Assembly (NCBI GenBank): GCA_028276365.1 | Contig: JAPYWL010000005.1 | Coordinates: 1-56,927, forward strand | Origin: Deltaproteobacteria bacterium | GTDB taxonomy: Bacteria > DRYD01 | Reading direction: 5' to 3' | DNA: 56,927 nt | Part shown: positions 1 through 56,927 of the stretch, piece by piece | How the letters are laid out: the number at the start of each line of letters is the position of its first letter | Position numbering within the stretch: position 1 is the stretch's first letter | Program-made: the position numbers and the translations under genes | The notes under the pieces: generated by a model | Databases searched by the model: none | Told to the model about the DNA's origin: nothing | The model's input: the letters and a program-made list of their open reading frames with translations, nothing else

Positions 1-1027
1 CTCCCTTCCTATGCATAACTAATTTATACTTCTTAGAATTATAAGAATATTCTTCAATAGTAGCCATATTATGACTTATATCATACACTATTTCTACTTC
101 TTTAGTATTTAATAACTTTTTAAAAACCTTTCTAACTTTATAAGTAATTATTTGTCGATTAATAAAAGCAAAATTAGCAGCTAAATTCATTGAATAAATA
201 TACTTCTTACCTTCTTCACTATTAGCAGGAACACAAGCTAATTGCTTATCCTCTACCTTTATTTTATATTTATTCTCCATAACTTTTAGCATCAAGTTTA
301 TAAAATCAGTAGCAATTTGATGTCCAAATCCTCGGGACCCGGTATGTATCATTAAAACCACTTGACCCTTAAACAAATTAAGTTTTTTAGCTGCTTTCTC
401 ATCATAGATTTCATCTACTATTTGTAGTTCTAAAAAATGGTTACCACTTCCCAAAGTCCCTAACTGATTTTTCCCTCTTTCTATTGCTTCCTCACTTATA
501 TAATCAAAACTACTTTCTCTTTTATATCCATTATCTTCTATGAAATTTAGATCATCCTTATTAGCATATCCTTCCTCTAAAGCCCATTTTACCCCCTTTA
601 TTATAGATTTTTTAAACTCACTTTTAGATAATCTAATATCACTTTCACCTGATAACCCCGCTGGTACTTCTTTGAATAATTCATCCAATATTTTTTCTTT
701 ATATTTTTGAATTTCATTATACTCTAAATTAGTTCTTAATAATCTAACGCCACAGTTAATATCAAATCCTATCCCCCCTGGAGATATTACACCATTTTCA
801 TCATAATTAGTACAAGCTACACAACCAATTGGAAAACCATATCCCCAATGAATATCAGGCATGGCAATAGCATCCCCTACTAAACCTGGTAATTTTGAAA
901 CATTTAGTAATTGCTTAAGGCTTTCAGGTTCTACGTTATTTATATCATCTATATAAATAACAGCATTATTATTTATATGTTTAAATTTATAATCTTTTAT
1001 TTTAACAAAATCTTCTAATTTTATCAT
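1..1027 (-). CDS. rtcB: RtcB-family RNA ligase, C-terminus cut off by window edge
   Basis: This is the N-terminal ~342 residues of an RtcB tRNA-splicing/RNA-repair ligase, which joins 3'-phosphate (or 2',3'-cyclic phosphate) and 5'-OH RNA ends using GTP and Mn2+. Family motifs are visible in order: MPDIHWGYGFPIG near residue 62, PGGIGFDINCGVRLLRT near 86, the metal/guanylate-binding LGSGNHFLE near 200, HTGSRGFGHQIATDF near 235 and YDISHNMATIEE near the edge. The ATG at 1027 follows a GGGGAG Shine-Dalgarno site. The catalytic GMP-accepting His would lie beyond the window. The gene follows the sugar dehydrogenase/acetyltransferase gene by about 53 bases on the same strand, so co-transcription is possible. 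Family assignment is secure; the physiological substrate in this organism is not known. Confidence 0.95.
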   Translation of the reverse strand, partial: MIKLEDFVKIKDYKFKHINNNAVIYIDDINNVEPESLKQLLNVSKLPGLVGDAIAMPDIHWGYGFPIGCVACTNYDENGVISPGGIGFDINCGVRLLRTNLEYNEIQKYKEKILDELFKEVPAGLSGESDIRLSKSEFKKSIIKGVKWALEEGYANKDDLNFIEDNGYKRESSFDYISEEAIERGKNQLGTLGSGNHFLELQIVDEIYDEKAAKKLNLFKGQVVLMIHTGSRGFGHQIATDFINLMLKVMENKYKIKVEDKQLACVPANSEEGKKYIYSMNLAANFAFINRQIITYKVRKVFKKLLNTKEVEIVYDISHNMATIEEYSYNSKKYKLVMHRKG

Positions 1028-1080
1028 ATCCAAATCTCCCCTCTTTATTTTACAATCATTATCCTAAAATGTAAAAAATT

Positions 1081-2757
1081 TTATTTAATTACATATTTTC
1101 CAAGATAAATTTTAACTTTGCCTTCAATAAGAAGATATTCTTTATTACAATATGAACACTTGGAATAATCATTTTCAAATATTAATTTATTTCCGCATTG
1201 ACAAACCCATCCTATTTGCCTAGCAGGTACTCCTACAACTAAAGCGTAATCGGGGACATCCTTAGTAACCACTGCCCCTGCTCCAATAAAAGCATACTCT
1301 CCAATAGTTACCCCACAAACAATAGTAGCATTAGCACCAATAGTTGCTCCTCTTTTTACCAAAGTATTCCTAAATTCATGTTTTCTTTCAATAAAAGCTC
1401 TTGGATTATATACATTAGTAAATACGCAAGAGGGACCACAAAATACATCATCCTCTAATATAACTCCTTTATAAACTGAAACATTATTTTGGATTTTACA
1501 GTTATTTCCAATAGTTACATCAGGACCTATCATAACATTTTGCCCTATTATAACATTAGATCCTATTTTGGTATTTTTTAAGATATGAGAGAAATGCCAA
1601 ATCTTAGTCCCCGAACCTATCTCCACATTCTCATCTATATAACTACTTTCATGTACAAAAACCTCTTTTAACTCACTTTTTACTTTCTTATTAATATCAA
1701 TTTTATTAACATCAACATAACTATTAAAAAAGTTATTAAAATTAGTGTTATGAGTTTGTGAATCTAATTGTTTTTGAGCTAATTCTAATACTTTTAAAAC
1801 TCTAAGTGATTCCTCTGAATCTGTTAAAGGTTTTTTATTATTTAAAATACAATCAATAAAATGAATTAATTCATTTTTAAGAGGCTCAGATTTTTCAGTT
1901 TCAATTATTTTAAATTCTGCTTTATTAACTACAGGAATCTTTCCATCAATCCAAGTAGTCTTATGAGGATATAGAAATACCTTTTCTTGAGTTAAATCAT
2001 CAAAAACGATCATTCCCTCACTACCAACAAAAATCATTTTCTGTTCTTTAAAAGGATGTAACCAGCTAAGAAAAATATGTCCCTTAACTCCATTATCAAA
2101 TTCCAAAATAGTAGTAGTAGTATCAAAAATCCCCTTATTAAGGTAATCCCCACCAAAAGAAAAAACCTTAATTGGTTCCTTATTTAATAAATATAGAATA
2201 ACAGAGATGTCATGAGGAGCAAATGACCATAAAATATTCTCTTCTACCCTAATTTTCCCTATATTTAGCCTATTAGAATAAAAATAAAACAGTTTTCCAA
2301 TAGTGCCTTGATTAATTAATTCTTTAATTTTAGATATAGCGGGATGATAAAGTAAAATATGTCCAACCATTAAAATCTTATTATTTTGATTAGCTAAATT
2401 ATGTAATTCTAAAGCTTGATTATAATTTAGAGCTAAAGGTTTTTCAACAAATACGTGCTTATTGTTAAGCAAAGCTAATTTAGTTAATTCATAATGAGTA
2501 GCAGCAGGCGTAGATATTAATACAGCATCCAAATCCTGATCATTTATTACCTCATTTAAATCACTTTTTATTATTACTTTATTTAAAATCTCATTAGCAT
2601 TTTCTTTAAAGTTATTATGAATAAAATCTAAAATATTTTCTTTATTTTTATCTACAATATACTTTAGTTGAAATTTTTTTGTTTCTTGTTCTAAGATAAA
2701 CAGATTTCTTAAAATATTCTTTCCCCAATATCCGACCCCTATATGAGCTATCTTCAT
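1081..2757 (-). CDS. Fused Gfo/Idh/MocA dehydrogenase + left-handed beta-helix N-acetyltransferase (WlbA-WlbB-like)
   Basis: This 558-residue protein has two enzymes in one chain. Residues 1-340 form a Gfo/Idh/MocA oxidoreductase: a Rossmann start (IGVGYWGKN), [12 protein letters not shown], and the EKPLA motif near residue 105 with the family's catalytic lysine. Residues ~365-535 are a hexapeptide-repeat, left-handed beta-helix acyltransferase ([13 protein letters not shown], then [17 protein letters not shown]). The end carries a CxC...CxxC zinc-ribbon-like tail common in WbpD/WlbB relatives. In known pathways these activities make UDP-2,3-diacetamido-2,3-dideoxy sugars for surface polysaccharide: the dehydrogenase oxidises C3 of a UDP-HexNAcA, a transaminase acts, and the acetyltransferase finishes. 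The transaminase is not in this window. The start ATG follows AAGGAGG. The domain calls are firm; the exact sugar is inferred. Confidence 0.85.
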
Positions 2758-2940
2758 AAATCCTCCTTGTTTAGTTTATTTCCAAACTTATCATCCGTTA
2801 ATTTATTATATATAAAAAACTTCCTAATGGTATTTTTCAACATCATTCTAATTTTTTCCTATATTTTTCTATCCTTAAAATAAGTTATTAAGAATTGAAA
2901 AAAGAAGGTTAAAATAGTATTTAGGTAGAATAATAAAAAT

Positions 2941-4530
2941 GTGGCAAGAGTAAGGAAAATAACAGTAGGCATATTAGGCTTATCAAAAAGTGGATTAGCA
3001 GCTGCTAAACTTTACAAAGCAAAAGGCTTTGAAGTCGTAGGTTTTGACGATAATCCTGATATAAGATTACCTCAAGAATATAATCATATTTTCAAAGATC
3101 TATACTTAGGGAAACAGCCTAACTATGTTTTTAATGAAATAAAAAACTATAAATTACTAATAGTAAGCCCAGGTATTCCATTTGATCATGAAGTTATAAG
3201 AATTTCAAAATCTTTTAAAGTACCAGTTATCTCTGAAATAGAGGCAGCTTATAAATTCTTACCAGAACCTAAAAACATAATATCCATTACAGGTACTAAT
3301 GGTAAAAGTACCACAACTTATTTAGTATATCAAATCCTAAAAAAACATAATGTTAATAGCTTCTTAGGAGGAAATATTGGAATACCATTTTCAGAAGTAG
3401 TACTTAATATTACAAATGAAAATATACAAAATCCAATAATAGTTTTAGAAGTTAGTTCATTCCAACTAAAATTTACTAACAATTTTAGAAGTAAAATATC
3501 AGTTATAACTAATATAAAATCAGATCATTTAGATAGACACTCTTCTTTTGAAGATTATGTCAATTCTAAGTTAAAATTATTTAAATTTCAAGCTAAAAAA
3601 GATTTCTCTTTTATTAACCTAAATGATAAAATCATAAGTTGTAATTTAGATAAAGTAAATTCCAATGTATTATTATATACTAATAATGATCTAAGTGAGC
3701 TATATTTACCTAATATCCCAAAAAAAGCTTACCTACTTAAATTTAAAAATAACATTATTCAAATTTATTTTTCATCATTTAATACTCAAAATTCAATAAA
3801 AATAGATAAATTTTCTCTATGTTTTGAATTCGATATATCAACTTTAAAAAAATATCAGACTCTATTAACAAATGGATTTTATAGGGAAAACATATTGATA
3901 TCTACTCTAATTTCATATGTTTGGCTTGAAAATTACGAAAAAATTAAACTAAATAAAGAAATCTTAAAAGAGGTACTAAATAATTTCGAACCATTATCTT
4001 ATAGATTAGATAACTTCGTACAAATCGATAGAATCCTATTTTTTAATGATAGTAAAGCTACCAATTTCCATGCACTAATTAGTAGCTTGAAAACTGCTAT
4101 TGAATATATGGATAAATTAAAAATAGATTATAAATTAATTTTGTTAAGCGGTGGATATCTAAAATATCAAAAAGAAGAGGAAGCCATACAAGATCTATTA
4201 AATAACATTAATGAAATAAAAGAACATAAGGATAAGTTTATTGGAGTGATAGGTTTTGGTAAAGGAGCAAATTGTATTATCTCAGCCTTTGCTAAATCTA
4301 ATAGTGACTTTGGTTATCTATATTCACTTAGTAGTGTAGAATATGCTTTTGAAAAAGCTATTAATGTAGCTAAAGACTATCTTAACTATAACCCAGATTC
4401 TAAAGTGGCCATTTTATTTATCCCAGGTGCAGCAAGTTTTGATCAATTCAAATCAGCAGAAGAACGCGGAAAATTCTTCGATAATCTCGTTAATAATTTT
4501 AAAAACCATTTTTTAGCTAAAATTAAATAA
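2941..4530 (+). CDS. murD: UDP-N-acetylmuramoylalanine--D-glutamate ligase
   Basis: MurD adds D-Glu to UDP-MurNAc-L-Ala in the cytoplasm, an ATP-dependent step of peptidoglycan precursor synthesis. Visible signatures are the N-terminal nucleotide-binding start (VGILGLSKSGLAAAKL), the Mur-ligase P-loop ITGTNGKSTTT at ~116-127, EVSSFQL, SDHLDRH, the C-terminal-domain entry NDSKATN near 368, LLSGG, and the closing IPGAASFDQFKSAEERG. The protein is 529 residues, longer than the usual ~450; the extra length appears to lie in Lys/Asn-rich loops of the central domain. The start is GTG at 2941: the ATG two bases earlier is out of frame and soon stops, and the conserved Rossmann segment begins at residue 8. 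No strong Shine-Dalgarno site is present; AGGTAG lies about 13 bases upstream. The DUF503 gene follows by 23 bases. Confidence 0.95.
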   Translation: MARVRKITVGILGLSKSGLAAAKLYKAKGFEVVGFDDNPDIRLPQEYNHIFKDLYLGKQPNYVFNEIKNYKLLIVSPGIPFDHEVIRISKSFKVPVISEIEAAYKFLPEPKNIISITGTNGKSTTTYLVYQILKKHNVNSFLGGNIGIPFSEVVLNITNENIQNPIIVLEVSSFQLKFTNNFRSKISVITNIKSDHLDRHSSFEDYVNSKLKLFKFQAKKDFSFINLNDKIISCNLDKVNSNVLLYTNNDLSELYLPNIPKKAYLLKFKNNIIQIYFSSFNTQNSIKIDKFSLCFEFDISTLKKYQTLLTNGFYRENILISTLISYVWLENYEKIKLNKEILKEVLNNFEPLSYRLDNFVQIDRILFFNDSKATNFHALISSLKTAIEYMDKLKIDYKLILLSGGYLKYQKEEEAIQDLLNNINEIKEHKDKFIGVIGFGKGANCIISAFAKSNSDFGYLYSLSSVEYAFEKAINVAKDYLNYNPDSKVAILFIPGAASFDQFKSAEERGKFFDNLVNNFKNHFLAKIK

Positions 4531-4553
4531 ATATTAATAAATATTAGATAAAA

Positions 4554-4847
4554 GTGATCGTAGCTGCTCTCAAATTTAAATTATACTTATCTAATAAACC
4601 CTCTAATCTTAAAGAAAAAAGAATAATAATTAATTCCATTAAAGACAAACTTTCAAAAAAATTCAATGTATCAGTAGCAGAAGTAGATAATCAGTCCTCT
4701 TTACACTTATCAACTATAGGTGTCTCTATTGTTTCAAATGAAATTGAGTTCCTAAACAAAGTTTCGAATAAAATATATGATTTTTTCCTAAACTATAAAG
4801 ACATATCTATTATTGATTACTACTGCGATTACTTAACAGGTTTATAA
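4554..4847 (+). CDS. DUF503 (YlxP-like) family protein
   Basis: This small cytoplasmic protein of 97 residues fits the DUF503/YlxP family: it opens with the family-typical IVAALKFKLYLSNKPSNLKEKR, followed by SIKDKLSKKFNVSVAEVDNQSS and a second half ending FLNYKDISIIDYYCDYL. Members have a ferredoxin-like fold. In Firmicutes the gene sits beside infB/rbfA and is suspected to act in ribosome maturation, but its activity is not established. Here it follows murD by 23 bases, probably in one transcript, so the usual translation-gene neighbourhood is absent. The start is GTG at 4554; no better upstream start exists in frame. It converges with the unknown gene to its right. Confidence 0.85.
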   Translation: MIVAALKFKLYLSNKPSNLKEKRIIINSIKDKLSKKFNVSVAEVDNQSSLHLSTIGVSIVSNEIEFLNKVSNKIYDFFLNYKDISIIDYYCDYLTGL

Positions 4848-4880
4848 TTTAACAAAAACGATATATCTAAAAGCAAATAA

Positions 4881-4913
4881 GGTAATTTTCAGAATCTACT
4901 ATTCTATATTACC
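4881..4913. terminator. Hairpin between convergent genes
   Basis: GGTAAT at 4881-4886 pairs with ATTACC at 4908-4913, and AGAAT at 4891-4895 pairs with ATTCT at 4901-4905. The hairpin lies exactly where the DUF503 gene and the minus-strand 554-residue gene converge, and overlaps the stop codon of the latter. Neither side has a convincing T tract, so it may be a weak bidirectional terminator or incidental. Confidence 0.3.
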
Positions 4914-6567
4914 CATTTTCATCTATTAAAGCTACCTTCTTAATATATTCATAAAAATCAAAATCAGTTTTAACTTCTAATTCTTTATCCCTTAAATTTG
5001 TTAAAATTAAAGAAACTAAAATATTATATAAATTAACTAAATTTGGATTATCCTTTATTTTTTGATTCAAAAATTCTAAAACAAATTTTATCTTCTCAGG
5101 ATACTTAATAATAAAATTAGAAATATTGTAAAAAACAAAAACATAATTCCCTATAACCAAATTAATAAAAAATAAGACTTCTAAATCTTGTAAATCTGAT
5201 AAACTATACTTATTTAATATAACTAACTCCTTAGCTAATTTTTTGATATTTTCAAAATCATTATAAAATATTAAAAACTTTATAAGTACAACCAACAAAT
5301 CTTTATTTAAAATAATGTCTTTATAAAGATTATTTAAAAAATAATAAACTATCTCTTTGATTTGTTCTAAATTATCTTGATTTAGTAAATTTTTAAGTAT
5401 ATCTAAAGATCTATCCTTGATAATTGATAAATCTAAAATTTTATAATTATTCATAAAGATAGTATATATTACTTCATTTGATTTTAAGTTTAGAATACAA
5501 TTATTAAGTAGAATTTTTTGCTCTTCTGAATCTAAAAATACTAATAATTCTTTAATTAAAGTATAACTCAATTCAATATCATTTATTTTATTCAAATTAT
5601 TAACGATATTTTTTGATAATTCATAAATATCTATTAAATTTTTAGATTTAGCTAATTCTAAAATAATTACATAATTTTTTATTACTTCTAATTTTTTATT
5701 ATGTTCAATATCTTGAAAATTTTCAAATATCTTAGAATAAATTCTTAATATTAAAGATAAATTTTTTTTATTTTCTATTAATAGTTTAATAGATGGGAGA
5801 ATTTCAATTATCTTAGAAATTATTTTAGTTAAATTATCAGCTTTAGCAATAGCTTTATCAATAACTCCTAAAGCATCTACCCAAATAATATTAAAATCCC
5901 TTTGTATTAATAAACCAGTTAATAATTCAATTATTTTTTCTATTTTATCTTTTTTATTTAGTAATACAGCATATTTATCTACTATCCAAACTACCCTATA
6001 ATACTTTATGGCTTTAGATAAAAGAGTTTCCAACTCATCTAATCTTGAATTAATTTCTAAAAAATTAACCAATTTCTTAACATAATATATACCAGCATTA
6101 ATTTTGGACAATTTTTCTAAAAATAAATCACATATTTTTTCAAATACTACATTACTGACATTTTTTTCAACAAGATTTATTATAAAATCGTATAATCTAT
6201 CATAATTTTCTTCTTCTTTAAAAACTAATTCAATATAACTAATTAAATCTTCTCTTTTTAATATTCCCTCTAATCCATTATTAAATATAAATAATAAGTA
6301 ATGATAAACTATATCTATATCTTTAGAAAAATTAGAAAAATAATTTAAAACAACTTCATTTACTTTAAGTAAAACTTCTTTATCCAGATTATTCTGATTT
6401 AATAAAATTAATAAATATATTTTAGCAAAAGCATTTTTCTTATTTATTTGCTCATTAATAATATCTACAACTTTTAAAGGATTTTTTGAAAGTAATATAT
6501 TTATATTTATTTCATCTATTATATCTTTTTCTACTAAATTATCTACATTATTATCCATAATTTTCAT
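4909..6567 (-). CDS. Unknown all-helical cytoplasmic protein
   Basis: I do not recognise this ~552-residue protein. It is built almost wholly of Leu/Ile/Asn/Lys/Glu-rich amphipathic stretches with regular leucines and few Gly or Pro, which suggests a helical solenoid (TPR- or HEAT-like) rather than an enzyme. No signal peptide, membrane segment or catalytic motif is visible. The reading frame is open from a TTG at 6573, but ATG at 6567 is a better start: it lies about 10 bases after AAGGGGAG, while the TTG lies only 4 bases after it. That Shine-Dalgarno sequence is the 3' arm of a perfect 8-bp hairpin (separate entry), which suggests control of translation. It lies downstream of gapA on the same strand, separated by a hairpin-rich spacer. 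Confidence 0.6.
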   Translation of the reverse strand: MKIMDNNVDNLVEKDIIDEININILLSKNPLKVVDIINEQINKKNAFAKIYLLILLNQNNLDKEVLLKVNEVVLNYFSNFSKDIDIVYHYLLFIFNNGLEGILKREDLISYIELVFKEEENYDRLYDFIINLVEKNVSNVVFEKICDLFLEKLSKINAGIYYVKKLVNFLEINSRLDELETLLSKAIKYYRVVWIVDKYAVLLNKKDKIEKIIELLTGLLIQRDFNIIWVDALGVIDKAIAKADNLTKIISKIIEILPSIKLLIENKKNLSLILRIYSKIFENFQDIEHNKKLEVIKNYVIILELAKSKNLIDIYELSKNIVNNLNKINDIELSYTLIKELLVFLDSEEQKILLNNCILNLKSNEVIYTIFMNNYKILDLSIIKDRSLDILKNLLNQDNLEQIKEIVYYFLNNLYKDIILNKDLLVVLIKFLIFYNDFENIKKLAKELVILNKYSLSDLQDLEVLFFINLVIGNYVFVFYNISNFIIKYPEKIKFVLEFLNQKIKDNPNLVNLYNILVSLILTNLRDKELEVKTDFDFYEYIKKVALIDENG

Positions 6568-6577
6568 AAGCAATATA

Positions 6578-6598
6578 CTCCCCTTTATAGAAGGGGAG
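6578..6598 (-). promoter_or_regulatory. Hairpin that sequesters the Shine-Dalgarno site of the downstream gene
   Basis: On the minus strand CTCCCCTT (6598-6591), a five-base loop, then AAGGGGAG (6585-6578) form a perfect 8-bp stem. The 3' arm is the only Shine-Dalgarno sequence for the helical gene that starts at 6567. In the folded state ribosome access would be blocked. This is the geometry of simple RNA thermometers or translational switches. There is no U tract after it on the minus strand, so a terminator for gapA is less likely. On the plus strand the hairpin is followed only by CTTTTGT. Function is inferred. Confidence 0.5.
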
Positions 6599-6605
6599 CT
6601 TTTGT

Positions 6606-6770
6606 ACTTTTACATAAGCATAGCTTTTTAGGTATCAGTAATACAACATAAAGCTTTTTAATAGCTTAACTTTAAAACACTCTAAATAAATTTATTGGTG
6701 CCTAATTTTCTATATGTCATAAACTTAATACCTATTAAGCCTTTACCGAGCCATACCTAAAGCTAAACTT
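6606..6770 (-). repeat. Hairpin-rich intergenic element, copy A (inverted-repeat arms)
   Basis: This spacer between gapA and the helical gene has two long complementary arms. AAGCATAGCTTTTTAGGTAT (6616-6635) pairs with ATACCTAAAGCTAAACTT (6753-6770) at 16 of 18 positions with a 2-nt bulge. The loop holds a perfect palindrome CTTAATACCTATTAAG (6724-6739) and a smaller hairpin AAGCT...AGCTT (6651-6667). The left arm and its flank (6606-6644) match 34021-34059 in opposite orientation at 33 of 39 positions, so it is a dispersed repeat. The right arm overlaps the last codons of gapA. It could be a structured RNA or the remains of a small inverted-repeat element. Confidence 0.55.
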
Positions 6771-7773
6771 TAACAAAAGAGTGAATCATAAAATTAAGTA
6801 AATCAGCAACACGAGTAGCATACCCCATTTCATTATCATACCAAGCTAAAACTTTAACAAAATTACCATTTAAAACTTGAGTAGATAAGCCATCAACAAT
6901 AGAAGAATGAGTATTACCTTTAAAATCCATAGAAACTAAAGGTTCTTCAGTATATTGTAATATACCTTTTAAGTAAGTTTCACTTGCTTCTTTTAAAGCA
7001 TTATTAACCTCTTCAACTGTAACATTCTTTTCTAAAATAGCTACAAAATCAACTAAAGAAACAGTAGGAGTAGGTACTCTTAAAGAAATTCCACTAAACT
7101 TACCCTTAAGTTCAGGAATAACTTTCTCAACTGCTTTAGCAGCACCAGTAGTAGTAGGTATTATATTTAATGCTGCAGCCCTTGCCCTTCTTAAATCCTT
7201 ATGAGCTATATCTAATATCCTCTGATCATTAGTATAAGCGTGTACAGTAGTCATATGCCCACTAATTATTCCAAATTTTTCAAATAATACTTTAGCTACA
7301 GGTGCCAAACAATTAGTAGTACATGAAGCATTTGATATTATATGGTGTTTCTCAGGATTATATTGTTTTTCATTTACTCCAAGTACGACGGTTATGTCTT
7401 CCCCTTTAGCAGGAGCAGTTATAACTACTTTTTTAGCCCCAGCTTGTATATGTTTCTGAGCATCCTCTCTGTTAGTAAATTTTCCACTTGATTCTACTAC
7501 TATATCTACACCCAAATCTTTCCAAGGTAATTTAGAAGGATCTGCTTCTTGTAACACCTTTATTTTTCTTGAATTTATTTCTATATAATCTGAACCATGA
7601 TTAACTTCACCTTCAAATACTCCATAAGTACTATCATATTTAAATAAGAAAGCATTAGTTTTTGGATCAACTAAATCATTAACAGCAACCACTTCTATAT
7701 CAGGATATTTATTTAATATACTCTTTAATACTAATCTCCCTATTCTTCCAAATCCATTTATTCCTACTTTCAT
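6763..7773 (-). CDS. gapA: Type I glyceraldehyde-3-phosphate dehydrogenase
   Basis: This 336-residue enzyme, the usual length, oxidises glyceraldehyde-3-phosphate to 1,3-bisphosphoglycerate with NAD in glycolysis. It shows the Rossmann motif [10 protein letters not shown] at residues 4-13, the acidic residue in AVNDLVD that favours NAD over NADP, the active-site [12 protein letters not shown] near residue 150, and the His-containing HAYTNDQ near 180. The end has the family-typical [15 protein letters not shown]. The ATG start is preceded by AAGGGGGTG. The gene stands alone: no pgk or tpi follows, unlike many glycolytic operons. Downstream on the same strand lies a hairpin-rich spacer whose right arm overlaps the gapA stop codon. 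Confidence 0.97.
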
Positions 7774-7957
7774 TATACCTTTAACACCCCCTTTTAAATA
7801 AAATTAACTTTATTCCCCAATAATAACTTATTTTTAACTAATCTTTTATTCTAATATAAAATTAACAAAAAAAAAATAAAATCCTTTTTATTTTTAATTT
7901 TAAATTACCTTCAAAAAATAAAGGGAAAAACAGGATTTATATAAAAATATTGAATAA

Positions 7958-8296
7958 ATGGTAATAATAATTCTATTCTTATGGTATTTTTATATTAACT
8001 TACTAATAATAAATCACTTTACTTTTTTATATAATTTTAATTTTATTTTAATAATACATTTGCTATTTTTAGCATTGTTTTTTATAATTTATCCCAAAAT
8101 CGATTTGTTTAGATTAATAGGATTTTATATATTAACAATTCCTTTAGTATTATTTAAATATTATATTCTTTTGATACCTTTATTTTTAGTAATAACACTT
8201 ATATTAAAACCAATAGACGAAAAAAATCCCATTTATTTATTATTCTTTGCACTCTTATATTTATTTACTATAAACCTAATAAAGCTATTTATTTAA
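7958..8296 (+). CDS. Small multi-pass membrane protein, unknown
   Basis: This is a possible 112-residue protein that is almost entirely hydrophobic (Leu, Ile, Phe, Tyr) with about four membrane spans: roughly residues 1-20, 25-45, 50-78 and 90-111. The short polar breaks are PKIDLF and KPIDEKNPI. I do not recognise a family; a resemblance to MreD-like proteins cannot be excluded but has no diagnostic residue behind it. It has an ATG start but no convincing Shine-Dalgarno site. A hydrophobic ORF of this size can arise by chance in T-rich DNA, so it is less certain than its neighbours. It stands alone, diverging from gapA and converging with the methyltransferase gene. Confidence 0.4.
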   Translation: MVIIILFLWYFYINLLIINHFTFLYNFNFILIIHLLFLALFFIIYPKIDLFRLIGFYILTIPLVLFKYYILLIPLFLVITLILKPIDEKNPIYLLFFALLYLFTINLIKLFI

Positions 8297-8428
8297 AATT
8301 TAATACTCTATTTTTTAAAATTGGAACTTCTCGATTAAATATAAGTATGGATTTTTGGGCTTTAGTTACTTAATAAAATACTTCTTAATAAACTTTAGTT
8401 TAAACAGATTTAAATTAAATTTTACAGA

Positions 8429-9148
8429 TTATTTTTTAGATATATGAACACAAGCCATCCCAAACATTAATTTATAGTATTCTACTTCCTTAAAACCTAT
8501 ACTTAACAATATTTCCTTAAGTGTTTTAGCATCAGGAAATTTCATTATTGTTTTAAAATACTCCCTATTATAATGCCTAAAAAATAAACTACCCAAAATT
8601 ATTATTATAAAGTACAAATACAAATAATATAAAAATTTTATAACAGGGTTATAAGGTTGTGAAGTTTCTAAATTAACATAATACTTACAAGTCCTTAAAA
8701 TTTCCTTTAAATAAACCTCAAAGTTTTTTTCACCTTCATATAAGCTCCTTGCTCCAAATGACATAGTAGCTAAAGAAATAGAATCATTTTTTAAAGGTAA
8801 CTTAGAAATATCTGCTACTATAGGGATTATATTGTTATATCCAAGTTTTTTATACTTTTCTATTAGTTTTCTTAACATTCCTACAGATACATCTAAGGCT
8901 AATATAATATCATTTTTATCAATCCTTTTAGCTAAATTAATAGCAATATCTCCTGTACCACTGCATAAATCCAATATATAAACTTTTTTTTCCGTATTCT
9001 GACTTTTAATTATATTATAAACATTTAAGGAATGTCTTATTAATTGTTTTCTCCAGTATATAGTTACTCCAAAACTCATAGAATAACTAACTAAGTCATA
9101 TATATTAGACAGCTTATCAAAAGCCCAAGCAATTTCTTTTAAATTCAT
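8429..9148 (-). CDS. UbiE/MenG-family SAM-dependent methyltransferase
   Basis: This class I methyltransferase of about 239 residues is most like UbiE/MenG, which C-methylate the quinone ring in menaquinone/ubiquinone synthesis. Evidence is the N-terminal AFDKLSNIYDLVSYSMSFG (family-typical FDxxAxxYDxxN-type opening), WRKQLI, the SAM-binding motif I LDLCSGTGDIAINLAK, the acidic DVSVGML, the motif II-like LPLKNDSISLATMSFGAR, and a C-terminal half with hydrophobic segments. The frame opens at a GTG at 9166, but AAAGGGGA lies between that codon and the ATG at 9148, so 9148 is the real start. No other quinone gene is in view. Another small-molecule substrate remains possible. Confidence 0.85.
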   Translation of the reverse strand: MNLKEIAWAFDKLSNIYDLVSYSMSFGVTIYWRKQLIRHSLNVYNIIKSQNTEKKVYILDLCSGTGDIAINLAKRIDKNDIILALDVSVGMLRKLIEKYKKLGYNNIIPIVADISKLPLKNDSISLATMSFGARSLYEGEKNFEVYLKEILRTCKYYVNLETSQPYNPVIKFLYYLYLYFIIIILGSLFFRHYNREYFKTIMKFPDAKTLKEILLSIGFKEVEYYKLMFGMACVHISKK

Positions 9149-9411
9149 AAATAATCCCCTTTCCACTTAGTAAATATAAAAAATAACAAAATAGCTTTTT
9201 TTATAATTCTCCAAAAAAATAAATTCCCCTTAAAAATTTTTCTTACCATAAAAAAAATTATCATAAATTAATATACACCCTACTTGATTAAAAAATTTCC
9301 TTATATCTTATAGATTAAAAAATCCAGATTTTCGTCATCTTCTGTAAATTCTATTTACACTTTCAAATAATAAATAAAAAGAAAGTATTTACAAAAATTG
9401 AATAATTAAGT

Positions 9412-10551
9412 ATGGATACTAAAATTATATTTTTAAGCAATGGTTATGGAGAAGATACCATAAGCACATACATAATAAGAGAGCTTAAGAATAAGATAAA
9501 CAATATTGATATATCAGCATTTCCGTTAGTAAATAATGGAGAAAAATATAAACAAAATAATATAAAAGTAATAGGACCTACAAAGATTTTAAAAAGCTCA
9601 GGCATAAGCGGATTCCTAAATATTAAAAACTTCATCATTGATATAAAAGATGGGCTACTAAACTTAATCCTTGAACAATTAAACTTTTTAAAAGAATATA
9701 AAAATAAAAAAAATATATACTTAGTAGCAGTAGGAGATATATATCCGTTATTCTTAAGTGTTTTTGAAAATAAATTATCTAAAACCAATGTAATATTTAT
9801 CCCAACTGCTAAATCCTATAAAACCGAACCATTTAATTTTATCGAAATATATCTTATGTCTTTAGTTAATGCTAATTTTGTTAGAGATGAAATAACTTAT
9901 CTAAAACTAAAGAACAAATTAAATAATGTTTATTTTGTAGGTAATCCAGTCTTAGATATAGAATATCTACAGCTTAGTGAAAATATAAATCTTATAAATA
10001 ATATTATAATTTTACCTGGTAGAAAACAAAACTGTTTAAATAATCTATTTTACTTTATTAAAGCAATTAATTTAATACTAAATAAAATAAAAGCAGAAAA
10101 TATTTTAAATTTTTTGCCAACTTTTAGCATAATAGTTCCAGATTTTTACCCAATAAATGAAATAAAAAATCTAATAGAAAGTGAAATAAATCAGGAAAAC
10201 AAAGAAAAAGTATATTTATTAAGTGATAAATATTATAGGTATGTATTAGAAAATAGTTATTTAGTATGGGGTCAAGGGGGAAGTGCCAATGAACAAGCAG
10301 CTGGATATAAATTACCTATTATCTCTTTTAATGAAAATAACTGGTATAGAAAAAGGCAAAAAAAACTATTAAACAATTGCTTAACATTAGTAAAACAATA
10401 CGATATAGATTCTTTAGTAAGTGAAACTATTAATTTATTTAAAGATAAAAGTAAATATGATTTTTTAAGAAAAGAATGCTATAAAGAAATGGGTCCCTTA
10501 AACGGAGCAATCAATATCGCTAATTATATTTTCAACTTAATTACTAAATAA
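9412..10551 (+). CDS. Lipid-A-disaccharide-synthase-related glycosyltransferase (GT-B fold)
   Basis: This 379-residue protein fits the LpxB-related family known from cyanobacteria and Deinococcus-Thermus rather than LpxB proper. It opens with IIFLSNGYGEDTIS, corresponding to the family's LSNGHGED start. It also has VAVGDIYPLFLS, FVRDEITYLKLK, a nucleotide-sugar-binding-like NPVLD...ILPGRKQN, and WGQGGSANEQAAGYKLPIISF near residue 290, which resembles the donor-binding end of GT-B enzymes. The biochemical activity of the family is not established; a role in envelope glycolipid synthesis is an inference. It has no signal peptide, so it is cytoplasmic or peripheral. It starts at ATG with no strong Shine-Dalgarno site and converges with the DUF1624 gene. 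Confidence 0.75.
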   Translation: MDTKIIFLSNGYGEDTISTYIIRELKNKINNIDISAFPLVNNGEKYKQNNIKVIGPTKILKSSGISGFLNIKNFIIDIKDGLLNLILEQLNFLKEYKNKKNIYLVAVGDIYPLFLSVFENKLSKTNVIFIPTAKSYKTEPFNFIEIYLMSLVNANFVRDEITYLKLKNKLNNVYFVGNPVLDIEYLQLSENINLINNIIILPGRKQNCLNNLFYFIKAINLILNKIKAENILNFLPTFSIIVPDFYPINEIKNLIESEINQENKEKVYLLSDKYYRYVLENSYLVWGQGGSANEQAAGYKLPIISFNENNWYRKRQKKLLNNCLTLVKQYDIDSLVSETINLFKDKSKYDFLRKECYKEMGPLNGAINIANYIFNLITK

Positions 10552-10568
10552 AATTTCTTAATAAATAT

Positions 10569-11585
10569 TTACCTCTTCATCAATTTTTTATTTTTATATT
10601 CTAAAAACATAAATACCAATATAGTAAAAATAATCCAAAAAGAAAATAATACAAAATAAGTACTTGGTAATTTGTATAAATCCATTAAATTCTTAATAAC
10701 ATACTCCCCAAATATTAAATGAACAACATAAATAAATAATGAATTCCTACCTAATACAGATAAAACATGAAATAAGTAATTATCTATATTTTTACTATTT
10801 AAAAAAATAAAAAATGAAAATAATAGATTAATAAAACTAAGGGACCAATAAATAAAAGATAAAGTAGGGGGGTAGAATAATTCAGCATAACCTTCCCTTA
10901 CATATGAACTACCGCTAATCTTATATAAGATAAAACTTAAAATGACAAAAACAATAAAATTAATAAAAATAAAGAATTTATTAAGAAATATATCTTTCTT
11001 ATTTGTATATAACCAAAAATAAAATAATCCCATTAAGGCAATACCTTCAAATGGAAAAATAGGAAACCAACCATCTATAAAAAACTGCTTAATAGTATAA
11101 TTAAATAAAACCTCTTTAAATTCTTGAAAATTAAATAATAAAACTTCCTTAGGTATATCAATATATCCAAAAACAGATTGGAAATAATAAGTTAAAACAA
11201 AAATAATATTAGCCATTATTAAAATAACAAAGTTATTTATCTTAATTAATAAGCTATTTAAAATTGTACTAAATCCTATTAAATATAGAACATCAAAAGA
11301 AGTAAATGGAAAAATTTTATATACAACAATATCAATAAACACAGCCCAAAAAATTAAATATAATCCTCTCTTTAAGTAATAATCATAATTATATTTTTTT
11401 ATGTAGTAATTATAAGCTATCATAAAGTTAGATAGTAAAATAAAAATAGGAGCCGCAATGGAGTATATAAATCTTAAACTAAAATGTGGATTATCTACAA
11501 CATAAGGACTAAAATTAGCTAAAATCATAAAAACAATAGCCAACCCCCTTAAAATATCTATAACCCTATCTCTTTTATTTAACAT
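10569..11585 (-). CDS. DUF1624/heparan-glucosaminide-acetyltransferase-like membrane protein
   Basis: This 338-residue integral membrane protein has about nine to ten hydrophobic spans. The start, RDRVIDILRGLAIVFMILANFSPYV, matches the DUF1624/HGSNAT catalytic family (its 'D.lRG.a...Mi..N' signature). The second span, RFIYSIAAPIFILLSNFMIAYN, is the family-typical 'aP.Fl...G' region. Family members are thought to move acyl groups across the membrane on to sugars or small molecules; the actual acceptor cannot be told here. A late His in YVVHLIFGEYVI is a plausible functional residue. No neighbour forms an obvious operon with it, and it converges with the LpxB-related gene, which would fit an envelope role only loosely. 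Confidence 0.7.
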   Translation of the reverse strand: MLNKRDRVIDILRGLAIVFMILANFSPYVVDNPHFSLRFIYSIAAPIFILLSNFMIAYNYYIKKYNYDYYLKRGLYLIFWAVFIDIVVYKIFPFTSFDVLYLIGFSTILNSLLIKINNFVILIMANIIFVLTYYFQSVFGYIDIPKEVLLFNFQEFKEVLFNYTIKQFFIDGWFPIFPFEGIALMGLFYFWLYTNKKDIFLNKFFIFINFIVFVILSFILYKISGSSYVREGYAELFYPPTLSFIYWSLSFINLLFSFFIFLNSKNIDNYLFHVLSVLGRNSLFIYVVHLIFGEYVIKNLMDLYKLPSTYFVLFSFWIIFTILVFMFLEYKNKKLMKR

Positions 11586-11754
11586 CCTGAAATTAAAGTA
11601 AATTATAAAATTATTGTTTACATGTATAGTGTTTTTTTAGATTATTTGTTAAAACAGGAATAAATTAATTCTATTCTGAAAACCTATCAATTTTTCTTTA
11701 GTAATTACAAAGCCAGAAAAACTACCCTATTTCACATTAACAGTTTTTTTTTAC

Positions 11755-11848
11755 TATGAAGGATTTTTTTATTTTTTTTACCTAATTATTATATTGGAGT
11801 AAATATACATCCTTCCTTAGTTTAGCTTACACATAGGGGAATTGAAAG
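11755..11848. repeat. Dispersed ~90-bp intergenic repeat, copy 1 (contains a CRISPR-repeat-like segment)
   Basis: Read on the minus strand, 11848 to 11755 matches 19819-19909 on the plus strand. The first 28 bases (CTTTCAATTCC...GTAAGCTAAA) agree at 25 of 28, then comes a diverged 11-13 base stretch, then 35 bases (TATATTTACT...TTAGGTAAAAAAA) agree at about 33. In plus-strand orientation the segment 11819-11848 reads AGTTTAGCTTACAC...GGGGAATTGAAAG, resembling type I-B CRISPR repeats that end in ATTGAAAC, with the A+T-rich conserved part placed where a leader would be. There is only one such unit and no spacer series. It sits between the D-aminoacylase stop and the DUF1624 gene. Confidence 0.65.
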
Positions 11849-11850
11849 TT

Positions 11851-13416
11851 TTAAAATCTTAAAACTTTCCCGTTTCTATTTAGAATCTGATTATCTTTTA
11901 GAGTTAATTTTCCATTAACAAAAACGTATTTAATTCCATCAGGGTATTTATGAGGATCTAAGTAAGTTGAATTATCTTTTAATTCATTTAAATCAAAGAT
12001 AACAATATCAGCAAAATAATTTTTTTCAATACTTCCTCTTTTATAGATATTAAATTTTTTAGCAGGGAATTCAGATAACTTATATATAGCTTCCTTTAGA
12101 GATAAAACTTGCTTTTGTTTAACGTATTTATTTATAAATTTAACAAAGGTTCCATAAGTTCTAGGGTGAGGCCAAGACAAAGAATTAGGACATCTTATTG
12201 CACTATCACTAGCAACCATTACATAAGGCTTAGTCGCTATATAATCCACTTCTTCTTCATCCATTAAGAAATAAATAGCTCCTAAATCATAACCCTCTGT
12301 TTTTAATAGATAAATAACAGTTTTAGCAGGGGTTAATCCTAAATCCTTAGAAATTTGATCTATAGTTAATCCAACATATTTTAATAATTTAGGGTTATAA
12401 GCTTCAGATATAATAATTTTATCCCAAGGGGTGTGATAATTATTTTCTATATCTATTTCTACTTGTTCCTCATTTTCAGAAATATTAGCTATAATATCTT
12501 CAATAGATCCTTCTAAGTATTTATCAGGTAATACTTGAGATAATCCAGTATTAGAAGCTTCATAGGGATATTGATCAGCATCAATATTAATCCCTTCTTT
12601 TTTAGCATTTTCAATTAAATAACAAGCATCCCTTGCTTTACCTTTTGCTGAAGAAGCTGCTTTTAAATGAGAAATCTCAAAATTAACACCGCTCTCTCTT
12701 GAAATAGTTATGCTCTCTTGAATAGCTTCAAGTAATTTAGAGCTTTCAGAACGCATATGATTAGTTAAAATTTTACCCTTAGATTTAACTACTTTTGCTA
12801 ATTCTATTAACTCTTTAGTATCAGAAAATTTTCCAGGTATATAAATTAATCCTAAAGATAATCCAATAGCACCATCATCTAATACTTTTGATAACTCATT
12901 TTTAAAAAGCTCAATATCATTTTCACTAAGTTTAATATTATTATACCCAAATAATCCTCCTCTAATTTGTCCATGTCCCGCTAAATATCCATAATTAATA
13001 GCTATATCTAAAGATTCAATATAATCTAAATATTCCTTTAAAGATCCCCATTTTAATTCATTGATATTGTAGCTTTGTGCTTCAGTTTTTATTGAATTTA
13101 AAGTATTAGGATATAAAGGACTCACAGCGAACCCACAATTACCCGAAATAATAGTAGTAACCCCTTGATACAAAGCACTACAAGCATCAGGATTAGCTAT
13201 TATAGTTAAATCACTATGACTATGGACATCTATAAACCCAGGTGATACATATAAATTATTAGCATCTATAACTTCAAAGCCATTTACTCTTAAATTATCT
13301 ATATCTTCTTGATTTAGATTATCATAATTTATTTCAGCTATAACCTCATTATCTATAAATATATTTCCCTTTTTCTCCTTTTGAATTATATAACCATTTA
13401 TTATAGCATATTTCAT
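11851..13416 (-). CDS. N-acyl-D-amino-acid deacylase (D-aminoacylase-like amidohydrolase)
   Basis: This 521-residue amidohydrolase-superfamily enzyme is expected to release a D-amino acid and a carboxylate from N-acyl-D-amino acids in the cytoplasm. Visible motifs are the metal-binding FIDVHSHSDL near residue 62, the family-typical ISGNCGFAVSP near 90, LGLIYIPG, the metal-ligand-containing NHMRSES near 220, EISHLKAA near 248, QYPYEAS, and ASDSAIRCPN...HPRTYGTF near 410-427. The last part, with LYKLSEFPAKKF and GSIEKNYFADIVIFD, is the usual small beta domain. The ATG directly follows the TAA of the 103-residue gene, so the two are translationally coupled. D-amino acids from peptidoglycan turnover are a plausible substrate source, but this is inference. 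Confidence 0.88.
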   Translation of the reverse strand: MKYAIINGYIIQKEKKGNIFIDNEVIAEINYDNLNQEDIDNLRVNGFEVIDANNLYVSPGFIDVHSHSDLTIIANPDACSALYQGVTTIISGNCGFAVSPLYPNTLNSIKTEAQSYNINELKWGSLKEYLDYIESLDIAINYGYLAGHGQIRGGLFGYNNIKLSENDIELFKNELSKVLDDGAIGLSLGLIYIPGKFSDTKELIELAKVVKSKGKILTNHMRSESSKLLEAIQESITISRESGVNFEISHLKAASSAKGKARDACYLIENAKKEGINIDADQYPYEASNTGLSQVLPDKYLEGSIEDIIANISENEEQVEIDIENNYHTPWDKIIISEAYNPKLLKYVGLTIDQISKDLGLTPAKTVIYLLKTEGYDLGAIYFLMDEEEVDYIATKPYVMVASDSAIRCPNSLSWPHPRTYGTFVKFINKYVKQKQVLSLKEAIYKLSEFPAKKFNIYKRGSIEKNYFADIVIFDLNELKDNSTYLDPHKYPDGIKYVFVNGKLTLKDNQILNRNGKVLRF

Positions 13417-13728
13417 TTACTTCATTTTTCTCCTTTCTATTAATTTAAGAATTAATTTTTCTATTTCTTGTTTAGCAGTGTATCTTCTTAAATAAAATAT
13501 AACTGAATGATTAGAATAATTAGATACATTTAGGAAATACTTTTTATTATCTTTAGAAAAATTATTATAGAGCATAACTAAAGAAGGCTTTCCTTCAAAA
13601 TTACTAAAAGATAATTCAACTCTCTTCTTTCCATTATTTTTTATAATAGGTTTTAAATTCTGAATTTTTAATACCTTTATTAAGTAATAAAAAAACCTTT
13701 CATTACAATATTTTAACATATATTTCAC
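13417..13728 (-). CDS. Small unknown protein coupled to D-aminoacylase
   Basis: This 103-residue basic protein is not recognised. It contains RVELSFSNFEGKPSLVMLYNN and FLNVSNYSNHSVIFYLRRYT, which read like alternating beta strands, followed by a charged C-terminal helix (KQEIEKLILKLIERRK). There is no signal peptide or Cys pair. Its TAA stop abuts the ATG of the D-aminoacylase gene without a gap, and the AGGAG that serves the latter lies within its last codons, so the two are surely co-translated. That coupling is the best evidence that it is a real gene. A regulatory or accessory role is only a guess. Confidence 0.6.
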   Translation of the reverse strand: MKYMLKYCNERFFYYLIKVLKIQNLKPIIKNNGKKRVELSFSNFEGKPSLVMLYNNFSKDNKKYFLNVSNYSNHSVIFYLRRYTAKQEIEKLILKLIERRKMK

Positions 13729-13967
13729 TACTTAAAATTTTAATATCTAAAAATAAAAAATCTTCCTATTTATTTATTATTTATTATTTTTATAAATTCC
13801 TTTTAAGCTCTAAGATTTACTCTTAAAAATACACTCTTATATGCTTTTATGAAATTTGCTAAGGTAATATTTAACATTTATTTTATTACAGAACTGAATA
13901 GCTGTCAAGTTTCTTTTTTTAATTTATTTTCACCTTCTAAAAAATTGAAATTTCTTACAACCCTTTG

Positions 13968-15602
13968 TTAAACTAATAATCTTTTAAGGATTTTACCTGC
14001 CTGATTCTTAGGTAAATTATCTACAAATTGGATTTCTCTAGGTATTTTATATTGAGATAATTTATTTTTACATTCTCTTATTATATCGTTTTCAGTTAAA
14101 CTGGGATCGTTTTTAACAATAAAAGCCTTAACTATTTGTCCTTTAGAAGGATGATTAACCCCAACTACTGCAGCTTCTACAACTCCTTTAATAGAATATA
14201 ACACTTCTTCTACTTCCTTAGGAAATACTTTAAAACCACTTATTATTATCATTTCTTTTTTTCTATCTACTATTTTAAAATATCCATCTTGATCCATTTT
14301 AACGATATCTCCTGTATAAAGGTAACCATTTTTTATTGAGTTATTAGTTTCTTTTTGATTTTTATAATATCCTAACATTATTTGGGGACCTTTTATAATC
14401 AGCTCCCCTTCTTCATTTATTGACAATTCTTTACCAGATTCTATATCAATTACTTTAGCATCGGTATCGGGAATAGGTAATCCTATAGTACCTATTCTAT
14501 TTTCTCCATCAAAAATTGGGTTAATATGGGTTACAGGAGAAGCTTCTGAAAGCCCATACCCTTCTACTAATTTAGCATTAGTTAATTCAGTAAATCTTTT
14601 ATAGATTTCATAATTTAATGGAGCAGCACCTGAAATACACACCTTTATACTACTTATATCTACCTTTGATTTCTTAGCATATAAACTTATTGAATTATAT
14701 ATAGCAGGTACAGCAGGAAAAAAATCTATTTTATATTTACTTATCAACCTAAGCATTTGCTCTATAGAAAATTGAGGTAAAAGAACCATTGAATTAGCTA
14801 ATCTTACACTAACATTCATCCCAACTGTCATACCATAAGCATGAAATAAAGGTATTACATTTAAAGTTTTATGATTATTTTCAGGTTTAAACTCAAATAC
14901 CCAAGAAACTATTTGCTTAGAATTAGCTACTAAATTAAAGTGAGATAACATAGCAGCTTTTATTACTCCCGTTGTACCACCAGTATATTGTAAAACCGCT
15001 AACTTCTTTTTAACATTCATATTCTCATTTATATTCTTTATTTCTTTTTCAGCAATACTATATTTTATTAACTCAGATAATAAAACTATTTTATCTTGTA
15101 TTATTTTATTATCGATATTAAAATTTGGTTTAAAATATATATCATCAACAATGATTTTTTCAATATTATCAAGTATTTCAGGGATCTCAAAGAGTTTATT
15201 TAGAATCAAAGGAAAGGTTATAATATATTTACTATCAGAATCAAGGATATATTTTTTTATTTCAAATGCTGTTAGCTCAGGATTAATATTAACTACTACT
15301 GCTTTAGTAGCTAAAACTGAATAATACATAAAGATATAGCTAGGGACATTAGGTAAAAGAAAAGAGAATTTATCATCAATATTTACTCCTATATTAATTA
15401 AAGCTGATGCTATTTTTAAAACTATTTCATATAATTCTTTATATTTCAATATCTGATTAAATTCATCATATATTATAGCAATATTTTCAGGATAATTTAA
15501 AGCAGTTTTTTTAAGTAGCTCAAATAAGCTTATCTCTTCGTAATCAAGATGATATGGAACTTCTTTAGGATAACTTTTATACCATACTTTTTCCATAAAC
15601 AA
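13968..15602 (-). CDS. Long-chain acyl-CoA synthetase / AMP-dependent ligase
   Basis: This 544-residue member of the ANL adenylating superfamily has the layout of fatty acyl-CoA synthetases (FadD-like). It activates a carboxylate with ATP and transfers it to CoA. Motifs in order are the P-loop-like LQYTGGTTGVIKAAMLSH near 210, LFHAYGM near 253, the acyl-binding VEGYGLSEASPVTHI near 345, the ribose-binding YTGDIV near 422, DRKKEMIIISGFKVFPKEVEEVL near 435, and the C-terminal lysine motif KNQAGKILKR. The start ATG follows GGAGGAAATTT. It is transcribed divergently from the ribosomal-protein genes. Chain-length preference is unknown. It could feed exogenous fatty acids into membrane lipid. Confidence 0.88.
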   Translation of the reverse strand: MFMEKVWYKSYPKEVPYHLDYEEISLFELLKKTALNYPENIAIIYDEFNQILKYKELYEIVLKIASALINIGVNIDDKFSFLLPNVPSYIFMYYSVLATKAVVVNINPELTAFEIKKYILDSDSKYIITFPLILNKLFEIPEILDNIEKIIVDDIYFKPNFNIDNKIIQDKIVLLSELIKYSIAEKEIKNINENMNVKKKLAVLQYTGGTTGVIKAAMLSHFNLVANSKQIVSWVFEFKPENNHKTLNVIPLFHAYGMTVGMNVSVRLANSMVLLPQFSIEQMLRLISKYKIDFFPAVPAIYNSISLYAKKSKVDISSIKVCISGAAPLNYEIYKRFTELTNAKLVEGYGLSEASPVTHINPIFDGENRIGTIGLPIPDTDAKVIDIESGKELSINEEGELIIKGPQIMLGYYKNQKETNNSIKNGYLYTGDIVKMDQDGYFKIVDRKKEMIIISGFKVFPKEVEEVLYSIKGVVEAAVVGVNHPSKGQIVKAFIVKNDPSLTENDIIRECKNKLSQYKIPREIQFVDNLPKNQAGKILKRLLV

Positions 15603-15795
15603 ATTTCCTCCACATTAATTACTTATATTATTTATTATCCTTTTTATATTCTATTCCTAATTTTTCAGATCCTTTTTTAGCAATTAAATCAATTTTGAAA
15701 CTAAAAAATAGTTTTTTAGAGGTAGAGATTTGAAATATGTAGAATAATATATCAAAATACCAATAATTTATTAAATAAAAAAAGGGGGATAATCA

Positions 15796-16158
15796 ATGAT
15801 AAAAAAAATTAGTAGAAATACATTAAGAAAAATTAGACATAAGAGAATAAGAAAGAAAATAAAGGGTACACCTGAAAGACCAAGGTGTAGCATATTTAAA
15901 AGCAATAAACACATTTACTTACAAGTAATAGATGACACGAAGGGAATTACATTAACTTACGCTAATTCCTTAGAAAAAGATATAAGAGAAAAAAAATTAA
16001 AATTTAAGCAATTAGTAGAGGAAGTAGTCAATAGATTAGTTTCAAGATGTAAAGATAAAAATATAAAAAAATTAGTATTTGATAGAAGTGGATATAAATA
16101 TCATGGGAATGTTAAAAAAGTAGCAGATATTTTAAGAAAAAATGGATTAGAACTATAA
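15796..16158 (+). CDS. rplR: 50S ribosomal protein L18
   Basis: L18 binds 5S rRNA in the large subunit. This 120-residue protein has the usual length and shows RHKRIRKKIKGTPERPRCSIFKSNKHIYLQVIDD, a middle VVNRLVSRCKDKNIKKLVFDRSGYKYHGNVKKVADILRKNGLEL, and the family C-terminus. A strong GGGGG Shine-Dalgarno site sits 8 bases before the ATG. Normally L6 precedes it in the spc operon; here the upstream neighbour is a divergent acyl-CoA synthetase, so this is the first gene of a detached ribosomal cluster and needs its own promoter in 15603-15795. I see no convincing -35/-10 pair there. Confidence 0.97.
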   Translation: MIKKISRNTLRKIRHKRIRKKIKGTPERPRCSIFKSNKHIYLQVIDDTKGITLTYANSLEKDIREKKLKFKQLVEEVVNRLVSRCKDKNIKKLVFDRSGYKYHGNVKKVADILRKNGLEL

Positions 16159-16212
16159 AAAAAATTATAAAAAAGATAAATTAAATAAAATAAAAGGGGG
16201 TTAAAAAAAGGA

Positions 16213-16962
16213 ATGACTTTATTAGAAAAAGGTGGATATGACAGTATATTAGTTTCTTTAAGAAGAGTAACAAGAGTAATGAAAGGTGGTAAAAGGTTTA
16301 GGTTTAGTGCATTAGTAGTAGTAGGAGACGGTAATGGTAGAGTAGGAGCTGCATTAGCTAAGGCACCTGAAGCTATGTTAGCTATTAGAAAAGCAGAAGA
16401 AAAAGCTAAAAAAAATATGTTTAATGTCCCAATTGTTAATGAAACAATACCTCATGAAACAATTGGAATAAATACAACTTCAAAAGTATTATTAAAACCA
16501 GCAGGTTCAGGGACAGGTATAATAGCTTCTATGCCAGTTAGAAGTGTCTTAGAAAAAGCAGGGTATAAAAATATCTTAACCAAATCCTTAGGTAGTAATA
16601 ATCATATAAATTTAGTATGGGCTACTTTGGATGCTCTTAAAAAACTTAAAACCAAAGAACAACAATTAGAAATCTTACAATCCCAAGAATCAAAAGATCA
16701 ATTTGAAAAATATTTAAAAACTACTGAAATCAAAGAACAACCTAAAGAAAATAAAGTAAAAAATCAGCAAATAAATACAGAAATTCAAAAAAATTCTGAA
16801 AATAAATTAAAATATGAACAACAACAAAAAAATTATGATAAATCAAGTTTTAAACAAAAAGATAATTTCAAAAGGCCTCCCAATAAACCAAATTATAAAA
16901 AATTTAATAAAACCTATAAAGAATCTACATCAGAAAATCATGAGAATAAAAATCAAGAATAA
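16213..16962 (+). CDS. rpsE: 30S ribosomal protein S5 with long C-terminal tail
   Basis: S5 takes part in decoding fidelity and small-subunit assembly. Residues 1-150 are a typical S5: [40 protein letters not shown], then [39 protein letters not shown] and [22 protein letters not shown]. The remaining ~90 residues are an added Lys/Gln/Asn/Glu-rich, low-complexity tail, making 249 residues against the common ~165. The tail is probably disordered and basic, perhaps RNA-binding. The gene lies 54 bases after rplR, with an AGGGGG site upstream. L15 follows directly; the L30 gene normally placed between them is absent. Confidence 0.96.
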
Positions 16963-17020
16963 AAAATTAAATTTAATAAAAAATTAAATTTAAATTCTTT
17001 TATAAAGAGGTGTATTATTT

Positions 17021-17533
17021 ATGTATTTACAGGAATTAAAACCATATCCAAATAGTAAGAAAAAAAGGAAGAGAATAGGAAGAGGTTTAGGTAGTGGTCA
17101 TGGAGTAACTGCTACAAGAGGTACTAAAGGGCAAAAAGCAAGAAGTGGAGGAGCTAAGTCCCCATTTTTTGAAGGTGGTCAAAATCCATTATATCTTAGA
17201 GTCCCTTCTAAAGGTTTTACTAATATCTTTAAAAAAGAATATCATATCGTAAAACTTGAAGACTTAAATATATTTGATAATCATACAGTTGTTACACCTG
17301 ATTTACTAAATAAAGTAGGATTAATAAAATATAAAGATAAATTAGATAAAGAAATAAAGATTTTAGGTAATGGAGAACTTAATAAAACCTTAGAAATTCA
17401 CGCTCATAAAATAACCAAAAAAGCATTAAAAAAATTAGAAAAAACTAATTCTAAATTTTTAAAACTTCCACCTCTTAAAAATAAATTCAAAAAAACTAAA
17501 AAAACTCAAAAAATACAAAAAACTGCTACCTAA
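17021..17533 (+). CDS. rplO: 50S ribosomal protein L15 with basic C-terminal tail
   Basis: L15 is an early-assembling large-subunit protein. The N-terminus shows the unmistakable glycine-rich motif: KKRKRIGRGLGSGHGVTATRGTKGQKARSGG, then FFEGGQNPLYLRVPSKGF. The second half carries VVTPDLLNKVGLIK and ILGNGELNKTLEIHAHKITKKA. About 25 extra Lys/Thr-rich residues at the end bring it to 170 residues versus ~145. It lies 58 bases after rpsE, preceded by AGAGGTG. SecY, its usual follower, is not here; murB comes next, 73 bases on, so the gene marks the end of the ribosomal block. Confidence 0.97.
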   Translation: MYLQELKPYPNSKKKRKRIGRGLGSGHGVTATRGTKGQKARSGGAKSPFFEGGQNPLYLRVPSKGFTNIFKKEYHIVKLEDLNIFDNHTVVTPDLLNKVGLIKYKDKLDKEIKILGNGELNKTLEIHAHKITKKALKKLEKTNSKFLKLPPLKNKFKKTKKTQKIQKTAT

Positions 17534-17606
17534 AAAATAAAAAATAGTAAATTAAAATAAAAATACTGTAATTAAAAAATATTATAATTAAAAATAGTTA
17601 AAATTA

Positions 17607-18533
17607 GTGCTAAAAATAGAAGAAAGCTATATTTTGTTATTTAAACGAGATTTAAATTTATCGAGTTTAACTACCTATAAAATAGGTGGAAAAAGTTTAG
17701 GGGTATTTATTTTTAATAATTCCTTTGATTTAATAAGATCCTTAGTATATTTTTCAAAAAGAGGAATCCCTTATAAAATAATTGGGAAAGGAAGTAATTT
17801 ATTAGTTACCGATGAAGAGTTAATAGAAAAAGTTTTTATAATAAATAAAGAGAGATATTTTTTTAATTATGAAAATAAAGTATTAGTTAATTCAGGGTTA
17901 GAATTACAGTATTTTATAAAAAAATTAATAGAATTAAATTTTGATTCATATCAAGAGTTAGCGGGCATCCCAGCAAGTGTAGGTGGGAGTGTATTCAATA
18001 ACGCTGGAATCCCTTCTATAGAAATATCTCAATATATTACTAAAATTTACTCTTTTAACAGAAAAAAAAGAAAAATTGAAGTAATAGAAATTAATAACAA
18101 AAACAAATCTAATTTTTTTAGTTATAGAAATTCATTTTTTAAAGAAGAAGCATTTAATAATAATTTTTATGATATACTGTATATAGAGTTTGAATTTAAT
18201 AATAAGAAACCCAAAGAAGAATTATTAAGGATTTATAATAAAACGTGGGAAAAGAGGATATTAACTCAGCCTTTAAATGTTCCGTCTTGTGGAAGTGTAT
18301 TTAAAAATGTTTTGTTAAATAATAATATTTTAAGGGCTTGGGAGATAATTGATAAATTGGGTTTTAGAGGATATACTTTTAATGGTGCTAAAGTCTCAGA
18401 AAAACATCCCAATTTTATCGTTAATTTTAATAATGCTAAATTTAAAGACGTTTATAGTATCATCCAAAAAATTAAAAATACCGCTAAATTAAATAACTAT
18501 AACTTAGATTTAGAAGTAGAAATAATAAAATAA
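17607..18533 (+). CDS. murB: UDP-N-acetylenolpyruvoylglucosamine reductase
   Basis: MurB reduces UDP-GlcNAc-enolpyruvate to UDP-MurNAc with NADPH and FAD. The 308-residue protein has TTYKIGGKSLGVF near the start, the FAD-binding KIIGKGSNLLVTDE, ELAGIPASVGGSVFNNAG near residue 120, SYRNSFF with the family Arg, and PSCGSVFKN near 222 with the catalytic Ser. The C-terminus has GAKVSEKHPNFIVN and ends LDLEVEIIK with the catalytic Glu. The start is GTG at 17607; no other start in frame gives a better N-terminus. It is co-directional with L15 upstream and with the M16 peptidase gene 33 bases downstream. Confidence 0.95.
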   Translation: MLKIEESYILLFKRDLNLSSLTTYKIGGKSLGVFIFNNSFDLIRSLVYFSKRGIPYKIIGKGSNLLVTDEELIEKVFIINKERYFFNYENKVLVNSGLELQYFIKKLIELNFDSYQELAGIPASVGGSVFNNAGIPSIEISQYITKIYSFNRKKRKIEVIEINNKNKSNFFSYRNSFFKEEAFNNNFYDILYIEFEFNNKKPKEELLRIYNKTWEKRILTQPLNVPSCGSVFKNVLLNNNILRAWEIIDKLGFRGYTFNGAKVSEKHPNFIVNFNNAKFKDVYSIIQKIKNTAKLNNYNLDLEVEIIK

Positions 18534-18566
18534 AATAAAGAATCTAAAACTAAAGGGAGGTTGAAA

Positions 18567-19802
18567 ATGAATAACTTATTAAGTGAATTAGATCTAAAAT
18601 TAAAATTCTACTCACTAAATGATTTAGTTTATGTAATACCAGATAATTCAATACCTACTACTTATTTAAGTATTTACTTTTTAAGTGGAAGTTACTTAGA
18701 AAGTCTTGGTAAATTGGGATTAAATTATTTAGTGTTTAAGACTTTAATTAGATCTACTAAAAAATTCAAATATGAAGATTTAAATTACTATTTAGAAAAA
18801 TATTCTATAAGTGTAAGTAGTTTTGCAGGATATTTTAATAGTGGAATTTCATTATCTTTTCCGTTTTATAATTATAAAGAAGCTTTATATGCTCTAAATT
18901 CTATAATATACGATTATATTTTTAGAAATTCCGATTTAGAAGAGGTAAAAAGAGATTCAATTAATAGTATAAAAATTTTAAAAGATGACATATATTCATA
19001 TTTAACTGCTTATGCAGATAAAGCTTTCTATAGTTCATTTTTAGCTAACGATGTTAAAGGAAATATAAAGAATATAAAAAAATTTACAAGAAAAGACTTA
19101 ATTAATTGGTATGAGAATTTAATTAATTCAAAAGATATAAAAAAAATAATAATAATTTCAGGATATACTACTCCTAGTTTTGAGCAACAAGTATTTAGAA
19201 ATTTTAAAAAGATTTTAAATAAAGATAACAATTATATTAGTAAAATGAGTGATTTTGATATAGTTCCTAAGAGAATAACTCATAGATTAAATAAAGTAGA
19301 AACAGGAATAGCTATAATTTATCCTGCTCCTACTTATAATTTAGATTTCTTTAGCTATAAAGTTATTTCATCTATATTAGGTTCTATGTCAGGTAGATTA
19401 TTTGTAAATATAAGAGAAAAACAAGAATTAGCTTATGCTATTAGCTCATATTATGAACCTCTACCTATAAAAGCTGGTAGCATTAAATTCACAATGCTAA
19501 CCTCAAAAGAAAATAAAAATAAAGCCTTAAATGCCTTATTAAATGAAGTTAATGATATAATAAAAAACGGTTTTAAAGAAGATGAAATAATTACCGCTAA
19601 AAATTATATTATAGGTAATTACATTGATAGCTTTATAAAACGATCATTTAAAGCTTCTTTATTAGCTAAATCTATTTTATTCAATATACCTTTAGAATTT
19701 ACAAATAACTACATAAATTATATAAACTCAGTTAGTAAAGATACTATAAATAGTAAATTAGATTATTTTAAAAATAAACCAGGTATTTTTATCGTCTTTT
19801 AA
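18567..19802 (+). CDS. M16-family peptidase paralogue lacking the zinc motif
   Basis: The protein has two M16 (pitrilysin/processing peptidase) halves: an N-terminal STTYLSIYFLSGSYLESLGKLGLNYLVFKTL and a C-terminal GIAIIYPAPTYN...GSMSGRLFVNIREKQELAYAISSYYEP near residue 275. In active M16 enzymes the first segment carries HxxEH; here the matching place reads NYLVFK, so zinc binding and catalysis are lost. Bacterial M16 proteins often work as pairs of one active and one inactive subunit, and this looks like the inactive one; no active partner is in the window. The frame opens at TTG 18561, directly after GGGAGG, so the start is ATG 18567, six bases after that site. Cytoplasmic, no signal peptide. 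Confidence 0.85.
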   Translation: MNNLLSELDLKLKFYSLNDLVYVIPDNSIPTTYLSIYFLSGSYLESLGKLGLNYLVFKTLIRSTKKFKYEDLNYYLEKYSISVSSFAGYFNSGISLSFPFYNYKEALYALNSIIYDYIFRNSDLEEVKRDSINSIKILKDDIYSYLTAYADKAFYSSFLANDVKGNIKNIKKFTRKDLINWYENLINSKDIKKIIIISGYTTPSFEQQVFRNFKKILNKDNNYISKMSDFDIVPKRITHRLNKVETGIAIIYPAPTYNLDFFSYKVISSILGSMSGRLFVNIREKQELAYAISSYYEPLPIKAGSIKFTMLTSKENKNKALNALLNEVNDIIKNGFKEDEIITAKNYIIGNYIDSFIKRSFKASLLAKSILFNIPLEFTNNYINYINSVSKDTINSKLDYFKNKPGIFIVF

Positions 19803-19818
19803 TTCCCCTACTTTCTTT

Positions 19819-19909
19819 CTTTCAATTCCTCTATAGGTAAGCTAAATAGTTATGCTATATATTTACTTCAATATAACAATTAGGTAAAAAAATAAAAAAT
19901 CCTTTATAT
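19819..19909. repeat. Dispersed ~90-bp intergenic repeat, copy 2 (contains a CRISPR-repeat-like segment)
   Basis: This is the second copy of the element at 11755-11848, inverted relative to it. On the minus strand 19847-19819 reads TTTAGCTTACCTATAGAGG then AATTGAAAG, closer than copy 1 to common type I-B CRISPR repeats. A partial echo, GTAGGGGAATTAAAAG, follows at once on the minus strand inside the last codons of the M16 gene. The A+T-rich part (19855-19909) is the conserved leader-like half. It is one unit only and fills the gap between the M16 gene and the laccase-domain gene. Confidence 0.65.
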
Positions 19910-19937
19910 AAATTTTTAATAAAAAAAACCACTTGAT

Positions 19938-20728
19938 GTGAAAGCTTTAATTCAAATTAAAATGAATGATTTTTATAATTTTTATAGTTTTAAAATTTAT
20001 TCAAGTAATATATACGATTTAAACCAAAAGGAAATAATAAATAGAATTAAATTAGTTAAAAGCAAATTTAACAAACTAAACGTAATATTACCAATTCAAA
20101 AACATACCAATAAAATACTAAAATTATCTCAATTATTAAAAATTCGAAATTTAGATGAAGGTTTTGATGGGATATATTTTGATAATAAAGATATTTATTT
20201 ATTAAAGCATTTTGCTTTAGGGGTTTTAACTGCAGACTGCTTGCCTATTGTTATATTAATCTTTAAAGAATCTTTACGAAATATGAACAATTTAGCTAAC
20301 TTAGAAAATTCATCATTGGTAGCATATTACATGCAGGTTGGAAAGGAATCTTTAATAATATAATTTACAATTTCTTTAATATAGTAAATAATTATTTGAA
20401 AAATGAAAGTAATATTAAAGTAATTGCGTATATAGGTCCTTGTATAAGAGATTGTTGTTATGAAGTTAAAGAAGATTTTATTAAAAAACTAAATATTAAC
20501 TCTAATTTTTACTATTTTAAAGATAAAAAAATATATTTAAATTTACCATTTATTGTTAAATATCAAATAAAGCAGTATTTTTTAAACCTTAAAAATACAA
20601 TAAAATTGGAAAATACAATAGAATTGGATTTAATAGATGTTAATAAATGTACATACTGTAGTAATAATTATTTTTCATATAGAAAAGGTAATAAAGAAGA
20701 AAGAAATATAACCATTTTATCAATTTAA
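19938..20728 (+). pseudogene. pgeF: Laccase-domain (YfiH/PgeF) gene split by one frameshift
   Basis: Two adjoining frames together encode a purine-nucleoside phosphorylase/peptidoglycan-editing (YfiH, DUF152) protein. The first frame (from GTG 19938) gives LPIQKHTNKI, EGFDGIYFD and LGVLTADCLPIVI, then stops at 20363. The second frame, entered near 20324-20330, gives HAGWKGIFNNI, then AYIGPCIRDCCYEVKEDF and the closing DVNKCTYCSNNYFSYRKGN. The metal-site residues (TADC, HAGW, GPCI) are all present, but one base is missing between VAY and HAGW; an extra T in TATTACAT would read VAYLHAGW. With that base the protein would be 263 residues, a normal length. It may be a true pseudogene or a single-base sequence error. 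The second part alone has an ATG at 20396 but no HAGW motif. Confidence 0.85.
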
Positions 20729-20806
20729 TTTTATTCTATTTTAATTTGTTATATTATAAAGGATAGCAGATTAAAATATATAACAAAATAATTATAGAGT
20801 ATAGGT

Positions 20807-22624
20807 ATGTATGTAGTAGTAGGTTCAAAAGGAAGTATTTTGACTTCAATAGATGGTAAAAATTGGAGCTTTCAAAACACAAATTTAAATTTAACTGATA
20901 TATATTTTAAAAATGACACTTTAATAGCAGTTAGTCAAAATTCAAAAATATTAGTATCAAATGATACAATAAATTGGGAATTAAAAGAGCTGGGATATAA
21001 TTACTGGCTAAAATCTATAGCAGCAAGTGAGGATTTATGGGTAATTGTTGGATGGGAAGGTATTATATTAACTTCTAAAGACTTTAATTTATGGGAAAAA
21101 CAAAAATCTAATACATCATCTATTCTAACATCTGTTACTTTTGGAAATAATTTATTCATCGCAGTAGGATATAATGGGAAAATTTTAATTTCAAATGATG
21201 GAATAAATTGGAATATACTAAATTTATCGTCTAATTTATCATTTGAAAACATAAGTTATGTCAATAATAAATTTGTAGCCTTAGGAAAAGATGGTAAAAT
21301 CTTAGTTTCAGAAAACGGCATCAATTGGTTTTTAAAAAATTCTAAAACTACTTCTTCTTTAAATGGTTGCGCTTATAAAAAAGATGAATTCAATAAAGAT
21401 ATATATATCATAGTAGGTAAAAATGGAAAAATTTTAATATCTTACGACTTAGAAAATTTTGAAGATATTGAATTAAATTTTAAACAAGATATTTTTAAAA
21501 TAATATATGAAAATAATTTATTTGTAGCAACTTGTGCTAAAGGAAACATATTAATTTCTAAGGATGGAATAAATTGGGACATAATACAAACTAATATTAA
21601 TGAAGATTTAACATCTATTACATACGCTAACTTTAAAGATCACCCTATTTTAAAAACAACTAAAAATAAAAAAGATAAGAAAAACATAAGTACTATAGGA
21701 ATACATTCTGAAAAAAAACAAAAAACAAACTTAGAGAAATGGATTCTAAACAAAACACCCTCTAAAAATGATTTACTTGATATAACCTTTAAAAGTGACA
21801 CTTTTATATCGCTAGGTAAAAATGGAGATATTTTAATATCTCATCCTTTAAAAGAATTGGAAAATAATAAAAAAAATGATGAATACTTGATTCCTTGGGA
21901 ACTAATTAATTTAAATATTAGGAATCATTTAAGGAGTATTGCTTTTAATGAAAATAATATAGTAATTGTGGGAGATAATGGTATAATTTTAAAAAATAAT
22001 ATTTCTTCTAGTATTGATATTTTTGATCCTTTAAAATGGGAAAAATTAGTTATTAATAATATTTCTTTTAGTTCAGTAGCATTTGGCAATGATATATGGG
22101 TAGCTGTTGGATTAAATGGGAAAATATTAATTTCACAAGACCTAAATAATTGGGAAATTTTTGCTCATGATTTTGTAGCACATTTTACAAGTATTATCCC
22201 ATTTAACGACTATTTTGTAATTACTGGATTAGTTGGAACTATTTTAATATTAGACCAAGATATAGGGTTATATAAATCTAATACAGATACTCAAAGTAAT
22301 ATATATAGTTTAGCTTGCTCTAAGGATTTAGTAATAGCAGTAGGAGCTAACGGAACTATTTTAAAAAGTTATGATTTAAAAAAATGGTATAATATAAAAT
22401 CTCCCGTTAATGAAGATCTATTAAAAGTAGTATTCTTTAAGGATATATTTATAGCAGTAGGAGAAAAAGGGAGCTTAATAATTTCAGAAGACGGGAATAG
22501 TTGGTATAAAAAAAGTACTCCTACTAATAAAACATTATACTCTATTGCCTTAGGGACATTTGATTTTGGAGATTTAGCTATAGCAGTATCTGAAAAAGGA
22601 ACTATAATTCATAACAAAATATAA
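20807..22624 (+). CDS. 14-repeat beta-propeller protein, probably two seven-bladed propellers
   Basis: The 605 residues consist of about 14 copies of a ~35-45 residue repeat whose core reads FIAVGxNGKILISxDGxNW, as in BNR/Ycf48-like propellers found in surface and adhesion-type proteins. I count seven units before a Lys-rich linker (around residues 285-310, with KNKKDKKN) and seven after it, which fits two seven-bladed propellers in tandem. The first unit begins at residue 2, so there is no signal peptide. A stop codon lies just upstream in frame, so the ATG at 20807 is the only reasonable start even though it lacks a Shine-Dalgarno site. TATATTATAAA at about 20747-20757 is a possible -10 region. 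Function unknown; protein binding is likely. Confidence 0.75.
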   Translation: MYVVVGSKGSILTSIDGKNWSFQNTNLNLTDIYFKNDTLIAVSQNSKILVSNDTINWELKELGYNYWLKSIAASEDLWVIVGWEGIILTSKDFNLWEKQKSNTSSILTSVTFGNNLFIAVGYNGKILISNDGINWNILNLSSNLSFENISYVNNKFVALGKDGKILVSENGINWFLKNSKTTSSLNGCAYKKDEFNKDIYIIVGKNGKILISYDLENFEDIELNFKQDIFKIIYENNLFVATCAKGNILISKDGINWDIIQTNINEDLTSITYANFKDHPILKTTKNKKDKKNISTIGIHSEKKQKTNLEKWILNKTPSKNDLLDITFKSDTFISLGKNGDILISHPLKELENNKKNDEYLIPWELINLNIRNHLRSIAFNENNIVIVGDNGIILKNNISSSIDIFDPLKWEKLVINNISFSSVAFGNDIWVAVGLNGKILISQDLNNWEIFAHDFVAHFTSIIPFNDYFVITGLVGTILILDQDIGLYKSNTDTQSNIYSLACSKDLVIAVGANGTILKSYDLKKWYNIKSPVNEDLLKVVFFKDIFIAVGEKGSLIISEDGNSWYKKSTPTNKTLYSIALGTFDFGDLAIAVSEKGTIIHNKI

Positions 22625-22649
22625 CTAATTTACTAATTAACTCAACATT

Positions 22650-23558
22650 TTAATAAAAAATTCTCCTAATTTGAGAAAAATTAATTAAATCTATTTGATT
22701 AATTTGATCAATATTTTTTTTCACTATTTTAAATATAAGGTATTTATAATCAGGAATTATTCTTTCTACTGTTTCTTGAACTTCCTCATTAAAATTAGCA
22801 TCTGCTATTTTTATATACTTTATTTTTATATTTCTTAAGTAAGGTGTGTAATCAAAAGCATATAGATAATTCATTACCTTCTCAAATAATTCATCATCTA
22901 AATTTAATAGATAAAAAATAACAAAATTAAATATAAAAGTGCTTAAATTATTTATTAATTTTGTATCAAATTTAAAAAAAGTATTAATATCATTTAGATT
23001 TTTTTTTAATATAAATTCTTTTAAAGATATGGGAAAGTGATCAAAAGAATCTTTATTTTGGATAAAATAACTCTCTATTTCGTTAAAAATATTAATTCCT
23101 ATTCCTATTATTAAATTATCTTTAAAATTTTCAATTAAGATTCCACCTAATTTATATATCTTGTTATCATCAAGTAAAACTAAATCATTAGGGAAAATAA
23201 TTCTCAAATTTTTTTTTAATATATCATAAAAATTAATATAAAAATTTTTAAAAAATCGCAAAAAAGAAAATATAACAATAGTTCCAACAATAATTGATAT
23301 TAGATTAAAATATTTTTTTTGTAGTTTCAGTTTAAAAAAAGGGATATTAAAAGATAAATACAAACCGCCTTTTAGTGATATCCAGTGTCTATTATTACTT
23401 CCTCTTCCCTTTAATTGTTCATAAGCTATTACTACTTTTATATTTTTTAAATTATTTTTATTTTCTTGATTAAATTTATCATCCAGAATAATTTGTTTCA
23501 AATAATTTTGAGTAGAATCGATTTGTTCTAATTGAATTTTTTTTATTCTAAAATCCAT
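22650..23558 (-). CDS. birA: Biotin--[acetyl-CoA-carboxylase] ligase, no DNA-binding domain
   Basis: Biotin protein ligase makes biotinyl-AMP and attaches biotin to the carrier lysine of carboxylases. Key motifs are QLEQIDSTQNYLKQ at the start, the nucleotide loop KGRGSNNRHWISLKGGLYLSF near residue 55, RIIFPNDLVLLDDNKIYKLGGILIE near 120 (the WPND...KxGGxLxE signature with W replaced by F), and IIGIGINIF. There is no N-terminal winged helix, so it would not act as a repressor. The protein is 302 residues, longer than minimal ligases because of a ~100-residue Asn/Lys/Phe-rich region after the catalytic core. A short hairpin with a following T run on the minus strand (22677-22651) spans its last codons and could terminate transcription. 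Confidence 0.88.
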   Translation of the reverse strand: MDFRIKKIQLEQIDSTQNYLKQIILDDKFNQENKNNLKNIKVVIAYEQLKGRGSNNRHWISLKGGLYLSFNIPFFKLKLQKKYFNLISIIVGTIVIFSFLRFFKNFYINFYDILKKNLRIIFPNDLVLLDDNKIYKLGGILIENFKDNLIIGIGINIFNEIESYFIQNKDSFDHFPISLKEFILKKNLNDINTFFKFDTKLINNLSTFIFNFVIFYLLNLDDELFEKVMNYLYAFDYTPYLRNIKIKYIKIADANFNEEVQETVERIIPDYKYLIFKIVKKNIDQINQIDLINFSQIRRIFY

Positions 23559-23642
23559 GTGTAAAAACTATAAGAAATAAAATTATAGAAATAAAAATGT
23601 TTATAAATAAAAATATAAAATATAAAAAAGAGAAGATAAAAA

Positions 23643-24566
23643 TTACTTTAAAGCGTTTTCGAATTGATTAGAAAGGATATTTTGTAAATTAAGTTTAATA
23701 CTAACTGCTCTATGATCACTTGCAATAGGAGCTAAAGGGTTGTCATATTTACCTATTACATCAAAGCTTCCTTGAACAACATTTAATTTTTCTTTAGCTT
23801 TATCATTTAGAAAAATGTAATCTATTATAGCTGGATCATACCTAGGATTATTACTATAATGAGTGTAGTTATTAATTTCCTTAGATAAACTATCTAACTG
23901 TCTTGTATCAGTGAATTTATTATTTTTGATAATAGAGATTGCATTAGAATCGGGGGTATCGTTAAAGTCTCCCATTAAAATAGTAGGAATATCATCTTTT
24001 TTAGCGTATTCTATTAATTTAGCTGCTTCTTTTTGGCGTTGGACATCAGATTCCATTCCACCTCTTTTAGACTTTAAATGTACTGAAAAGATTTTAACAT
24101 TAAATCCTGGAGCTAATTCCACTATAGCTTCAACAGGAGGTCTTTTAAAAGTAGTATCATCTTGATGAATATCTACTTTCTTTATAGAGAATTTTTTATT
24201 TATTAATAAAGCAGTAGCTATTCCCCTATTATCACTCTTACCAACAATAACATTATATTTATCTTTTAAACCAGCTAAACTCAATAATTCTTCTAATACC
24301 TCTTTATTTTCAACCTCTTGTAGAGCAACAATATCACTATTATTTTGTTTTAATATTTGAGCAACTGCTTTTAATGACTTTTCATCTTTAGGAGGACCAT
24401 CCTCTTTATTAGGATCATCTATTTTATCAAATAAATTCTCAACATTATAAGTAGTTAATTTTACTTCTGTATTATTAGTATCTATTTTTTTATTTACAAA
24501 CTGTGTATTATTTTTATTTACAAACTGTGTATTAGTTCCTACCCCTAAACTACTAAAATTAATCAT
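23643..24566 (-). CDS. Endonuclease/exonuclease/phosphatase-family protein
   Basis: An EEP-fold metal-dependent phosphodiesterase of ~307 residues. Motifs: LTTYNVENLFDKIDDP near residue 38 (the metal-ligand Asn), ALQEVENKEVLEEL near 80 (catalytic Glu), VHLKSKRGG near 168, ILMGDFNDTPDS near 200 (GDFN, Asp and Asn) and APIASDHRAVSIKL near the end (SDH). Substrate may be DNA, RNA or phospholipid. The frame opens at GTG 24575, but GAAAGGTG overlaps that codon, so ATG 24566 is the start. No signal peptide is visible. A perfect 24-bp tandem duplication (24487-24510 and 24511-24534) repeats NTQFVNK near the N-terminus. It has a good promoter with an upstream motif shared with fliF (separate entry). 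Confidence 0.85.
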   Translation of the reverse strand: MINFSSLGVGTNTQFVNKNNTQFVNKKIDTNNTEVKLTTYNVENLFDKIDDPNKEDGPPKDEKSLKAVAQILKQNNSDIVALQEVENKEVLEELLSLAGLKDKYNVIVGKSDNRGIATALLINKKFSIKKVDIHQDDTTFKRPPVEAIVELAPGFNVKIFSVHLKSKRGGMESDVQRQKEAAKLIEYAKKDDIPTILMGDFNDTPDSNAISIIKNNKFTDTRQLDSLSKEINNYTHYSNNPRYDPAIIDYIFLNDKAKEKLNVVQGSFDVIGKYDNPLAPIASDHRAVSIKLNLQNILSNQFENALK

Positions 24567-24598
24567 AAAAATCACCTTTCTAAAAGATTTCTATTTAT

Positions 24599-24663
24599 AT
24601 TATAATAATCATTTTTTAAAAAAGTAAAATAAAAAATAATAAAAATTAACACTTTTGTTACAT
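24599..24663 (-). promoter_or_regulatory. Promoter of the EEP nuclease gene with an upstream motif shared with fliF
   Basis: On the minus strand a perfect TATAAT lies at 24604-24599, 33 bases before the ATG at 24566. A weak TTACTT at 24627-24622 is 17 bases upstream. Further out, 24646-24663 reads TTAACACTTTTGTTACAT on the plus strand. The same 18 bases, with one difference, stand at 36318-36335 before fliF, about 41-44 bases from its TATAAT. A shared activator site or UP-like element is a reasonable inference. The motif also lies in the divergent upstream region of the coiled-coil gene at 24776. Confidence 0.5.
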
Positions 24664-24775
24664 TATTTCAATTGTAAATACCATAAAATTTATAAAAATT
24701 TTAATAATTTAAAAGGATAATTGGCAATAACATTTGAAATAAAAAATAGAGTTAATAAAAAGGGGGTAGATATAA

Positions 24776-25888
24776 ATGTCAATAAATCCAATTGAACCTA
24801 ATAATATAAAACCTGTAACAGATACCAAAAGTGTACCTGAAACTAAAAATATCACAAATATCCAAAGCCAAAATATTTCAACTTCTGTATCAAATCCAAC
24901 AGATCAAATAACTACAAATCAAAATATTAGTTCAGAAGTTTCAAATAATAATCCTCAAGCTAATGCTGAAGTAATTCAAGAGCCACCTTTAGAAGTTAAA
25001 TTACAGCAAACTTTAACCGATAATAACCTACCTCTTGAAGAAAAAATTAAACTAATAGATAAATTAATAGATCAAAAGAAACAAGAAATACAAAATATAG
25101 ATAATGAAATAAATAATTTAAAATCTAATCAAACAAATAGATTAAATGATCCTATAGGTCAAAACATTTTAAATATATCTAATCAAAATAAGATCTTAGC
25201 TTTAGAAAGTCAAAAAAGTGCTATAAATAATCAAATCTCAATGTTAGAAGCTACAAAAAATAATTTAGTAAATCTAAATAACGAATCAAGAAATCTCACA
25301 TCTCAATTAGAGAGTATCAACTCAGTTTATGATACAAGTCTTAATCATCTTAGAATGTTAAAAGAACAGCTTGAAAGATACCATCAATCTATGGCAGATA
25401 ATTACAATAAACAAATAGAAACTTTATATAATCAAATTAATCAATTAGAAAAAGAAATCCAGGATTTATTAAATACTCATCCTTCAAATCCAGATGAAGC
25501 AAACCAAATAGCTCAACAAATAGCTCAAAAAAGATCCCTACAAGACGTCCTAAGAAACCAATTAGAAAGCACAAAACAACAACTATTTACACTAAATCAA
25601 AATGTACAACAACAAATAAAAGATTTAGATGATCAAATAGCTAATACTTTAAAGGAAAAACAATTAAATTACTATCAAAAATGGGCACTCGATCAATCCA
25701 TAAGAAGGGAAATAGAAAACATAGTATGGGGTGAAATGTTAAATGAAAAAAATCATGTACTTAGTATGTGGAAAATGTACTATGACTATACCCAAAAAGT
25801 TAGACAAATGTGGCAAGATATATATACTAAACAATTAGCTAATGAAAGCTCATTCATCGCCGCATGGTCTAAAGCATTAGGTGCTTAA
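24776..25888 (+). CDS. Cytoplasmic coiled-coil protein, unknown
   Basis: This 370-residue protein is not recognised by family. Residues 1-75 are a disordered Asn/Thr/Ser/Pro-rich segment. Residues ~78-290 are a long Gln/Asn/Leu coiled coil with heptads such as LQQTLTDNNLPLEEKIKLID, IQNIDNEINNL and LYNQINQLEKEIQDLL. The last ~80 residues are Trp/Tyr-rich helices (YYQKWALDQSIRREIENIVWGEML, then MWKMYYDYTQKVRQMWQDIY) that look like a specific binding surface. There is no signal peptide. A strong GGGGG Shine-Dalgarno site lies 9 bases before the ATG. It is divergent from the EEP nuclease gene and shares its regulatory region. A structural or secretion-related role is possible, but nothing in the sequence proves it. 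Confidence 0.65.
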   Translation: MSINPIEPNNIKPVTDTKSVPETKNITNIQSQNISTSVSNPTDQITTNQNISSEVSNNNPQANAEVIQEPPLEVKLQQTLTDNNLPLEEKIKLIDKLIDQKKQEIQNIDNEINNLKSNQTNRLNDPIGQNILNISNQNKILALESQKSAINNQISMLEATKNNLVNLNNESRNLTSQLESINSVYDTSLNHLRMLKEQLERYHQSMADNYNKQIETLYNQINQLEKEIQDLLNTHPSNPDEANQIAQQIAQKRSLQDVLRNQLESTKQQLFTLNQNVQQQIKDLDDQIANTLKEKQLNYYQKWALDQSIRREIENIVWGEMLNEKNHVLSMWKMYYDYTQKVRQMWQDIYTKQLANESSFIAAWSKALGA

Positions 25889-25965
25889 AAATAATAAAAA
25901 AAAATAACAAAATTAATTAATCCCTAAAATATTTTTTTTAAATTATATGTGTTTATTTTATTAAA

Positions 25966-26276
25966 ATGAGATTTTTAAAAATATTTGCTATATTTTTAAT
26001 ATTTTTTTAGCTACTAAATATACAAAAATAATATATCATAAATGATCATCAGATACTAATTGTGAATGTTCAAATTGTAAAGTCATAGGTATTAATTATA
26101 ACTTAAATTATGATTGTTGTAAAAAATGTGTTTGTTACACTAAAAAAACTTTTGAAAATAATTTAGATTATATAAACATTAACCAAAATCAATTAAAAAA
26201 TTTAATTATATTAAAATTCAATAAATATCTTTCTTTTTTAACCGCCTCAGCAAGAAGAGAAGTATTTGGGTTATAA
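25966..26276 (+). pseudogene. Broken Cys-rich ORF, metallothionein-like cluster
   Basis: An ATG at 25966 starts a hydrophobic signal-like stretch (MRFLKIFAIFLIFF) that ends at TAG 26008. Reading one base back on the T7 run at 26002-26008 continues as LATKYTKIIYHK, then meets an in-frame TGA at 26043. After that the frame stays open to TAA 26276 and encodes NCECSNCK and, 11 residues on, YDCCKKCVCYTKK. The Cys spacing recalls bacterial metallothioneins (CxCxxC...YCCxxC), but half of the family's cysteines and its His are missing. At least two lesions are present and no intact start reaches the Cys-rich part. It overlaps the metal-efflux remnant that follows. The pairing suggests a decayed metal-resistance locus; this is tentative. 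Confidence 0.4.
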
Positions 26277-26484
26277 TTTAAAGAATAAAATTTTTGAGGG
26301 GGCTGTAAAAAGAGTTAGACCAAAATTAATGACAGGAATAGTTATAGTTAGTTCTTTATTACCTATATTACATAGCCAAGAAATGGGGAGTGAAATAATA
26401 TCTAAAATAGTTGCTCCAATGATAGGAGGTACAATCTCTTCTTTAATCACTGCTTTACTATTTATACCCCTATATATTTATTAA
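26242..26484 (+). pseudogene. C-terminal remnant of a CusA/CzcA-type RND metal-efflux pump
   Basis: The last ~65 codons read EGAVKRVRPKLMTGIVIVSSLLPI, then LHSQEMGSEIISKIVAPMIGG and TISSLITALLFIPLYIY. This matches the end of heavy-metal RND transporters (EGAxxRxRPKxMT...GLLPI...GSEVMxRIAAPMxGG...IPxxY), which normally exceed 1000 residues. Everything upstream is gone: the frame has a stop at 26239-26241, and the preceding DNA encodes the Cys-rich ORF in another frame. A TTG at 26266 could start a 72-residue fragment, but there is no reason to think it functions. Together with the damaged Cys-rich ORF this marks a degraded metal-resistance island. Confidence 0.8.
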
Positions 26485-26653
26485 TTTACAAAATTAAAAA
26501 TATAAAAAGTGTCTTAATTATTAAAAAATAGTAACAAATATGTTAATAAAATGTAAATAGGTAGTAAAAATTCCCAATTTTGGAAACAATTTTGTAACAA
26601 TTTTTCTTAAAAAATTATTATAATATATATTGAAAAAAAGGAGGTGATTAAAA

Positions 26654-27676
26654 ATGAATAGGATAATTATAGCTCTTATTATAGGGATAATAACTATATC
26701 TATAGCATTAGCAGGTATTAAAAAAGGGGATATAAACAAAGATTTCCACTATGATAATACAATTACCAAAAATATTAATATAAATAAATTAATCTCAGAA
26801 TACTATGGACATTACGATGGAACAAATACATGGTCTGAAGAATTTAAAAATGGAATGAAACAAAGAGCATTAGAATTATTAAATGATCAAAATATTAATG
26901 CTATAGTATCTCAAGAAATATTTGCTGCCTTAGGAGTTAATGGTTTTACATTTAGCTTAAATCCATCACAACCACAATATGATCAATTTTACTTCCCTGG
27001 TAGAGAAGCAGTAGGTTATGTTTTAGCATCAAGAGATACAAACGGTAGCTACTTTATGGATATTTCTGAAGGTGATGTAAGTATAAGAATAGAAGGTCAA
27101 ATAAGCGGCGAAGTTCAAGCAAAAGTATGGGCTACTCATAATATAAGTCCTTTAGTAATAGATCTTGATAAAAACAATATAATTGATACTTATAACAAAA
27201 GCAACTTCTCTAAACCAGTAATGTCAAAAGAAGACATTCAAAAAAGAAACTGGATGAGTATGGATATTGTAGGAGATGGAATCATTAGAATAGTTGAAAA
27301 ATTAGGACCAAATGATGGAATATTATTTACTACCAATGATTTAAACTCAATAATAAAAAGAGGTTATTTAACAGGTAAAGAATTATTTGGACAATCAGAT
27401 GGATTTAAAAACGGATTTGAAAAAATGAAACTATTAGATCTAGATAATAATAATAAAATAGAAGGTCAAGAATTAAATAATGTGTATATATGGCAAGATA
27501 AAAATCAAGATGGAAAAGTACAAAAAGATGAAATCTTAAGTTCCAAAGATATTAATTTAACTCAAGTAAATCTAAATTATAATTTCCAAATGATAAGTAC
27601 AGCTATAATTAATGGGAAAACAGTTACAGTATGGGATTGGTATCCTGCTACCTTAGATGTAAAATTCTCTAAATAA
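26654..27676 (+). CDS. Secreted EF-hand/RTX-associated calcium-binding-like protein
   Basis: The 340-residue protein starts with a signal peptide (MNRIIIALIIGIITISIALAG, likely cleavage near residue 20). From residue ~175 it follows the architecture seen at the ends of RTX/hemolysin-type calcium-binding proteins: SPLVIDLDKNNIID, MDIVGDGIIRIVEKLGPNDGIL, LTGKELFG, LLDLDNNNKIEGQELNNVYIW and QDKNQDGKVQKDEILS. At least two of these are EF-hand loops (DxDxNxKIxxxE, DKNQDGKVQKDE). The region before that is unknown, with EYYGHYDGTNTWSEEFKNGM. There is a strong promoter-like TATAAT at 26619-26624 and a perfect GGAGGTGA Shine-Dalgarno site. A clear terminator follows at 27721. It is probably an exported, calcium-dependent protein of unknown task. 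Confidence 0.75.
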   Translation: MNRIIIALIIGIITISIALAGIKKGDINKDFHYDNTITKNININKLISEYYGHYDGTNTWSEEFKNGMKQRALELLNDQNINAIVSQEIFAALGVNGFTFSLNPSQPQYDQFYFPGREAVGYVLASRDTNGSYFMDISEGDVSIRIEGQISGEVQAKVWATHNISPLVIDLDKNNIIDTYNKSNFSKPVMSKEDIQKRNWMSMDIVGDGIIRIVEKLGPNDGILFTTNDLNSIIKRGYLTGKELFGQSDGFKNGFEKMKLLDLDNNNKIEGQELNNVYIWQDKNQDGKVQKDEILSSKDINLTQVNLNYNFQMISTAIINGKTVTVWDWYPATLDVKFSK

Positions 27677-27720
27677 TTATTTTTCAATAAATGAAAATAG
27701 AAAAAAAAGTAAAAAAATAA

Positions 27721-27754
27721 AAGGAGGGAAAAAATTTCCCTCCTTCTCTTTTTT
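27721..27754 (+). terminator. Rho-independent terminator
   Basis: A perfect 11-bp stem, AAGGAGGGAAA at 27721-27731 with TTTCCCTCCTT at 27735-27745, has a 3-base loop and is followed by CTCTTTTTT. It lies 45 bases after the stop of the EF-hand protein gene and ends its transcript before the next gene. Confidence 0.9.
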
Positions 27755-27797
27755 ATAAAAAATTAATATAAAACCATTACAAAAAGGAGGTATAAAT

Positions 27798-28901
27798 ATG
27801 AACAATAATAGAAAAATAATCAATTATTTTTTTATTGCTTTATTTTTAGTAGTATTTTACATATTTAATTATAAGCAAGCAATTAGTAGTGATATTGAGA
27901 ATATATTTACAATAGATAAACATTCCATAATAAATAATGAAATAGATGAAAGAAAATTTTATATAGCAGGGTTTGATGATAAATCCCAAAAAATATTAGC
28001 TATGGCTCCTATATCTGATATTAATCTAAAAAAACAAAACAAAAATTATAGGCTGTACTTTATTAATATATCTAATAATCCAAATATAACTACCTTAGAT
28101 ATCCCGCTTTTTAATATTCAACAATATTTAATTAACAATGATAAATTATATATAATAGGTAATAATTTAACTACCCTTGCTTTGATAAATTTAAATAATT
28201 TTAATTTTAATGTTTTAACGCAAGTGGAAATAGGGAAACCTTCTTTTAGGTATTTTGGATTAATCTGGTTAGAAAATAATTCTATATTTGCTCCAGGTTA
28301 TGAAATGGATGAAAAACAATTTTCCAAGGACACTTATATATACAAATTAAATATAACTGAAAATAAAGTTAATTTTATAAATACCTCATTTAATATAACA
28401 AAAATAGAAAAAGAACAAAAACCTATAGAATTAGTAATACTTAATTCCGAAAAAATAGCAATGCTAAAACAAAATATGAAAAATAAAAAACTTGAGTTAA
28501 TAACGATTGATAAAAATTACAAAACCACAAAAATAGAAGAAGGTGATACCTTTGGAGGTTTAGCCTTTTCTTATGATTATCTCCTTTATTCCTTTAAATT
28601 AAATAAAAATATATACTATTCTTTATACGATTTTAATAAGGAAAAAGTTTTTATAAAAGAAAAGTTTGATGTACCTTTAATGTATCCTTTTATTTCTAAA
28701 AACTCTAACACAATTATTTTAACTAATTATAATCCCAAACTAAATAAAATGGATATATACTTAGGTAAAAAAGATGAAAATTATAAATTAAATAAAGTAA
28801 TAGAACAAACAGATTCGGCATACCTAAAAATATCCAAGGACGGAAAATATTTTTTAATGTTTAATATAAAAGGATATCTAAATCTCTATAAAATTAATTA
28901 A
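27798..28901 (+). CDS. Membrane-anchored or exported protein of unknown function, possibly propeller-like
   Basis: I do not recognise this 367-residue protein. It starts with a basic N-terminus and one hydrophobic segment (residues ~9-26, INYFFIALFLVVFYIFNY) that is either a signal peptide or an anchor; no lipobox Cys is present. The rest is a series of beta-rich repeats with LNKMDIYLGKK, DEKQFSKDTYIYKLNITENKV and ISKDGKYFLMFNIKGYLNLYKIN. These read like WD40/TolB-style propeller blades, the last one especially (SKDGKYxxxxxxxGxLxxY). Its ATG follows AAAAGGAGG. It has its own transcript start after the terminator at 27721. The PTS permease gene lies 103 bases downstream in the same direction. 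Confidence 0.6.
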   Translation: MNNNRKIINYFFIALFLVVFYIFNYKQAISSDIENIFTIDKHSIINNEIDERKFYIAGFDDKSQKILAMAPISDINLKKQNKNYRLYFINISNNPNITTLDIPLFNIQQYLINNDKLYIIGNNLTTLALINLNNFNFNVLTQVEIGKPSFRYFGLIWLENNSIFAPGYEMDEKQFSKDTYIYKLNITENKVNFINTSFNITKIEKEQKPIELVILNSEKIAMLKQNMKNKKLELITIDKNYKTTKIEEGDTFGGLAFSYDYLLYSFKLNKNIYYSLYDFNKEKVFIKEKFDVPLMYPFISKNSNTIILTNYNPKLNKMDIYLGKKDENYKLNKVIEQTDSAYLKISKDGKYFLMFNIKGYLNLYKIN

Positions 28902-29004
28902 AAAATACATATAATTACATCATTAATTAATATCTTAATATCAAGTTCTAGCTTAATATCAATTCTAAAGGATTTTGTTTTTTTTAATCTAATTTTTAAA
29001 CTAA

Positions 29005-30195
29005 ATGAATAAATCCAATTTATTAAATTTATTAAAATATAAAATAGAAGCTTTTGCAAAATCAGATATTATAACGATCCTAAAAAATTCAATGCTTAAT
29101 ATTATCCCTATTATTATATCAGGTAGCTTCTTTTTATTGATTTTTAGTTTCTTTAATATTCCAATTTTTAAAAATTTCTATATCTTAACAATGGGTCTTA
29201 TTAGCATATTCTTAAGTGTATCAATAGGTTATAATTTTGCTTTACATTATAATAAAGATAAAATCATCTATTCTTTACTTAGTTTATCCTCTTTTTTAAT
29301 ATTAACTAATATAACTGAAATAGAAAAAAACAGATTTATATTAATAAAAGAATTATCAGCAGATAATATGTTTTTAAGCATAATAGTTAGCTTAGTTAGT
29401 TGCTACGTTTTTAGTTATGTTTATAAATTATCAGGTAATATCTTTAAAGCTAAGGAGATTCCTGATTACGTTAAAACTAGTTTAAACTCCATTTTCCCTT
29501 TCTTTTTTACCTTAATTATTATCATATTATTTTTTAATAAATTTAATTTAAAAGGAATTTTAATAGAGATATTAAAACCAATAGATAAATATGGGGATAC
29601 ATTAATAACGGTAGTTTTAGCTAATTTATTTTTACATATAATGAATTTCTTTGGAATTCATGGAATTTCTATTATAAATAGTATATTATTAGCCTTATGG
29701 CAAAAATATTTAGCACTAAATGCGCAAGCCTTTGCTAATCATGCTACCTTAGAATATATAACAGCATATCCATTCTTCCAATGGTTTATATGGATAGGAG
29801 GTGCAGGATCCACTTTAGGATTAAATATTTTATTATTATTTAATAAAAATGAATACTTAAAAAATATAGGGAAATCCTCTATAACTTTTTCTATATTTAA
29901 TATAAATGAGCCTTTATTATTTGGATTACCTATTATATTTAATCCCTATTTTTTAATTCCATTTATATTAGTTCCTATAGTTAATGGAATTATTTCGTAT
30001 TTAGCTTTTTATTTTAATTTAGTTAATAAAGTTTATATAGAAGTCCCCTGGATGCTACCCTTCTTTATTGGTTCTTACTTATCTACTAATGATTATAAAG
30101 CTATTATTCTTTCCTTGATAAATTTAGTTATCTCTATTGTAATATATTATCCGTTTTTAAAAGCTTACCAAAAACACCTACAAAATACCAAATAA
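29005..30195 (+). CDS. PTS system EIIC component, lactose/cellobiose type
   Basis: This 396-residue integral membrane permease has about ten spans. Family signatures are the opening helix region SDIITILKNSMLNIIPIIISGSFFLLIFSF, FFGIHGISIINSILLALWQKY near residue 215, the glycine-rich WIGGAGSTLGLNILLLF near 268, NINEPLLFGLPIIFNPYFLIPF near 295 (the IIC signature with the active-site Glu), and YIEVPWMLPFFIGSY. It translocates and, with IIB, phosphorylates a beta-glucoside or oligosaccharide such as chitobiose or cellobiose. No EIIA, EIIB, HPr or EI gene is nearby, so partners must be encoded elsewhere or this is a family member used without phosphotransfer. The start is ATG at 29005; there is no clear Shine-Dalgarno site. 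Confidence 0.85.
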   Translation: MNKSNLLNLLKYKIEAFAKSDIITILKNSMLNIIPIIISGSFFLLIFSFFNIPIFKNFYILTMGLISIFLSVSIGYNFALHYNKDKIIYSLLSLSSFLILTNITEIEKNRFILIKELSADNMFLSIIVSLVSCYVFSYVYKLSGNIFKAKEIPDYVKTSLNSIFPFFFTLIIIILFFNKFNLKGILIEILKPIDKYGDTLITVVLANLFLHIMNFFGIHGISIINSILLALWQKYLALNAQAFANHATLEYITAYPFFQWFIWIGGAGSTLGLNILLLFNKNEYLKNIGKSSITFSIFNINEPLLFGLPIIFNPYFLIPFILVPIVNGIISYLAFYFNLVNKVYIEVPWMLPFFIGSYLSTNDYKAIILSLINLVISIVIYYPFLKAYQKHLQNTK

Positions 30196-30259
30196 AATCC
30201 TTAAACTATTTAAACATCATAGCCATAAAACATTTTTTAATATATTCACTTAAAAAAAA

Positions 30260-31345
30260 TTAATTTTCTTGGTTAAAGTATGTATGAGTAAATATATTAA
30301 TTAGTTTAACTTGATCTTGGATTAGAATATATCTTCTTTTTCTATCAGGAGGTATAAAAATAAAATTCCCATTTGGAGTTCTTATAGTAATATTAGGAGC
30401 ATTATATTTAGGATCCCTTTTATCACTTGCTATAACTATATAATAACTTAAAGATGAGACAAATTTATTAGGATGGATATATATTTGATTATTTAAATCT
30501 GGAAAAGTTGAAACCGAAAAAACATTATCTATAGAATTACTTGCTAAGTCCAAATACCTATATCCAATTTTAAAAGCTTTTATATTATTTAAAATTACCT
30601 TATTATCTATAACTAAGTTTCCATTACTTTCTCTTATAATAATAGCAGGAATTACACCACTACAAGATAAAGTACCTATTCTAGTATAATTAGAAAAAGC
30701 AGGAAAAGGTGAATTTATATTACCCTGTAAAATAATCCCTGAAACCGTAGATCCTACAACATTATTAATTATACCTACTGCTTTAACAATAGCAAAATCT
30801 TGCCAATTATTATTATTAGCTTTATAATAATCTATAAAAATAATTCCTTTATTTCTTTTAAAGCCATCAAAATTAAGTCCATAGGTTTGGCTTGCTGAAA
30901 TATCTCTTTCCATAACTCCACTTAAATCAAGATTAAACGTAATTCCACTTTGATTAACACTAGATAAACCAAAATATAATCCTCTAGAAATGACATTAAC
31001 ATTTGGATTAAAAGCAGTATAATCAGCTAAAAATAAAGTATCAAAATATGTATTATTATTATTACTATTATCTATAGTATTTCCATTAGTTCCTGTAGCT
31101 ACTACAGCTAAACTACAGCCTACAGGAAACCCATATCCCGCATTAGTTATAGCGGTGTTTATATTAGGTAATAATGCTTTTACACGATTATATACAGCAT
31201 TCAAATCCTCATTTTGATTATACATTTTATAAACTATATCAAAAATATAATAAGTTATTAAGATTAGCATTAAAGTTAAAGCTGAAGCTATTAAAGTTTC
31301 TACTAACGATAACCCTTTATACTTTTTTATTTTTTTTACTTTCAT
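30260..31345 (-). CDS. Prepilin-like protein, PilW type
   Basis: This 361-residue protein starts with a type IV prepilin signature, KYKGLSLVETLIASALTLMLILITYYIF: cleavage after Gly, Glu at +5, then a hydrophobic helix. The rest is a large Asn/Ser-rich beta domain, with VILNNIKAFKIGYRYLDLASNSID near residue 245 and a C-terminal SDKRDPKYNAPNITIRTPNG of the kind found in PilW-like minor pilins. It is inserted in the inner membrane, processed by a PilD-type peptidase and assembled at a pilus or pseudopilus tip. The ATG follows GGGGG. It is the last gene of a three-gene minus-strand pilin cluster with the PilV-like and PilX-like genes. No assembly ATPase or secretin is in the window. Confidence 0.75.
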   Translation of the reverse strand: MKVKKIKKYKGLSLVETLIASALTLMLILITYYIFDIVYKMYNQNEDLNAVYNRVKALLPNINTAITNAGYGFPVGCSLAVVATGTNGNTIDNSNNNNTYFDTLFLADYTAFNPNVNVISRGLYFGLSSVNQSGITFNLDLSGVMERDISASQTYGLNFDGFKRNKGIIFIDYYKANNNNWQDFAIVKAVGIINNVVGSTVSGIILQGNINSPFPAFSNYTRIGTLSCSGVIPAIIIRESNGNLVIDNKVILNNIKAFKIGYRYLDLASNSIDNVFSVSTFPDLNNQIYIHPNKFVSSLSYYIVIASDKRDPKYNAPNITIRTPNGNFIFIPPDRKRRYILIQDQVKLINIFTHTYFNQEN

Positions 31346-31425
31346 TTATTATCCCCCTTACTCACTTATTGACTCCCTATTAAATACAATTCATCTAACT
31401 AAATTAACATTCTAAATTGACATTA

Positions 31426-31848
31426 CTATCTAACATTTTCATATTTATACTTCATAACCCATAATCTTATATTGCTAATATTTTTTCCCTTATCATTATA
31501 CCTTGTATTAATTACTATTTCTTTTAAAATCACTTCATTAGATCGTCTTATATCAGTTATATTATAAATAATGGTTATATTTTGTATAACTTGGCTTTTA
31601 GAACCTGGACTTAATACAGGATCATTAAAACTTCTTGATAATAAGTTATTTAGAAAATCATTAGAGATAGTATAAGCTTTTATTCGCGCTTGAATAGATT
31701 GATTCAAATTAGAATAAATTAGCAAAAAATTTATTATAGCGAATATAGCTATAACAACTATTGTAAATGATAACAAAACCTCTATTAAAGTTAAACCCTT
31801 TTCTTTATTTTTTTTATGATATCCAAATTCTTTTGAAAATACGTTCAT
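31426..31848 (-). CDS. Prepilin-like protein, PilV type
   Basis: This 140-residue minor prepilin has KEKGLTLIEVLLSFTIVVIAIFAIINFLL: the prepilin peptidase site after Gly, Glu at +5, and the hydrophobic stalk helix. The remainder contains QARIKAYTISNDFLNNLLSR, characteristic of PilV-like pilins (AxxLAxxxLE-type segment). The start is ATG 31848, ten bases after GGGAGG; the overlapping ATG four bases upstream runs into a stop. It lies between the PilX-like and PilW-like genes, spaced 28 and 80 bases, in one transcription direction. It likely forms the tip complex with them. Confidence 0.8.
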   Translation of the reverse strand: MNVFSKEFGYHKKNKEKGLTLIEVLLSFTIVVIAIFAIINFLLIYSNLNQSIQARIKAYTISNDFLNNLLSRSFNDPVLSPGSKSQVIQNITIIYNITDIRRSNEVILKEIVINTRYNDKGKNISNIRLWVMKYKYENVR

Positions 31849-31876
31849 TTCATTTTCCTCCCAAAATTTTTATTAT

Positions 31877-33499
31877 CTATCTTTGATTACTAATAAAAAT
31901 ATGCAAAACCTTAGGTAAAAAGTCAGCATTACTAAATGAAGCAGAAGTCATTAAAGAAGTATCATATTTAAATTGACTACTATTACCATTAACTTGAAGA
32001 TCACCGTCTATAGGATCACTTGTCCAAGCTGCACCATATAATGTAGGATTACCGTTGAAAACTAAGTCAGGAGCGCATAAAATAGCATTAACTACAGGAG
32101 TCCCACTAGAAGTAGCTGCTTGGGTACTGGCATATATCCTAAAAGCTCCTGGCTTAGATAACAAAGTATTATTATTAGTATTAGTAGTTCTTCCATCTGT
32201 ATCTACATTATTAACAGTTACATTACCACCTACAGAAAAACTGCCGTTTATATATAAATTAACTCCTGGTCTATTACCTAAAAACCTAAAATTAGTAACA
32301 TTATTACCTACAATATCAAAACTTGTTCTAAAATAAAAATCAGGATTCAAAACTGTTGTTGTTCCACTATTTCCTAAGTTCATATCAGATTTATTGGCTT
32401 GTATAAAAAGGGGTTGAGCATAAGAAGGAGCAGAAGCAGGATCTGTATAAATATTTCCAAAATAATCAAACTTAGCAGTTAATCCATAAGTATTTTGAAT
32501 ATAGTTATAAACAGCAAGGTAATCATTATAAGTACCTTCCCCAGATTTAGGTAACCTAACTTGAAAAACTAAACTATTATCCGTTTTACTAAAATCTCCT
32601 GATAAATAATAATTTCCTGGCTTTGTTAAGTAAATAGTACTACTATTATTAGAAGTATAAACTACGTTAGGCGAAAGTATTCTATTAACAGGCATGCTAA
32701 CTGCAGAATTACTACTATAAAAATCAGTAGGGAAAGGATCTACATAATCTCTTAAGTACTCAGGAGGTGGAGTATTAGAGATAATCTTATCGTTATTATT
32801 ATTAACCTTATTTCTTATAGTAGATGATAAGGAATTACTATATATAACAGCATCTGCAGAGCCACTACCTGTTATACTTTTAGCCCAAACCAAACTTAAA
32901 GCTTTATTTTTAATTATATTTAATAAATCTAAGTTTTTAGCTTGAACAGAATTATTTTGTTTATCAACATCCCAATTCAAAGTATTAAGTGAAACAACTT
33001 TTGGCATTATATTAGGATCATCTGTACCAAAAAATCCTGCATTATTATTTACTCCCACATTAATAGAATCAGTAGCAAAAAATAGGAAATCATTTAACCT
33101 CCATTCCCACACTTTAACAACAGATTTAAGAGAAACTATATTATTCCCCCTACTAACTGTTATACTAACATTCCTTAATCCCTTAACATTTCTATTAGGA
33201 ATTGGAGTAACCATAATAGATACATTTACATTATTCAAAGGAGAAAAGTTTTCACCAGTATAACTAGGGTTTAAATATAACTCAGCTAAGGTTTTATTAA
33301 AAGCACTCTTAGCAACATTAACTAATATATAATTTCTTTGAAAGCTTTGGGCCCCTAAATTACCATTATACCCTCTAAGTGCTAATAACAAAATCATAAA
33401 CAAAATAGTAAGAAAAATTAACACTATAATTAAAACAATAGCCTTCTGATATTTAATGTTTACACCTCTTACTTTTATCTCCTTTTTATTTATTTCCAT
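31877..33499 (-). CDS. Large PilX-like pilus-associated protein
   Basis: About 540 residues. The N-terminus (YQKAIVLIIVLIFLTILFMILLLAL) is a PilX-type stalk helix without a G|xxxxE prepilin site, followed by SFQRNYILVNVAKSAFNKTLAEL. The long remainder is Asn/Ser/Thr-rich and beta-repetitive (NVTVNNVDTDGRTTN, VNAILCAPDLVFNGNPTLYGAAWTSD), probably a surface-exposed beta domain. This is much longer than typical PilX (~170-200 residues). The frame opens at 33523, but TTAGGGGG precedes the ATG at 33499, which is the better start. A TATAAT at 33550-33545 is a candidate -10 box. It is the first gene of the pilin cluster. Confidence 0.65.
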   Translation of the reverse strand: MEINKKEIKVRGVNIKYQKAIVLIIVLIFLTILFMILLLALRGYNGNLGAQSFQRNYILVNVAKSAFNKTLAELYLNPSYTGENFSPLNNVNVSIMVTPIPNRNVKGLRNVSITVSRGNNIVSLKSVVKVWEWRLNDFLFFATDSINVGVNNNAGFFGTDDPNIMPKVVSLNTLNWDVDKQNNSVQAKNLDLLNIIKNKALSLVWAKSITGSGSADAVIYSNSLSSTIRNKVNNNNDKIISNTPPPEYLRDYVDPFPTDFYSSNSAVSMPVNRILSPNVVYTSNNSSTIYLTKPGNYYLSGDFSKTDNSLVFQVRLPKSGEGTYNDYLAVYNYIQNTYGLTAKFDYFGNIYTDPASAPSYAQPLFIQANKSDMNLGNSGTTTVLNPDFYFRTSFDIVGNNVTNFRFLGNRPGVNLYINGSFSVGGNVTVNNVDTDGRTTNTNNNTLLSKPGAFRIYASTQAATSSGTPVVNAILCAPDLVFNGNPTLYGAAWTSDPIDGDLQVNGNSSQFKYDTSLMTSASFSNADFLPKVLHIFISNQR

Positions 33500-33964
33500 A
33501 ATATTCCCCCTAACTTTAGACATTTTATTACTACCCTATATATAATTATAATTTTTTTTTTCAAAAAAACAAGCGTTTTAAATAGCTTTTATTGTAAAAT
33601 TTTTGTAAATTTTATTAACATAAATTTAAAATCTTACTTTTATATTAAAAACCCTAAAAAGAGTTTATTTTTTTTAGTTAATTTTTAAATTACAGCAAAT
33701 ATAATATACTAGTTTAACAAAAAGCCGCAAAAAGTATCGATTTTCTATAAAGTGGAGATGAATTGCTAAAAACTTAATAGATATTTGGAACAGAATAAAT
33801 ACTATAGAGCATAGAGAATTAGATAGTAATAAGCAGTCTGTTGTTTTATCACCTTTATTAAACTATAGGAATAGAAAATAAAAGAAAGGATTTCAATAGG
33901 ATTTTGACTTGTATTGTGTATGGGAGAGTTTATAAAAGGGATGAAAATATAAACTTATACTAAG

Positions 33965-34078
33965 TAAGGTTGGGTACGCTTTAAAACTAAGCCTTTAAAG
34001 CATGGTCTGATGGCTGGACCGTATTCCTTATACCTAAAAAGCTAAACTTATGTAAAGCTCACTTATCCCCTTAGGAGA
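33965..34078 (+). other. Candidate structured RNA / dispersed element, copy B
   Basis: The gap 33500-34132 has no gene I can support; most of it is plain A+T-rich DNA apart from the pilin promoter, but this part is richer in G+C. On the plus strand TAAGG (33965-33969) and TAC (33975-33977) can pair with CCTTA (34026-34030) and GTA (34021-34023). They enclose two hairpins, GCTTTA...TAAAGC (33978-34001) and GGTC...GACC (34004-34020): a three-way junction. The segment 34021-34059 matches 6606-6644 inverted (33 of 39). A C-rich/G-rich stretch follows in both copies. The strand is uncertain; no known riboswitch, tmRNA, RNase P or SRP signature was found. Confidence 0.4.
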
Positions 34079-34132
34079 ATTAAAAGCTAAAAATATAAAT
34101 TGAAATATAAAGATTAAGAAAAACAATAAAAA

Positions 34133-34531
34133 CTAATTAAAAAAAACAATAATAATAGAATTAGCAACAGTGATTTTTTTTTCATGAGAAATACTTACTT
34201 TAATTATAAAATCTTTTACTGATTTATTAAGCAAAATAGATAACTTATTTAAAACAGAATTACTATTAATAAAATGTATTTCGTTATTAGATATAGAAAT
34301 TAAATTAAAATTGACTTTAAATGAGATAGCTTTAGTAATAGCTTCTTTAGCAGCAAACCTACCTGCTAAAAACTCTACCTTCCTTCCATAATTAGATATT
34401 TCATTATATTTATTAATCTCATAATCACTTAAAATCCTTTTGATAAATTTCTGATTATAAATATGCTTAGAAATCCTGTTGTTATAGACTATATCTATTC
34501 CTGTATTGATAAAAATTTTATCATAAGACAT
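34133..34531 (-). CDS. acpS: Holo-[acyl-carrier-protein] synthase
   Basis: AcpS transfers phosphopantetheine from CoA to apo-ACP, enabling fatty-acid synthesis. The 132-residue protein has the magnesium-binding start INTGIDIVYNNRI, the signature FLAGRFAAKEAITKAIS near residue 55 with the catalytic Glu, and the C-terminal KVSISHEKKITVANSIIIV (usual 'vSiSHe...A.A...'). It is normal length. The start is ATG 34531 with no strong Shine-Dalgarno site; no alternative start fits. It is 80 bases downstream of fliF on the same strand, an unusual neighbourhood, so co-transcription may be incidental. Confidence 0.9.
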   Translation of the reverse strand: MSYDKIFINTGIDIVYNNRISKHIYNQKFIKRILSDYEINKYNEISNYGRKVEFLAGRFAAKEAITKAISFKVNFNLISISNNEIHFINSNSVLNKLSILLNKSVKDFIIKVSISHEKKITVANSIIIVFFN

Positions 34532-34611
34532 AATAAAAATTTAATAATTTAATAATAAAATAGGTTTAACTTAATTGTTTGTTATCTACTCATATATTGT
34601 TATTCTATTTA

Positions 34612-36240
34612 TTATTTATTTTCGTCTATCCAAGTTTTTTTAAGGATTTCAGCGATTTCATTGGGATTAGATTTAGCTATTTGTTCTACTTCAGTAACAA
34701 GTGTTTTAAATTCAGTATTTTCTGATACTGTCTCAGATTTATTACCTAATTTATCAGTAGTTAAATCAACAACGGTATTAGTAGCAACTTCTTTTTTTTG
34801 AGAATAATTAGGAGCTACATTAATAGCCATCCTATCATAACTAAGTTTATTTTGCTTAAATAAAAATATCCCCAGTATTCCCAACGCTCCTACAGTAAGC
34901 ACAGAAGCCAAAAATATAACTACTGATTGAATAGGGAAAGAATTATTTTTAACAGGTACAACAGGAGGAGCAGCTACTACAGGATTAGATAAAGGAGTAG
35001 AATTATTAGCGAAAAACGGTAAATTAACAACAGCTATACTATCTCCTCTCTCTTCTTTTAATCCAATAGCATTTTTGATATATTGCTGAACCTGAGCCTT
35101 AGTAGAATCAGAAACATTATTTAAAGCTACTGCTACACTTATTCTCTTAATAGAAGATCCCGGATTCTTTACCACTTCAGTAACTACCTGATCTACTTTC
35201 TGATTAACAATAGTTTGTTGTTGAATTTCACTAGCATTTTCTTTATTTTTATCTAAAGCTCCACCCTCATATTGCTTAGTTTTCTTAGTCTCTTGCTTAG
35301 ATAAAACTTTAGAAGAAGGATCATCTGGTAGTCCGTATTGTTCTCTGTATATCTTTATTTTATCCCAATCTAATTCCACATCAACAGTAACAGTATAATT
35401 CCCTACACCTAATATTTGATCTAACGATTGAGTTAATTTAGAAACATACATATTCTCTACTTTTTGTTTAATTCCAAAAGTATCTTCTACAGGATTAACA
35501 GCATTTGGATTTAATATTCTACCATTAACTACTAAGGATATATTATTAGTATCTAATCCTTCTACAGAGTTAGCAACGGTTTGAATAATAGCAGTTGCTT
35601 CTTCGTTAGATATAGATTTTCCTGGAAAAGTGCTTAAAATAATAGAAGCTTTAACAGGTTCCTTATTTTCAGAAAGAGGATCATTTTTAGGGATAGCTAA
35701 AGATATATTAACATTACTAATTTTATCAGGATAAAATTCCTTTATTTTAGTAGAAAGAGCATATTCAGTAGATTGTTTAATATAATTTTCCCAAGCTTCT
35801 TTAGTAGTACCCGGAGGAGGAGCCTTTAATTCAGGGGCTACATTAGGTTTTATAAACCCCTGCTTTATAACCTCAGTATAAACTCTATTATGATATTTAG
35901 GGTGAATATAAACTTGTCCTAATGCATCATCTATCTTATATTCTTTTATCCCATTGTTTTCTAAATAATTTTTTACATTAGCCAATTGAGCTTTATCTAA
36001 TTTACCACCAGGATAAAGAGGAATATATTCATTAGATTTAGAATATAAAAATATCGTAATCCCAATAGCAATGATCAAAATAACAACAACTGCAATAATA
36101 GCTTTTTGAGTGTTATTAAGGTTTTTTAAAGTTTCAAGAAACTGCGTAGGAGAAGCTGAAGCAGGAGCCCCAGCTTGAGTTAATCTGGTATTAGCAGCAG
36201 TAGGTCGTGTAGGTCTAGTAGAACCTGGTCTAACAGTCAC
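34612..36240 (-). CDS. fliF: Flagellar MS-ring protein FliF
   Basis: The 542-residue protein has the FliF/YscJ layout. A 45-residue Pro/Thr/Ala-rich N-terminus precedes a first membrane helix (AIIAVVVILIIAIGITIFLY). The ring-building region follows, with YIPLYPGGKLDKAQLANVKNYLENNGIKEYKIDD, then SNVNISLAIPKND, IIQTVANSVEGLD and LGVGNYTVTVDVELDWDK. A second helix lies near residue 445 (SVVIFLASVLTVGALGILGIFLF). The tail KSNPNEIAEILKKTWIDE is the FliG-binding motif. It anchors the flagellar rotor in the inner membrane. The start is GTG 36240, 7 bases after AAAGGGGGG. No other flagellar gene is in the window, although fliF usually sits between fliE and fliG. It has its own promoter (separate entry). 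Confidence 0.9.
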   Translation of the reverse strand: MTVRPGSTRPTRPTAANTRLTQAGAPASASPTQFLETLKNLNNTQKAIIAVVVILIIAIGITIFLYSKSNEYIPLYPGGKLDKAQLANVKNYLENNGIKEYKIDDALGQVYIHPKYHNRVYTEVIKQGFIKPNVAPELKAPPPGTTKEAWENYIKQSTEYALSTKIKEFYPDKISNVNISLAIPKNDPLSENKEPVKASIILSTFPGKSISNEEATAIIQTVANSVEGLDTNNISLVVNGRILNPNAVNPVEDTFGIKQKVENMYVSKLTQSLDQILGVGNYTVTVDVELDWDKIKIYREQYGLPDDPSSKVLSKQETKKTKQYEGGALDKNKENASEIQQQTIVNQKVDQVVTEVVKNPGSSIKRISVAVALNNVSDSTKAQVQQYIKNAIGLKEERGDSIAVVNLPFFANNSTPLSNPVVAAPPVVPVKNNSFPIQSVVIFLASVLTVGALGILGIFLFKQNKLSYDRMAINVAPNYSQKKEVATNTVVDLTTDKLGNKSETVSENTEFKTLVTEVEQIAKSNPNEIAEILKKTWIDENK

Positions 36241-36267
36241 TAATTATCCCCCCTTTAACTTATCCCT

Positions 36268-36335
36268 ATTATATATTTTAAACAAAAATTAAAAAATCCC
36301 CTAAAATATAAAAAAAATTAACACTTTTTTTACAT
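36268..36335 (-). promoter_or_regulatory. fliF promoter with shared upstream motif
   Basis: A perfect TATAAT lies at 36273-36268 on the minus strand, 28 bases before the GTG start. About 44 bases further upstream, plus-strand 36318-36335 reads TTAACACTTTTTTTACAT, one mismatch from the motif before the EEP nuclease gene. Both copies are also preceded by five A. No -35 box close to consensus is visible, which fits a promoter that needs an activator. Confidence 0.5.
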
Positions 36336-36519
36336 ACTAATAAATGTGCTTACTATATTATTTTACAGCTTACAATAATTACGAATTCATCCACTATCCC
36401 CTCTTTAAAAACTTAACTTCAGAATCCCATTCCAACCCTAGATCCCTTTATTACCTGGGCTAAACATAACTACAGCCAAAATAATTTTTGTTAAAACAAT
36501 AATTATACAGTAATTGGTT
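36336..36519. other. Intergenic stretch between the zinc-ribbon gene and fliF
   Basis: No ORF or terminator is visible in this stretch. It has an unusually C-rich plus strand for this genome (36405-36465). TTACCTGGGCTAAACATAAC at about 36451-36470 loosely resembles the core ATACCT...GCTAAACTTA of the dispersed element copies A and B. I regard this as a possible, weak third copy. Confidence 0.2.
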
Positions 36520-37713
36520 TTATTCTTGAACAGTAGCTAAATCAGTTTTAATTTTACTTTCATCAAAAATCTCAGATAACCTAAAATTAAAATAACTAGA
36601 ATATTTATCCAATTCATTTAATACATATTCTTTAGCAAGAGAATCTATCTTATCCCTAATAGAAACATCTAAATTATAAATTTCATTTATTAAAAAAGCT
36701 TTAATACCTTTATTTTGAAAATAATCTTCTAAAACTTTTAAAGCTTTATTAGTAGAAACTAAAATAATAGCATAAGGCTTATAAGAGGAATAATATATAT
36801 CTAAAAAGAAAACATCGTGAATCTTAAAATCATCATCAAGAAAAGATATAACAATAGGTTTAGATAACTCATTATAAATTAAATTTTTACAAACTTCAAC
36901 TACATCCAAATATAACTCAGAAAATAAATTTTCTTTCAATTTTTTATAAACATATTCAGCAAAAACAATATTATTAGATAAAATATAATTAGTATTTTGA
37001 GTTAATGTTAAAACTTCTTCCATCCTTTCTTCTTTTATATTTTTTCCACAATGAAAACACTTAACACCTATATTTTGATTAAGTATATCAAGATTAGAAG
37101 CTTGAATAATTTGCCTTCCTGTTTCTTTACATATAAAAACATATTCGTTAGATAAAAATTTCTTAGATAATAAACTATTTAACTCTTCTTCATTAGCATT
37201 TATTAATTTAATTAAATCACTTTTAAATAATGAAGTTCCTACTTCTTTTATTTTCTTTAAAAGTAAATAAGTATCAGTATCTAAAAGAGAAACAAAACTC
37301 ATTACTTCCTCATTCATAGAGATCTCATTAACAGGATTAAAGAAACTAACTTTAGTTTTTAAAAGCTTAAACTCAAATTCAATATTTTTATTACTACAAA
37401 ACTTCTCAAAAACCTTTTTATAAGCTTCAAATATTTTCATTTCATCAGATTCATTATATATAAATAATAAATAAACTTTAGTTAATTTAGAGAAATCTAT
37501 TAACAAAGCTGTTTTTTCTTTAACAAAAATCTCTACATCTTGCATAAAAATCATGCCTTTTTCTTTATTTTCATTAGATAAAGAAAATAATTTATATAAA
37601 TTAACCTTAGTAGAATTAATAACAGGATTCCCTAATTTAGAAAAATAACTGATAATATCAGCTTTATAATTGAATTCTTGATTTAAAGTAAAAACAGCCT
37701 CTATATATTTCAT
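36520..37713 (-). CDS. Unknown protein with a zinc ribbon, coupled to aspS
   Basis: I do not recognise this 397-residue cytoplasmic protein. Its N-terminal ~150 residues are alpha/beta. Residues ~155-190 look like a winged-helix segment (LLKKIKEVGTSLFKSDLIKLINANEEELNSLLSKKF). Then a small zinc-ribbon region has YVFICKETGRQII and VKCFHCGKNIKEE, so possible ligands are C-C-x-x-C. The C-terminal ~160 residues again look alpha/beta, with PIVISFLDDDFKIHDVFFLDIYY and YAIILVSTNKALKVLEDYFQNKG. The ATG comes directly after the aspS TAG, and its GGAGGTG site lies within the last aspS codons, so the two are tightly coupled. A nucleic-acid-related role is suggested by the winged helix and ribbon only. 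Confidence 0.6.
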   Translation of the reverse strand: MKYIEAVFTLNQEFNYKADIISYFSKLGNPVINSTKVNLYKLFSLSNENKEKGMIFMQDVEIFVKEKTALLIDFSKLTKVYLLFIYNESDEMKIFEAYKKVFEKFCSNKNIEFEFKLLKTKVSFFNPVNEISMNEEVMSFVSLLDTDTYLLLKKIKEVGTSLFKSDLIKLINANEEELNSLLSKKFLSNEYVFICKETGRQIIQASNLDILNQNIGVKCFHCGKNIKEERMEEVLTLTQNTNYILSNNIVFAEYVYKKLKENLFSELYLDVVEVCKNLIYNELSKPIVISFLDDDFKIHDVFFLDIYYSSYKPYAIILVSTNKALKVLEDYFQNKGIKAFLINEIYNLDVSIRDKIDSLAKEYVLNELDKYSSYFNFRLSEIFDESKIKTDLATVQE

Positions 37714-39564
37714 CTAATTCACCTCCATTAATTTTATACCCAATTCTTTTAATTGGCTAAGATCAACTTCAGAAGGAGCTTTAGTAAGTAAACAAGTACC
37801 ACTTTGGGTCTTAGGAAATGCAATAACTTCCCTTATACTATTATAACCTAAAAGTAAAGCAATAATTCTATCAATCCCAAGAGCTATTCCCCCATGAGGA
37901 GGAACCCCATATTTAAAAGCTTCTAATAAAAACCCAAACTTCCTATTAGCATCCTCTTCATTTATACCTATTATTTCAAATATTATCTTTTGGAACTTAA
38001 TATCAGTTATTCTTATACTACCACTAGCAATCTCTACCCCATTTAATACTAAATCATAAGCTAAAGATCTAATAGATAAAACTTCTTTAACAAATTCATC
38101 ATCATAAATTATATTAGGATTTTTCTTTAATTTTTCATATATCATATATACCTTATCTTTGTCCTCTTCTAATACATTAGTAAATGGGTGATGTTCAGGA
38201 GATATTTTCCTTATTAATTTATTTCCTACTTTTTCTTCCTCTACTTTAAAAAGTGGAAAATTATCAACCCAAAGAAAATAAAAATCCTTAACCGGTTTCA
38301 ATACCTTATTCTCTATTAAATAATTCTTTATTAAAATTAACTCATTTAAATAATTTTTAGAAGAAATAACAAAAACTATATAATCCCCATTATAAAACTG
38401 ATTTTCATTTCTTAAATAATTATCTACTTCATTTATATCAACAAACTTAACTAAGCTTCCCTTAAAAAAGGATTCTCCAGAATTACTAGAAATTAAATAT
38501 AAAAATTTTAAATTATTTTGCCTTAAAAATTCATTTAATTTATCTAATTCTTTACGAGTTAAAACCAAATTTTTAAAAAATATATAATAAGCTTGATTAA
38601 TATCAAAATCTTCATCATTCAAATTTATCTTTATTGAATTGTTCCATTTTTTTACAGGATAATTAAATCTCAAATCAGGTTTATCTGAATTAAAATGTTT
38701 TATAGCATAATTATAATCAATAACTTCAAAAGGAATACTAATTTCAATCCCTAAATTATTAAGTACATAATCTAAAAGATTTTCAATTAACAAGAAAATA
38801 TCTTTTTTAGAAATAAAAGACATTTCAATATCAACTTGAGTAAACTCTGGTTGTCTATCAGCTCTTAAATCTTCATCTCTTAAACATTTTGCTATTTGAA
38901 AATACCTATCTATACCAGCTACCATTAAAATTTGCTTAAAAAGCTGAGGAGACTGCGGTAAAGCATAAAACTTACCTGGCTGTAACCTAGAAGGTACTAA
39001 AAAATCCCGAGCACCCTCAGGAGTAGGTTTAGCTAATAATGGAGTCTCTATTTCTAAAAAATCCTCATTATCCATAAAATCCCTTATATATTTTATTATC
39101 TTATGTCTAAAATACATATTTTTAAACATCTGTAATCTTCTTAAATCTAAATACCTATACTTTAATCTAGTAGCCTCATCAATTTTTAAATCCCTAATAT
39201 CTTTATAATCCTCATTAATCATAAAAGGTAAAGCTTCACTTTTAGAAAGAATCTTAATCTCCTTAGCAATAACCTCAAAATTTCCCGTAGCTATATTAGG
39301 ATTAATATTTTCAATTGGTCTTTCCTTAACAATACCCACAACTTCTAAAACATCCTCTAAAGATAATTTATTTATCTTTAATTCACTAGACATCACTACT
39401 TGTACTATTCCCGTTCTATCCCTTAAATCTACAAATAAAATCCCTCCCATATCTCTAAATCTATGAACCCAACCATAAATTTTTACTTCCTTATTAACAT
39501 ATTTTTCATTTATCTTACCACACCATACCCTATCTTTATAAGTATAATCAATTTGATTAATCAT
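37714..39564 (-). CDS. aspS: Aspartyl-tRNA synthetase (bacterial type)
   Basis: This class II synthetase of 616 residues charges tRNA-Asp (or tRNA-Asp/Asn if non-discriminating). It has an N-terminal OB-fold anticodon domain (VKIYGWVHRFRDMGGILFVDLRDRTGIVQVV), motif 1/2 regions (FLEIETPLLAKPTPEGARDFLVPSR; QSPQLFKQILMVAGIDRYFQIAKCLRDEDLRADRQPEFTQVDIE) and motif 3 (GGIALGIDRIIALLLG). The middle insertion (residues ~290-420) corresponds to the bacterial GAD domain. SPEHHPFTN and NGVEIASGSIRI are also standard. Whether it discriminates tRNA-Asn cannot be judged here, and gatCAB is not in view. It is followed at once by the zinc-ribbon gene and preceded by the HIT gene, all on the same strand. Confidence 0.96.
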   Translation of the reverse strand: MINQIDYTYKDRVWCGKINEKYVNKEVKIYGWVHRFRDMGGILFVDLRDRTGIVQVVMSSELKINKLSLEDVLEVVGIVKERPIENINPNIATGNFEVIAKEIKILSKSEALPFMINEDYKDIRDLKIDEATRLKYRYLDLRRLQMFKNMYFRHKIIKYIRDFMDNEDFLEIETPLLAKPTPEGARDFLVPSRLQPGKFYALPQSPQLFKQILMVAGIDRYFQIAKCLRDEDLRADRQPEFTQVDIEMSFISKKDIFLLIENLLDYVLNNLGIEISIPFEVIDYNYAIKHFNSDKPDLRFNYPVKKWNNSIKINLNDEDFDINQAYYIFFKNLVLTRKELDKLNEFLRQNNLKFLYLISSNSGESFFKGSLVKFVDINEVDNYLRNENQFYNGDYIVFVISSKNYLNELILIKNYLIENKVLKPVKDFYFLWVDNFPLFKVEEEKVGNKLIRKISPEHHPFTNVLEEDKDKVYMIYEKLKKNPNIIYDDEFVKEVLSIRSLAYDLVLNGVEIASGSIRITDIKFQKIIFEIIGINEEDANRKFGFLLEAFKYGVPPHGGIALGIDRIIALLLGYNSIREVIAFPKTQSGTCLLTKAPSEVDLSQLKELGIKLMEVN

Positions 39565-39596
39565 AATTCTAACACTCTCCTTTAGTATAAAAAATT

Positions 39597-40112
39597 TTAG
39601 GATATTATTTTTTTTAAATTTTGATATAGATCATAATAAGTTTGCTCTAAAGAAAAACTAATAATCCTAACATCAGATATAGTAGTCATAAAATTATGGT
39701 CTCCTAAAAATCTAGGTAATATATGAAAATGTAAATGATTATCAATTCCTGCTCCTGCAGCCTTCCCTACATTAGAACCTATATTATATCCATCCATATT
39801 ATAAGTAATACTCAATATTTTTTTAGACAAAATTAATAATTCAAAGATATCTTCTTTCTCTTCCTTAGTTAATAACTCTATATCATCAATATGCCTATAA
39901 GGTATAACCATTAAATGCCCATTTATATAAGGATATTTATTTAACATAATAAATGAATAGGAAGATTTATATAATATTAAACTATCAAAAGAAGGTTCCA
40001 TTTCCTTTATCTTAATATCATTATAATAACAAAATATACATTTATCAGGTTTAGTATAATTCATTAAGTATTTTCCCCTCCAAGGAGCATATAATATCTT
40101 TAATTCCTTCAT
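39597..40112 (-). CDS. HIT-family nucleotide hydrolase/transferase
   Basis: This histidine-triad protein of ~171 residues has the opening KILYAPWRGKYL, a CIFC zinc-binding pair, YPYINGHLMVIPYRH and the triad DNHLHFHILPRFLGDHNF. Members of this subgroup act on AMP-linked substrates or diadenosine polyphosphates. The frame is open from TTG 40136, two bases after the stop of the upstream gene, but homologues start at the MKELKILYAPWR segment, so ATG 40112 is preferred; its Shine-Dalgarno site is weak. It lies between the LolA-like gene and aspS in a close-packed minus-strand run and is probably co-transcribed. Confidence 0.85.
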   Translation of the reverse strand: MKELKILYAPWRGKYLMNYTKPDKCIFCYYNDIKIKEMEPSFDSLILYKSSYSFIMLNKYPYINGHLMVIPYRHIDDIELLTKEEKEDIFELLILSKKILSITYNMDGYNIGSNVGKAAGAGIDNHLHFHILPRFLGDHNFMTTISDVRIISFSLEQTYYDLYQNLKKIIS

Positions 40113-40137
40113 TTCATTATTTAAATTAAAACACAAG

Positions 40138-41031
40138 TTATTTACTTTTTTTATATTCAGGTGGAATAAAAATATCTTCTGGTGGCTTTTTCTCTCTTAC
40201 AGAGCTATCAAACAAATCATCAGATACTCCAACATTAATTGAAACATTTTTTAAATATAAAACCCAAGCTAACTTCTTATTATTGGGATTATCATAAGAA
40301 AAATTATAAATAAGCACTTTAGTAGGGAAAGGTCTACCATCATTAATATAACTTATTCCCTTATAAATAACCTCTATTCCCATTTGCTCCTTAGAAAAAG
40401 GATAGAAAATGACCTTAGAAGGTAAATAATTACTAACATCTAAATACATTCTATATCTTTCATACATCTTAGAAGTATCAATAAAGCTAATAACAACTAA
40501 ATTTTTTCCTTTATCTTGACCAACTCCTACAGTTTCATAACCTACTACTACAGGATACAAAATTTTTTCCATTTCAGGATATCTTAAGAGAGGAAAAAAT
40601 GGGAAATTAACAACTAAAGGATACCTATTATCCTTAGAAATATTAAGTGGATAAGGAGCATCATTTTTAAAAATAGTAGTATATTGACCATCTTTAATAG
40701 TAATTAAAGTAACACCTTCTAAAGAAGAATGATAAACAAATTCCGTTTCTATTCTTAAAAAATAAGGTTCTTTATAAAAAATTTTTCCCCTCCCAATTAA
40801 AGGTATATCATCTTCCTTAGCAGCTACTTTCTTAGAATCCTTAGAAACATCTTGTGCTCTGAATTCATATTCTATTACCATATCCCTTATTTTAGTATAT
40901 TTACCAACATAGACTTTATCAACATAATCAAAAGCAGCATTATATGAAAAAATATTTAATTTAAAAATAAATAAGCTAACAAAAAATAATAAAACTAAAG
41001 TTCCAAAAAATTTAAAAATTTTTTCTTCCAT
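40138..41031 (-). CDS. LolA-like outer-membrane lipoprotein-sorting domain protein
   Basis: The 297-residue protein has one N-terminal hydrophobic segment (residues ~8-28) with no lipobox Cys. The exported domain resembles the LolA/LolB/RseB half-barrel: IRDMVIEYEFRAQ...GRGKIFYKEPYFLRIETEF, then GVTLITIKDGQYTTIF, YRMYLDVSNYLPSKVIFYP, and a final DDLFDSS...IPPEYKKSK. This is the classic order of a LolA-fold protein (coat, load, 'dg..~~~y', strand with a lipid-binding cavity). It may carry lipids or lipoproteins across the periplasm. The assignment rests on pattern, not on a strict signature. It directly precedes the HIT gene (25 bases) and follows the DUF4912 gene (21 bases). Confidence 0.6.
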   Translation of the reverse strand: MEEKIFKFFGTLVLLFFVSLFIFKLNIFSYNAAFDYVDKVYVGKYTKIRDMVIEYEFRAQDVSKDSKKVAAKEDDIPLIGRGKIFYKEPYFLRIETEFVYHSSLEGVTLITIKDGQYTTIFKNDAPYPLNISKDNRYPLVVNFPFFPLLRYPEMEKILYPVVVGYETVGVGQDKGKNLVVISFIDTSKMYERYRMYLDVSNYLPSKVIFYPFSKEQMGIEVIYKGISYINDGRPFPTKVLIYNFSYDNPNNKKLAWVLYLKNVSINVGVSDDLFDSSVREKKPPEDIFIPPEYKKSK

Positions 41032-41052
41032 AACCCATTCCTTTAATTTTAT

Positions 41053-41778
41053 TTAAATTCTATTAATAATAAAAGAAGATACACTAAATATAGCTTGATC
41101 TATTTCATACCAATCATATAAAGTTAAAAATTCTTCATTATATTCAAAATACCTATCTCTAGGAGTTCTAACAGCATTAGAACTCATTAAACATTTATCC
41201 TTAAAAAATAATTTTACTTTATAAACTCTATCCGCTACCCCAACAGGGATGTACATATTCCCTACTAACAAAGAACTTTCCATTATCATATGAAGTAATT
41301 CATTACCATCAGTTACATCAAATACCTTTAAAACTAATTTATCAAAATTCTCTAAATTCTCTAAATTCTCTAAATTATTGACTTCCCAATAAGCAAATAT
41401 CCAATAAGGATCAATAGGCAATAAATAAATATAATCTTTATTATATTTAGAAGGTAAATCTTGAATAAAATCTATTCTTACTTTATCAAATTTAGGAACA
41501 ATATTATCTTCAAAACTACTTTTTAAAGCGTCTCTAAAAGAATAAGTAAAATCCAAATTAATTTTATTTTCATTAAAAAAGATATTATTAGTATCCAATT
41601 TTAAGAACTCCTCATTTATATTATCTGTATCTCGTTCTTCTAAAACCTTAAACCACCTATAAATAGTACTTTTTGAAATCTTATATTCTTCAGAAATTCT
41701 CTTTATACTCCAATTATCTACTTTAAACCTATACCATAATATTTTGGCTAATTCTGGTAAATCTTTTTTTTTCCTCAT
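41053..41778 (-). CDS. HTH-DUF4912 protein
   Basis: The 241-residue protein starts with a helix-turn-helix (LAKILWYRFKVDNWSIKRISEEYKISKSTIYRWFKVLEERD, residues ~8-48), a Hin/transposase-type 'stk.tiyRwfk' fold used for DNA recognition. Residues ~115-215 are DUF4912: YIYLLPIDPYWIFAYWEVNN, LVLKVFDVTDG and GNMYIPVGVADRVYKVKLFFKD. DUF4912 proteins often lie beside glycogen or alpha-glucan genes; here glgA is two genes upstream. A regulatory or carbohydrate-linked role is inferred. ENLENLENLENFDK is a small internal repeat. The ATG follows AGGGAGGG. The next gene in the run is the LolA-like one. Confidence 0.75.
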   Translation of the reverse strand: MRKKKDLPELAKILWYRFKVDNWSIKRISEEYKISKSTIYRWFKVLEERDTDNINEEFLKLDTNNIFFNENKINLDFTYSFRDALKSSFEDNIVPKFDKVRIDFIQDLPSKYNKDYIYLLPIDPYWIFAYWEVNNLENLENLENFDKLVLKVFDVTDGNELLHMIMESSLLVGNMYIPVGVADRVYKVKLFFKDKCLMSSNAVRTPRDRYFEYNEEFLTLYDWYEIDQAIFSVSSFIINRI

Positions 41779-41820
41779 TTAATTGCCCTCCCTAAGTACC
41801 TATTTAATCTATTTTTTAAT

Positions 41821-44800
41821 CTATTTTAATCTTTCATTAATAGTATTTAACTTTGCTTTAACAATACCTATCATTAATCCCTCCTTCCCATAAATTACAA
41901 CCACATTATCCTTAAAAACCCAACTAAAAATAATCCCCTTTCCTAATTCTTCATAATAATTATTTATATCCTTCATAAAACTAAATAACTCAGATATATA
42001 TTTTAAATTCAATTCTTTAAATATACTATTACTAACAAAATAGCTACCCATATTATTTTCTTTAATAATAGATATTCCATCAATCTTAGGATTATTTATA
42101 ATATCAAAAATTTCTTTTGAAATATTACTTAAATTTTCATCTACATTAAATTTTATTAACTCATTTTGTTCAGAAACTAATTCCCCCTGTTTAATACTTT
42201 TATTTAACTCACTCTTTTCTAATTCTTGTATATCGGTAACTGCAGCTTCCTGTGTTAAATTTTCTTCTATTAAGAATTCCTGAACCCAATTCATCTCACT
42301 TATTTCTTTAAATTCATTAGTTTCAATTTTTAATTCTTCTGCCTTTATTTCCTTTTGATCCTTATTATCCAAACTATCTAAATTTATGTCATCCAAATTA
42401 ATACTATCTAAATTTATATCATCTAAATTTATATCATCTAAATTAATATTATCTAAATTTATACTATCTAAATTAATATTATCCAAATTTATATTATCTA
42501 AATCTAAAGAACTAATATCAAGATTAAGATTTATATCAACATCAACTTTTTGAACTTCCTCAAAAATTAATTCATCCCTTATTTTTAAAACTTCTTTATC
42601 CTTTTCACTTTCTAATCTCTCTTTCTCAAATAAATCATCTTCTTTATAATCTAACTTTACTTCCTCTGATTTAATCTCTTTTTCTTCTTTCTTAAATAAA
42701 CCACTATCACTACTACTAATATTTAATTCATTAATATTTAATTCTATTTGTTTATCTACATTTTCTAAACTTTCTAAATTATTTAAACTATCTTTCAATT
42801 CTATTTCTTTATCATTTAAATATTTTGAATCATTAATTTCTACTAATTGTAATTCATTTTGTAATTGATTTTCTAAATCACTACTTAAAAAAGTATCTAA
42901 TTTTTTTTGTGATTCTTGTTTAATGCTTTCTTCTAATAAATCCTTATTCAAATTCTCAAAAACTTCATTACTTTCTTTTGAATCCTTAACCACTTCTTCT
43001 TTATTTACAATTTCAGTGTTATTAATTAGATCTTCTAATTCTAAATTTACCTCAATATTCTCAATAGCTTTTAAATTGTCCAAAGGAGATAAGTTATCTA
43101 TAGAAGATAAATTATCTAAAGAAGATAAGTTATCCAAAATAGGTAAATTATCTAAAGAAGGAAAACTATTTAACAATTCTAAATCTTCTTTCTTTTCTGC
43201 TAAATCTCTATTTTCAAATATATTTTCTAAATTACTACTAATAAAACTCCTATCTTCTAAATTTTCTACTAATTGTCCTTGAGTAATAAAATCTTTTTCT
43301 AAATCAATCTCTCTTTGAAAATCGGTATTACCTAAATTTTCTTGAATTTCATTTTCTTTTAAAGCACCTATTTCATTATCTAAAATACTTTTATTTTCTA
43401 ATAATTCCTTATTATCAATATCATAAGAGCTATCAAAAATAGATACTTTATTAAAATCATTTAATTCTTTCATCTCTAATTCCCTAGTTTCTAGTTCTTT
43501 TAATAAATCAATTTCTTTAAAAGAATCAGCCTCAATAATAACTTCCTGCTTGATATCAAAATTTTTAGTAATATTAATGCCAAGATCTATATTATCTACT
43601 TTTTGAACTATATCAGATTCCTTTTCTAATTCATTAATTAGACTAAAATCTATATCTATCGGAAGTTTTACCCCAAGACGTTCCTCTTTTGTCTTAGTTT
43701 GTTCCTCTTTTACTTCAATTGCTTCTTCTTTTGTTTCTATTTGTTCCTCTTTTACTTCAATTGCTTCTTCTTTTATTTCTATTTGCTCCTCTTTTACTTC
43801 TATTGGTTCTTCTTTTATTTCTATTTGTTCCTCTTTTACTTCAATTGCTTCTTCTTTTGTTTCTATTTGTTCCTCTTTTACTTCAATTGCTTCTTCTTTT
43901 ATTTCTATTTGTTCCTCTTTTACTTCAATTGCTTCTTCTTTTATTTCTATTTGTTCCTCTTTTATTTCAATTTGTTCTTCTTTTGCTTCAATTTGTTCCT
44001 CTTTTATTTCAATTTGTTCTTCTTTTGCTTCAATTTGTTCCTCTTTTATTTCAATTTGTTCCTCTTTTACTTCTATTGGTTCTTCTTTTGTTTCTATTTG
44101 TTCCTCTTTTACCTCTATTGGTTCTTCTTTTGCTTGTACTTGTTCTTCTTTTATTTCTTTTGGCAATACTTCTGCAATTTGGATCTCAGATATTTCTTGC
44201 TTTACTTCAGTATAAATCTTAGTTAATAAATCTTTCACTTTTTCAATAAAAACATTGAAATTAAGCAATTCATCATAAATAAAATTAATAAGAATATAAT
44301 TATTAAAGACATCCAGATTATTATTATTAAAAACCAGTTGTTTAAAATGAGAATCTAAAGAAGCAAAAATTTTCTCATATATTCTTTTTACTTTATTAAT
44401 TTTTTTAGGATCCTCAATATAGTATTTTTTCTCTTTAAAATGATTAATTATATCCTTAGGATTATCCAAAACAAGCTCAATTTGATTTTTCTTCTTATCA
44501 TCTTCAAAAGGGATTAATTCATTAACATTAGATAATAACCTTTCTTTCAGTTCATTTTTAGTTTTAACCAATTGCTCTATATCTTTATTTATATTTTCTA
44601 AAATATAATTTATATCCTGAAGATCTATTAGCTTCAATAAATTAAGTTCTTGTTCATTTAAATTATAAAAAAACGATTCTTTATTTAGATTATATTTTTT
44701 ATAAAGTTCTAAAAGATTTTTAAATTTAGATAAATTATTACTAAATAATTCCAACTGATTTTCATTAAATATAGCATAAGATACATCATTAATAAAACTA

Positions 44801-44910
44801 ATAAATTCGTAGTCAATAAGAGAATTAAATAGAAAAGGGAAAGAAAATAAATTAGGTAGCTCCAAAATTTTTTGATTATAAAAAATTTCATTATCAATAG
44901 TAATATTCAC
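41821..44910 (-). CDS. Giant acidic repeat protein with possible roadblock/LC7-like C-terminus
   Basis: This 1029-residue protein is unrecognised overall. Residues 1-~250 are mixed alpha/beta and helical. Then 23 heptads of EEQIEIK type follow (separate repeat entry), then ~450 residues of acidic, Leu/Asn-rich low complexity, including LSSLDN-type hexads and LDNIN pentads (second repeat entry). The last ~95 residues are globular: GISIIKENNMGSYFVSNSIF, YISELFSFMKDINNYYEELG and GIIFSWVFKDNVVVIYGKEG, then LMIGIVKAKL. The strand order resembles a roadblock/LC7 (MglB-like) domain. It has no signal peptide and no Cys cluster, so it is a cytoplasmic scaffold candidate. The GTG start lies 6 bases after AGGGGATG. 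It lies between glgA and the DUF4912 gene. Confidence 0.7.
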   Translation of the reverse strand: MNITIDNEIFYNQKILELPNLFSFPFLFNSLIDYEFISFINDVSYAIFNENQLELFSNNLSKFKNLLELYKKYNLNKESFFYNLNEQELNLLKLIDLQDINYILENINKDIEQLVKTKNELKERLLSNVNELIPFEDDKKKNQIELVLDNPKDIINHFKEKKYYIEDPKKINKVKRIYEKIFASLDSHFKQLVFNNNNLDVFNNYILINFIYDELLNFNVFIEKVKDLLTKIYTEVKQEISEIQIAEVLPKEIKEEQVQAKEEPIEVKEEQIETKEEPIEVKEEQIEIKEEQIEAKEEQIEIKEEQIEAKEEQIEIKEEQIEIKEEAIEVKEEQIEIKEEAIEVKEEQIETKEEAIEVKEEQIEIKEEPIEVKEEQIEIKEEAIEVKEEQIETKEEAIEVKEEQTKTKEERLGVKLPIDIDFSLINELEKESDIVQKVDNIDLGINITKNFDIKQEVIIEADSFKEIDLLKELETRELEMKELNDFNKVSIFDSSYDIDNKELLENKSILDNEIGALKENEIQENLGNTDFQREIDLEKDFITQGQLVENLEDRSFISSNLENIFENRDLAEKKEDLELLNSFPSLDNLPILDNLSSLDNLSSIDNLSPLDNLKAIENIEVNLELEDLINNTEIVNKEEVVKDSKESNEVFENLNKDLLEESIKQESQKKLDTFLSSDLENQLQNELQLVEINDSKYLNDKEIELKDSLNNLESLENVDKQIELNINELNISSSDSGLFKKEEKEIKSEEVKLDYKEDDLFEKERLESEKDKEVLKIRDELIFEEVQKVDVDINLNLDISSLDLDNINLDNINLDSINLDNINLDDINLDDINLDSINLDDINLDSLDNKDQKEIKAEELKIETNEFKEISEMNWVQEFLIEENLTQEAAVTDIQELEKSELNKSIKQGELVSEQNELIKFNVDENLSNISKEIFDIINNPKIDGISIIKENNMGSYFVSNSIFKELNLKYISELFSFMKDINNYYEELGKGIIFSWVFKDNVVVIYGKEGLMIGIVKAKLNTINERLK
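42370..42510 (-). repeat. 15-bp tandem repeats encoding LDNIN-type pentads
   Basis: Within the giant protein gene, about 11 in-frame 15-bp units encode LDNIN, LDSIN or LDDIN in tandem. Codon usage varies slightly between units, so the array is old enough to have diverged. The period of five with Leu and Ile two or three apart suggests a beta-solenoid or extended spacer. Confidence 0.75.
43666..44148 (-). repeat. 21-bp minisatellite, 23 heptad repeats
   Basis: Twenty-three exact 21-bp units (483 bp) encode EEQIEIK, EEAIEVK, EEPIEVK or EEQIETK heptads, with alternating types that suggest expansion of a 42-bp pair. The Glu-Glu-x-Ile-Glu-x-Lys pattern favours a charged single alpha helix or coiled-coil rod of about 24 nm. 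The array is prone to copy-number change. Long ORFs on the plus strand here (for example 43699-44226) are shadows of the repeat. Confidence 0.9.
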
Positions 44911-44979
44911 AAATCATCCCCTATATAATCTTATAATATTTTTCTAATTTATCCTTCTTAATTTATTATATAACTTTTA

Positions 44980-46446
44980 TTATATATAAGATAGAAGTTG
45001 CTTATAAACCTCAAAATATTTTTTGCTACTATTATTCCAACTAAAATCAAGTTTCATTATTTTTTTTCTAAGATTAAATAAGAAATCCTTATTTTTATAG
45101 AGTTCATGAGCTTTTTTAAGAGCAGTAAATAATAAAACAGGATCAGCTTTATCAATTAATATACCAGTTCCGTTAATGCTATCCTCAAATATATCAATAA
45201 TAGTATCCTTAAGTCCCCCAGTTTTAGTAGCTATAGGAATAGTACCATATCTATAAGAAATCATTTGCGATAATCCACAAGGTTCAAATCTTGAAGGTAT
45301 TAAAAAGAAATCAGAAGCAGCATAAATTTTCCTAGCTAAATCCTCCGAAAACTTTATATTAACACTAAAATAATTAGGATACTCCACCCCTAATTGCTCA
45401 ATTTTTTTCTGAATATCCACATTACCTGTACCTAAAACCACTAAATAAGCAACTATATTACTATCTAACAATTTTTTAAAGCTATCATAAAGTATATCAA
45501 ATCCTTTTTGATAATCTAATCGTGCAACTACACCAAATAAAGGAATATCATTATTAAAATTATTTTTATCATTTAATAACTTAAGCTCAAAAAGTAGCTT
45601 TAGTTTATTTTCCTCTTTACCTTCATTAACATTATTAATATCATAATTTTTATATAAACTACTATCAGTTAAAGGATTCCATAAATCATAATCAATTCCA
45701 TTAAGTATTCCAATAAGTTTATGAGAATTCATTTTAAGGATATTCTCTAACCCCATACCAAATTCAGAAGAATTCATAATCTCATTAGCATAATTGGGAC
45801 TAACTGTAGAAACAATATCACTTAACAAAATAGCACCCTTCATTAAATTTATTTTAGAATAATATTCACAATGATTTATAATAAATTCCCTAAAATTAAG
45901 ATCAATATCTTTAAGCATTTCTTTTTCAAAAACCCCCTGATATGCTATATTATGAATAGTAAAAACAGTTTTATTACTTAAATTGAGATACTTAAGATAA
46001 AGTATAGTAAAAGCAGAATGCCAATCATGACAATGTATAATATCATAATTATTCTGTTTAATAAAATTAACAACAGCTAAATTAAATACTAAATACCTAA
46101 AAAATTCATCTTCAAAAGGTTTCCCATTTTTATCTAAATAAATTCCTTCTCTTTCAAATAATTTCTCATTCTTAAATAAATATACCTTAACATCTGTATT
46201 ATAATTCTGAACCTCATAAATTTCATAATCGATATTTAATATTTTATCTTCTAAAATTTTATTCATCTTTAGATCTTGGTTTTGAAATTTTTTAAATAAA
46301 TTATCAGTTAATGAGCCATAATAAGGTAAAATAACATCTACTTTAGAATATTTAGCTAATTCCTTAGGTAAAGATCCAATTACATCAGCTAATCCCCCTA
46401 CCTTAGCAAAAGGTACCATCTCCATACTAACCATTAAAACTCTCAT
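44980..46446 (-). CDS. glgA: Glycogen synthase (ADP-glucose type)
   Basis: This 488-residue GT5 enzyme elongates alpha-1,4-glucan using ADP-glucose. Motifs are the substrate-binding KVGGLADVIGSLPKEL at residues 15-30, HCHDWHSAF near 138, FTIHNIAYQG, ILNGIDYDLWNP near 242, ARLDYQKGFD near 310 and FEPCGLSQMISYRYGTIPI near 388 (the C-terminal E-x7-E region), and KTGGLKDTI. The length matches the family. The ATG follows AGGGGGTAATT. It is the first gene of a long minus-strand run; the giant repeat protein and the DUF4912 gene follow it. No glgC or glgB is in view. Confidence 0.95.
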   Translation of the reverse strand: MRVLMVSMEMVPFAKVGGLADVIGSLPKELAKYSKVDVILPYYGSLTDNLFKKFQNQDLKMNKILEDKILNIDYEIYEVQNYNTDVKVYLFKNEKLFEREGIYLDKNGKPFEDEFFRYLVFNLAVVNFIKQNNYDIIHCHDWHSAFTILYLKYLNLSNKTVFTIHNIAYQGVFEKEMLKDIDLNFREFIINHCEYYSKINLMKGAILLSDIVSTVSPNYANEIMNSSEFGMGLENILKMNSHKLIGILNGIDYDLWNPLTDSSLYKNYDINNVNEGKEENKLKLLFELKLLNDKNNFNNDIPLFGVVARLDYQKGFDILYDSFKKLLDSNIVAYLVVLGTGNVDIQKKIEQLGVEYPNYFSVNIKFSEDLARKIYAASDFFLIPSRFEPCGLSQMISYRYGTIPIATKTGGLKDTIIDIFEDSINGTGILIDKADPVLLFTALKKAHELYKNKDFLFNLRKKIMKLDFSWNNSSKKYFEVYKQLLSYI

Positions 46447-46675
46447 AATTACCCCCTTCTTATATTTAATTCCCTAATTTTCATTATATAAATTTATACA
46501 TTTATAATATAATAATTTAACAATAAAAAATAATATCCCTTTTTATTGCTTATCTAAATGTTAAAAAATCACTATATGCAGTAAAATTATATTCTTAAAA
46601 GGAAGAATAATAATTTTTATCAAAATAAAAATTAGAAACAATTTAAAATTAATTAAAAATCCAAGGAGGCAATAA

Positions 46676-47974
46676 ATGATAAATACAAAAATAAATGAAC
46701 TAATTCAAGAAATAGAAGAAATAGAAAATAGTAAAAATATAGAAGAAATCCTAGAAATTTATTACAATAATATTAATCCAACATTAACAAAAATAATAAA
46801 GCTAGCAGGATACGCTAAGATAGAAAAAAAAGGCCAAGATTACAAAATTATTGCTTATGACATTAATAACCAAGAAAAAGAGTTTTACGATTTTCTGGGA
46901 ATGTACGGAGTTCTAAACTTAGGACATTGTAATCAATATATAGTAAATAAAATAAAAGAACAAATGAATGAATTATGTATGACCTCTAAAGTATTTTTAA
47001 ACAGTAAATACGCAGCATTAGCCAAATTACTAGCAAATTTAACAGGCTTAAAATATCTATTTTTAGTTAATTCAGGAGCAGAGGCAGTAGAAGCAGCTAT
47101 TAAATTGTCCTTAGCATCCACTAAAAAGAAAAAAATAATCTCTACATATAACTCGTATCACGGCAAAACCTTAGGAGCATTAAGTATAAGCGGTAGAGAT
47201 GTCTATAAAAAATACCTTACTTTACTACCAAATGTAATTTTTATAGAATATAATAATATAGATCAACTACAAAAAGTAATAGATAATGATACAGCAGCAA
47301 TTATAGTAGAACCCATTCAAGGAGAAGGTGGAATAATAATTCCTAACGATAACTATTTAACTACTTTAAGAGAAATATGTGATAAAAATGCTTGTCTATT
47401 AATACTAGATGAAATCCAAACAGGCTTAGGTAGAACAGGTTATTTATTTGAATACCAAAGATATAACATAAAACCAGATATACTATTATTAGCAAAAGCA
47501 TTAAGTGGAGGAGTTATCCCAATAGGAGCAATCTTAGCAAATGAAAAAGCTTGGGAAATTTTTAATGAAAATCCCTTATATCATACTTCAACATTTGGCG
47601 GAAATTCCTTGGCAATAACCGCAGCATTAGAAACTATAAAATATACATTATCCAATGATCTACCTAAACAAGCTCAAGAAAAAGGAGAATATTTTATAAA
47701 AAAATTAACCCAAATTTCAATAAACTATAAAGACATAGTGAAAGAAGTAAGAGGAAAAGGATTAATGATAGGGATAGAACTAATTAGCGAAGAATATGCT
47801 GCCTCTATTTTCTCTTATTTAATTCAAAACGGAATAATAACAGCTTATACTCTAAATCAACCCAAAGTAATAAGGATAGAACCCCCTTTAACAATCCCTT
47901 ACTCAATAATTGATTTATTTATAAATACTTTTGAAGAATCACTAAAACATACAAAGCAATTATTTGAATTATAA
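46676..47974 (+). CDS. Class III aminotransferase, putrescine/ornithine type
   Basis: This 432-residue PLP enzyme of fold type I is closest in layout to PatA/YgjG putrescine aminotransferase and acetylornithine aminotransferase. The N-terminal ~75 residues (ILEIYYNNINPTLTKIIKLAGYAKIEKKGQDYKI) match the PatA extension. Then FYDFLGMYGVLNLGH, NSGAEAVEAAIKLS, YNSYHGKTLGALSISG, EPIQGEGGI, LILDEIQTGLGRTG and the PLP-lysine LLAKALSGGVIPIGA follow. It would transfer an amino group from a diamine or ornithine to 2-oxoglutarate. The exact substrate is uncertain. AAGGAGG lies six bases before the ATG. It is divergent from glgA and co-directional with spoVS. Confidence 0.85.
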   Translation: MINTKINELIQEIEEIENSKNIEEILEIYYNNINPTLTKIIKLAGYAKIEKKGQDYKIIAYDINNQEKEFYDFLGMYGVLNLGHCNQYIVNKIKEQMNELCMTSKVFLNSKYAALAKLLANLTGLKYLFLVNSGAEAVEAAIKLSLASTKKKKIISTYNSYHGKTLGALSISGRDVYKKYLTLLPNVIFIEYNNIDQLQKVIDNDTAAIIVEPIQGEGGIIIPNDNYLTTLREICDKNACLLILDEIQTGLGRTGYLFEYQRYNIKPDILLLAKALSGGVIPIGAILANEKAWEIFNENPLYHTSTFGGNSLAITAALETIKYTLSNDLPKQAQEKGEYFIKKLTQISINYKDIVKEVRGKGLMIGIELISEEYAASIFSYLIQNGIITAYTLNQPKVIRIEPPLTIPYSIIDLFINTFEESLKHTKQLFEL

Positions 47975-48121
47975 ATAATTAACCCATAAAAAAGGAGATA
48001 AACTAAAATTATATAAATATAATAATGGAATATAACTAAAACAAAAATTAATAGCATAAAATAAAAAAACAAAAGAAATAAAGAATAAAATAAAAAGCAA
48101 AGCAAAAGGAGGGATATGAAA

Positions 48122-48388
48122 ATGGAAGTATTAAAAGTATCTTCAAAATCAAAACCACAATCAGTAGCAGCTGCTTTAGCAGCAGTAATTAAACAAGGAA
48201 ATAAAGCAGAGATTCAAGCAATAGGAGCAGGAGCTATTAACCAAGCAGTAAAGGCAATAGCAATAGCAAGAGGTTATATAGCACCATTAGGTTATGAATT
48301 AGTTACTATCCCTGCTTTTACTGAAGTCCAAATAAATGGAGAAGTAAGAACTGCTATCAAGTTTATTATTAAAACAATAACCCCTTAA
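48122..48388 (+). CDS. spoVS: Stage V sporulation protein S homologue
   Basis: This 88-residue protein matches SpoVS almost end to end: MEVLKVSSKSKPQSVAAALA, then AEIQAIGAGAINQAVKAIAIARGYIAP, VTIPAFTEVQINGEVRTAIKFII. In Bacillus it affects sporulation and septation; the Alba-like fold suggests nucleic-acid binding, and homologues occur in many non-sporulating bacteria such as Thermus and Thermotoga. No other sporulation gene is in the window, so sporulation should not be inferred. The frame opens at ATG 48116, only two bases after GGAGGG; ATG 48122 has proper spacing and matches known N-termini. It lies just upstream of tRNA-Leu. Confidence 0.95.
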   Translation: MEVLKVSSKSKPQSVAAALAAVIKQGNKAEIQAIGAGAINQAVKAIAIARGYIAPLGYELVTIPAFTEVQINGEVRTAIKFIIKTITP

Positions 48389-48456
48389 TTAGATTCTTTT
48401 AGATAGTTTATATAATAATAAATTAATAAGGAAGGGGAGAAGAACAAAATTAAGAA

Positions 48457-48541
48457 GCGGGTGTGGCGGAACTGGCAGACGCGCTATCTTGAGGGGGTAG
48501 TGCCCTTTAAGGGCGTGTGGGTTCAAGTCCCACCACCCGCA
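48457..48541 (+). tRNA. tRNA-Leu (anticodon GAG)
   Basis: A class II tRNA of 85 nt. The acceptor stem GCGGGTG pairs with CACCCGC; the anticodon stem CTATC/GGTAG encloses TTGAGGG, giving GAG, which reads CUU and CUC. The long variable arm GCCC...GGGC and the GTGGG-TTCAAGT-CCCAC T-arm are complete. CCA is not encoded. The hemL start codon begins 10 bases after the discriminator A. Confidence 0.98.
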
Positions 48542-48551
48542 TAAACATTTT

Positions 48552-49835
48552 ATGACTCTAATAAATAAAAACCAACAGTTTTATGAAAAAGCTTCTAAAT
48601 TATTAGTGGGAGGAGTTAATGCTCCTATAAGAGCTTTCTCTTTAATAGGAATAACACCTATTTACATCAGTTCATCAGTCGGGCCTTATTTAACCAATAT
48701 AGATAATAAAACCTATATAAGTTTTTTATCAGGTTGGGGATCTATAATCTTAGGAGACGCTTATCCAGAAATCGTTAATAATCTAAAAAAACAAATTGAA
48801 AAAGGAATATATTATGGCTTATCAAATGAATACGAATACCTACTATCAGAATTAATACTAGAAGCTTTTAACTTTCACGATATGATAAGATATACTAACA
48901 GTGGTACAGAAGCAAATATGCTAGCAATAAGGTTAGCTAAAGCTATAACAGGTAGAAACAAGATAATTAAATTCGATGGAGGATATCATGGAAGTATTGA
49001 TTATTTATTAATAGAAAATGGAAGTAAAGAATTTGGAGAACAAATCCCATCATCTGCTGGAGTTTCAAAAAGATTAATAAAAGATACGGTTAGCCTACCT
49101 TATAATGACATAGAAGTATTAACTGAATTCTTAAATAAATATGGGCAAGAAATAGCAGCAATAATTATAGAACCCATCCAAACTTCTAATATGTTAATAA
49201 AAGCTACAGAAGAATTTTTATTAAAACTAAGAGAATTAACCCAAAAATACTCTATTATTCTGATATTTGATGAAGTATCAACTGCATTTAGAATAAGATA
49301 TGGTAGTTGTACTAATATAAAGCCAGATATAACAGTAATAGGAAAAGTTATAGGTGGTGGTTTCCCTATTGCTGCTATCCTATCTAAAAAAGAATTTATG
49401 GAAGTTATGGCACCAATTGGTAGTATGTATCATAGCGGAATATTTACAGGGCACCCTATATCCACTTTTACTGGATATCACGTATTAAATATTATCAAAT
49501 CAATTGATAATTTCTATCAAAAATTAGAAAAACAAACCCTATATTTTGTTAATATTATTAATCAATTAAAAGAAAAATTACCAACATTAAACATAAATTA
49601 TGCTAATTCAATGTTTAGTTTATATTTTGCTAATAAAAAAGTAGAATCTATAGAAGATATAAACGAATTAGATATAATGACATTTATTGATTTTTATAAA
49701 TTAGCATTAGAAGAAGGTATATTATTTGCTCCACATCCTACTGAAACTAATTACCTAAATTTTTCTCATGACAATAAAATATTAGATTTAATATCAGAAA
49801 AATTAAATAAGCTTGCTAATAATTTAACTTTTTAG
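48552..49835 (+). CDS. hemL: Glutamate-1-semialdehyde 2,1-aminomutase (HemL-like)
   Basis: This 427-residue PLP enzyme converts glutamate-1-semialdehyde to 5-aminolevulinate in C5 tetrapyrrole synthesis. It shows LLVGGVNAPIRAF near residue 20, RYTNSGTEANMLAIRLAKAITGR near 113, KFDGGYHGSIDYLL, IIEPIQTSN, LIFDEVSTAFRIRYG, the PLP-lysine VIGKVIGGGFPIAAILS near 265, and YHSGIFTGHPISTFTG. Some residues differ from canonical HemL (for instance the DEVxTGFR motif reads DEVSTAFR), so a paralogous aminotransferase is possible. No other haem gene is nearby. The start is ATG 48552, only 10 bases after tRNA-Leu and with no Shine-Dalgarno site, implying co-transcription with the tRNA and near-leaderless translation after processing. 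Confidence 0.8.
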   Translation: MTLINKNQQFYEKASKLLVGGVNAPIRAFSLIGITPIYISSSVGPYLTNIDNKTYISFLSGWGSIILGDAYPEIVNNLKKQIEKGIYYGLSNEYEYLLSELILEAFNFHDMIRYTNSGTEANMLAIRLAKAITGRNKIIKFDGGYHGSIDYLLIENGSKEFGEQIPSSAGVSKRLIKDTVSLPYNDIEVLTEFLNKYGQEIAAIIIEPIQTSNMLIKATEEFLLKLRELTQKYSIILIFDEVSTAFRIRYGSCTNIKPDITVIGKVIGGGFPIAAILSKKEFMEVMAPIGSMYHSGIFTGHPISTFTGYHVLNIIKSIDNFYQKLEKQTLYFVNIINQLKEKLPTLNINYANSMFSLYFANKKVESIEDINELDIMTFIDFYKLALEEGILFAPHPTETNYLNFSHDNKILDLISEKLNKLANNLTF

Positions 49836-49877
49836 TTTGTCAAAAAAATGAATACTATTTAAATATTTTATTTTTTA

Positions 49878-51080
49878 ATGGTTGATGATATTTTTCAAGA
49901 TAATTTTAGCTATATTTCAAGTAATTATGAATTAATTGATAAGGTTTTAAAAGAAAATAAAGCATTAGGTTTTTTAGTTATAGAGATATCAAATTCAAAT
50001 AAAATCAAAGAATTATATACCAAAGAGTTTTATAACAAAATTTTTCATTTTATTACTAATCTTTTTTTTAATTTAAAAGGGAAGGTATATAGGAATCAAG
50101 ATTTAGTTTTTATAAATGACTTTAAAGATAATCAGTTAGTACTATTATTAGTTTCCAAGCCAAGAAATAAAGAAGAATTAGATATGTATAATCTTAAATT
50201 AGCTGCTATTAGGATAATATCCGAAATAAAATCTCAATTATTTAGCATAAAAGAATTTGAAGATATTAAAGAGATTATAAAAGAAATTGCAGATTCCCTA
50301 AATTATGGATATTGTATCATAAAATATGATGAATTAAAAGATATAAGAGATATAATTTTTGATGCTTTTAGAGAATCATATATAAGGCAAAAATTTGATG
50401 AATTAAGTGATAAAATAATATCTATGGTTTCTCATGAATTAAAAACTCCATTAACCTCTATTAAAGGATTTGCAGAAACTATCATCCAAGAAGATCTAAG
50501 TAAATCAGAAATAATTAAATTTGCTAGTATAATATGTAACGAAGCAGATAGACTAAATAGATTAGTTAATTCCCTTTTAAATTTATCCCGCTTAGAATCT
50601 GCTAAAGTTAATTTTAACATAAAAAAATTAGATATCAAAGAAATAGTAGAAAATGTCATAGAATTAATGTATCCCAAAATTAAAAATAGTAATATAAAAT
50701 TAAATAGGGAATATGAAGATGAAGTAATTTATGAAGCTTTAGCAGATGAAGATAAAATCGAACAAATTATTATTAACTTAATAGATAATGCAATTAAATA
50801 CACACCTACTGGAGGGATAATAACAATAGGTATAAAAAATAAGGAATCTGAAGTTTTAGTTTATGTAAAAGATACAGGAATTGGGATTCCGGAAAATGAA
50901 AAACATAAAATTTTTGAGAAATTTTATAGAACAACTATATCAAGCTCTATTTCTCAAGGAATAGGGTTAGGATTAGTTATAACTAAGTACTTAGTAGAAG
51001 GTCAAGGTGGAAAAATCTGGTTCGAAAGTCAAGAAAATGTAGGTACTACTTTCTATTTTACCTTACCTAAAAATATATAA
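49878..51080 (+). CDS. Soluble sensor histidine kinase with degenerate GGDEF-like N-terminus
   Basis: 400 residues, no membrane span. Residues ~175-240 are HisKA (IISMVSHELKTPLTSIKGFAETI, phospho-His). Residues 285-400 are HATPase_c: N box NLIDNAIKYTPTGG, G1 VKDTGIGIPENEK, F box FEKFYRT, G2 GIGLGLVITKYLVEGQGGKIWFES. The N-terminal ~170 residues (GFLVIEISNSNKIKE, VYRNQDLVFINDF, LVLLLVSKPRN, LNYGYCIIKYDELKDIRDII) follow the strand-helix order of a GGDEF domain without the catalytic signature, so it may be a sensor derived from one. No response regulator is adjacent. The start ATG has no Shine-Dalgarno site. Confidence 0.85.
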   Translation: MVDDIFQDNFSYISSNYELIDKVLKENKALGFLVIEISNSNKIKELYTKEFYNKIFHFITNLFFNLKGKVYRNQDLVFINDFKDNQLVLLLVSKPRNKEELDMYNLKLAAIRIISEIKSQLFSIKEFEDIKEIIKEIADSLNYGYCIIKYDELKDIRDIIFDAFRESYIRQKFDELSDKIISMVSHELKTPLTSIKGFAETIIQEDLSKSEIIKFASIICNEADRLNRLVNSLLNLSRLESAKVNFNIKKLDIKEIVENVIELMYPKIKNSNIKLNREYEDEVIYEALADEDKIEQIIINLIDNAIKYTPTGGIITIGIKNKESEVLVYVKDTGIGIPENEKHKIFEKFYRTTISSSISQGIGLGLVITKYLVEGQGGKIWFESQENVGTTFYFTLPKNI

Positions 51081-51108
51081 ATAAAAAACTATCTAAAGGG
51101 GGTAAAAA

Positions 51109-53034
51109 ATGAAAATAACAAAAATTAATATAGAAACCTTAAAAGAGATCTCTAAAGTAGTAAGAAGAGATATTTTAATTAGTACATATTTAGCAGGTAG
51201 CGGTCATCCTACCACTTGCTTATCAGCTGTAGAATTACTTGTTAGTCTATTTTTTAATTACCTAGTTTTTGATAATGATAATTATGGAAGTATATATCAA
51301 GATGAGTTTATATTATCAAAGGGTCATGCTGCTCCTTTATTATACTCTATTTATAAACATACAAAAATAATAGATGAGGATTTAAGTACTTTAAGAAAAT
51401 ATAATTCATTACTTGAGGGTCATCCATCTACTAAATTAAAAGGTGTTAAATATGCTACAGGGTCTTTAGGGCAAGGTTTATCTATAGCTTTAGGAGCAAG
51501 TTGGGCTAGAAAATATAAAAAACTACCTTCTAAAGTGTATGTATTAGTTGGAGACGGAGAATTAGCCGAAGGCAGTATATATGAATCAGCTAATTTAGCT
51601 TCTTATTATAATTTATCTAATTTATGTATAATAGCAGATATTAATAGAATAGGACAAAGTGGGCCTACTATGTTTGAACATAACCTTAGTGAATATCAAA
51701 AAAGATTTGAGGCTTTTGGATTTAATGTTATTACATTAGAAGATGGGCATAACTTTGAACTAATTAATCAAGCATTTGAATTATTTATAAATCAATATTC
51801 TAATACTAATAAACCTACAATAATATTAGCTAAAACATTAAAAGGGAAGGGAGTTTCTTTTTTAGAAGATAAATTAGATTGGCACGGAAAACCTATAACC
51901 AAAAAAGAAGATTTAGAATTAGCCTTAACTGAAATCGGAGAATCTAAAATTAATCCTTCTGATTTTATTACTTATAAAAGTTACTCAATTTCAAATAATA
52001 TTCCTTCAATACAAATAAAAATAGATGAAATAGAAAATAAACTAAATAATTTTGTTAAAGATTTTTATCTAAAAAATAAGGATAAGAAAATAGCAACAAG
52101 AGAAGCTTTTGGAATTGGTTTAGCTTTCTTAGGCTCATTAATAGATAATTTAGTAGTAATAGATGGAGATGTTAAAAATTCTACTTATACTCTATATTTT
52201 GAGAAAGAATATAAAGATAGATTTATAGAGAGTTACATAGCAGAACAAAGTATGATAGGATTTATGTTAGGGTTATCTAAGAACGGTTTTATTCCAGTAG
52301 CTTCTACCTTTGGAGCTTTTTTAACAAGAGCTTATGATTTTATTAGGATGATGAATTATTCTAGACCAGATTTAGCTATAATATGTGGTACTCATTCAGG
52401 AGTTTCAATAGGAGAAGACGGACCATCTCAAATGGCTTTAGAAGATATAGCTGCTTTCAAAGCCCTATTTAATACTACTGTTTTATACCCTTCAGATGCT
52501 ATATCAACCATAAAATTATTGTTCAATGTTTTTATAGAATATCTAAAAGGTAATCTAAAAGGTATTGTTTATTTTAGAACATCTAGGCCAAGTAGTAATA
52601 TAATTTATGACTATAATTCAGATTTTGAAATAGGGGAAAATAAAATAATAAAAGAAAATAATATTGATAATAGTTTAAATAATACAAAAATAGGGATAAT
52701 TTCAGCGGGAGTTATATTACATGAAGCTCTTAAAGCTTGTAATAAATTAGATAATATCCCCTTTAAATTAATTGATTTTTACTCTATAAAACCTATTAAG
52801 AATATAGATAAAATCTTAAAAGATGTTAAACAGATATTAGTTTTTGAGGAGCATAGTAAAGACGGAGGTATAGGGGAAACAGTTGCTCCTTATCTAGTTA
52901 ATAAAGTTAATCATTTTGAGATAGTAGCAATAGATGATATTCCTGTTAGTGGGAGTCCTGATGATCTACTTAAGCATTTTAAATTAGATTCCGAATCTAT
53001 TTACCTTAAAATAAAATCCTTAATATACCAATGA
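51109..53034 (+). CDS. tkt: Transketolase (full-length)
   Basis: This 641-residue ThDP enzyme moves two-carbon ketol units in the pentose-phosphate pathway. N-terminal part: AGSGHPTTCLSAVELLVSLFF near residue 27, ILSKGHAAPLLYSI, YATGSLGQGLSIALGASW, and the ThDP motif VGDGELAEGSIYESA...IADINRIGQSGPT. Middle/C-terminal: FIESYIAEQSMIGFMLGLSKNGFIPVASTFGAFL (catalytic Glu), GTHSGVSIGEDGPSQMALEDIA near 435, and VFEEHSKDGGIGETVAPYL. The two halves often encoded separately in archaea and some bacteria are fused here. AAGGGGG lies eight bases before the ATG. It ends in TGA followed at once by an in-frame TAA. The ABC ATPase follows nine bases later. Confidence 0.95.
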   Translation: MKITKINIETLKEISKVVRRDILISTYLAGSGHPTTCLSAVELLVSLFFNYLVFDNDNYGSIYQDEFILSKGHAAPLLYSIYKHTKIIDEDLSTLRKYNSLLEGHPSTKLKGVKYATGSLGQGLSIALGASWARKYKKLPSKVYVLVGDGELAEGSIYESANLASYYNLSNLCIIADINRIGQSGPTMFEHNLSEYQKRFEAFGFNVITLEDGHNFELINQAFELFINQYSNTNKPTIILAKTLKGKGVSFLEDKLDWHGKPITKKEDLELALTEIGESKINPSDFITYKSYSISNNIPSIQIKIDEIENKLNNFVKDFYLKNKDKKIATREAFGIGLAFLGSLIDNLVVIDGDVKNSTYTLYFEKEYKDRFIESYIAEQSMIGFMLGLSKNGFIPVASTFGAFLTRAYDFIRMMNYSRPDLAIICGTHSGVSIGEDGPSQMALEDIAAFKALFNTTVLYPSDAISTIKLLFNVFIEYLKGNLKGIVYFRTSRPSSNIIYDYNSDFEIGENKIIKENNIDNSLNNTKIGIISAGVILHEALKACNKLDNIPFKLIDFYSIKPIKNIDKILKDVKQILVFEEHSKDGGIGETVAPYLVNKVNHFEIVAIDDIPVSGSPDDLLKHFKLDSESIYLKIKSLIYQ

Positions 53035-53043
53035 TAAGATAAA

Positions 53044-53775
53044 ATGATAAATAAAATGATAAACCAGAATACACATCAAAATATATCAGAAAAAACTAAT
53101 AAAAATCAAATAATAGTTTTAAAAAATGTTAGCAAATATTATAAAACAGAAGGAGAAAAATTATTAGCTTTAAGTAATGTTAATTTAACAATAGAAGAGG
53201 GAGATTTCATAGGAATAATGGGGCCAAGTGGAGCAGGTAAAAGCACTTTATTATTAATAATAGCTACTATAGAATCTCCTTCATTTGGAGAAGTATATAT
53301 AGATTCTATTCCAATTAGTCAAATGTTAGATAGTGATTTACAATTAATAAGATTAAATAAAATAGGGATGGTATTTCAGGATTATTATTTGATTTTATCA
53401 CTTAGTGCGTTAGAAAATGTTTTATTACCTCTTGAAATAAGTAGAAAATTTAATAATCCGATTGCCAAAGCTAAAGAATTACTAAAAATGGTAGGGATAA
53501 AAGAAAACAGATTTAATGATAATGTTAATAAGTTTTCAGGTGGAGAAAAACAGCGAATAGCAATAGCACGAGCTTTAGCAAACGATCCCGACATAATCAT
53601 AGCTGATGAACCCACTGCTAACTTAGATACTAAAAATTCTAAAATTATTATGGATATATTTACTAACATAAATAAACAACTAAAAAAAACCATCATAATA
53701 GCTACTCACGATCCTAAAGTATTAGCATTTACTGAAAAGGTATATTTTATTAATGATGGAAAAATATCTACTTAA
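53044..53775 (+). CDS. ABC transporter ATP-binding protein, LolD/MacB type
   Basis: This 243-residue ATPase subunit shows Walker A GPSGAGKSTLL near residue 60, Q loop GMVFQDYYLILSLSALENVLLPLEI (the LolD/FtsE/MacB-type pattern), signature KFSGGEKQRIAIARALANDP, Walker B IIIADEPTANLD and H loop IIIATHD. A Gln/Asn/Lys-rich N-terminal tail of ~20 residues precedes the domain; ATG codons at 53044 and 53059 could both serve. The permease partner, which usually adjoins, is absent here, so it must be elsewhere. It might drive lipoprotein release together with the LolA-like protein at 40138, but that is speculative. It sits nine bases after tkt. Confidence 0.9.
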   Translation: MINKMINQNTHQNISEKTNKNQIIVLKNVSKYYKTEGEKLLALSNVNLTIEEGDFIGIMGPSGAGKSTLLLIIATIESPSFGEVYIDSIPISQMLDSDLQLIRLNKIGMVFQDYYLILSLSALENVLLPLEISRKFNNPIAKAKELLKMVGIKENRFNDNVNKFSGGEKQRIAIARALANDPDIIIADEPTANLDTKNSKIIMDIFTNINKQLKKTIIIATHDPKVLAFTEKVYFINDGKIST

Positions 53776-53796
53776 ATAAAAACATTTTTATTAAAT

Positions 53797-55340
53797 ATGA
53801 ATGTTTTAAAAAAATATTCAAAAAAAGATTTTAAAATAAATAACGAAGTAATTAAAATAATCTATGATACCATACATAGTTATTCAATGGTTTCAGAAAA
53901 TGATAGAGTTTTATTAATGTGCTCAGGAGGTCCAGATAGTACTTTTTTATTGTTTTTTTTTACTTATTCTTAAAAGATAAGTATAACTTAGTTTTAGGGA
54001 TATTTCATTTAGACCATTCAATAAGAAAAGATTCCTATAAAGAATTTGAATTATTAAATACTTTTGCAAAGCAATTCAATTTATGTATTTATAATTTTAA
54101 AGAAGATGTAAAAGAATATGCTAAGAAAAATAAATTAAATTTAGAAGAAGCAGGAAGGACCCTAAGATATCTCAAAGCTTTAGAAATTTCTAAAAAATTC
54201 AATTACAATAAAATAGCTACAGCTCATAATCTAAATGACTTAATCTCTTCTTTTTTTATTAACTTTATTAAATCAAATCATTATATAAATTTATTTAATT
54301 TAAATCCTACATTTAATTTTGAGAATATTGTATTAATAAGGCCCTTATTATTCATCCCTAAACAAGAAATAGTAAAAACCTTAGAAAACAATAACATAAG
54401 TTATATAATAGATAAAACTAATTTAAGTTCAAAATATTTAAGAAACTATATAAACCTTAATTTTACTAATAATTTTATTAACACTTTATTAAGTAAAACA
54501 ACGGTCTTAAAAAATTATCTTTTTTTAAAAAACACAATTGATTTTATTCAAAACTATAAAAATTCTATCTCAAACCTTTCAAATATAAAACATTTATTAA
54601 ATATATTCTTTATAGAATTTAAAGGTATTACAGATGATTTTTTAATTTTAGAATCACTTTTTTTTAATCTAAAAAAAATCTTGTTAAATTTTTATAGCAA
54701 TTTAAAAACACTTAACATAAAATATAATAACCTTCGTCTTTTAGTTAATGACAAAAACTGCTATAAAATTAATATAATCAAAGATTGGTTTTTAATTAAA
54801 GAAGAAGAAACCAAAAAAGCTAATAAAATTTTTATCCTTTATAAATCTAATTTTAGCTTTTATTTTAAAATAGATTTATCAGAATTTAATGAAAATTATA
54901 TAGAAATTTCCAATTTAGTGATAAAGATAAATGTAGTTAAAAAGATTTTTGATTTAGAAAAATTTTTAAAAGAAAATATAGAATCTTTAAAAGAGAAATT
55001 AAGGGATAAAAATTATTGTTTTGGATTTTGTTTTGATAATATAGTTATAAGAAGTTGGAAAAACGGAGATTACTTTATCCCTTATGGATTAAAAGGTAAA
55101 AAACAAAAACTAAAAAAATTCTTCATAAATAATAAGTTTAAGGAGTATGAAAAAAATAGGACATTTATTTTTGAAGATGAAGCAGGAATATTTTTAGTTT
55201 TTAATTACCTTAATAATATAAAAAGAGGTAGAGAATTACTAAATAATGCTAAATTCTTAAAAATCTTTAAAGAAAAAAAAGAAGTTAATTTAATAGAGAT
55301 ATATATAACCAAAAATTTAACACAATATCATGAAAAATAG
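53797..55340 (+). pseudogene. tilS: tRNA(Ile)-lysidine synthase, interrupted by one frameshift in a T run
   Basis: TilS converts C34 of tRNA-Ile(CAU) to lysidine so that it reads AUA; it is essential in nearly all bacteria. The first frame from ATG 53797 has the PP-loop CSGGPDST, then stops at 53971-53973. The other frame continues from about 53961 to TAA 55340 with GIFHLDHSIRKDS, ATAHNLNDLISSFF, RPLLFIPKQEIV, YIIDKTNL and a C-terminal domain with VIRSWKNGDYFIPYGLKGKKQKLKKFF. The break falls in a T9 tract (53953-53961); a T10 tract would give one 514-residue chain. A sequencing or assembly error, ribosomal/transcriptional slippage, or true loss are all possible. Loss is least likely because AUA (ATA) codons are everywhere in this genome. 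Confidence 0.9.
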
Positions 55341-56103
55341 GATAAAAACTAATAAAGCTAATAAAGCTAATAAAATTAATAAAATACAAATAGAAGTAGG
55401 GTTAGACGAAGTAGGAAGAGGGTCATTATTTGGGCCCCTCTTAGTAGCCTCATTTTTAATAATTAAAATAAATGATTTTAATCCCTATAATACTCTAAAA
55501 CTAAAAGATAGTAAAAAATTAACAGAAAATCAAAGAATAACTATATTTAATGAAATAATAAATATCTTGAGAAAATATAGAAACATTTCTAAATTAAACT
55601 TTTATTTTATTTCAAATGAACTTATAGATAAAATCAATATATTAAACGCAAATCTTTTAGGATTTGAAAAATTAATTATTATTAATTTAGAAAATATCTT
55701 AAAAAATAAAGAAATTATTGATAATTTAGATAAAATAGAGTATATAAATTTTTATCTTGATGGGGATAAAAAGCCTTACAATATAGAATCAAAAATCCAA
55801 GAATTTTTAAAAACTAATTTTAATTACCATGAATTATTAAAGAAAATAAATATTCTAAATTATGTAAAAGGAGATAGTAACATAAGGGTAATACAATTAG
55901 CGGCAATTTCAGCAAAAGTAACCAGAGATAAATATATCCAATTTTTAGCTCAAAAATTCCCGCAATATAACTTATATTACAACCTGTATAATAATAAAGG
56001 ATATTATGAAGAAATACATATAAAAGGAATAAGAGATTACGGGATAACTAAATATCACAGGAAATCTTTTTTAAAGAAATACTTCCAAAAAACCCTATTT
56101 TAA
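55330..56103 (+). CDS. rnhB: Ribonuclease HII
   Basis: RNase HII removes ribonucleotides from DNA and cuts RNA-DNA hybrids. The 257-residue protein has EVGLDEVGRGSLFGPLLVAS near residue 18 (first catalytic Asp-Glu), LKDSKKLTENQR, INFYLDGDKKP (Asp), and YVKGDSNIRVIQLAAISAKVTRDKYIQFLAQKFPQY near 185. It is somewhat longer than usual (~200) because of Lys/Asn-rich loops. The N-terminal ~16 residues come from a 9-bp tandem repeat (AATAAAGCT) and may be dispensable. Its ATG overlaps the end of tilS by 11 bases, so the two are translationally coupled. Confidence 0.93.
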   Translation: MKNRIKTNKANKANKINKIQIEVGLDEVGRGSLFGPLLVASFLIIKINDFNPYNTLKLKDSKKLTENQRITIFNEIINILRKYRNISKLNFYFISNELIDKINILNANLLGFEKLIIINLENILKNKEIIDNLDKIEYINFYLDGDKKPYNIESKIQEFLKTNFNYHELLKKINILNYVKGDSNIRVIQLAAISAKVTRDKYIQFLAQKFPQYNLYYNLYNNKGYYEEIHIKGIRDYGITKYHRKSFLKKYFQKTLF

Positions 56104-56135
56104 ATTTGTAAAATATATGATAAAAGTATAAAAAC

Positions 56136-56627
56136 CTAATTTTTAAATAAATTTCTTTGATAAATAAATTTTAAAATATTTTCATAGATATCAAGCAAAA
56201 TATTAACATTTTCAATTAGTTTATTTAATTCTTCTACTAATAGTAATTGATTTAGTTCATATTCATGGACTATAACATTTCTAAGCTTCCTTAATTCTAA
56301 ATATTTTTCAGTAGAAGGTATTATGTTTAACTTTTCCATTTTATTTAAAATATCGATAAAAGCCAAATTATCAGTATCTTCTCCTAATATTTGTAATAGG
56401 GTATAAAATATTTTAGCTAATCTGTCTTGTAATTTAGAAAATCTAAAAATAAGAGAGTCAATTATAGCTTTTTCATTTAAATCAATATACTTAATTTTAT
56501 CTTCTGTTATAGGAATTTCTATCTTATTAAGTAAATACTTTAGCATTTCCTTATGTTTATCACATTCTGTTAAAATCTTTTTTAGGATTTTAATTTTCTT
56601 ATCAAACATTCCAAACATTTCAAACAT
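56136..56627 (-). CDS. hepT: HepT-like HEPN-domain toxin
   Basis: About 163 residues, all helical, with the HEPN signature RX4-6HXY: KLRNVIVHEYEL near residue 118. DUF86/HepT features also include SLIFRFSKLQDRLAKIF and DILNKMEKLNIIP. HEPN toxins of this type are RNases; the partner MNT nucleotidyltransferase inactivates them by adenylylating the Tyr of the HxY motif. The frame opens at TTG 56636; ATG codons at 56627, 56618 and 56609 lie in a short repeat (ATGTTTGAA/ATGTTTGGA), so the exact start is uncertain. It follows the MNT gene by about 41 bases on the same strand, the usual arrangement. Confidence 0.85.
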   Translation of the reverse strand: MFEMFGMFDKKIKILKKILTECDKHKEMLKYLLNKIEIPITEDKIKYIDLNEKAIIDSLIFRFSKLQDRLAKIFYTLLQILGEDTDNLAFIDILNKMEKLNIIPSTEKYLELRKLRNVIVHEYELNQLLLVEELNKLIENVNILLDIYENILKFIYQRNLFKN

Positions 56628-56668
56628 TCTAATCAATAGTTTTAATTAATGGTTTTATTTATTTTATT

Positions 56669-56927
56669 TTATTTTATTCTAATTCCCTCTTGTTTAGCTA
56701 TTTTGTGAATTAAATCTTCTTCCATTAAGTTAGGATTAAATACTACTAAATCTATTTTTTGTTCTCCTATATTTTTTTCTAACTCAACTAAAAATAGGAG
56801 TTTATTATTAACTATATTTTTTAAATCAAGAGAAGTTTCAATATATAAATCAATATCTCCGCCTTTTTTAGAATCGTCTATTCTAGAGCCAAAAACAAAA
56901 ACCTTACTATCAACTCCAAAATATTTA
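56669..56927 (-). CDS. mntA: MNT-type nucleotidyltransferase antitoxin, N-terminus cut off by window edge
   Basis: The last ~86 residues of a minimal nucleotidyltransferase are present. The key motif VFVFGSRIDDSKKGGDIDLYIE carries GS and DxD, the nucleotide and metal sites used to transfer AMP. EKNIGEQKIDLVVFNP continues the fold, with the third acidic residue, and the gene ends EGIRIK with TAA at 56669. It would neutralise the HepT-like toxin encoded next. The start lies beyond the window. Confidence 0.85.
   Translation of the reverse strand, partial: KYFGVDSKVFVFGSRIDDSKKGGDIDLYIETSLDLKNIVNNKLLFLVELEKNIGEQKIDLVVFNPNLMEEDLIHKIAKQEGIRIK

Follow-up and report, generated by a model that had tools for sequence, protein, structure and literature searches.

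Two inverted repeats in the window (the whole stretch of 56,927 nucleotides that was analysed) are solitary units in which one CRISPR repeat is joined to the ~100 bases of a type I-B array leader that lie next to it; they are probably mobile-like and mostly inert. A preliminary description had placed them at 11755-11848 and 19819-19909, and both copies are indeed present there. They align end to end apart from a core of 11-13 bases, whose divergence had already been noticed and is real, and which corresponds to the final leader stretch before the repeat. The extent of ~90 bp given at first holds for the part that was seen, yet each unit continues for ~35-40 bases further upstream (AGAAAAACTACCCTATTTCACATTAACAG at site 1), and the two strands had to be exchanged, as reading from leader to repeat puts site 1 on the plus and site 2 on the minus strand. 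The following features can be assigned:

11715..11848, plus strand: solitary leader-repeat unit of site 1, running from leader to repeat
11715..11819, plus strand: leader-derived part of unit 1, its final 12-14 bases being the diverged core
11820..11848, plus strand: single CRISPR repeat of unit 1, GTTTAGCTTACACATAGGGGAATTGAAAG, which differs once from the array repeat
11851..13416, minus strand: gene A of site 1, an amidohydrolase, with its stop codon 2 bases off the repeat end
18561..19802, plus strand: gene A of site 2, an M16-type peptidase, convergent with the unit
19796..19808, minus strand: trailing half-repeat of site 2, GGGGAATTAAAAG, inside which lies the present stop codon of gene A
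19819..19847, minus strand: single CRISPR repeat of unit 2
19819..19952, minus strand: solitary leader-repeat unit of site 2, with a diverged left end and therefore an approximate boundary

Exactly two instances of the pattern TATATTTACTYCAATATAAYAATTAGGTAAA, taken from the conserved leader block, were counted in the window, whereas 100 shuffles gave none. When 19815-19925 was used as a query it matched 11750-11848 with 82% identity (E = 1.8e-19), and the similarity search returned no whole-unit match in the window beyond both copies. The neighbours in the window are amidohydrolase, M16 peptidase and laccase-type genes.

Several other repeated stretches were seen in the window. Two of them, at 7845-7888 and 33664-33703, are 78-83% like the A+T-rich leader block and are perhaps decayed copies or chance similarities in A+T-rich DNA. 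An inverted pair of 36 bases at 6609-6644 and 34021-34056 (89% alike, GTATTACTGATACCTAAAAAGCTATGCTTATGTAAA) has no relation to the CRISPR unit. At three intergenic places (24618-24660, 33390-33432 and 36290-36332) the sequence AAAATTAACACTTTTxTTA stands before an A+T-rich stretch and is possibly a shared promoter motif, and a long tandem array with a 21-base period at 43540-44266 probably consists of coding repeats.

Arrays, cas genes and solitary copies in the genome

The genome to which the window belongs is a fragmented, mixed-strain assembly of 1.59 Mb in 124 contigs, 87% complete. Its arrays carry the repeat GTTTAGCTTACCCATAGGGGAATTGAAAG with spacers of about 36-41 bases and comprise 32 repeats on C84, 39 on C72 and 9 on C59, in addition to short, degenerate arrays on C66 and C70. 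On C84 a complete type I-B set of cas genes is found (cas8b, cas7, cas5, cas3, cas4, cas6, cas2, cas1). The preliminary description had likened the 28-base block to a type I-B repeat and had proposed that it be compared with the array repeats of the genome; in this comparison the sequences were identical or near-identical, and the block is the repeat of the true arrays beside the type I-B cas locus of C84. Likewise, the A+T-rich block, for which a leader had been suggested, equals the leader-proximal ~100 bases of the array leaders, the leader part of the units being homologous to the leader of the arrays that lie beside the cas genes.

None of the 79 array spacers had a full match outside the arrays in the sequence that was examined, which gives no sign of self-targeting; one spacer has a 27-base, 93% match on C68, near an array leader. 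This contig (L068, 585-1316) also carries a second cas6, close to that of C84 and directly upstream of another array leader, with the other cas genes absent, and represents either a partly lost second CRISPR locus or that of another strain. The Cas1 protein of C84 (L061 2378-3547) has an acidic N-terminal insertion of roughly 55 residues (about 25-80) relative to the family models. The array trailers of C72 (L063 2561-2640) and C70b (L066) consist of tandem half-repeats of 13-15 bases, GGGGATTGAAAGGAA and similar. In the short decayed array at C70 14386-14413 (L066, minus strand) the leader, ending in CCCCCAGGAAAATTAG, runs directly into the repeat; the leader stretch present in the solitary units has been cleanly deleted there, the deletion ending at the leader-repeat junction.

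A total of 24 full leader-repeat matches was found in the genome, two of which are joined to arrays (C84 and C59), two consist of a leader truncated by the end of its contig (C71 and C68) and 20 are solitary. The solitary copies occupy 19 places, as one locus is represented twice, by contigs C83 and C16 of different strains, which agree to 90-95% over 8 kb. They have one repeat and in some cases a trailing half-repeat; neither a spacer nor a second full repeat is present at any of them, so that none can be called a CRISPR array. Their mean pairwise identity is 88% with a range of 73-98%, and given this range the spread of the units may be old rather than continuing. A common short leader form, never seen at the arrays, is shared by 13 of the copies, and the unit on C124 combines an array-like leader end with a perfect repeat and is still without spacers.

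Among the options raised at the outset, that of orphan leader-repeat units agrees with these about 20 solitary copies of array repeat and leader, and that of solitary repeats targeted by a Cas complex found no support. An ordinary dispersed repeat had also been considered, to be recognized by many copies of the full unit in a genome with no array of this repeat; the many full copies exist, the absence of such an array does not hold. The element is both CRISPR-derived and a dispersed repeat.

Strain differences were seen at two places. The site 1 unit is found in two strains, and between C16 (L009) and the window (11715-11848, L021) the left part is near-identical; the leader core differs strongly and C16 adds a 15-base half-repeat, as if there had been an exchange with another copy. 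C16 could not be used as an empty-site strain in the search for target duplications, as it carries the site 1 unit too. In the second strain a stop codon is followed by a lone repeat (C16 7757-7786, L069), where the window has a short different stretch at about 4866-4897, CTAAAAGCAAATAAGGTAATTTTCAG, that resembles both unit ends; the two may be remnants that decayed in different ways.

Empty sites in the sister species and origin from array leaders

A sister species of the same genus (G001; its protein for the site 1 gene is 84% identical) was used for comparison. Both intergenic regions corresponding to the window sites lack the unit there, the adjoining gene being conserved (2/2), and for nine further solitary sites, searched as one joined query, all neighbour genes were present and none had a unit. 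The four array sites examined are empty as well (4/4), and the sister species has its own arrays elsewhere. Because all 11 solitary and 4 array sites are empty in this species while the adjoining gene is conserved, the units are insertions gained since the two species split. No family of solitary units was found in the sister species, where a single decayed leader-like copy was seen besides the arrays of its own; in the relative G005 an array with a single leader was present. The genome collection, which may omit this genome or very near ones, contained no exact match.

Nor was there an exact match to the repeat in viral contigs, and spread by viruses was rejected on this ground. The same result bears on the suggestion that the units are solitary repeats of viral type acting as RNA anti-CRISPRs (Racrs), for which single CRISPR-like repeats matching the host's own system are typical (PMC10651486). 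However, the neighbours that were read are ordinary chromosomal genes, carriage by a virus, plasmid or prophage was not observed, and the repeat comes with a leader attached, which makes this the least probable of the explanations considered.

The array leaders carry a hairpin, CTGTCGAT..ATCGACAG, and an array leader of the sister species has one as well (GTCGATC..GATCGAC), together with the upstream ATTGACAAAAGTCAAT motif, as in the array leaders of the genome studied here. Most solitary units start sharply on their left side inside the loop of this hairpin, and upstream of the cut the units resemble the array leader no more than shuffled sequence does. The one clear exception is the unit on C72, which keeps the long leader; the one on C87 is marginal by score, with the hairpin region visible by eye. 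Because the hairpin is also present in the leader of the sister species, whereas the units start inside its loop, the solitary form is derived from leaders and not ancestral to them.

The main rival explanation is that arrays have collapsed, recombination between repeats having removed the spacers and left the leader, the degenerate last repeat and the trailer, in the manner of a solo LTR. The sequence GGGGAATTAAAAGAAGGGGAATTGAAAG closes several units, and tandem half-repeats of the same kind stand at the ends of true arrays; in addition, the long upstream leader is retained wholly or in part by the C72 and C87 units, and array trailers also abut stop codons. Collapse would however require about 19 more arrays in a genome of 1.6 Mb, every one of them emptied, no spacer remnant is seen at the units, and the sharp left cut inside the leader that is common to most of them is left unexplained. 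We therefore regard it as rather unlikely and prefer the view that the leader end and its repeat were dispersed as a unit.

Position behind stop codons and signs of mobility

For 14 of the 19 places the distance of the repeat end from the stop codon of a gene that is read towards the unit is -22 to +25 bases, a position for which random intergenic insertion expects 14% (binomial 6e-9, with a null built from one window and simple ORF calls). Between tandem genes the units are antisense in 14 of 14 clear cases, as judged by reading of the neighbourhoods. The gene beside the C54 copy continues into the repeat and has its stop codon within it, and the array trailers on C72, C66 and C70 likewise end at convergent stop codons.

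Such a strongly fixed position, with the repeat end pointing into the 3' end of a gene, might suggest functional antisense or crRNA-like regulators, in which the unit would be transcribed, Cas6 would cut the repeat (the crRNA-like 5' handle being ATTGAAAG) and the RNA that follows would be antisense to the 3' end of the neighbour. Yet the units lack the upstream leader, which is likely to hold the promoter, a second repeat is absent, and the same genes do without units in the sister species. A consensus promoter scan gave nothing convincing either and did not detect a leader promoter, and we consider such a function very improbable. The location directly behind stop codons and the single orientation in tandem gene pairs would also suit a role as 3'-UTR or terminator-like element for the neighbour gene, in the direction in which that gene is read; however, no terminator-like hairpin is found on either strand at site 1 and the consensus folding shows no covariation, so that this explanation is highly improbable. 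A structured RNA in general was rejected, as no Rfam family was found at the units and the folding lacked covariation on either strand.

The dispersed units resemble an element of the MITE type in their many copies, their defined ends and the empty sites in a relative. Their ends show a weak similarity by eye only (AATTxCCCTAT), with no clear terminal inverted repeat. No target-site duplication was seen by eye at the junctions inspected, the intergenic DNA and empty sites of the sister species being too diverged for certainty. Mobility of the IS200/IS605 type was rejected, as a search of the genome confined to Y1 transposases found none, and so was copying through RNA, as no reverse transcriptase was found.

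A possible mechanism and comparison with known systems

The units may have behaved as a small, passive and mobile-like element whose spread was assisted by some activity. The repeat edge is the known cut site of the Cas1-Cas2 integrase, and the last leader bases before the repeat are where integration is controlled. Cas1-Cas2 is a candidate for the mover solely because the right end of the unit is this repeat edge. Most units are probably dead as CRISPR, because they have no upstream leader, where the promoter is likely to lie, and in many of them the leader end by the repeat, where spacers would insert, has been lost or altered. Judging from the known action of Cas6, copies in sense orientation would place a Cas6 cleavage site in an mRNA and would be lost, leaving the antisense copies behind stop codons. 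A unit with a full leader may occasionally seed a new array, as the true arrays are also situated at lineage-specific sites behind stop codons.

An extension of this view, which we offer tentatively and hold to be possible rather than probable, is that the leader-repeat unit itself is a mobile element in the genus, which enters behind stop codons and faces them with its repeat end, perhaps aided by Cas1-Cas2, and that units with a full leader grow into arrays. If true, it would be one way in which new CRISPR loci originate; little is known about how arrays come to occupy new genomic positions. With units and arrays at sites that are empty in a sister species, and with strict rules of position and orientation, the birth and spread of CRISPR loci become testable in one genus. 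The results suggest that in this bacterium CRISPR loci are able to move or to seed themselves, and that the sites where CRISPR repeats are permissible may be limited because Cas6 would cut host mRNA.

No description of dispersed leader-repeat families was found in the open-access literature. The units share with the leader-repeat junction of a type I-B array the repeat and the leader-proximal sequence, which equal those of the genome's own arrays, but they have no spacers, one repeat and mostly no long leader, and they lie far from cas genes at about 19 places. MITE-like intergenic repeats such as ERIC, BOX and RUP are dispersed, non-coding and about 100-150 bases long. Size, dispersal and intergenic place are thus alike, whereas the units described here are derived from a CRISPR leader, and clear terminal inverted repeats or target duplications were not found. 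SRUs and Racrs of viruses and plasmids consist of a single CRISPR-like repeat, often behind a promoter (PMC10651486, PMC8616872). A single repeat without an array is common to both; the units described here are chromosomal, multicopy and leader-bearing. In creA of CreTA, degenerate CRISPR repeats outside arrays are found, two of them around a guide, which work with a toxin (PMC8501985). In contrast, our units have no guide between the repeat and the half-repeat. The LR-SR units of Methanocaldococcus jannaschii comprise many dispersed leader copies, some of them followed by very few repeats. The units of the present genome differ from these in that the dispersed part is short (~130 bases with one repeat) and comes from a leader end with a sharp cut, in that they were inserted since the species split, and in that they are placed strictly antisense behind stop codons.
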